Shown here piece by piece: positions 1 to 32,735 of a stretch of DNA of 32,735 bases. The notes beneath the pieces were generated by a model, which was given only the letters and a program-made list of their open reading frames with translations, did no database searches and had not been told where the DNA came from. The first letter of the stretch is position 1. Every line of letters begins with the position of its first letter. The stretch lies in assembly GCF_000192795.1 (NCBI RefSeq), contig NW_007360657.1, positions 4,442-37,176 on the forward strand. The letters are read 5' to 3'. Both the position numbers and the translations under genes were made by a program. The DNA comes from Vavraia culicis subsp. floridensis (lineage: Eukaryota; Microsporidia; Pleistophoridae).

Positions 1-119
1 TATCTTTTCCCTCTCTTATCACATTGTTTCATCAGTTTCTTGTTACGCATCAAGAGTCATACAAATTGTATTAACCCTTGTATTGGACTGAACCTCTATT
101 GAGCATATCTGCTTTGGAA

Positions 120-877
120 TTAGTTCTTGACATCTTTTTTGTGTTTTCCAGAAATATCTCGTTTTTGGTTGTATAAGGTTAATTCAATCTTACCACACAG
201 AAAATCTCGTAAAACACGGTCCTCTTCCTTTTGTTCTCATCAGATCATCTTTCTTTTCGTTTTGTCTTCTCGATATTTTTTTGTGTTTGATCTCTGCTGC
301 TTTGTTATTGATGTAAATGCTTGAGCAGGCAAGTTGCTTTGTACCGCCTGATATTGCAGCGTAATGGTACTCGGTTACTGAGATTTCGACATATCATTAT
401 AATTTGCATTTTGTGATGTAGCTCCATGATCATAGCCTTGCCACTATACACCATCAGGTCGTGTTGAGATCCTACATCTGGAATATTTAAATATGCTACG
501 CGACTCAAAAACGGTAATATTGTTATCAACATTCGAAGTAAAATGTTTGTCATAAGCTGCTATTCTGTCATTCACATGCAAGTTTAATACATAGCAAATC
601 AACGATTGCATAATCATCGTAACTGAGAAGATCATTTCTGTCATCATACAATATTCGCTTGGTTACAACCGGGATGGCGCATCTTCCACAAGAATCGCGA
701 GGTACACTGTCGTTTATAGCCTTCATGATAATATTGGGCATGGAGAAGAGTTTATTTTCATCGATGGCATGATGAGGCTGTGAAATGTTGTTTTGAAATG
801 TACAACAAAATGAGCAAGTTTACTGCTATTTGATTATACACGAATAGTACAGTGCTATATAAAATGATCAAAGTCAT
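120..877 (-). pseudogene. Decayed gene for a membrane-anchored hydrophilic protein
   Basis: No intact frame survives, but a coding path can be followed on the minus strand. An ATG at 877 opens a hydrophobic segment (MTLIILYSTVLFVYNQ, then NLLILLYIS). Near 785 the reading moves to another frame that stays open to about 570, with charged stretches such as VTKRILYDDRNDLLSYDDY. Near 580 it moves to a third frame that runs to a TAA at 120-122, with internal stops near 444, 377 and 243. The last part is rich in S, T, Q and K (TSITKQQRSNTKKYREDK; ISGKHKKDVKN). The layout of N-terminal membrane anchor plus polar body is like that of the intact gene at 29647, but I see no sequence match to it. I do not recognise a family. 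Two frameshifts and four stops make it non-functional unless there are sequence errors. Confidence 0.55.
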
Positions 878-1199
878 TTGTCGTTCACATGATTACGTTG
901 AATAACTTCATAATGTTTTAAATGTCATGGGACTGTGCACAAAGAGTTCCATAACAATATTTTTAGATCGGTAGAACGTCAGTCAGGAAAGGTGTGAAAG
1001 ATTAATAATGCTGATAGTTACACAATTGTAAGGTCAGTATTTGTTTGTAACTTAGAATAATTAGGAGATCAGAACCGTAAGTTTCCGAATCTTTACCGTT
1101 GTACTGAGAACGTTGCCCAACGAGCAAATTCTGAACCGGGAAATAGTAATATTAACAGATCACATGGCTCATTACTTCTTGTTTTCATTAATAAGTTAA

Positions 1200-2000
1200 A
1201 TTATGCGTTTACCGAAGATAATGTTCTGCATGATGGAAGTCACATGTAACATTGGTTCGAGATGTGATTAATGAAATTTTGGTTCCGGAATAATGTCAAA
1301 AAACACGCTCTGGAGATACTTCTTCAACATGCTGCTTGCCCAAATAATTGAAGTACAAGCGCCGACTTGATTCTATTCGCGGTGGATGCTGAACAGCGGA
1401 AATGTTTCTCACCATTTTCGACAATATGAAACATACCATATTCATGGCTAAGTTAAGAAGCGTAGTCATTCAAGAACCGCACCGATGACAGCAAGATAAG
1501 AACCATCACGAGCATTTTTTGTTTCCACAGAACGATTTCGCGTGAATGGAACATATATATGGAAAACAGGTCATGCCATTGCATCTCGAAACGATATTAA
1601 GAGCTACAGATATAGCGTCACACACCGATTTCTCGGTTGACTAATGTAGCTTCTTTCCCGATGATGTTGCATATTAATACATCACCAAACGTTTTGTTGT
1701 GCTATATCCATGGATTGGTGAGTTGATAGTAGAACTTTTGATAGCATGGTGTATGGCTAAACATGAAGTAATGGCCGAGCAGATAGAAGATGCCTGCTAA
1801 CAAAATTGTTGCATGTGAACGGCATATCACCATAAACTTATCTTGGCATAACTTGTTCGGCAGATCAAAGGACTGGATGCCGGTGAATAAAAAATTCTTT
1901 TTTATATGGGGTGAACGATACAGAGTAGAAATTGGTGATATGGTAATTACATGTTTATAGGTGCATGCGGTCGTTTCCGACCTAATATATGCAAATATAG
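1200..2000 (-). other. Possible old coding relic, unidentified
   Basis: One minus-strand frame stays open for about 100 codons from near 1998 to a TAG near 1705, and the same frame continues to about 1200 with only around six further stops. That is fewer than expected for DNA this AT-rich. It contains peptides such as NKLCQDKFMVICRSHATIL and YGMFHIVENGEKHFRCSAST, and the segment is slightly richer in G+C than its surroundings. No start, promoter motif or recognisable domain was found. It could be a strongly decayed gene or a chance open frame. Confidence 0.25.
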
Positions 2001-2350
2001 TTTTTTATTACCATAATCATGTTTTTAATATCTGTTGATTTGATTACATGCAGATCAAAATGAGCTTTTAGGAAAGGTCCGAAAAAATAAATTTAAGATA
2101 GTCGTGTTTCTTCAATACCAAATGAGCAAAAACAGAGGTCGATACTTAGGCTAGACACACAAAGTAAAAAGTTATAAACGAAGCTGTAAAAATGGTTGTT
2201 ATAGCACGATACACTCTTGATATATTTCACTGATACGACATTAATTCTAATTTGGTGTTAAAGTTCTGATAGGTCTCTATACCACTTCGATCACTTGGTG
2301 TATATTATTCATTGCAAAGAATGATCATTCATTTAAATACGAATATAAGT
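2001..2350. other. Gap without recognisable gene
   Basis: Very AT-rich. No open frame of note, RNA gene or repeat seen. A few short minus-strand codon runs between about 2200 and 2350 may be the eroded end of the relic that follows. Confidence 0.3.
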
Positions 2351-2893
2351 CTATGCCTCGTAAATATTACATGACAAACTTTTTAGCACAATTTGCTCGT
2401 CGTGATCTAGTGTTGTGATTCTATTTCGGGTGCATTTCGGAACAACAAAATTTGTAAACAATAGATATGTTCGTAACATTCTAAGTTTAGCTTCGAACTG
2501 ATGCACTACATAACAACTGAATGAGTTATACAACATTTAAAAATGTCTTGGTAATCAAAATATGTTCATATTTCCATTTTATAGTTTACATCAATATAAA
2601 CATCAAAATTGTCCAATCTATCAGTTGCCTTTTTTTGTGAAAAGGTAAAAACAGGTAATAAAAGTACGGATCTATCTAAATTATGAATGTATATCTCATA
2701 CACCTGGGAACAATACAATCTCCCATAGATGCGGTATTTTTGTGTAAACGATCGTATAATTTAGACGAACCGTTAATACATCTCGCATAATAGATGGTGA
2801 GAAAATGTATAATTGAGAATTATATGGACAATAAACGGCTATTCGGTGTAAAATAAGGAGGTGAAAGTTTATTGCATAGTAGTATGTAGTCAT
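2351..2893 (-). pseudogene. Decayed protein-coding gene, unidentified
   Basis: Three minus-strand open segments join end to end with changes of frame. The first runs from an ATG at 2893 to 2696 (MTTYYYAINFHLLILHRIAV). The second covers about 2700-2530 and includes SQKKATDRLDNFDVYIDVNY followed by one TGA. The third runs from 2536 to a TAG at 2351 (HQFEAKLRMLRTYLLF; RITTLDHDEQIVLKSL). Together they give roughly 180 codons with two frameshifts and one in-frame stop. The alternation of hydrophobic and polar residues would suit an LRR or other beta-rich protein, but no motif is diagnostic. Segments of this length on one strand in direct succession are unlikely by chance. The product is unknown. 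Confidence 0.42.
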
Positions 2894-3589
2894 AAACAGT
2901 TTTAAATAGTAGTTTTATTGTCAATGGATACAAGTACTGATGTGCTTCTATTGTATATGGTTTTTATCATAATAACCTGATTTTCACTTGGTGCTTAGTT
3001 TGGAAACATGTGCAAATACGTCCATCTGAACTGCATGTATATTAACATCATATATCTGCTTTTGTTCCATCCATGGTTTATTGTTCTTCGTCCATAATAA
3101 TACATATCAGATCGTTATCTATTTGACTCTCTCTATTTCTAATCCAATAATCATGTGTTTTCCAGGCTTCGACAAGTAATTGTTATTATACCTCCACATT
3201 CATTCTCATCACATGGTCTTTTATCTCTTTGTTGCAAGTCTTCTCACGTTCACTGATCATTTGATTTTAGTTTCCATCACACTAATAGTAATGCATCGAA
3301 TTGGGGTACGTGATTCACTATTCATCCGCGATAATCATTTTTATGCCACCATGGTGACTTCTTTTCTCAATCCTGGGCTGTACATGTGTATTAGCTCGGA
3401 TCTTTTATCGCTTTGCACACTTCTCGCATCCCAATTACCTTTTTAGACTCTTCTATCAGATTTCACTAAAGTTTCTAAGTGTAAAAGACATATTGTGAAT
3501 AGATGAGTAACATATACCCGACCTATTCATTGTATTTTTGTGATCACATCTGAGGTACAAACGGGCAAAAAATTTGCGCGTGAAAATTA
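2894..3589. other. Gap with one unsupported hydrophobic ORF
   Basis: A plus-strand open frame at 3180-3446 begins with TTG. Its first ATG is internal, and its product would be strongly hydrophobic (MVFYLFVASLLTFTDHLILV). No promoter motif is visible, so I do not call a gene. Nothing else is seen. Confidence 0.3.
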
Positions 3590-4257
3590 TTAATAAATCA
3601 TGTAGATCGAACGGTTTCGCTCAGAATATACCAAGAAGATCATCCATCTTGACTTGTGCACTATCATTCGACAAACAGCCAGTATATCTCTACTCACTAG
3701 AGCCTTCATAATACTTATCGGGTGACAACATTGTATAATAGCATTTTTTATGCCGCATATCTTCTTGAACAGCCAATCATGCGAAAATACCATGGACTTG
3801 TACGTCAAATAAACTTAACTCAATTAATTGTGCTGTTATATTAAATGTAGTCTAATGATTGACACGGGATCGACCGCAATTTTACACCTCAAAAATAGCG
3901 GATCAGCTTGTCTAACAGTACCCTGCTAAACCAATCGATGCGATGTATGGAGGTATACCGCTGAACGAATGGATAAATCTATTCACACTAAGATAACGCT
4001 AGATATGAACGATGACAGGACAAAAATAGATTTACAGCATTATAAAGCTCTGGTCCCATTTTACATTGGAAACATACCAAATATTTATTTGCCATGGAAA
4101 CGAGGCTCAGAATGATATATAGTTGTATAATCGAGCGAATATTTTGAAGTGATAGGTAATTATTGCAAGAAGAGATGTGTACAAAAACAAAGAGAAAAAG
4201 TAAACAGGCAAAAAACGTGATTAAAAACTTTTTGAAGTATTTATATGTAAGAGATTA
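3590..4257 (-). pseudogene. Decayed gene for a probably secreted protein
   Basis: A minus-strand frame is open for about 90 codons from 4252 to near 3987. It begins with a signal-peptide-like run (KKFLITFFACLLFLFVFVH) followed by a polar part (CFQCKMGPELYNAVNLFLSC). The same frame continues past two stops into VQRYTSIHRIDWFSRVLLDK, and a shifted frame carries on from 3808 to 3590 (DWLFKKICGIKNAI; VSRDILAVCRMIVHKSRW). No ATG remains in frame before the hydrophobic run, so the start codon appears lost. No family was recognised. Confidence 0.42.
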
Positions 4258-4266
4258 ACGAGAGCT

Positions 4267-4461
4267 ATGTTTTTGAGTATTCTAAGTATGATTTTCCGTA
4301 TTTTCATCTTTAGAATATTTTTTAATCCTCTGTACGTGATAAACGCACTATTTCCGTTTAATTTTAATTCCTCGTTTGCGCGTTCATTGGTATTTCTAAT
4401 CCTTCATTTTACATCAATAAAATTAATCTATCTTGTTGAATCTATTGATCAAAGATCCTGA
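4267..4461 (+). other. Small hydrophobic ORF, doubtful
   Basis: An ATG at 4267 opens a 64-codon frame rich in F, I and L. It overlaps the end of the minus-strand relic at 4423-5340 and has no C-rich or TATA-like motif before it. More likely chance than a gene. Confidence 0.12.
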
Positions 4462-5340
4462 ATGGTCAAATTGGAGGACTGACATGCACCTTATCTTAAG
4501 TATATGGTTCGTGGTTTCATATAAGAGGAAATTTCGGTCAATAAACTTGCTGTAGAAAGATAAGATGCGCATGGATCGCAACACGTAACGATAAATACCA
4601 TTGGCTGAGGTTAATGTATACAAAATTGTTTAATTGCGGCGGACTTTGAAATTAAATAGCTTTTCGTTTTTGTATAGGGTCTATACAGTGTTACAAGAAG
4701 TAAAAAGTGATAACTTCTGTGGTAAGCGTTAAACGGTAGAGCGGATTATGGGTACCCACATCAAATTCGTCAAACGCTAGCTCTAAACCAAGTTCAACAA
4801 TAGCTAATAAACAACACCTACTCTCTTTGAGAAAACCATCGTGCAAGCTTAAAAATCTCAAATTGGATTATATTAAAGCAATACAATATAGACAACTAAC
4901 GTCAATGATGAAAGACCGTAACAGAATTAATTGACCAAAGAGCATATTTGACAAAATGGGCATATTATGAGTATTTTGATAGAACTGTTACCGAAAAAAT
5001 ATTGCTTATAAACGCCTTACTAACTAAGAAATTTTTCGTGATGCATTTTGCTATTCATTTTTTAAACCAAAAGAATACTTCCAATCTTCTTATCGTCTTG
5101 TCAGAATACAATTAAGGACTATGCCATAAGCCACAAGCACATGCTCGGTTACAGCAGCATAAATAGTGTATTTGTTCAGATGATGTGGTCCGTGGAACGA
5201 CAAATAGACGATCTTCGATAACAAAGACTACAAATCCACTATTTATCACCAATTATTCCAACAAATAAATATTCTTCAATTGCTCGTTAATATAATAAGA
5301 TTATTGTAACAGCTTGCTTTGATGAGTTTAAAGATCATGT
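4423..5340 (-). pseudogene. Decayed LRR-like gene, possible relative of the two large LRR-like paralogues
   Basis: A chain of minus-strand segments in changing frames reads as leucine-rich coding sequence. Examples are KIVYLSFHGPHHLNKYTIY then AAVTEHVLVAYGIVLNC (about 5210-5110), KTIRRLEVFFWF (about 5100-5060), SNLRFLSLHDGFLKES and VELGLELAFDEFDVGTHNPL (about 4870-4730), and a last open run of 67 codons ending in TAA at 4423. One frame from about 4980 to 4685 is open for around 100 codons apart from a single TAA. The pattern KIVYL...TEHVLV is reminiscent of KIILVNC...TEHVCV in the intact gene at 14002-16836, which suggests common ancestry. At least three frameshifts and several stops mark it as dead. 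Confidence 0.45.
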
Positions 5341-5589
5341 ATTTATTTAGCGTGCACACATATTATTTTTTGTTCCTATAAAATGCTATCAGTATGTGAT
5401 TACACGGCAGTAATCGTATTATTTGTCCACATCACCTGAAAGGTACACCTATATTACTTTAAAAAGTCAGATAATTTTACGCGGTTTGTTCAATTTATAA
5501 ACTTTCGCGAACTAATATCACTTGACAGGAATAATTTAGAATTTTCAACTCATATCAATTACATATTTGCAAAAATAATTGGTATCGTT

Positions 5590-6489
5590 ATGTTGTACAC
5601 TTTTCTCAGGAAAAAAAAAATATAATCATACTTGGTATTTTCATAGTTTTGCTGTACATTCACTTAATAACAAAGTCACATTACATAATTATTGTGTATA
5701 TCATACTGGTTATTGTTTGTGACAACAATTGCTGTCGGTCAATCATCGTTTGTCTGGGAATATGTATGTCAATATACAGGGTCTTCGTCCCGTTCAGAGA
5801 AGCAATAAATTCTCTCGAAAATAATATTAAAAGCATATCAAATTGCTTTTCGATTCCAAAAGTATTTGATGATCTCCAAAAATCAATCATCCCAACGAAG
5901 ACTAAAGCAAGAACAATCCCACTAACCACGGGTAAGCGACCAGTAGAGGATCATGGTGATGAAGAATCTGCATGCTCTGCCGTGATTTCGTTCTAGCATT
6001 AAGTGTCCTGAAGGCAGCTATGATAGTGGTGAAGAATCAATGAATGACGAGACTGATGGAAATACAAGTTCTATAATAAAGGACAATATGAAAAGCGAAC
6101 GCGGAAATGATCTAAATGCTCAAAGCAAGCCAATGAAACAAAAATTTCAGCATCAAAAATCCGCAACAGAACAGTATCTGTCAATGATATTAAGTCATGC
6201 CGAACACAAATGTATCGTTGGAAAAGATTCAATAGGAGTAAAGAATCATTCCAAGTATGAAATTTCCACAATAAAACAAGGCCATTAGACTGATGATTAT
6301 TCTGATTCAAACACAGACGATAGCTTGTTACAATCCAAATCATCGGATAACTAGTATTACTGTTGTTTAAGGCGGGTTATATCACGTAAGATTTCACTCA
6401 TTCGTGGCATTGGTAGATACCTCCGCTATAAAACAGTCAAAGTAAAAGTATTGTTTAAAGTAAATATAAGGTTTGTAATACGTCTTTGA
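5590..6489 (+). pseudogene. Decayed gene for an N-terminally membrane-anchored, charged protein
   Basis: An ATG at 5590 begins a short frame that meets a run of ten A (5611-5620). In the next frame it continues as a hydrophobic anchor (NIIILGIFIVLLYIH; YIIIVYIILVIVCD) and a polar region to a TAG at 5994. The sequence then resumes in the first frame (CPEGSYDSGEES, then DETDGNTSSIIKDNMKSERG) with an in-frame TAG at 6286. It continues as DDYSDSNTDDSLLQSKSSDN, meets another TAG at 6352, and ends with a basic tail (RRVISRKISLIRGIGRYLRY) at the TGA at 6487-6489. This gives about 300 codons with two frameshifts and two premature stops. The type resembles the gene at 29647 in layout only. The homopolymer may be where the first shift arose or a sequencing artefact. 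Confidence 0.55.
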
Positions 6490-6936
6490 TGTGAGATACA
6501 CTCTAATAATATGTTGTAAACTAGCTTAGCAGGCTATTTCTAATAATACGAATGTTATTATGGCAACATTATCTATGTAGCCATCATAATTGATAGCCTG
6601 CCTTGTTTGTGTAAATATTGGTTGGCAGGAGCTTGAATAGATTTTTAATCGGTGTCACTGCCATCGGTTTCTTTCTGGTACAATATTATCCCATCATTCA
6701 CTGATTTACAATTGTGAATATATGATAAAAATGACTCGTTCATCGATTTATCTTTATTATCTACATCTAATAACCATCTTCACAGCCACTCTACCATTAC
6801 TAGAATGATTGACCTGGTAACATTGTTGTCACAAATATAAGCAGCACTGTGCCGAATTGCTTTGCAAAAAGTATTAATATTATGTTAAATTGTATCCGAT
6901 CTATGTATATTCACGAAAGCTGTGGTCCATCGTTTC
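6490..6936. other. Gap downstream of the BRCT gene
   Basis: No open frame, RNA gene or repeat recognised. It contains the 3' flank of the minus-strand BRCT gene. A TTTATT at about 6750 is probably too distant to be its polyadenylation signal. Confidence 0.4.
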
Positions 6937-8613
6937 TTAATCGTTTTTTTGTATTCTGGAGAATAAATATGAAAAGATATGATCGGTGGTGCGTACATGT
7001 GCATCTCTGTCTATGATTTCTTTATAATCCTTTGATTTGAAACTGTGAGTCCATTGCGTCTCCACTATTTCGGCACCACCACACTCTAACACGCGACGAT
7101 ATGATCCGAGCCGTGACTTCACACAGAAAAGCTTGACCCGCCATCCTGAAAAAGGAAGTCGGTGTGACTTCCGAATTAAATCCCGCCAATATTTTACGGC
7201 TCTTACGATTTTTTTGTCTTTTTCATCAGCATCTTCCTCTGTCCACATCAGGCTGCTCAAATCGTTATCTGCAACATCCGGTTTGATAATAGGTATGCCA
7301 CTCACCATAGCACACAAAAATTTTTCTGAAGTTGCTAAGTTTGCCGATATAAGATGCGTAACACCCTTCATCTGTTCATTCTCCATATATTTGATATTGA
7401 GTGCGTCTAACTTCATCTTCAGTTTAGCCTTGAGATCTGGCGGCAAACCAGTGAACTGAACAACAATCTCCTTTTCCATATTGTATGAAACAGTTTGCCT
7501 GGTGGGCAACCTCAGAATGCATATCCGTTCTTCACATTTTTTCATCAAATACAGGCACTTATCAATCCATTCCTTACTCACACACTTAGCGTTCTTCCTC
7601 AATTTTTCATGTTCAGTAACGAAGTGCGTAACGGTATAGTCATATTTATCTTTGATTCTGCCACCCATGGCACGTATTTTGTTGTTTATTTCTTCGTTGT
7701 ATTTGGTGGTCACAATAAAGGTGCATCCTTCCAGCACTCTAATAGGTTTGGCACTGTTGTTCTGGAAGAGAGCAGGAAGCAAAAGTTCGCCGTTTTCTAT
7801 GCAATGAAATATGAATTCGAAGGAAAGATCGTTCTCTGAAATCACGTAATCCGTGTTTTTTGCACCATGTGAAAGTCTAAAACCGCCATTTTCTATTATC
7901 AGCTTCTTCAAGTGATGTATCAGTTTTTTTGACAAATAATCGCTGTCCAAATAAAATATCTTATCCTTGAATATCTTTGCATCATTTCCACTCATTTCTA
8001 AATGCGTTTTCCCATCTAGGTCTTCACCACAACTTGCGCTTTGTGCCAATTCTTCTCTGTTCTGTGCATCTTTCCTCTTGTGCGCCGACATGTCTCTGAG
8101 TGCGAATAACCAATTTTTTTTCTGGAATTTCCTATAATTATTTCTAAATACATCTGATGTTCGTATCACAGGAATACCGTATTTATCCGCAAATTTCTTT
8201 CGCTCATTTTCACCGTCCGCTATCAGAAAATCAAGATCAATTCGCATATTTTCCACATAAACTGCGCCCTGGCATACAAAATAGTTTTTAAAGATCGGAT
8301 TGTTCACATCTTCAATTGTAAATTTCATGTTCTGGAACGGTGTTATCAGGAATGATTTAACAGGAACGTGTGTGTTGTACAAGAACGATATGTGTATTAT
8401 AGGGATGTTCCACTGCAAGGCACATATGTACTTTTCGCTAAAAGTGGGTCTGCTCACGACCAAGTACGATGTTGATGTCGTCAACGTTCTAGTGAGTGTG
8501 TAATGCCTAGGAACATTTTTTTGTAAGAATTCATATTCCAAGAGTGTAATTCCGGATAATGTTATTACTACCTGTGTCGGTTGAGAGCTTTGGATTGTTA
8601 GAGGAAGTGTCAT
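6937..8613 (-). CDS. Six-BRCT-like repeat protein, Rtt107/Brc1/PTIP type
   Basis: Encodes 558 residues from an ATG at 8613. Six BRCT-like modules can be discerned at about residues 10-85, 105-158, 215-283, 293-362, 383-447 and 487-558. Signatures include the THFVTEHE and CVSKEWIDKC pattern of a classical BRCT core in module 4. Module 5 has THLIS followed by SEKFLCAM, and module 6 has the GW opening and LECGGAEIVE. The pairing of modules 5 and 6 resembles the C-terminal tandem BRCT of Rtt107, Brc1 and PTIP, which binds phosphorylated H2A. Those proteins also carry four N-terminal BRCTs, but yeast Rtt107 is about 1070 residues, so this would be a compact version without long linkers. Expected role: a nuclear scaffold in replication-fork and DNA-damage repair. 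A Dpb11/TopBP1 relationship is the alternative. It is divergent with the interrupted frame at 8559-9029. Confidence 0.85.
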   Translation of the reverse strand: MTLPLTIQSSQPTQVVITLSGITLLEYEFLQKNVPRHYTLTRTLTTSTSYLVVSRPTFSEKYICALQWNIPIIHISFLYNTHVPVKSFLITPFQNMKFTIEDVNNPIFKNYFVCQGAVYVENMRIDLDFLIADGENERKKFADKYGIPVIRTSDVFRNNYRKFQKKNWLFALRDMSAHKRKDAQNREELAQSASCGEDLDGKTHLEMSGNDAKIFKDKIFYLDSDYLSKKLIHHLKKLIIENGGFRLSHGAKNTDYVISENDLSFEFIFHCIENGELLLPALFQNNSAKPIRVLEGCTFIVTTKYNEEINNKIRAMGGRIKDKYDYTVTHFVTEHEKLRKNAKCVSKEWIDKCLYLMKKCEERICILRLPTRQTVSYNMEKEIVVQFTGLPPDLKAKLKMKLDALNIKYMENEQMKGVTHLISANLATSEKFLCAMVSGIPIIKPDVADNDLSSLMWTEEDADEKDKKIVRAVKYWRDLIRKSHRLPFSGWRVKLFCVKSRLGSYRRVLECGGAEIVETQWTHSFKSKDYKEIIDRDAHVRTTDHIFSYLFSRIQKND

Positions 8614-9029
8614 GGCCCATCTTGGATAGAAAATTTTTCAACAATTTTGAGAGGGAAACTCTTCGCAGTTTTTTGAACATTATGGCAGCATTACATGCCA
8701 TTAAACGAATTAAATATCATCTTACCGTATGTATTCATGTTAAAAACTCGTCTTTAAGAGCAAAACTAAGAAAGTTTTGTGAATTGCTTTTATCAGCACA
8801 TTTCCGTGCAAAAGAAAAGACACAACGAATATATGCAAGTACTGCTTCTGGAAAAAAATTTTGACCGTGTAATAACACAGCAGCAATAATTAATAGTGTA
8901 GATCATTGGCTCGATGCAATAATTCAGACGTGGTTGGTTATCATTAAAATGTTGAATAATTCTTCTGTTGGTGAATTGATCGGGTATCTTGTGGCATTGT
9001 TACTACCAAAGAAATCAGAGGAACAGTAA
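8559..9029 (+). pseudogene. Interrupted helical protein gene, one in-frame TGA
   Basis: One plus-strand frame is open from the ATG at 8559 to a TAA at 9027-9029 except for a single TGA at 8862-8864, giving about 156 codons. A more likely start is the ATG at 8682, because the earlier ATG lies inside the divergent BRCT gene. The predicted product is helical and basic before the stop (MAALHAIKRIKYHLTVCIHV; LRAKLRKFCELLLSAHFRAK). After it the product reads SVDHWLDAIIQTWLVIIKML and ends in PKKSEEQ. Residue use is equally protein-like on both sides of the TGA, so the frame was recently intact, or the TGA is an error or is read through. I do not recognise the family. Confidence 0.5.
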
Positions 9030-9804
9030 GCATCAGATACAGCTCTATCATTTTCTATGTCTGATTAAGTGTTATAAAACGCTCTCTCAACCGAAATACT
9101 ATTTTCTCCCTTCCTTTATCATTTCGCGTCGGTTGATCGTGGCTTTTGAACCATGAAAATCAGAGTATACATCTTTTTAATCTATCGGTATCAATGAATT
9201 ATTAAGGAAAACTGTTCATTCCGTCATAAAATATTCGGTTTTGAACGGATATTTGGCACAGGCACTAAACTTTTTATCCATAAAATATTTAATTATAAAT
9301 GTTTAATGTGTAATAATTAACGCCAAATTTTGTTGAACATAGTCTGACACTTCACTGTCTTTGCAAATACCAGCTAGATGAAGAGAACAGAAACATTGTG
9401 TTTTGTGGAAAACGAGATAAACGTAATTGAAATTAGTGGTAACTCGTGCCTCTTGCAAATTTTGTCGCATCACTCGTTTATTTCTGTTTGTAATCAGAGC
9501 ATTTCTTGGTATACATGATAAACAGTCATCTTCACAGAATTCTTAATTTAGATTTATTTTTTTCAGTAACAGTACGTTTATCTGTTACTTTACACATCAG
9601 AAAATTTGGATTTATCTCATATACCGCTATTTGAAGCACATCTCACATGTTATATGAAAATAAATTTATGTAATTAAAATGAATGCTATATCCTTAAAAC
9701 AGCATTGTCTACAGACTTTAAACGTTAGAATTTGCACATAATATGTTATTTGCTGTGACATAACTGCCCACTTCATTGCTAACCCTGCGCACTCCTCAAT
9801 ATTT
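9030..9804. other. Gap with short coding-like fragments
   Basis: An ATG at 9378 opens a 46-codon plus-strand frame to a TGA at 9516 (ETLCFVENEINVIEISGNSC), an LRR-like sounding peptide. An overlapping frame just before it contains CKYQLDEENRNIVFCGKRDK. No promoter motif is clear. It is most simply a small coding relic. The rest of the gap shows nothing. Confidence 0.25.
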
Positions 9805-9841
9805 CCCTCCAAATCAATTTCCCAAATATCGTCGTCTTCCC
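9805..9841 (+). promoter_or_regulatory. C-rich upstream motifs of the basic orphan gene
   Basis: Three CCC clusters (9805-9807, 9821-9823, 9839-9841) lie 16-52 bases before the ATG at 9857. Microsporidian genes often carry CCC-like motifs at such distances and have very short 5' leaders. This position favours 9857 as the start. Confidence 0.45.
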
Positions 9842-9856
9842 TATGATTGCCCATCA

Positions 9857-10927
9857 ATGTCATCAGCCACTGATCCATCAAAGAATGCTTTTATCGATAC
9901 TTCGGTTATACCCTCACCACTTTCTAACGACCCGATCGAATGTGTAACGAAACAAGTGGTAAAACGGCGAAGAAGGAAGCGCAAGCCTCTCGGTGTTTAT
10001 CGGCCATTTAAATCTATGTATGAAGAAGAGATGCGGTTTCTTACGCCAAGGCAACAGGTTAGAGTGCTGAAATATTTGAGTGCAAAGGAAAAGTTCATTA
10101 AAACTGGGCAGATGGTTAATGGCTATTATTTCGATAGAAACGAGTTGATGAAAGAATACGAGAGGAGTGGCAATAGTGAAAAGAGTGTTGAAATGGAGTT
10201 TAATAATAATGAAGTGCATAACAACAAAGCTTGTAGTGACGAGACCCATAATAGCGAGACATATGTTGAGCAAGTGAGTAAAAGTGGATCGGTAGACGTA
10301 CAAATATCTGACATGACAGTTCAACAAAGGCCTTCAAGATCAAAATGCATAAAACAGCGAAAAAACAGCGGAATAAAACGCAAGATTAAGCAACCGGGCA
10401 AGGCGAATATGAAGTGTAAGAACAAAATGGCTAGCATTCGCTGTAAGAATACAAACACCGAGTTCAACACAAAGGTTAAGCGAAATGCAAGATACAAGGT
10501 GAAACAAGCTGGTGATGTGCAAAAAACTCAAAATGTGGATAAAAGAACAACCAAGGAACAATTAAAGATTCAATGCACCGAATCATCCCCCGACTTGGCC
10601 GTACATACCTTTCAATCTAATAAAGTGAAAGAAAAAGAACTCATCACGTACAACAATACTCATCTGCAATTACCTGATTATAGACAAATAGCGCTTAACT
10701 GCCTAGTTAACGACCAGGACACCACACATACTGGAAATGGTACATCGTTGACCAAGAACTTCACCCACAACGATAAAATACAGTTCATTCAAACAATTAA
10801 GAAATTACATAGCTGCGCGTTTCGTTCCTTTATCGAATACATGGAAACTCCGCTCATCCGAAAAGACAGGTTTCAAAAAATTTTTAATGATATCCTGAGC
10901 AGATTTGTGAAGCTAGAGTGCTGTTAA
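9857..10927 (+). CDS. Basic, lysine/arginine-rich orphan protein
   Basis: Encodes 356 residues from the first ATG of the frame, which opens upstream only with non-ATG codons. I do not recognise the family. Seen in order: a short N-terminal leader; a strong basic cluster (KRRRRKRKP, about residues 36-44) that would serve as a nuclear signal or nucleic-acid contact; a compact segment with GVYRPFKSMYEEEMRFL and QQVRVLKYLSAKEKF (about 46-85); a long low-complexity region rich in N, K, S, T and E; and a C-terminal helical block of about 50 residues (FRSFIEYMETPL; FQKIFNDILSRFV). The two folded ends joined by a disordered basic middle suggest a nuclear scaffold or nucleic-acid-binding protein, by inference only. 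AATAAA lies 21 bases after the stop. The next gene downstream on the same strand is the SANTA-domain gene. Confidence 0.8.
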   Translation: MSSATDPSKNAFIDTSVIPSPLSNDPIECVTKQVVKRRRRKRKPLGVYRPFKSMYEEEMRFLTPRQQVRVLKYLSAKEKFIKTGQMVNGYYFDRNELMKEYERSGNSEKSVEMEFNNNEVHNNKACSDETHNSETYVEQVSKSGSVDVQISDMTVQQRPSRSKCIKQRKNSGIKRKIKQPGKANMKCKNKMASIRCKNTNTEFNTKVKRNARYKVKQAGDVQKTQNVDKRTTKEQLKIQCTESSPDLAVHTFQSNKVKEKELITYNNTHLQLPDYRQIALNCLVNDQDTTHTGNGTSLTKNFTHNDKIQFIQTIKKLHSCAFRSFIEYMETPLIRKDRFQKIFNDILSRFVKLECC

Positions 10928-10947
10928 TTAGCGTGTTGCCGATTTGA

Positions 10948-10953
10948 AATAAA
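10948..10953 (+). terminator. Polyadenylation signal AATAAA
   Basis: Canonical AATAAA 21 bases after the TAA of the basic orphan gene. Confidence 0.5.
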
Positions 10954-11836
10954 GCTTAACATCCGATCTACAAATTAAAATTATACTTGTTAAACATGTA
11001 AGTATCATAACCTTCCTCATCTATCGAGTTATCCTCTTCTCCTGCAGAATTCACTGGTATCTTTTATCCATACTAAAAACTCAAGAAATACACTCTCAGC
11101 GATGTTGTTTCTTTCATCTCACACTGAACACCTCGTCCAATTTTATGTCTACCGAATTCGCTGTGTAGTATTTGAATGCACTCTGTTCGTGGCCAAATAT
11201 GGTTTAGTTAGGTTTATCTGAGATGGTTCTTTATCCAAAGCACAGAAATATCATGATTTTACATCCCTTACTTACATGTTCTGATCAATCACTGTTATAA
11301 ATTGGTATTTGAATGGAAACGCGGTTCATTTTCATTTTATCCCGAATCTCCCCACTTATGCTACCAACCCTCATTTGATTTGTCTATAGCCTTTAAAGTG
11401 CCTATTCATTCTTTTATTACAAACGATTTATCTTGCACCTCACATAACATCATTCGGACAGGCACATTGTCTGAACGGTGTTCCTTTTCAAGTATTTTGT
11501 GTGAATCTAGTAATACCTGTATTTCTTAATGATCCTTCAATGGTGTAAAATACGTTCATATTCAGATGCAAATCACTTTATAGAATTATTTATATTGTTA
11601 ATCCGTCCCTTCGTACAGTTATTTCATCGAAATGCGTTAATATGCCGATACATAGCGTAGGAAGTATTTTTTATATATTACAACAAAATATCGCATGCTC
11701 TATAATTAAGCTCGCCGCACCAACTTTACTGCCAATTAGACGCATATTAAGATAAACTACACTGTTTAAACACTGCAACTGCAGTAAACAGCGATAAGCT
11801 ATGGTTGCTTCGCCATCTATATAAACGAATATTTTA
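10954..11836. other. Gap with a possible plus-strand relic
   Basis: The frame ending in TAA at 11529 is open for about 88 codons from near 11260 (FEWKRGSFSFYPESPH; FKVPIHSFITNDLSCTSHN) but has no ATG start. The same frame upstream to about 11000 has several stops. It may be an old coding remnant. No promoter motif, RNA gene or repeat was seen. Confidence 0.25.
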
Positions 11837-11850
11837 CCCCCCTCCACCCC
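11837..11850 (+). promoter_or_regulatory. C-rich promoter motif of the SANTA gene
   Basis: A nearly pure pyrimidine run of C (CCCCCCTCCACCCC) ends four bases before the ATG at 11855 and is preceded by TTTTA. It is the clearest CCC-like microsporidian start motif in the window and fixes the start codon. Confidence 0.65.
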
Positions 11851-11854
11851 AAAA

Positions 11855-13408
11855 ATGCCAATAATACCCAACACAGACATTCTAAACCGTGGCAAATTAA
11901 AAAACCTGCCTAACTACAAAATATTTCGTCTCAGACATCCCCGTCTCGTCGCCCATAAAACATTACATAACTGGTCGTTCAAGCTTATCAACAAGAATAG
12001 CACATATAAAGTAATAGTGATGGGATATATCAACGATAATACGCTGATACAGACTTCTTTTATAGAAAATGCCAATTTTAACGTAGTGGTAACAGAAAAT
12101 TGCACCGTTTATAAGGTGGAACGGTTTACGGGAGAGTTACCCCATCCATTGTTTGACGAGAGTTTGCTTGTGCTTTTTAAGGACGGTTTTCCGGCTAATT
12201 GGAAAGAAATTATAGAGAGGGAGTGTGCTAAGATAAAGAAACAGGAAGGTGTTGCCGAGAATGAATGTAATTTTGATGATTTACTGATGAAAAACATGAG
12301 TAGAGAGAAGAATGAGGAGGAGGAGTTGGAACGTGCTAAAGAGAAGATCTTTCTCAATTATTTGAGTAAATTACAGAAAGATGATAATGAGATAAAAAAG
12401 GACAAGAAAGGTGTCGAGAAAAAAGACAAAAGGAACGATCGGAATGGCAGGCAAATTGTGGAGGAAAGAGAAAGTGCTGTATCTGGAAAAGAAGGACATG
12501 AACACGACGTGAAACAAAGTAAAGATATGAGAAAGAGCCATTCCGATTGTAAATTGAGAAACGATCCTTTAAAAGTTGTGACAGCTTCCGGGAAAGAAAA
12601 TGAGAAATTGAAAAACGAGAAAAATATGATGAGCAGAACTCTGTCAAACGAGAATGTTATTAACAACGAAGCATATGATACAGATAAGAGCAGCATATCA
12701 CCTCATAATATCAAGAAGAGCATAAGGTTAAGTATTGCGGTGAAGAAAGGTACGGCTACAATGTCAAAGCTATCTAAAGCCATTGAAAGTACTGAAGTAC
12801 GTAAAGATGAAGTTAAAATAGAAACCGTTGACGAGTGCAGCGCGAATGGCACAGCACCAGAAACAATGAAGGACACGAGTGATAGCTTCGCTCTGATTTC
12901 ACAGGGCAAGTCAAAATATAGCGGTGAGAAAGCAAAAAGAAACTTGAAGGATCGGATGAAAGAAGAAAATGAGGTGGAGAAGGCGAAGAAAAGAGAACCT
13001 AAAAGGTCACAAAGCAAATTAAAGGGTAAAACGGTAATAAACGATTATTGTTCTGCTGAAAAGATTCCCTTAAAGCAAATGGAGTCGATTGATTTCAAAG
13101 CGCAAGGTGGTAATCTTAACAATTCGTGCGAAAAAGAGGAAGAATCGGCGACAATAATTGATACAAAAATGAAGGACATGAGTAGGAAGGTCAGTGTTCC
13201 AATGTGGAATAAATATTCAAGGGATGTGACTAAGAAACGAAATGATGACAGCATAGTAGAAGACATCGCTGACAATACCGATGAAATAATAAAGGGAGAT
13301 AAAAATAAAGAGAATGAACCAACAGTCAGCGCTAGTTCAGCACCGAAAAAAAGACCTGCTGCAAGAAGAAAAAGGAACCGTTTAACCATGCCAAAGGGAT
13401 TTAGATAG
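11855..13408 (+). CDS. SANTA-domain protein, KNL2/Mis18BP1-like centromere factor candidate
   Basis: Encodes 517 residues. Residues about 36-122 match the SANTA domain pattern: an opening LHNWSFKLI with the key tryptophan (W40), a V-x-V-x-G-type strand (VIVMG, 53-57), a TS-x-I strand (67-70), a TVYKV strand, and the ending LFKDGFPANWKEII (107-120). The hydrophobic-GFP-xx-W-K signature is characteristic of KNL2/M18BP1 SANTA domains. The remaining 390 residues are highly charged, lysine/glutamate-rich and probably disordered or coiled (123-170 helical). They end in a basic tail with RRKRNRLTMPKGF, which faintly resembles a CENP-C motif. Known family role: loading or licensing of the centromeric histone CENP-A on chromatin. 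No SANT/Myb repeat is evident. The C-rich motif just upstream supports the start, and AATAAA follows 51 bases after the stop. The domain call is by pattern only. Confidence 0.75.
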   Translation: MPIIPNTDILNRGKLKNLPNYKIFRLRHPRLVAHKTLHNWSFKLINKNSTYKVIVMGYINDNTLIQTSFIENANFNVVVTENCTVYKVERFTGELPHPLFDESLLVLFKDGFPANWKEIIERECAKIKKQEGVAENECNFDDLLMKNMSREKNEEEELERAKEKIFLNYLSKLQKDDNEIKKDKKGVEKKDKRNDRNGRQIVEERESAVSGKEGHEHDVKQSKDMRKSHSDCKLRNDPLKVVTASGKENEKLKNEKNMMSRTLSNENVINNEAYDTDKSSISPHNIKKSIRLSIAVKKGTATMSKLSKAIESTEVRKDEVKIETVDECSANGTAPETMKDTSDSFALISQGKSKYSGEKAKRNLKDRMKEENEVEKAKKREPKRSQSKLKGKTVINDYCSAEKIPLKQMESIDFKAQGGNLNNSCEKEEESATIIDTKMKDMSRKVSVPMWNKYSRDVTKKRNDDSIVEDIADNTDEIIKGDKNKENEPTVSASSAPKKRPAARRKRNRLTMPKGFR

Positions 13409-13459
13409 AACAGAAAGTGAACCATAAACACTTTTACGGCTATTGGAATGTAAATTGGA

Positions 13460-13465
13460 AATAAA
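13460..13465 (+). terminator. Polyadenylation signal AATAAA
   Basis: Canonical AATAAA 51 bases after the stop of the SANTA-domain gene. Confidence 0.45.
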
Positions 13466-14000
13466 ACACGCTAAAAAACAGCAGGGTGTCTGTTTTATGT
13501 GGCGGATGATGTACTGATTGTTTGCTTTCAATAAAAATTCGTAACATTTTTTGCTGGTCTGTGCAAGGATATTGCTCATTTTCAAAGCATTTAATGAATA
13601 GGAATGTGGCTCACGGTACGTATACTGTTTGACGTATCGAATAATTTGATCAAAGGATACTAACGTACTGTTTGAAAGTCATTGACCGTTAGTAATAGCT
13701 AATACGCATTTTAACCGTACCTCCTCCTTGGAACACTAATTACTTAGCGGACTACCAATTTTATTTACGAATCGGTGTGATGCAACAGTGTGTTGCAATA
13801 GGAGTAGTAAATAAATTTGTTATTCCTCAGATTCTCATCTCCCATGCCAACATACTAATAAGGCGCTTCTTTGGACAACAGTAAACAAATTTTAAATCCT
13901 GAGATACGGAAGTTACCGAGAATGAAGCGATTAATAAATACACTTTTAAGAAAAAGAATTATTTATGATCTAGGACCGGGTATCCGATTGCAAACATCGA
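13466..14000. other. Gap between convergent genes, with a possible short relic
   Basis: A plus-strand frame without an initiating ATG, open from about 13862 into the end of the opposite gene, reads NPEIRKLPRMKRLINTLLRK between about 13898 and 13957. It could be a remnant, or chance overlap with the antisense of the LRR gene. Nothing else is seen. Confidence 0.25.
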
Positions 14001-14006
14001 TTTATT
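14001..14006 (-). terminator. Polyadenylation signal overlapping the stop codon
   Basis: On the minus strand AATAAA includes the TAA stop of the LRR-like gene (stop at 14004-14002). Such tight 3' ends are common in microsporidia. Confidence 0.4.
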
Positions 14007-16836
14007 CGTTCAGATCAGCAGTTTCATTTGTGGACTCGATAATCTTCAAGCTTATCGGATCAAGATAATAAATTACGTGCCCAGACTTGTATGCAAAGAA
14101 ATCGAGCGAAGTAAACTCTAAATATTCGCACAGTGTACGAACCATTTCCGCTAGCGTCGATGCTTCATTGATTTTGTTGTTTTCGAAGAGTTCCTCACCA
14201 AAATTAGGATGGTGTATCACAAGTCTCCTTATTCTCAGTTTGTCTCTCACAATCTCAGTGAGCAGCTCATCCTCAAACTCGTACAGCGGTAATTCCAAGT
14301 TCTTAAGGTTTTTCGGTAACGAGAGCAGAAACTGGGGGTCTCCAAAAATATAATTCGTTGAAATGAAGGTTTCAAGCTGGTGGAAAGTCGATAAGTACGC
14401 GTTGGAAGGATCTTTTATGCGCGTCATGTCTGTTTCTTGTTCGTAGCCTTGGCAAAGCTTCAAATACTTCAGCATGGGGAAAGAATGTTGGAAAATAGCG
14501 GATAAAAGCCAGTAAGGGCACAGAACAAGCCGTTCCAACAGATAATGGAGATGTATTTGATGAAAATTATCATATGTGATCGCAAATCCAGACAACTCCA
14601 TTTCATATATGTTTGTATTTGCATGCTCTGCAAGTACAGAACATAAAAATTCATTAATTTTAGTGTTTCTCTTCCAATGAATATGTTGTGAATTACTGGT
14701 AGTTCTGCTGTGTGTGTTGTTGTGCGGTTCCAGAGGGTATGCCACTTCATGTGGCATACCATCACAGCTATCTATGCTGCCCAGCATATAAGTACCAGCA
14801 TTCTCGCTCATCTCCTGAAGTGAATGCCAAAGATGAAACCTTTCCATGTTTCTACATGTTTTAACCAACTTCTCCAACACACAGGTGTTGACATAGTTGT
14901 ACCGTATTTTAAGAATCTTCACCGTATCCAAACATCGCGGAAAAACAAGAACTAAATCATCAACACCATATGTACTGAGGTCAATGTTAGTCAAATTTAT
15001 GATATTAGACAAGATTATGCGTGCATAACAGCCATTAACGACTATCTTTTCACAGCGCGTATTTACTTCTAGACTTGAATTTCTCTCTACGATTATACGA
15101 TCTAATATCAGCGTAGATACGTCTTCTCTAATCTTAATCGTATTATTAAACACAAATTTTCTAATTTCTAATGCGCTTGTTCCTTTGTTCATTTCATACC
15201 TGAGCGACATTCCCCTGTTAAACTTGCCTTTGTAGTCCAATAAAATATTAGAAATATCAAAAAGACCAGAACACTTATTAATCACAATCTTTTCCATTGT
15301 CTCAGCTATAACCAGTCTACTCGATACACTCACGTTTATCAATGAGATGTTTGTAAAGGGCAGCGTTACCTCCTGGTCTATTTCGACACTTTCCATTCGT
15401 AAGCATGCGCTATTATCGATGCAATGGACAAATTCCAACGCACAACCATCTGTTTCCGGCAGAACAATATCGCTCAACCCTGTTCTCTTCGGCAGGGAAT
15501 AATGGCCAGGTGTTGACACCACGTCAATCGCCCTGATATTCTCATTTATTCTCAACACAGATCCATTTGATAGAACGCTATTCTTCAACGCAAAGCACTC
15601 GATATTATCGGGCAATAAATAATCATTTAGGAATTTTAGATTGGTTAGCCTCAATTCTTTGACATTGGCCGGTAACAATTGCAATTTTTGAAATTTGTAG
15701 GCATCGCTATGAACACACACATGTTCTGTATAATATGACAAGGCCTGCACAAGACGAAGCGAGCAATTTACGAGAATTATTTTGGTAAATTTTTTTGATA
15801 GCGGTATCTCGAATAGGTCTTGTGGGCAGTCACCGCCATGAACATAAAGTATTATGTCTGTGACACTGTCGCAATTTAAGAACTGTGATGCCAAGGTATT
15901 ACGAACCATCTGTTCAACGATGCGTTCATCAGACATATTCGATTTTCGTTTTACAACTTCCAAATTTACCGTTACAATCAGTGAGCAGTCATCAGCGAAC
16001 TTTTTGTGAAGTAATTGCTCATTTTCGATGAGGTATCTGTAATTTATTTCAAGCTCGCTGATGAGATATCCTATATTCAGATCCTTGAGGTCGAATTGCC
16101 ATTCAAGCTTATTGCGGCTCTGATTTTCGGGTGATACTGATGTTTGGAAATCATCGTCTCGCAATGTAAAGCACATCTCTGATTGAACGGCACAACGTAG
16201 TACATTTAAATCGATGTTTGTTTGCAAAGGCCAGTTGTCCATTCTCAGTCTCTTGGTCGGTTGGCCATTTTCAGTGCCTTTTTCTTCATCCAGGCACCGC
16301 AGCTTGTACAGGGAGTTAGGTATGCTTTGAAGTACCTGACAAATATTAAAAACTGCTCTTTTTTCCTTCATAAAATACCAAAACCAGTTTAACAAAATCG
16401 TATGAAGATCTTTTATCGTGAAGATCATCTCTGATCTGTTTCGCATCATATCAACAATTTTCTCGCACATAACTCTGGTCATCGGGAGCCTTACAATTCT
16501 ACACGATACTAATATCTCCTTCACTACCACGTGTCTGTTTGGGAATAACTTCATTTCTTTTTTTAAAGCAATTTTAAACTGCTCTTCTCTGGATCGTATT
16601 CTCCGGTTATTTAGTGCGCTCCTTACATGCTGCTCCGGTAAAAACTCATCGTAATGATCGAACAAATTTAAAAAATCACCAATTTTCTCCAAAGCACCCG
16701 TATCCATGTCTCTATTTAAATCGAATAGTGCATCGTAAGCTACATACTCGTATAACGGTGCATCACTTTCTTCCAAACAAAACCGTAAAAACAAGTTTGT
16801 TGTCAAATGTGTCACATGGCCTATGTTATAAAACAT
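14002..16836 (-). CDS. Large leucine-rich-repeat-like protein, paralogue A
   Basis: Encodes 944 residues from the first in-frame ATG at 16836. The N-terminal 300 residues are helical and precede a long series of irregular LRR-like beta/turn units (KIILVNCSLRLVQAL; NVKELRLTNLKFL; MEKIVINKCSGLFDI; CEKIVVNGCYARIIL; LKNLELPLYEFED). A helical block around 114-171 (IVRLPMTRVMCEKI; FNICQVLQS) and a block around 251-268 (KDLNIGYLISELEINYRYL) match the gene at 24527-27367 at the same residue positions, so the two are paralogues of nearly equal length. No clear signal peptide or transmembrane segment. Function unknown; such LRR families in microsporidia are lineage-specific and are thought to mediate protein or host contacts. 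The upstream ATG at 16855 is out of frame. Confidence 0.85.
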   Translation of the reverse strand: MFYNIGHVTHLTTNLFLRFCLEESDAPLYEYVAYDALFDLNRDMDTGALEKIGDFLNLFDHYDEFLPEQHVRSALNNRRIRSREEQFKIALKKEMKLFPNRHVVVKEILVSCRIVRLPMTRVMCEKIVDMMRNRSEMIFTIKDLHTILLNWFWYFMKEKRAVFNICQVLQSIPNSLYKLRCLDEEKGTENGQPTKRLRMDNWPLQTNIDLNVLRCAVQSEMCFTLRDDDFQTSVSPENQSRNKLEWQFDLKDLNIGYLISELEINYRYLIENEQLLHKKFADDCSLIVTVNLEVVKRKSNMSDERIVEQMVRNTLASQFLNCDSVTDIILYVHGGDCPQDLFEIPLSKKFTKIILVNCSLRLVQALSYYTEHVCVHSDAYKFQKLQLLPANVKELRLTNLKFLNDYLLPDNIECFALKNSVLSNGSVLRINENIRAIDVVSTPGHYSLPKRTGLSDIVLPETDGCALEFVHCIDNSACLRMESVEIDQEVTLPFTNISLINVSVSSRLVIAETMEKIVINKCSGLFDISNILLDYKGKFNRGMSLRYEMNKGTSALEIRKFVFNNTIKIREDVSTLILDRIIVERNSSLEVNTRCEKIVVNGCYARIILSNIINLTNIDLSTYGVDDLVLVFPRCLDTVKILKIRYNYVNTCVLEKLVKTCRNMERFHLWHSLQEMSENAGTYMLGSIDSCDGMPHEVAYPLEPHNNTHSRTTSNSQHIHWKRNTKINEFLCSVLAEHANTNIYEMELSGFAITYDNFHQIHLHYLLERLVLCPYWLLSAIFQHSFPMLKYLKLCQGYEQETDMTRIKDPSNAYLSTFHQLETFISTNYIFGDPQFLLSLPKNLKNLELPLYEFEDELLTEIVRDKLRIRRLVIHHPNFGEELFENNKINEASTLAEMVRTLCEYLEFTSLDFFAYKSGHVIYYLDPISLKIIESTNETADLNE

Positions 16837-16857
16837 TTGCTTGTGCAGCAATCATTT

Positions 16858-16865
16858 TATTTATA
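16858..16865 (-). promoter_or_regulatory. TATA-like element TATAAATA
   Basis: Lies 22-29 bases before the ATG at 16836. A leader beginning downstream of it would exclude the out-of-frame ATG at 16855. The same octamer lies at an equivalent distance before the gene at 29647. Confidence 0.45.
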
Positions 16866-16869
16866 CTTC

Positions 16870-18014
16870 TTCTAAATATCCTTTTTGGTAAAAGATAAAA
16901 TATTTTTTGAACTTCCAAAAATTACTAAATTGTTAGAAAGGCGTTATTCTTGCGCGAAGGCAAAATGCTTTGTACTCAATTTCATATCTCTTGGTTCATT
17001 CTCACAAAAAGTCTGCAATTCTTACATTTAAGATTAAAAATGAGATGATACGACATGCCGATGATTTACACCGTATGATCAATCCATTTTAAGAAGATAA
17101 AATTTATTTCATACCCGTAACTTTTCACCAGCGTAATTGTAACCACTTCTGTGGGATTAATTCCACATTAAGATTTAATGAACGGCCAGATTCTTAAAAC
17201 AATGCTATTTTGTTCTGAGCCTTTTATTACTTCGGTATAAATTAAATGGAACAATCTATTGGATAATCAGATGGTACGAACACATTCATTATTACACGTA
17301 TTCCGTACCATATTTGACTTGTAAATCACAAGTATTTCTTCCAAATGAATATCAGTGAAGAGCATGGTCCTATTTGGCATTGTAAAAATCAATTGTTGTA
17401 ATAGTTTTCAACTTTGACAGTTTCCTTGACACGGTACCACGTTAAATTGATAGATGTCATGAACGGAAAAACAAAACTAATTAACTTTTTAGCATTAGAC
17501 TCGTATGTTTAACTTTTCAAATATTTTATAACAAATTTATCCGGAATAAAAATCCATCAGACTTATTAAGCAATTTTATTAAAAAAATTGATATTACCAA
17601 CAGTTCACAGCTAATCATCCAAACTAAATTCATCAACATCCTATAAATTTACATTATTGATATGGTATAATCTGCATTACTCATGGTGATTAACAGACGA
17701 TACGCACAAATAGCTCAAAAAAGAGACATGATCAAATTCTTTCCCATTTTGACATCTGACAAGTTTCGTAACTCATCTGAGTTAAAAAGTGGGCTATCAC
17801 TCTTTATACACAGAAAAAGCAATTACCAGCCGATATATACCATTTAGACAGATAGATTATACAAAAAAATAAGAAACTAAAACCTGAGGGTTATAAACAG
17901 TTACGCTCATTTACTAGAAACTCAAGATCAAGACATCGTATTATGTTGTCATCAACAATAATACGGGATAAAGATGATCAAATAACCTTCATATCAAAAA
18001 AAGTACGTTGCTAG
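16870..18014. other. Gap with weak coding-like traces
   Basis: A plus-strand frame is open for about 52 codons from 16876 to 17032 without an ATG (ELPKITKLLERRYSCAKAKC). On the minus strand around 17280-17110 there are short runs such as SGRSLNLNVELIPQKW between stops. Both may be remnants of genes. From about 17300 onward I see only AT-rich DNA with no feature. Confidence 0.25.
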
Positions 18015-18302
18015 TTAATATTGTTGTATAATACGTAAAATATTCCTTGTATATTGATTAAAATTTTTATCACGATGGATGTCCCTAAATATAAAATGAA
18101 ATAAGTGCAGGATTGTTATTTCTATTTTTACCGAGTCAAAACAGGAAAAAATATACAACCCGCACCGTGTTAATGAATTACGTAATACAAGCAATGAAGC
18201 GAAGAATTTTAAATGAATAAATTTACTTGTAACGTGATGCTTCGAAAAGTAACTAGAAGAACGTATAAGGTTAATTGAAAAGAGTAAATTTATCACTCAT
18301 CG
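18015..18302 (-). pseudogene. Possible relic of a small gene
   Basis: A minus-strand frame is open for 93 codons to a TAA at 18015 but begins with GTG just after a TGA. An ATG at 18302 opens a nine-codon peptide (MSDKFTLFN) that would join it by one frameshift. Contents include SSSYFSKHHVTSKFIHLKFF and HRDKNFNQYTRNILRIIQQY. Not recognised; may be chance. Confidence 0.25.
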
Positions 18303-18529
18303 GTTGTTTTTGTTGCTAAAGTTAAAAGTGCAATTGGAAAATACACCAGACAACAGAGTAATAGCTAGGGAAAAGAAACGAACGGGCAAAGCTAAATTTA
18401 CCCTTCATATCACACCTAGGAAGAGGTCTTGCTGTTAAATATCTTATCAATACTGAACATGCACACCTTGTGTAAATGTTCGATGAAATTTTCTCCTAAG
18501 CAGTGATTATTAAACATAAACTAAGTAAT

Positions 18530-18535
18530 TTTATT
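18530..18535 (-). terminator. Polyadenylation signal of the kinase gene
   Basis: AATAAA on the minus strand, 44 bases after the stop of the ethanolamine/choline kinase gene. Confidence 0.4.
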
Positions 18536-18578
18536 ATTATCGAACAATTTAAAAGCTTTTTACTACAAAAATTGTACG

Positions 18579-19562
18579 CTACTCACTGCGATGATTCTTT
18601 ACCTTATAATTTACCAAATCCAACTTAAACTTAGCATATTTGAAGTAATCAAAGTCTTTTTCTTTGGTTTGACCCTTTAGTAACGCCCAAAGGCCCCAAT
18701 AGCAATGAGAAACCGGTATAAAAACATTAACATCCTTCAGAAAGTCATCAATTATCTTATCATTTACCGTAAACCCTGAGTACATGTACGTCCTAATAAA
18801 CTCTTGCTTAAAACTCTCGCTCGGCATTTTGCTCTTATCAAACGAATACCCAACGTACTCGGCAAAGTGGTTGGCAACATCGTATGCGGTGTAGTTTGGA
18901 CCCGAATATTCGAAATCTATGAATTGCACCTCATCAACTTCATACATAGGACGGGCACTCGTTTCGGATATAGAACTTATAACCAAGTCTTTCTCACACA
19001 CAGGGCTGTTCAGTATAATTATGTTTGAAGCCAGAAGATCGTTGTGGCAGAACCCGACTTCACAGTGCTTAACTTTTCTCTCCGTTTCTATAATGAAATC
19101 GTAGATGTTGTAATTCTCCAGCATGCTGTTGTGGTGCACGTGCGCCTTCCAGTACCAGTCCAGCATTGTTTTGAACAGTGTTGGCACACCTGAACTTTTG
19201 ATAGTGTGCCATTTTCTCATTTTCCGTGCAATCACTTCGTAATGTGCCTGAATCTCTACTTCCTGGAGCTCTTTGCCGGGTATATAATCGATTATAAATC
19301 CATTCTCGTACGATGCCATGATACGAGGTGCCAGTCCGTACGTATGAAGATACGAAATGTTAGACTTTTCAATTTCTCGGTTGATGAAATCGCTCGTATT
19401 TTTTCCGTAAATTTTGGCCACAACTTTATAATCATCGTTTGTACAAAATAGCGTGGTATTTGTCTTACCAGATTTAAACTGCGTAAGCTGCCAACGCCCT
19501 TCTTTAATAGTTTTTAGCAACTCCATAATCTTCTTTTTGTCATCGTTTGTGTTTCTGTTCAT
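18579..19562 (-). CDS. Ethanolamine/choline kinase
   Basis: Encodes 327 residues. It would phosphorylate ethanolamine (or choline) with ATP, the first step of the CDP-ethanolamine/CDP-choline (Kennedy) pathway, in the cytosol. Visible features: an N-terminal GKTNTTLFC loop equivalent to the nucleotide-binding GGxTN region (32-40), VVAKIYG with the probable ATP-contacting lysine (47-53), and the Brenner-type catalytic motif CHNDLLASN (172-180) with D174. The family motif VQFIDFEYSGPNYTAYDVANH (about 212-232) supplies the metal-binding D215, and HCYWGLWALLKG (286-297) is typical of the C-terminal lobe. The VAKIYG/FIDFEY pattern and modest length fit ethanolamine kinase somewhat better than choline kinase, but specificity cannot be settled from sequence. 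The start has a minus-strand AAACCC about six bases upstream. The length is close to the family's usual size. Confidence 0.92.
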   Translation of the reverse strand: MNRNTNDDKKKIMELLKTIKEGRWQLTQFKSGKTNTTLFCTNDDYKVVAKIYGKNTSDFINREIEKSNISYLHTYGLAPRIMASYENGFIIDYIPGKELQEVEIQAHYEVIARKMRKWHTIKSSGVPTLFKTMLDWYWKAHVHHNSMLENYNIYDFIIETERKVKHCEVGFCHNDLLASNIIILNSPVCEKDLVISSISETSARPMYEVDEVQFIDFEYSGPNYTAYDVANHFAEYVGYSFDKSKMPSESFKQEFIRTYMYSGFTVNDKIIDDFLKDVNVFIPVSHCYWGLWALLKGQTKEKDFDYFKYAKFKLDLVNYKVKNHRSE

Positions 19563-19642
19563 TCCAAGGGTTTCTCAAATGAAATCCGCCCATTTAAATA
19601 AATTTTACGTGAGTGATAAAGTAGGTTATGATAAATTAAATT

Positions 19643-20090
19643 TTAATCACCTCTGAACACGATTATAAAAAAATTTGGCATGTGCCATCTCAGGAAAATG
19701 TGTAAAAGATACGACCACATCACGTGCTGAACATATTTGTATCGTTCTAAAACCATATAAGTATTTCTGTCAAATGGCACATTATCGTTTGAACAACAGA
19801 TTATTTGCACTGGCTGATATTTAGAACCTGACAATACGATCACTATTTCAACGGATTTTCTTGGTGTGAGAAGTGCAAACAATTTAGCTTTGATATGTGA
19901 AAGCTTATTAAAAATCAACAATCATTAGACTGATATTCTCATGTATCAGCAATTTCTTATTTTTTTCCAACAACGTATTTATTTATTGTCTACTCACCCA
20001 GATAAGTGGTAATTTGTTATTTGTAAGGATTTCAACCTGTAAATCAGATTTGCAAGTCAAATTACAAAACATCCCTAAAGAGACAGACAT
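19643..20090 (-). pseudogene. Decayed gene upstream of the kinase, promoter motif retained
   Basis: An ATG at 20090 begins a minus-strand frame (MSVSLGMFCNLTCKSDLQVE, then NNKLPLIWVSRQ) that meets a TAA near 19985. It continues in the same frame as NTLLEKNKKLLIHENISLMI and ends at a TAA near 19913. One frameshift there leads into a clean 92-codon segment to a TAA at 19643 (RKSVEIVIVLSGSKYQPVQI; FDRNTYMVLERYKYVQHV). About 149 codons in all. An AACCCAACC motif sits just before the ATG, as in intact genes here, so it was probably a working gene. The end lies 80 bases before the kinase start on the same strand. No family recognised. Confidence 0.5.
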
Positions 20091-20103
20091 TTATTAGGTT
20101 GGG

Positions 20104-20786
20104 TTAATAAACATGTTTTGGATGAAAAAAACATTTATTAGGATAATATTTCCGTTACAATGATACATTTTCATCTTTGTTTCTAAATATCAACCAAATA
20201 CCATCTCAACGAATAAATATGTCTCAAAAATTTTGTTTGTGCTAATTTCTGAGCAAAAGGTATTCGGTGATTGATTCTGGATCTTTTTGTACAAATAAAA
20301 AATGATAAAATAACACGAAGAATTTTAAATTAATATTAGCATAAAACGAATCGTTTCTGAGTAAATTACGCAGGTAAAACATCCCTTAGAGTTGATACAT
20401 CTCCTTGACTATCCTAGTATTTTTGTTGAACTGCCATAATTCACCGTAAACGTGTTTCTCAATACAAGATTATCTTTGTTAGCAGCTGTTCTGCATGTCT
20501 GATCGGTAATATGAGGTAACAATTATTCTTCATGGCTATCTCCTATGTGTCCATTTATCACATGTCAAAGTTGATAATTGTTTGGCTTTCTGGCGCAACT
20601 AATAAATTTATTATTTGAATTAATCACTTGATTTGACTCATCAGCCGCCGAATGACCGCGCAACGCGGAGCAGTACCGATAAATAGAAAAAACCATGCCA
20701 TGTTATTTTCGACCCTCTTTGCTGCTATCCATGTGTACAAAATTTATCCACATTTGACTATGTTAAAATAGTTGAATGTACTTTAA
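20104..20786. other. Gap with a GC-rich island
   Basis: Mostly AT-rich without genes. At 20640-20690 there is a distinctly GC-rich patch with a perfect hairpin, CCGCG (20656-20660) CAA CGCGG (20664-20668). A plus-strand ATG at 20652 opens a 39-codon frame (MTAQRGAVPINRKNH then a hydrophobic run). No promoter motif is visible. Confidence 0.3.
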
Positions 20787-21120
20787 TTAAGCGTCGTAAT
20801 TTAAATCGGTCGTGTTATAGCAATAAACCGAAGAACAAAGATTAATTAATCTTTCTACGAGCTCAAATATGGTATAGCGAGTAGATAAAATTGTTCTTAC
20901 ATAAAATGGTTTCATATTTCTCAAAATTTTCCTAATGCTATACGAGACACTCCTGTCATAGGACGTGATCATTAAAATTCAGCATAGCGGCTTTTTATTG
21001 TACAATCATCGTAAAAGTACATTCAATTAGCGGCAAAAAAGTAGTTTTGAACGCTCATCATGCCCGTGACAACTAATTCGTACAAAAAATATTTGTTCGA
21101 GAACAGCACAAAAATACATT
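20787..21120 (-). pseudogene. Possible relic gene, minus strand
   Basis: The clean part is a 61-codon frame from an ATG at 20972 to a TAA at 20787, with a protein-like mix (SYSIRKILRNMKPFYVRTIL; YTIFELVERLINLC). Further upstream in other frames, an ATG near 21120 opens FFVRISCHGHDERSKLLFC. The two may be pieces of one decayed gene. The product is unknown. The 61-codon part could instead be a small real gene. Confidence 0.3.
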
Positions 21121-21520
21121 TCAAGCCATTTTAGGAGTGCCTGCTTTGTTTTCCATCAGGTTGGACTGATGTAGAAATATTATTTATTGTTGAAATGGAG
21201 GAGTCCTTTTTAGTGATGATAGCTGAGATATGACAATTACCGCGACCAAACAGCATGTAGGGTTGACAAACAAAAATATAGGTTGGATAGCACAGTTATA
21301 CTTGGTTAATAGGCTTTGCCAAACAAGATTTTACAATCAGAACGTGAAGTGTTTTCTTCCGTGGAAAAATGAGATACCATTCTATTGTTACTAATACAAC
21401 AACATTATCATTGAAATGAAGTACATCAATGGTAGTACAACTTAAAAATTTTTATTTAATTGTATTTGCCAAGCGCCTATTAAATACATGGCCTTATATT
21501 GATGTTTAATCCTCTCTAGG
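21121..21520. other. Gap without recognisable features
   Basis: AT-rich; no open frame, RNA gene or repeat supported. Confidence 0.4.
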
Positions 21521-21724
21521 ATGTTGACTACAGCTGTAACAACCATTTTATACGTGCCAAATGCTATGAAATATGGTAATAGCACCGTATGTACATTTCT
21601 GACTTTGTATTTGGATAAAATAACACCTTATTGTATTTTTAAAGAGAACTTTATTTATGATTTCCTTCTACACAGTAGAAAGTTCGTTCTGGCCTGCAAT
21701 CTTTTGCTGCAACCCTCATCATAA
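21521..21724 (+). other. Small ORF, 67 codons, unidentified
   Basis: An ATG at 21521 opens a frame to a TAA at 21724 with balanced composition (MLTTAVTTILYVPNAMKYGN; LYLDKITPYCIFKENFIYDF). It precedes the CPBP-like gene on the same strand by about 180 bases. No C-rich motif was seen apart from a CCTCTC just before the ATG. It may be a small gene, a remnant or chance. Confidence 0.3.
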
Positions 21725-21891
21725 TTTGTAGTCATACCGCAAAACGGTACTCAAGGTCGACGTACATAAATTTAACGGATTTATACATCCCTGGTGGATG
21801 ACAAGTTGATCAAACCTTTCCAATTTGGACTGCTCGGATGGCTCGCTGCCAATGGTTCGTGCTTCAGCAATTCATAAAAAGGGGATTATCG

Positions 21892-21899
21892 CACCCCTC
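21892..21899 (+). promoter_or_regulatory. C-rich start motif of the CPBP-like gene
   Basis: CACCCCTC ends three bases before the ATG at 21903, the same arrangement as before the SANTA gene. It is the main reason for preferring this ATG over the in-frame ATG at 21852. Confidence 0.45.
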
Positions 21900-21902
21900 T
21901 TA

Positions 21903-22613
21903 ATGCTCTACGGTCGCAAACTAAAATTTGCACTGAATGTCCTCATTCCATTCATCTTCATCCACATAAAAAACGCTGCGTTATCCTATTACCTCAAAAA
22001 ATGCAAGCCTGCTCGCGAGCCTCTTTTCCGAACTATCAACACAGCAGCCGATTTTATAATTATGTCCCTTTCGTTCATTGGCGGCGTATTCGTGTACCGT
22101 AAGTTGTTTATCAGGGATTTTAAGTTCATTAATCGGAACAGAATGCTTTGTATGCTGGCTCTTTCGTTTGCGCTCGTCCTTACTTTTGTTAAGCTGCGCA
22201 TGCACCGTTTGTTTTTCTCCGAGTACCGGATATGTCTAAACGCACGAAAAAGGTTGATAGAGTACTGTGAGATGTTTTTCGAGAAAATTGTGATGTTTCC
22301 ATGTCTTGACGAGCTCGTGTTCCGCAAGTATCTCTTCGGTGATATAAAAGGAGACAAATGTTTCAATAATAATGTGAGGGAAAAATCCGTTCGGAACACA
22401 ACATACGTGCTCCTTTTTGCACTTTTTAATTCCGTTGTCTACGGACTGACATACTGTGCAATTTTTGGGTTTAATTACGACAATTTATTTCAGTTTTTTT
22501 CGTATGGAATGTGTTTGTGCATAGTTTATGATGTTACGTGTTTTTCGGTTTGTTTAGCCGTAAGGATGTGTTATGGTGTTATATCTGCGTTTGGAGAGGT
22601 TGTCTTCATTTAA
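21903..22613 (+). CDS. CPBP/Rce1-like membrane protein with altered catalytic motifs
   Basis: Encodes 236 residues from 21903, or 253 if the in-frame ATG at 21852 is used. Several hydrophobic segments predict a multi-pass membrane protein (LNVLIPFIFI; IIMSLSFIGGVFVY; MLCMLALSFALVLTFV; YVLLFALFNSVVYGL; FFSYGMCLCIVYDV). Counting from 21903, PCLDELVFRKYLFG at about 133-146 corresponds to motif 1 (EExxxR) of the CPBP family, with the first Glu replaced by Asp and the Arg kept (R141). LLFALFN at 170-176 aligns with motif 2 (LLFGLAH, i.e. FxxxH) but has Asn for His. CIVYD at 206-210 aligns with motif 3 (HxxxD/N) but has Cys for His. CPBP proteins include Rce1, the ER protease that trims prenylated CAAX proteins. 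Loss of both histidines suggests a non-proteolytic homologue or a diverged mechanism. AATAAA lies 24 bases after the stop. Confidence 0.7.
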   Translation: MLYGRKLKFALNVLIPFIFIHIKNAALSYYLKKCKPAREPLFRTINTAADFIIMSLSFIGGVFVYRKLFIRDFKFINRNRMLCMLALSFALVLTFVKLRMHRLFFSEYRICLNARKRLIEYCEMFFEKIVMFPCLDELVFRKYLFGDIKGDKCFNNNVREKSVRNTTYVLLFALFNSVVYGLTYCAIFGFNYDNLFQFFSYGMCLCIVYDVTCFSVCLAVRMCYGVISAFGEVVFI

Positions 22614-22637
22614 TGCCAATCATACGATAATAATTTA

Positions 22638-22643
22638 AATAAA
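22638..22643 (+). terminator. Polyadenylation signal AATAAA
   Basis: AATAAA 24 bases after the stop of the CPBP-like gene, in the 160-base space before the convergent gene. Confidence 0.45.
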
Positions 22644-22773
22644 ACATATTGTTAGGCTGTAATATTTCATTACTTGGTATGTTTTAACAAAGTACTAAAT
22701 CTAGTACATTTCAGGTCCTTTCCTTCGATCCAGCACACATAGCGATGCCACCGTGATGGCATATCATACACCA

Positions 22774-23499
22774 TCACATACGTTTGTGCCTATTTCTAGT
22801 GTGTATCAGTGTATTTAAACTTTCTATATTACCTTCATCCATAAGCTTCTTGTAGTTAAAAAAGGGGTTATAGACTTGTTCCTCGCCGAACGTAAGAAAT
22901 TTTTTGCTCCGAAATTCGGTAGGAACTTCGAAATATTCACACGCAAATCTGTAGCCTGCCCGAGAAAAATCACGTCCATAACAACATATTACGTGTGGTT
23001 TCACGTTAGTACTGAATTTTTTGAACGTATAATTCAATTTTTCGGTTGTTCCTTTATAAAATTTACCGTATCCCAGATAGGAAACTACACTTCCAAGAAT
23101 TAAATAGTCATCTATCAGAAAACTGAAGGAATCATTGGTACAGCACGGGATAGCTAGAACCAAAATTTCAAAGTCTTCAAAACAGTACCTTTTTTCTTTC
23201 AAATTTCTTCCAAAAAATATGCTTTTGGACAAAAAGTCGTAATGGCACCTGTAAATATCACAATGCTGGCGATATTGCGTGGTAAATATTGCAAGAAGCT
23301 TCCTTTTAAACATCTTTCTACACTTAAAAACGTCCATCATCTCCATGAACATGGCAGGCGGATTGATTTCCAGCGCATGCATTAGTATTTTTATGTCCGT
23401 AATATCGAAGGCAACGGCATATTCGTCATTGTAGACTATGTACATCATAGTTCTGCCAGGACCTGAGCAAATCCCTAACAATCCGTGTCTGCGTTCCAT
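22774..23499 (-). CDS. Orphan protein, 241 residues
   Basis: The first in-frame ATG is at 23499, giving 241 residues; a later pair of methionines (about residue 18) is an alternative start. I do not recognise the family. The sequence begins MERRHGLLGICSGPG, followed by alternating hydrophobic and polar segments (MMYIVYNDEYAVAFDITDIK; YCFEDFEILVLAIPCC; DDYLILGSVVSYLGYGKFYK). A cysteine-bearing patch, HVICCYGRDFSRAGYRFACE (about 180-199), is superficially like a phosphatase P-loop, but the Cys-to-Arg spacing does not fit CX5R. The C-terminus is polar (TFGEEQVYNPFFNYKKL, then basic RNRHKRM). No signal peptide or clear membrane span; a mixed alpha/beta soluble protein is the best guess. It is convergent with the CPBP-like gene, 160 bases between stops. 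Confidence 0.7.
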   Translation of the reverse strand: MERRHGLLGICSGPGRTMMYIVYNDEYAVAFDITDIKILMHALEINPPAMFMEMMDVFKCRKMFKRKLLAIFTTQYRQHCDIYRCHYDFLSKSIFFGRNLKEKRYCFEDFEILVLAIPCCTNDSFSFLIDDYLILGSVVSYLGYGKFYKGTTEKLNYTFKKFSTNVKPHVICCYGRDFSRAGYRFACEYFEVPTEFRSKKFLTFGEEQVYNPFFNYKKLMDEGNIESLNTLIHTRNRHKRM

Positions 23500-23559
23500 T
23501 ATCTCAAGGATCAACAAAGCTCTGGTAAATAAATTACTGCCCAGTTATCAAATGATGTT

Positions 23560-23706
23560 TCATAATTTAGCGAACAAACTGAAAAAAATCATTTCATCAT
23601 CTAAACATACGCATTTAGATAGGTTCTGGTGTTGGGTCTGTCGGGCGCAGGCATCCTGTGCCTTGTGATGGTAATACAAATTAAACATGTTAGAAACTTG
23701 TCCCAT
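23560..23706 (-). other. Small ORF, 48 codons, minus strand
   Basis: An ATG at 23706 opens a frame to a TGA at 23560, with a polar, protein-like sequence (MGQVSNMFNLYYHHKAQDAC; QTQHQNLSKCVCLDDEM). The DNA at 23625-23665 is unusually GC-rich for a gap. It lies 60 bases upstream of the orphan gene on the same strand. It may be a small gene or a remnant of a longer one. Confidence 0.3.
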
Positions 23707-24526
23707 GCATGATTATCTCCAAATACCACATTGAATAATATAACAAGTATGGAAAATGAACTATAAAGTTCTGGTTGGTTAATTAAATTTTTATACTTTT
23801 TATTGGTATGTCACGAAATACTGCCTCATCCAAATCTAATGTAGCAGCAGCAGTTTTTTGAACCAAACTTGTAAATTATGTAATTGAACTTGCGTGAACG
23901 TGTTAACCAGTATTTTTTCTGTTTCTGTATTCCGAACTTACCTATTCCATTATCTACCAACTTGTATATTCCAATATAAGAACTTTCACAAAACTAGGTT
24001 CTATTATTTGTCTTACGCTATAACTAGCGATAACATTCTTCATTGAATGGGTATTGCACACAATGTAGTACAGTACAGTCTGACAAACACTTTATCATAA
24101 CGCAATACTTCGTTTAAGTTCCTCATTTGTGTATAGTAAGAAGTCATAAAAAAATTAGTGATACTAATTAATTTTGTAAATATTCAGGAGGTGTATTTCT
24201 AGACAAGCCGTGCTGTAAATACAAACAAATAATCAAAATGACAGGTTGCTGCAACGTATTCGTTCAAAAGCAAGCATTATAAAGTTATCGCTTTCTTAGC
24301 AGCGAGTTTCTAGTGCAAAATAATGTAGCGAATAAACTACAATTTTAGCTGCAATAGTCAACAAATGTATAATATCACAGTATTATTGAGATAGTTCACC
24401 ATGTTTTAATTCACTTATTAAGTCAAATTGTATTTAAAATTAAAATAACCTATTTGGGAACAAAATATGATTTGCCTTTAAAATGTTAGTTTAAGCTATT
24501 TATTGAACCAAAATATCCTTCAAAAC
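23707..24526. other. Gap upstream of LRR-like paralogue B
   Basis: Very AT-rich. No supported ORF, RNA gene, repeat or C-rich start motif. No TATAAATA octamer was found near the following ATG. Confidence 0.4.
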
Positions 24527-27367
24527 ATGTTGATAACTTCATTATATGATTATGTTACCGTGGCTGTCGTATATATATTTGTATTTCAATCATGGACAGA
24601 GGAAGGAAATAATGAGTACATGGTAATTTATAACCTGAGAGAAACAAATATGATGGAGTTTTTAAGTTCTTTGGAAGCAGGCACGACTAGCTTCAACTAC
24701 AATATTCAGGAATACGGTCAGAAACAACATATTTTGGGAATTTCCGAGTGTGCCGAAGATGTTCTGCTGAATAGTACAGCAGTACAATTTCTGACCAAGA
24801 ATCAAACAAAAAGAAACTATTCTAGTTACCGTGATTATATACTGGCGAATAACGATACAAGCAAAAGGTTTAAAATTGTGAATATGCCATTTAAAAAATC
24901 ATTATTTGAAAAAATTATGACTTCAACAAGTGATAACATTAATACATTTTCTTTAGAGGAAATGCGATGCATATTTCAGAAAGTGTTTTTTTGTTTGGAT
25001 CGTAACGAGGGCATGGCATATAACATATGCATGAATTTGCAAGATGATCAACAAGCATTAACTTCTTTGTTTGATCCAAATGAGGAACTAAGATTTATCG
25101 AGCCATATTATTTAACCCAACTACAAAGAAATCAATGTAATTCTCTCATAGTTTTTGAAAAATTTAAGGAAATTGTAAACCATACTACCGAATTATACCT
25201 GACAGATGGTCCAACTTGTGTAGCTAAAGTTTATGGCGAAAAGAAGAAGGCAATAACCGTGGGAAAGTATATACCACTGAAGGAATTCAACTTAGGATTC
25301 TTATTCGAGTGCCTAGAAGTGACATCTAGTTATCTGTTCGATAATGCGAGTGAATTTTACGAAAAATTTAGACATGATTATCTTAACAATAAGCTAATCA
25401 TATTTGTAAATGATCGATGGCCATTAACCAGTGTTTTGACCACGTTGACGGGTGATATGTTTGTAACACCAGCTTTGTCCTGGATTGAAAGGCTAGATTT
25501 ATGGGAATCAGGTCGTATAAAACGTCTCACTTATCGAGTGAAACCTTACAAGTCATATTTGAGTAGTTGCACAGAATCCGGTGTAGTTTCAACCAATAAT
25601 ATCTTTTATGCTAGCTTTTCAATAGACTTTGTGAAGTCAGTGGCTCAGCCAATAAAAAACACAGTAGTGTACCTGAGGAATGTCTTGGACATAGGTGTTT
25701 ACAAGGTTATGGATGGTGTCGATTCGCTGAGATGTAAAGAAGTAGAATTACAGAGCGATTTTGTATTCGAAAACGATTTTAAGTCTGTCCACCTCTATCT
25801 TTGTACGGTAAAAAAAGAATCCGCTATTATATTTCAAAATAAGTGCCAAGAGTTGAAATTATGTCAGACAATTGGACAGTTTTACTTGTCAGGAATGGCC
25901 GGATTTAACAGCATTTATTTGAAGAGCGACAAATCGAAATTGTTTTTTCGTATAAATTATCCTAGAAGTCCTAACAGATGCAAATTAACCGAAGCACTAG
26001 TTAAAGGAACGGTTAATGTTGATCAAAGTATTCAGGCAATAACCTTCTACTATGTTGAAGTTACCGATAATATCAGTATAATTGTTGAAGATAAGCGTAA
26101 AACCGTCGATATCAGCCAAACAAAGGGCAATCTGAAATTTTCAGGATTTTTGAATGTCAAATTACATTTCAATTGGCAGACTAGTCTAAAAATTAGACCA
26201 TACGGAAATTCGTTCAGCAAATTCTCGCTGAAAAAGTGCCATATCACCGAACAAATCAAGCTAATGGATGAATTTCGTTGGATTAAGCTGTTGATGGTAA
26301 AAGTTGACGATCATTCAGGCCTTATCATAAACAACAACTGCAGAAAATTGACAATATCAGCATGTGAAGGTATTTTCGATCTTTCAGGCCCGAAATGCTT
26401 TGATGAAATCGAGATTGATTTTTCAATAGCATCAACAAGCAAATTTACACTCAAAGGCCCAATTAGAACAAATATTCTAGTTTTATACGACATACCGAAT
26501 AATGCTGCTGATATCTCTGATTTCTTTAACGAATTTGAGACGATAAATCGCCTGGTGATTGGTAGTTACAGATTAGATAACTCACAATTGTTCAATTTGG
26601 AGTATCATTTAACAAATCGATACAAAATTTACGGATCGCAGGAAAATATTGGTTGTGAATCAACAAATAATTCTTTTGAACAACCCATTAAATCGACGAT
26701 AAAAACAGTCAGAGAATCAAACCAGGCAGTAGATGAGCTTTTGACCGCTATCTTCGGCTCATATGCCATATCAAAAATTAAGGAGTTGCATTACCACGGA
26801 GTTCTTATGAGCAACTGTAATTGCAAATATCTGAAAAATCTACACAACCTGCAGACACTTCAAGCCAGCTTAGAAACTGCAGGGAAAGAATCGTTTATTT
26901 ATCTGCCAGAAAGTCTTAAGCTGCTAAATATGAGCAATTCGTCCGTAGCGAGTGATGATCAAGATCAAATTATCGCCAGTTGTGTTTTGAAAAACTTTCC
27001 AAACCTGAAAGCATTGGTAATTGATGGAGCATTTTTCAGTGATCCATTTCACCTATGTTTCTTGCCCCATTCCATCGATGTATTGGTAGTATCGTACAGT
27101 GAATTCAGGAATGAGAGAATTAGAACAGACGTACCGAAAATTAAGCTGTCTAAGTTATATGTTTCGGCCTTACGGGATATGATTGACAGTGGAACACAGA
27201 ATCCAAATGAGCAGCTCCGTAATTTCTTACAAAAAATGTTTAATTATATCGACCGCGATTATCTCCAATCCCTAGTGTTCTTAATGCACCAACGCCAATA
27301 TCAACTTAATTCTTCAACTCTTTGCGTTACACGTGTATATCACCAAGAATTCGACGTTAATATGTGA
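24527..27367 (+). CDS. Large leucine-rich-repeat-like protein, paralogue B
   Basis: Encodes 946 residues from the first ATG. The N-terminus has a short hydrophobic run (YVTVAVVYIFVF, about 9-20) that could be a signal peptide or anchor; an alternative ATG at 24620 would remove it. A helical region with EKIMTSTSDNINTF and YNICMNLQD (about 117-173) and KEFNLGFLFECLEVTSSYL (about 252-270) align with paralogue A at almost identical positions. The rest is a run of irregular LRR-like units (CQELKLCQTIGQFYLSG; CRKLTISACEGIFDLSG; LHNLQTLQASLETAG; LPESLKLLNMSNS; FPNLKALVIDGAFF), each with a strand and a loop. Identity between the two is low, so the duplication is old or evolution is fast. The function is unknown; binding of proteins, possibly host or spore surface factors, is inferred only from the LRR character. 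Confidence 0.85.
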   Translation: MLITSLYDYVTVAVVYIFVFQSWTEEGNNEYMVIYNLRETNMMEFLSSLEAGTTSFNYNIQEYGQKQHILGISECAEDVLLNSTAVQFLTKNQTKRNYSSYRDYILANNDTSKRFKIVNMPFKKSLFEKIMTSTSDNINTFSLEEMRCIFQKVFFCLDRNEGMAYNICMNLQDDQQALTSLFDPNEELRFIEPYYLTQLQRNQCNSLIVFEKFKEIVNHTTELYLTDGPTCVAKVYGEKKKAITVGKYIPLKEFNLGFLFECLEVTSSYLFDNASEFYEKFRHDYLNNKLIIFVNDRWPLTSVLTTLTGDMFVTPALSWIERLDLWESGRIKRLTYRVKPYKSYLSSCTESGVVSTNNIFYASFSIDFVKSVAQPIKNTVVYLRNVLDIGVYKVMDGVDSLRCKEVELQSDFVFENDFKSVHLYLCTVKKESAIIFQNKCQELKLCQTIGQFYLSGMAGFNSIYLKSDKSKLFFRINYPRSPNRCKLTEALVKGTVNVDQSIQAITFYYVEVTDNISIIVEDKRKTVDISQTKGNLKFSGFLNVKLHFNWQTSLKIRPYGNSFSKFSLKKCHITEQIKLMDEFRWIKLLMVKVDDHSGLIINNNCRKLTISACEGIFDLSGPKCFDEIEIDFSIASTSKFTLKGPIRTNILVLYDIPNNAADISDFFNEFETINRLVIGSYRLDNSQLFNLEYHLTNRYKIYGSQENIGCESTNNSFEQPIKSTIKTVRESNQAVDELLTAIFGSYAISKIKELHYHGVLMSNCNCKYLKNLHNLQTLQASLETAGKESFIYLPESLKLLNMSNSSVASDDQDQIIASCVLKNFPNLKALVIDGAFFSDPFHLCFLPHSIDVLVVSYSEFRNERIRTDVPKIKLSKLYVSALRDMIDSGTQNPNEQLRNFLQKMFNYIDRDYLQSLVFLMHQRQYQLNSSTLCVTRVYHQEFDVNM

Positions 27368-27420
27368 ACTGGCTAGGTAAAACGATTCATTAAAAAGTAG
27401 TTTACAAAATTTATAATGAC

Positions 27421-27954
27421 TTTAATCAACTCCGAATTGGTTATGATTTGAACATATTGGCACAGAATTTATTTCGTTGAGATAATCATGATCAGTCTCC
27501 CTTGTCTGTAGCTATTCAATGGCAAACAAGGCGAAACATCACTTTTGACACATATACATTCCATGTTCTTTCAATGTCGCTGGCGAGTTCTTTCTTTTTG
27601 GATCATAAAGATTGTTAAAATTGCCGTCTTGGGCGATAGATCAGAAATTACTATTCATATACTGAGAATATGCACTGAAAATACAAAAAGCCGGTAGGAA
27701 CAAAGCAAAGCAGTATTTCTCGTGCAAGGTCGGTAAATGTTTTTGAATAATCGAAATATGGTTAATTGTTTATTGATATGATTAACCACTCAGTAGAAAG
27801 GATGAGATATTCATTCCACGTACAACAAACACAAAAAAAACTCGTATTCAGCATGAAAGTTCTCAGAGGTGCATGGCTGAACCATTTCATCGAGCTTGTC
27901 ATTGATAAAGAGGGTAGATCCAAGGACGTTTTAGCAATTAGCACTGTACTATAA
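27421..27954 (+). pseudogene. Possible coding relic downstream of LRR paralogue B
   Basis: One plus-strand frame carries about six stops in 178 codons, roughly half the number expected. The 58 codons from an ATG at 27778 to a TAA at 27952 are clean (MRYSFHVQQTQKKLVFSMKV; GAWLNHFIELVIDKEGRSKD), and upstream the frame includes SPLSVAIQWQTRRNITFDTY. It is in a different frame from the LRR gene, so it is not simply its lost C-terminus. Product not recognised. Confidence 0.3.
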
Positions 27955-28948
27955 TACCTGCTGTCAAGTTGCTGTAATCTAATATTTGGTGCGAAGTAAT
28001 ATCTAGAAAGATGGCATGGAAATAAATAAACATGCCTTTAGAAAAAAAAACGTGTCGTCATCATATAGATAAAAACAGTTTCAAAATGGTTAGTTATTTC
28101 AATAGAAATAAAAATATTTGCTCCCAAAAAAGTACAAAGTTTTAGTTTTGTGTTTTACACGAGGTTTAACACGAAATATTGTTACTCATTAATTATTTTG
28201 GATGCGCTTTGCCATTTTTTACAAAAAATATACTGAGATTAGCTATACTACTTCTGTTTGTATAATGGAACAAGGCTGTATTGTTTATCGATTGATATTT
28301 TCTTCTTTTAGTATGTCACTTTATGTTTTTCGGTTGCTTTCACTTATTTTCAATCTTTCATTAGGAGGTAAAGAATTAATCTCCGGCTAATAATCATGTC
28401 TTTTAATGTTGTTTATGAAAATGGCTGAGCGGTCTTAGATGAAACGAATTTGATAACAATTTAGATCATTTGTCTTGATCCGGAACCGACTAATTAGTTC
28501 CCGAGCTGTTTTTTTATTTATATTAATGAACTATTAAGTAAATTTTTGCTGTCAAAAGACGGATTACCGCGCCATTCTAATTAAAAATTACCATCACCCA
28601 CGAGTTGAAAAGCAAAAAGAAATATATCGAGTTTAAAATCATTATTCTTCGTATTTTTATCCATACGATATGTTAATTTCCAATACAAATGGCTCACCGT
28701 AACTTTAAATCTTCCTTAACAAGCATAAACACGCAGATGGCAGTGATTCTGCGTATTGTAGAATTAAACATTTTAGTTATACACATCCACATGTAACACA
28801 TTCAAAAAAAGGCTTTAATTGTTGATTGTTATCATTTTCTTTTTGAAGTATGTTCGTTCACAATAGCCTGTGCCACCTATCGTCTCAAAATAAGATGGGA
28901 AAACTACGTTGGTATCCATGATAGCCACGGTTTGATTTGAACCTTGCA
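27955..28948. other. Gap with one doubtful small ORF
   Basis: An ATG at 28202 opens a 62-codon hydrophobic frame without a promoter motif, probably chance. Otherwise AT-rich DNA with no supported feature. Confidence 0.35.
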
Positions 28949-29149
28949 ATGAAACATGCACTTCGGATTTTAATAAAATTACTAACATTCTTAGCTATAA
29001 TTTATCTGAAGCGATGTTCACAATTTTCGTATATAACAAAAAATCAATTTCAAAATTCAAGAATACATGAAATTACCCTAATTAACTGCCAAATGCTACC
29101 GATACTTTTTACAATACCTGTGTGTTTGACCATGGTTCGAGTGTTATAA
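28949..29149 (+). other. Small ORF with signal-peptide-like start
   Basis: An ATG at 28949 opens 66 codons beginning MKHALRILIKLLTFLAIIYL, a convincing signal peptide or anchor. It continues FSYITKNQFQNSRIHEITLI and NCQMLPILF, the latter slightly LRR-like, and stops at 29149. It may be a small secreted protein or the preserved start of a decayed longer gene. No C-rich motif or TATA-like octamer is evident upstream. Confidence 0.3.
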
Positions 29150-29618
29150 AGTTTCTTAAATTTTGAGTTTCTTGTGGATGCCAACACTAATAAATCAAAA
29201 ATAACATTAAAATCACGGGTATTGATCAATATCCACCAGTGATCTTCGGATATGAATCAATGATTGAGATAGAAGGAAGAGCACTTGCCCACCAGAAATT
29301 TGTTTGATGTACGTGACACATACGTTTTGCACTCAGAATCGGGTTAAATATTCTTATTTAAAAATTAAATATTGTCTATGAATGATAATCAATTAATTAA
29401 ACTAATTTGGTGCTTTAGACCCATTGGTTCACGGTTCTCCTCGAGATGCTAACTATCACCAGCATATCATATACTTTTAAAAATTGATACAAACTTATTT
29501 TATGTCTAACTATTATTCGCAACTATTAAATAAATGTCAATGTCATATTCCAGCGCGTAAATATTAACGTTTTCACAATTTATCACTCCGGTGTTTTGAC
29601 TTTCATTTATTATCTCTA
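29150..29618. other. Gap upstream of the ENT-repeat gene
   Basis: AT-rich, no open frame or repeat noted other than the TATA-like element at its right edge. Confidence 0.35.
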
Positions 29619-29626
29619 TATAAATA
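29619..29626 (+). promoter_or_regulatory. TATA-like element TATAAATA
   Basis: Ends 20 bases before the ATG at 29647. Same octamer and nearly the same spacing as before LRR paralogue A. Confidence 0.45.
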
Positions 29627-29646
29627 TGAAAATACAGTAACTATCT

Positions 29647-32085
29647 ATGCTATTATATTTCATCATAATCACAAGTTCCTTTGTGGTTATTATTCTTATT
29701 TGTAGGCCCAAATTCATCCATAGGACAAGTACCAACGATGCACTAGTAAAAAGAGTCATACCAATGGATAGTGTTAGTGATTGTGAAATGGATTACAGCG
29801 GTATAACAGTTACTACGCCAGACTTAAAGGATGCAGCCCTAAAAACTACTCCCATATCAAATTTTAATGATAATTTCTGGAAGGTTAATGAAAGCGTTGA
29901 CCATAGCTTTCACACCAATTATACTGGAATAGATGAAAACTTCAATAATTCATCCGAGTACAACGATCTTTGGCGATATAACACAGATATTATTCATAAT
30001 CATTCAAGCTACCATAATAGGAAACCATCTATTTATGAAGATTTGACAGATGTTGGTGAGCGTTCTCAACCAAGAAAATCTTGGCCTGAGTCAAAAGCCA
30101 TGAAATATCCTGTAAAACAGAGTTACATAAACCATACAAATGAAATAAAATGGAAGGAATTTAAAGTTTCACGGTATGATCAGCAAGCAAACAGTAAAAA
30201 AGATATAATATCAAAAACAGCAGATGTTGAACATGAAACGAGTGCTGGAACTGAGTGCAGTTTGGCAAAATTAAGGGGTGAAACAACTGGGTTGAACATG
30301 ATGAGCGAAAATGTAACGAATAATGATGAAATTAAAGATACAAGAAATACGAAAGATTCAACTTTGGACCATAATGTGAATGTGCATGCTGAGCATCACG
30401 ATAATTCTATTCAAACTGGAAGAGATAACCCCGATATAAACTGTGCTTCACAACCAATAGGCTTAACTACCAGTGATTATGAGCAAGCATCAGATTCTAG
30501 AAATGATGAAAAGAAGGTACGCACTGAGATTGTAGCAAATATCTCCGGTGCTGCGAATCCAAGAGAAGCGCTAAACACGAAAAACATTGAAACTACGTTG
30601 GGTGTAGAAAATGTATTGCAAGCTAAAAACGAAAAAGCGGAAAAATCTACTATCATTGTCAATATAGCACCTGCAAACACTGCAAACACGGCAAACACTG
30701 AAAACACTGAAAACACTGAAAACACCGAAAACACCGAAAACACCGAAAACACTGAAAACACTGAAAACACTGCAAACACTGCAAACACTGCAAACACCGA
30801 AAACACCGAAAACACTGAAAACACTAGTGACACGAAAAAACCCTCACTTATTGATCAACCATCGCTAGACGAACACGGTCACGATAAATATAAGAGTCAA
30901 CCGATAGCTTCTGAAGTAGAAAAACCAGTCCATGTTGAACCAAGTGGACCGGAGGACCGATCAACAATTTTAAAGGCAGGAGACCCTATTGATGCGAAGA
31001 TACCTGATGGCCAGAAAAGCGGAATTAGTGAATATGCTTGTATTCCTCAAAATCAGCTGCCAACACGTAATTTGAAAGATAGAAAGCATTCGATCATGCA
31101 TATATTACGTTCTGAAGGCAAAGATACGGCGGAGAAAACACTTAAGGAGCAAATACTCGAAAAAAAGGCTCAGCTGAGAAAAATAGAACCTAATCGATCA
31201 TCACAAGGAAAGTATAATGAAAACTCTACGAATGACATAGTTGAAGCTGCAAAAAATCTCATACATGTGGAAAAGGAAAAAGAAATAATGATCGACAAGA
31301 GAAAACCAGCAGATTATGGCTTTTGTACCAAGAGAGTAAGGGACGTGGAAACATCATCATCTGAAAATTGTGAGAAAATTGGTATAGAACAAAATAGTAA
31401 TGTAGAAAGTTGCTGCGTGAAAATGGTTCATCCAGATGTCGTTAAAAACGAAATTCCTATCTCATACACCAGCAATGAGGCGCACACCCAGACCAACGTT
31501 AAAATGTGTGCCAGAGCCGAAGAAATCTCGAATAATGTAGCAGAAGGCAACCACTCGAATGCAGTAGCCCAGTATCCAAGTTTAGTGGAATTTTCTCAGA
31601 CTTTTTCACCCAATTCACACGAAGATCCACTTCAAAATAAATATAATTTTGCGAAAAAACTTCAAAAGTTTGAGATCAATGATAAACGCAATGTTTCTAC
31701 AAAGTCTGACAAATTACAACCGATACATAACATTCCAGTGTTCATCTCTAGAATAATATCACCAGAACTATCGAATCGCCATGCTTTAGGTTCGTTATCT
31801 ACCATTATAGAGGAATTCGATGAATATGCGGTTAATAATCCATATTTTCTTGACTTCATAAAAAACTACCTGAAGTCCAATCAAGTGCTTGTTGGCCCGC
31901 TGGATACTCTAAAAGTGAAAAAAATCTTTGTTTACAGAAAAGAAAAAACGTGTGGACCTGTAGACCAATACAAATATAATGATAAGATCAACGAAGAATG
32001 TAAAAATAAACGAGTCGGAACTTATAGAGACAATGCATACTTGGAAACAAACAATACAAACGAAATACAGACTTGGCTTTCTTGA
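29647..32085 (+). CDS. Membrane-anchored or secreted protein with tandem A/E-N-T repeats
   Basis: Encodes 812 residues. Residues 2-19 form an uninterrupted hydrophobic segment (LLYFIIITSSFVVIILIC) followed by basic residues, so the protein is a type II-like anchored or secreted protein. The body is long, polar and rich in N, D, E, K, S and T with little predicted order. A block of 17 tandem tripeptides (ANT or ENT) lies at residues 343-393. After it come charged segments with some helical propensity (KDTAEKTLKEQILEKKAQLR, about 500). The C-terminal region about 665-765 looks folded (FISRIISPELSNRHALGSLS; NPYFLDFIKNYLKSNQVLVG). I do not recognise a family. The many Thr and Ser residues could be O-glycosylated as in microsporidian spore-wall or polar-tube proteins; this is inference. 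TATAAATA lies 21 bases upstream. Confidence 0.8.
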   Translation: MLLYFIIITSSFVVIILICRPKFIHRTSTNDALVKRVIPMDSVSDCEMDYSGITVTTPDLKDAALKTTPISNFNDNFWKVNESVDHSFHTNYTGIDENFNNSSEYNDLWRYNTDIIHNHSSYHNRKPSIYEDLTDVGERSQPRKSWPESKAMKYPVKQSYINHTNEIKWKEFKVSRYDQQANSKKDIISKTADVEHETSAGTECSLAKLRGETTGLNMMSENVTNNDEIKDTRNTKDSTLDHNVNVHAEHHDNSIQTGRDNPDINCASQPIGLTTSDYEQASDSRNDEKKVRTEIVANISGAANPREALNTKNIETTLGVENVLQAKNEKAEKSTIIVNIAPANTANTANTENTENTENTENTENTENTENTENTANTANTANTENTENTENTSDTKKPSLIDQPSLDEHGHDKYKSQPIASEVEKPVHVEPSGPEDRSTILKAGDPIDAKIPDGQKSGISEYACIPQNQLPTRNLKDRKHSIMHILRSEGKDTAEKTLKEQILEKKAQLRKIEPNRSSQGKYNENSTNDIVEAAKNLIHVEKEKEIMIDKRKPADYGFCTKRVRDVETSSSENCEKIGIEQNSNVESCCVKMVHPDVVKNEIPISYTSNEAHTQTNVKMCARAEEISNNVAEGNHSNAVAQYPSLVEFSQTFSPNSHEDPLQNKYNFAKKLQKFEINDKRNVSTKSDKLQPIHNIPVFISRIISPELSNRHALGSLSTIIEEFDEYAVNNPYFLDFIKNYLKSNQVLVGPLDTLKVKKIFVYRKEKTCGPVDQYKYNDKINEECKNKRVGTYRDNAYLETNNTNEIQTWLS
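30673..30825 (+). repeat. Tandem repeat, 17 units of 9 bp
   Basis: In-frame coding repeat of the unit G(C/A)AAACAC(T/C/G). It encodes three Ala-Asn-Thr, eight Glu-Asn-Thr, three Ala-Asn-Thr and three Glu-Asn-Thr tripeptides. The order A3-E8-A3-E3 and the clustering of ACC versus ACT threonine codons point to duplication of multi-unit blocks rather than single-unit slippage only. Confidence 0.95.
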
Positions 32086-32106
32086 AATATGTGTTAGTTA
32101 AAATAT

Positions 32107-32510
32107 AGTTTTCTCCAATTCTATTCGTGAACTACAGTAGCATTTCTATCCAACAAGTTAAACAAGACATGATATTATTGAATAGAGCCAACATCCCATC
32201 TCGGATGATCAGCGAACAGATTAATATGCGCTATTTATAGGATCGGTCTAGAAACTTTCATGTACAAAGAGAATTTGGTAAATACACGCTTAGTAGAGAA
32301 ACGAGCACGGGTCACAACACGCAAAGACTAGCTGCTTGGTAAAACCACATACTTTCCTGTTATCTTATGTAATTTGATGTATATGTTAGTTGATAAGTTT
32401 TATTGAGGCAGAGTTAGTGTGAATTATGCATCCATTTCTTATTATGTGAGCCAATACGGATGCTTAAAGATTGAAAAGCATCAGATCATTGTAATAGTTA
32501 TTAAACGATG
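32107..32510 (+). pseudogene. Coding relic at right edge, possibly with a helix-turn-helix
   Basis: A plus-strand frame from about 32107 reads IQQVKQDMILLNRANIPSRM then ISEQINMRYL and stops near 32241. An overlapping frame continues as CAIYRIGLETFMYKENLVNT and VEKRARVTTRKD, then passes three stops to about 32510. The pattern IPSRMISEQINM...IYRI followed by a basic RARVTTRKD stretch recalls the N-terminal HTH region of Tc1/mariner-type transposases, but this is a weak resemblance. The remainder of the window to 32735 shows nothing. Confidence 0.3.
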
Positions 32511-32735
32511 ATGTGCGCTATATCTAACATGTTTCAGAGATTGTAGCTTTGTTCAACTGCCATGACAAACAGGATTATCTCAGTTACCTGCTTTCTTACC
32601 TCATTATTGCCGGTATTTTTTTCCGTATTTTTGATAATTTTTACAAACGGAGATTACTCATTCAGTTGTTTGCTTTGTTCCTCGTTAAATACGAAATTGT
32701 TAGTGAAATGGCAAAGATATCTGCTAAGCAATCTT

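Follow-up and report, generated by a model that had tools for sequence, protein, structure and literature searches.

The window, that is, the whole stretch of 32,735 nucleotides that was analysed, contains on its forward strand an open reading frame that runs from an ATG to a stop codon and encodes a protein of 517 aa. The first-pass annotation had placed a gene at exactly this position, which we confirm. The features of the locus are listed in Table 1, together with three histone genes from elsewhere in the assembly that are discussed below. The reading frame is preceded by a C-rich stretch and followed by an AATAAA hexamer. In E. cuniculi a CCC-like motif is reported immediately 5' of most coding starts, where 5' UTRs are shorter than 7 nt, and an AAUAAA signal has been reported as well (PMC2803860). 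The two features are compatible with a genuine microsporidian gene, although neither is proof of one.

Table 1. Features of the SANTA-domain gene, in positions of the window, followed by the H3-type genes as located in the histone search of the assembly
Feature	Position	Strand	Residues	Remarks
C-rich stretch CCCCCCTCCACCCC	11837..11850	+		Ends four bases upstream of the ATG; similar to the CCC-like start signal of microsporidia
Whole ORF	11855..13408	+		SANTA-domain protein, KNL2/M18BP1-like; homologues of 517, 517 and 538 aa
Pre-SANTA segment	11855..11959	+	1-35	PxTDILNxGxLxxLPxYxIFRLRHPR; conserved among homologues; 21/35 identical to P0003
SANTA domain	11960..12211	+	36-119	Pfam PF09133; only match in the assembly; human Mis18BP1 chain 9r6h
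Post-SANTA segment	12212..12373	+	120-173	Mostly helical in a model with pLDDT <50; 16/54 identical to P0003
Charged, fast-changing tail	12374..13360	+	174-502	74/329 identical to P0003
C-terminal basic peptide ARRKRNRLTMPKGFR	13361..13405	+	503-517	6/15 identical to P0003
AATAAA	13460..13465	+		Begins 52 bases beyond the end of the stop codon; may be a polyadenylation signal
L002, H3-type gene	1477-1896	-		Canonical
L003, H3-type gene	1483-1929	+		H3-like tail; loop 1 two residues longer than in L002
L004, H3-type gene	1426-1860	+		Divergent tail and core (alignment)

In a Pfam search the 517-aa protein matched the SANTA domain (PF09133) over residues 36-119 and profile positions 2-92 of 92, with 25.7 bits (E=1.7e-5) against a curated cut-off of 21 bits; the first 145 residues, searched alone, scored 29.1 bits (E=1.4e-6). 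Two of the nine sequences in this search represented the 517-aa protein, and the remaining seven, all other ORFs of the window, were without a SANTA match; two of these seven strongly matched families of their own (BRCT and choline kinase). When the SANTA profile was run against all six frames of the whole assembly (5,626,998 bases), a single match at E<=10 was returned, ORF 11855-13408 itself, with 30 bits. The lack of a significant SANTA profile match was one of two findings that the first-pass annotation had named as refuting its assignment, and the match is significant, lies above the cut-off, covers the full profile and is the sole one in the assembly. The strings that it had quoted as the SANTA signature are likewise all found in the translation: LHNWSFKLI (37-45), VIVMG (53-57), which is the V-x-V-x-G strand, TSFI, TVYKV and LFKDGFPANWKEII (107-120).

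The published description of the domain gives GFx7FxxGFPxxW as the end motif and VxLxDW as the N-terminal motif (PMC9210943). Here the end motif reads LF-x7-F-xx-GFP-xx-W at residues 99-116, with leucine in place of the first glycine, and F100, F108, G111, F112, P113 and W116 do not vary across the four aligned sequences, a set in which three members are closely similar. The N-terminal motif is half kept: in KTLHNW (residues 35-40) the leucine and tryptophan are retained, while the valine and aspartate are replaced. In a search of solved structures with the single sequence, human Mis18BP1 ranked first without reaching significance (E=0.15). With a profile built from three N-terminal pieces (the window protein and the homologues P0001 and P0003), the SANTA domain of human Mis18BP1 again came first, now with E=2.2e-4, and the runner-up had E=0.5. 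On the profile matches and the end motif, membership of the SANTA family is well supported.

A protein search returned three homologues among 89 candidates, and a search starting from the most distant of them, P0003, returned the identical three proteins among 145 candidates. A further search, with the N-terminal alignment, scored none of 1011 candidates at E<=10, but its length rule shut out even the known homologues, and its result carries no weight as to absence. P0001 and P0002 are 517 aa each (98 and 99% over residues 1-145), and P0003 has 538 aa (55% over the same residues). Automatic annotation already detects the domain, for two of the three homologues come with a precomputed PF09133 label. 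Within the SANTA domain 51 of 84 residues are identical to P0003. The comparison gives the impression of a tail that has drifted behind 120 conserved N-terminal residues, a first impression only since it depends on one distant homologue. The tail had been described as long, charged and basic. Its length and charge are borne out, with 87 K/R and 73 D/E among the 388 residues from 130 to 517, but at a net charge of +14 it is just mildly basic.

Residues 174-502 are probably disordered. The AlphaFold2 model of the full 517 aa has a mean pLDDT of 34 and, as 510 of the 517 residues fall below 50, is no proof of that disorder. In the model of residues 1-135 (mean pLDDT 52, of low confidence) the chain forms five strands from residue 37 onwards and then two helices (102-109 and 116-131). 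Fold searches with these models had no SANTA structure among the matches listed, and the low confidence of the models means that these searches carry little weight. A predicted fold unrelated to SANTA was the second finding that the first-pass annotation had named as refuting its assignment, and models of such low confidence speak neither for nor against it.

The extreme C-terminus is conserved between the window protein and P0003. The former ends in RNRLTMPKGFR and the latter in RVLFTVPKRFK, and T-x-P-K-x-F-[KR] is common to both at the exact C-terminus. Both also contain R-x5-P-x-x-F there, with an arginine or lysine at the position expected for tryptophan. Six aligned CENP-C-type motifs share R-x4-P-x-x-[YFW]-W; the arginine shared with P0003 lies six residues before the proline, as against five in these motifs. 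In a motif scan the strict CENPC core R-x4-P-x-x-[FYW]-[FYW] was absent from the window protein and from P0003. A loose pattern, R-x(3,5)-P-x-x-[FWY], is found a single time in the tail of the window protein, right at the end. Among 20000 shuffled tails it occurred anywhere in 926 and within the last 15 residues in 22, figures that are a guide only because the loose pattern was picked after the sequence had been seen. The peptide may possibly be a degenerate CENPC-like peptide; that it is simply a nuclear localisation signal is roughly equally probable.

In Arabidopsis, chicken and frog the CENPC-k motif of KNL2 is reported to be important for centromere targeting, and in Arabidopsis its arginine and tryptophan are both required; betaKNL2 and mammalian M18BP1 are described as having no CENPC motif (PMC9210943). 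CENPC-k therefore does not define membership of the KNL2/M18BP1 family. The SANT/Myb domain is described as present in animal members, absent in plants and not universal in KNL2/M18BP1 (PMC13294675); the window protein had no match to it at E<=10 in the Pfam search. In a variant of the explanation that we prefer below, the protein is a KNL2 homologue whose C-terminal peptide is a nuclear localisation signal only. It would reach the centromere by means of its remaining parts, like betaKNL2 and mammalian M18BP1, which do so without a CENPC motif. The odds on this variant seem to us about even. The peptide is rich in K/R, has an arginine-proline distance of six in place of five and is without the last tryptophan of the motif, on which Arabidopsis alphaKNL2 depends (PMC9210943), all of which suit a plain localisation signal; on the other hand, its T-x-P-K-x-F-[KR] end is kept in P0003 while the preceding tail is not, and few shuffled tails carry the loose, post hoc pattern in their last 15 residues.

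We also searched the assembly for the setting in which such a protein would act. The genome had been taken to be microsporidian, and this is borne out by a phylum marker, the microsporidian polar tube protein PTP2 (E=9.3e-70). The phylum was tested via PTP2 because a microsporidian SSU rRNA model gave no match in the assembly (five of 122 first-look candidates were scored, and nine of 14 controls matched). Ndc80 is present (E=2.5e-28). The histone search gave 11 matches, seven of them over the cut-off, and when the translations were read three proved to be H3-type genes (L002, L003 and L004). An extended loop 1 is often seen in CENP-A, and L003 and L004 are therefore both CENP-A candidates. 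Among the best 60 of 176 matches of L004 to solved structures, all were named H3 or H3 variants and none CENP-A, which is not decisive. The three H3-type genes compare with two H3 genes reported for Encephalitozoon (PMC10158259).

Searches for partners of KNL2 gave less. Mis18 (PF03226) had no match in the assembly and none in 14 control genomes, and the search for Scm3 likewise returned nothing in the assembly or in any control genome; since the controls were also silent, these results do not establish absence. One candidate for the CENP-C cupin domain was rejected, as its 13 bits fall short of the cut-off of 29, its frame is interrupted by a stop and eight of the 14 prokaryote controls gave similar matches below the cut-off, which marks it as noise. 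Two DNA patterns for the CENPC core matched the assembly 4 and 27 times, fewer than the backwards-pattern controls (11 and 32), and none of the 4 and 27 matches examined lay in a convincing gene. The W-W form of the core was covered solely by the narrower pattern, and of its four matches one had an in-frame stop and three had no aromatic residue before the tryptophan. Two of the 27 matches were in stop-free frames of at least 100 codons; L032 (138 aa) has no resemblance to CENP-C, and neither has L040 (129 aa), in which the first motif residue is a serine.

The complete SANTA domain, its conservation, the profile match to human Mis18BP1 and the presence of Ndc80 and of divergent H3 genes suggest that the gene encodes a microsporidian KNL2/M18BP1 homologue that helps to load CENP-A, a reading to which we give a probability of about 0.72. 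Counting against it are the missing strict CENPC core, the lack of a SANT/Myb match, the outcome of the partner searches, the non-significant match of the single sequence to Mis18BP1, the poor structure models and the small number of homologues, three, that the searches reached. A KNL2/Mis18BP1 candidate is what the first-pass annotation had proposed, and the proposal finds support in the SANTA profile match and in the three-sequence profile that reaches human Mis18BP1; from these we infer the centromere role, that is, the step from a SANTA protein to a licensing factor. A KNL2/M18BP1-like protein would mark existing CENP-A chromatin, and new CENP-A would be added there. By homology to the frog and plant proteins, a KNL2-like division of labour can be envisaged: the SANTA domain and pre-SANTA segment would bind an inner-centromere partner, either CENP-C or the protein itself, the long charged tail would bind DNA without sequence preference, and the conserved C-terminal basic peptide may contact the nucleosome, replacing a full CENPC-k motif. 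In frog the SANTA domain is reported to bind CENP-C, in plants SANTA domains have been modelled to pair and C-terminal parts to bind DNA, and CENPC-k is described as binding the CENP-A nucleosome (PMC9210943, PMC13294675).

The protein resembles vertebrate M18BP1/Mis18BP1 in its SANTA domain with a GFPxxW end and in its profile match to human chain 9r6h; it differs in that no SANT/Myb match was found. Human Mis18BP1 is about twice as long. In the window protein the SANTA domain starts at residue 36, and there is no long preceding region such as the Mis18-binding one described for mammals (PMC9210943). With plant KNL2 it shares the N-terminal position of SANTA, the lack of SANT/Myb and a charged C-terminal part that is possibly DNA-binding (PMC9210943, PMC13294675). 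Plant alphaKNL2 has CENPC-k and betaKNL2 does not; here the strict motif is absent and the loose R-x5-P-x-x-F stands at the last residues. In the published description, SANTA domains are given for plant and animal KNL2/M18BP1 and CENPC-k for chytrid KNL2 (PMC9210943). Set beside the chytrid protein on that description, the window protein is missing the full motif. Shared ancestry with chytrid KNL2 is likely, as both would be KNL2 proteins of the fungal lineage.

A true SANTA protein may also act away from the centromere, as a general nuclear scaffold for chromatin or DNA in which SANTA self-associates and the charged tail binds DNA. Such a tail is suited to general DNA binding, the recognised CENPC core is missing, and no Mis18 or CENP-C partner was identified in the assembly. 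Targeting of Arabidopsis alphaKNL2 is reported to be unimpaired by deletion of SANTA (PMC9210943), so the domain alone is no proof of a centromere location. We nonetheless regard this explanation as unlikely, for the SANTA proteins with described roles act in CENP-A/CENH3 assembly (PMC9210943, PMC13294675), plant betaKNL2 is reported to be centromeric despite having no CENPC-k (PMC13294675), and the retention of a single SANTA gene by such a small genome would fit an important role. It is very improbable that a strand-rich domain with no relation to M18BP1 has come to resemble SANTA by chance or convergence. In favour of this are the modest scores (25.7-30 bits), the lack of significance of the single-sequence PDB match (E=0.15) and the low-confidence model, which retrieves no SANTA structure among the matches listed. 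Against it, the full-length match exceeds the curated cut-off and is the only one in six frames of 5.6 Mb, and it is joined by the profile match to human Mis18BP1 and the GFPxxW signature.

If the protein is indeed a KNL2/M18BP1 homologue, we may speculate further that Microsporidia have a pared-down form of CENP-A licensing, in which a single KNL2 without Mis18, SANT or a full CENPC motif is enough, SANTA, the pre-SANTA segment and a shortened C-terminal nucleosome peptide sufficing, and in which the CENPC peptide and the C-terminus of CENP-A have changed in concert. The final tryptophan is missing from this KNL2-like protein, and no canonical CENP-C motif turned up in our limited searches of the assembly. 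We hold this extension to be doubtful.

In the literature that we searched (main texts, with few subscription papers) no described microsporidian KNL2/M18BP1 was found; a Drosophila paper names both microsporidia and M18BP1, but in separate places. CenH3, CENP-C, NDC80, MIND and SPC105 parts were reported for E. cuniculi in 2006 (PMC1557759), and microsporidian CenH3 transcripts were met as contaminants in 2014 (PMC4359364). Epigenetic centromeres were argued for E. cuniculi/Encephalitozoon in 2023, the passages concerned giving no positions (PMC10158259), and in 2026 regional centromeres were proposed for Microsporidia sp. MB (PMC13174016). The latter paper cites PMC10158259 for point centromeres, which the relevant passages of PMC10158259 do not say. 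According to this 2026 paper, 'centromere complex assembly' components had not been reported in microsporidia before; under that term it lists INO80, YTA7, MIS16 and MAM1, with CENP-A found separately (PMC13174016); its main text does not mention KNL2 or Mis18. In a term search, KNL2, Mis18 and microsporidia were also unmentioned in the main text of a kinetochore comparison from 2017 (PMC5579357).

The window protein is thus probably a new member of the KNL2 family, in a lineage with none described in the literature searched. If so, an early fungal lineage retained the KNL2 branch of licensing, which is not known from the model yeasts, through genome reduction, and some of the ancestral machinery for licensing centromeres would persist in this microsporidian. 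A KNL2-like protein would also provide a handle on the centromeres themselves, since microsporidian centromeres could be mapped directly by ChIP of this protein and of CENP-A.

Several other ORFs of the window could be described. A 558-aa protein at 6937-8613 (-) has five BRCT stretches (Pfam BRCT E=7.2e-27; RTT107_BRCT_5 E=1.4e-7) and is probably an Rtt107/TopBP1-like DNA-damage scaffold. Two proteins of 949 and 954 aa, at 14002-16851 (-) and 24503-27367 (+), have no Pfam match over the cut-off and are distantly related to each other (identical in 158 of 810 aligned columns, E=6e-9); we would read them as a leucine-rich family specific to the lineage. A choline/ethanolamine kinase of 327 aa lies at 18579-19562 (-) (Pfam E=9.8e-55). 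At 21825-22613 (+) there is a membrane-like ORF of 262 aa with a weak match, below the cut-off, to an Rce1-like CAAX protease (E=0.0048). Inside an 812-aa ORF at 29647-32085, a 9-base repeat is present 17 times at 30671-30825 with 93% matches, and it codes for ENT/ANT tripeptide repeats.
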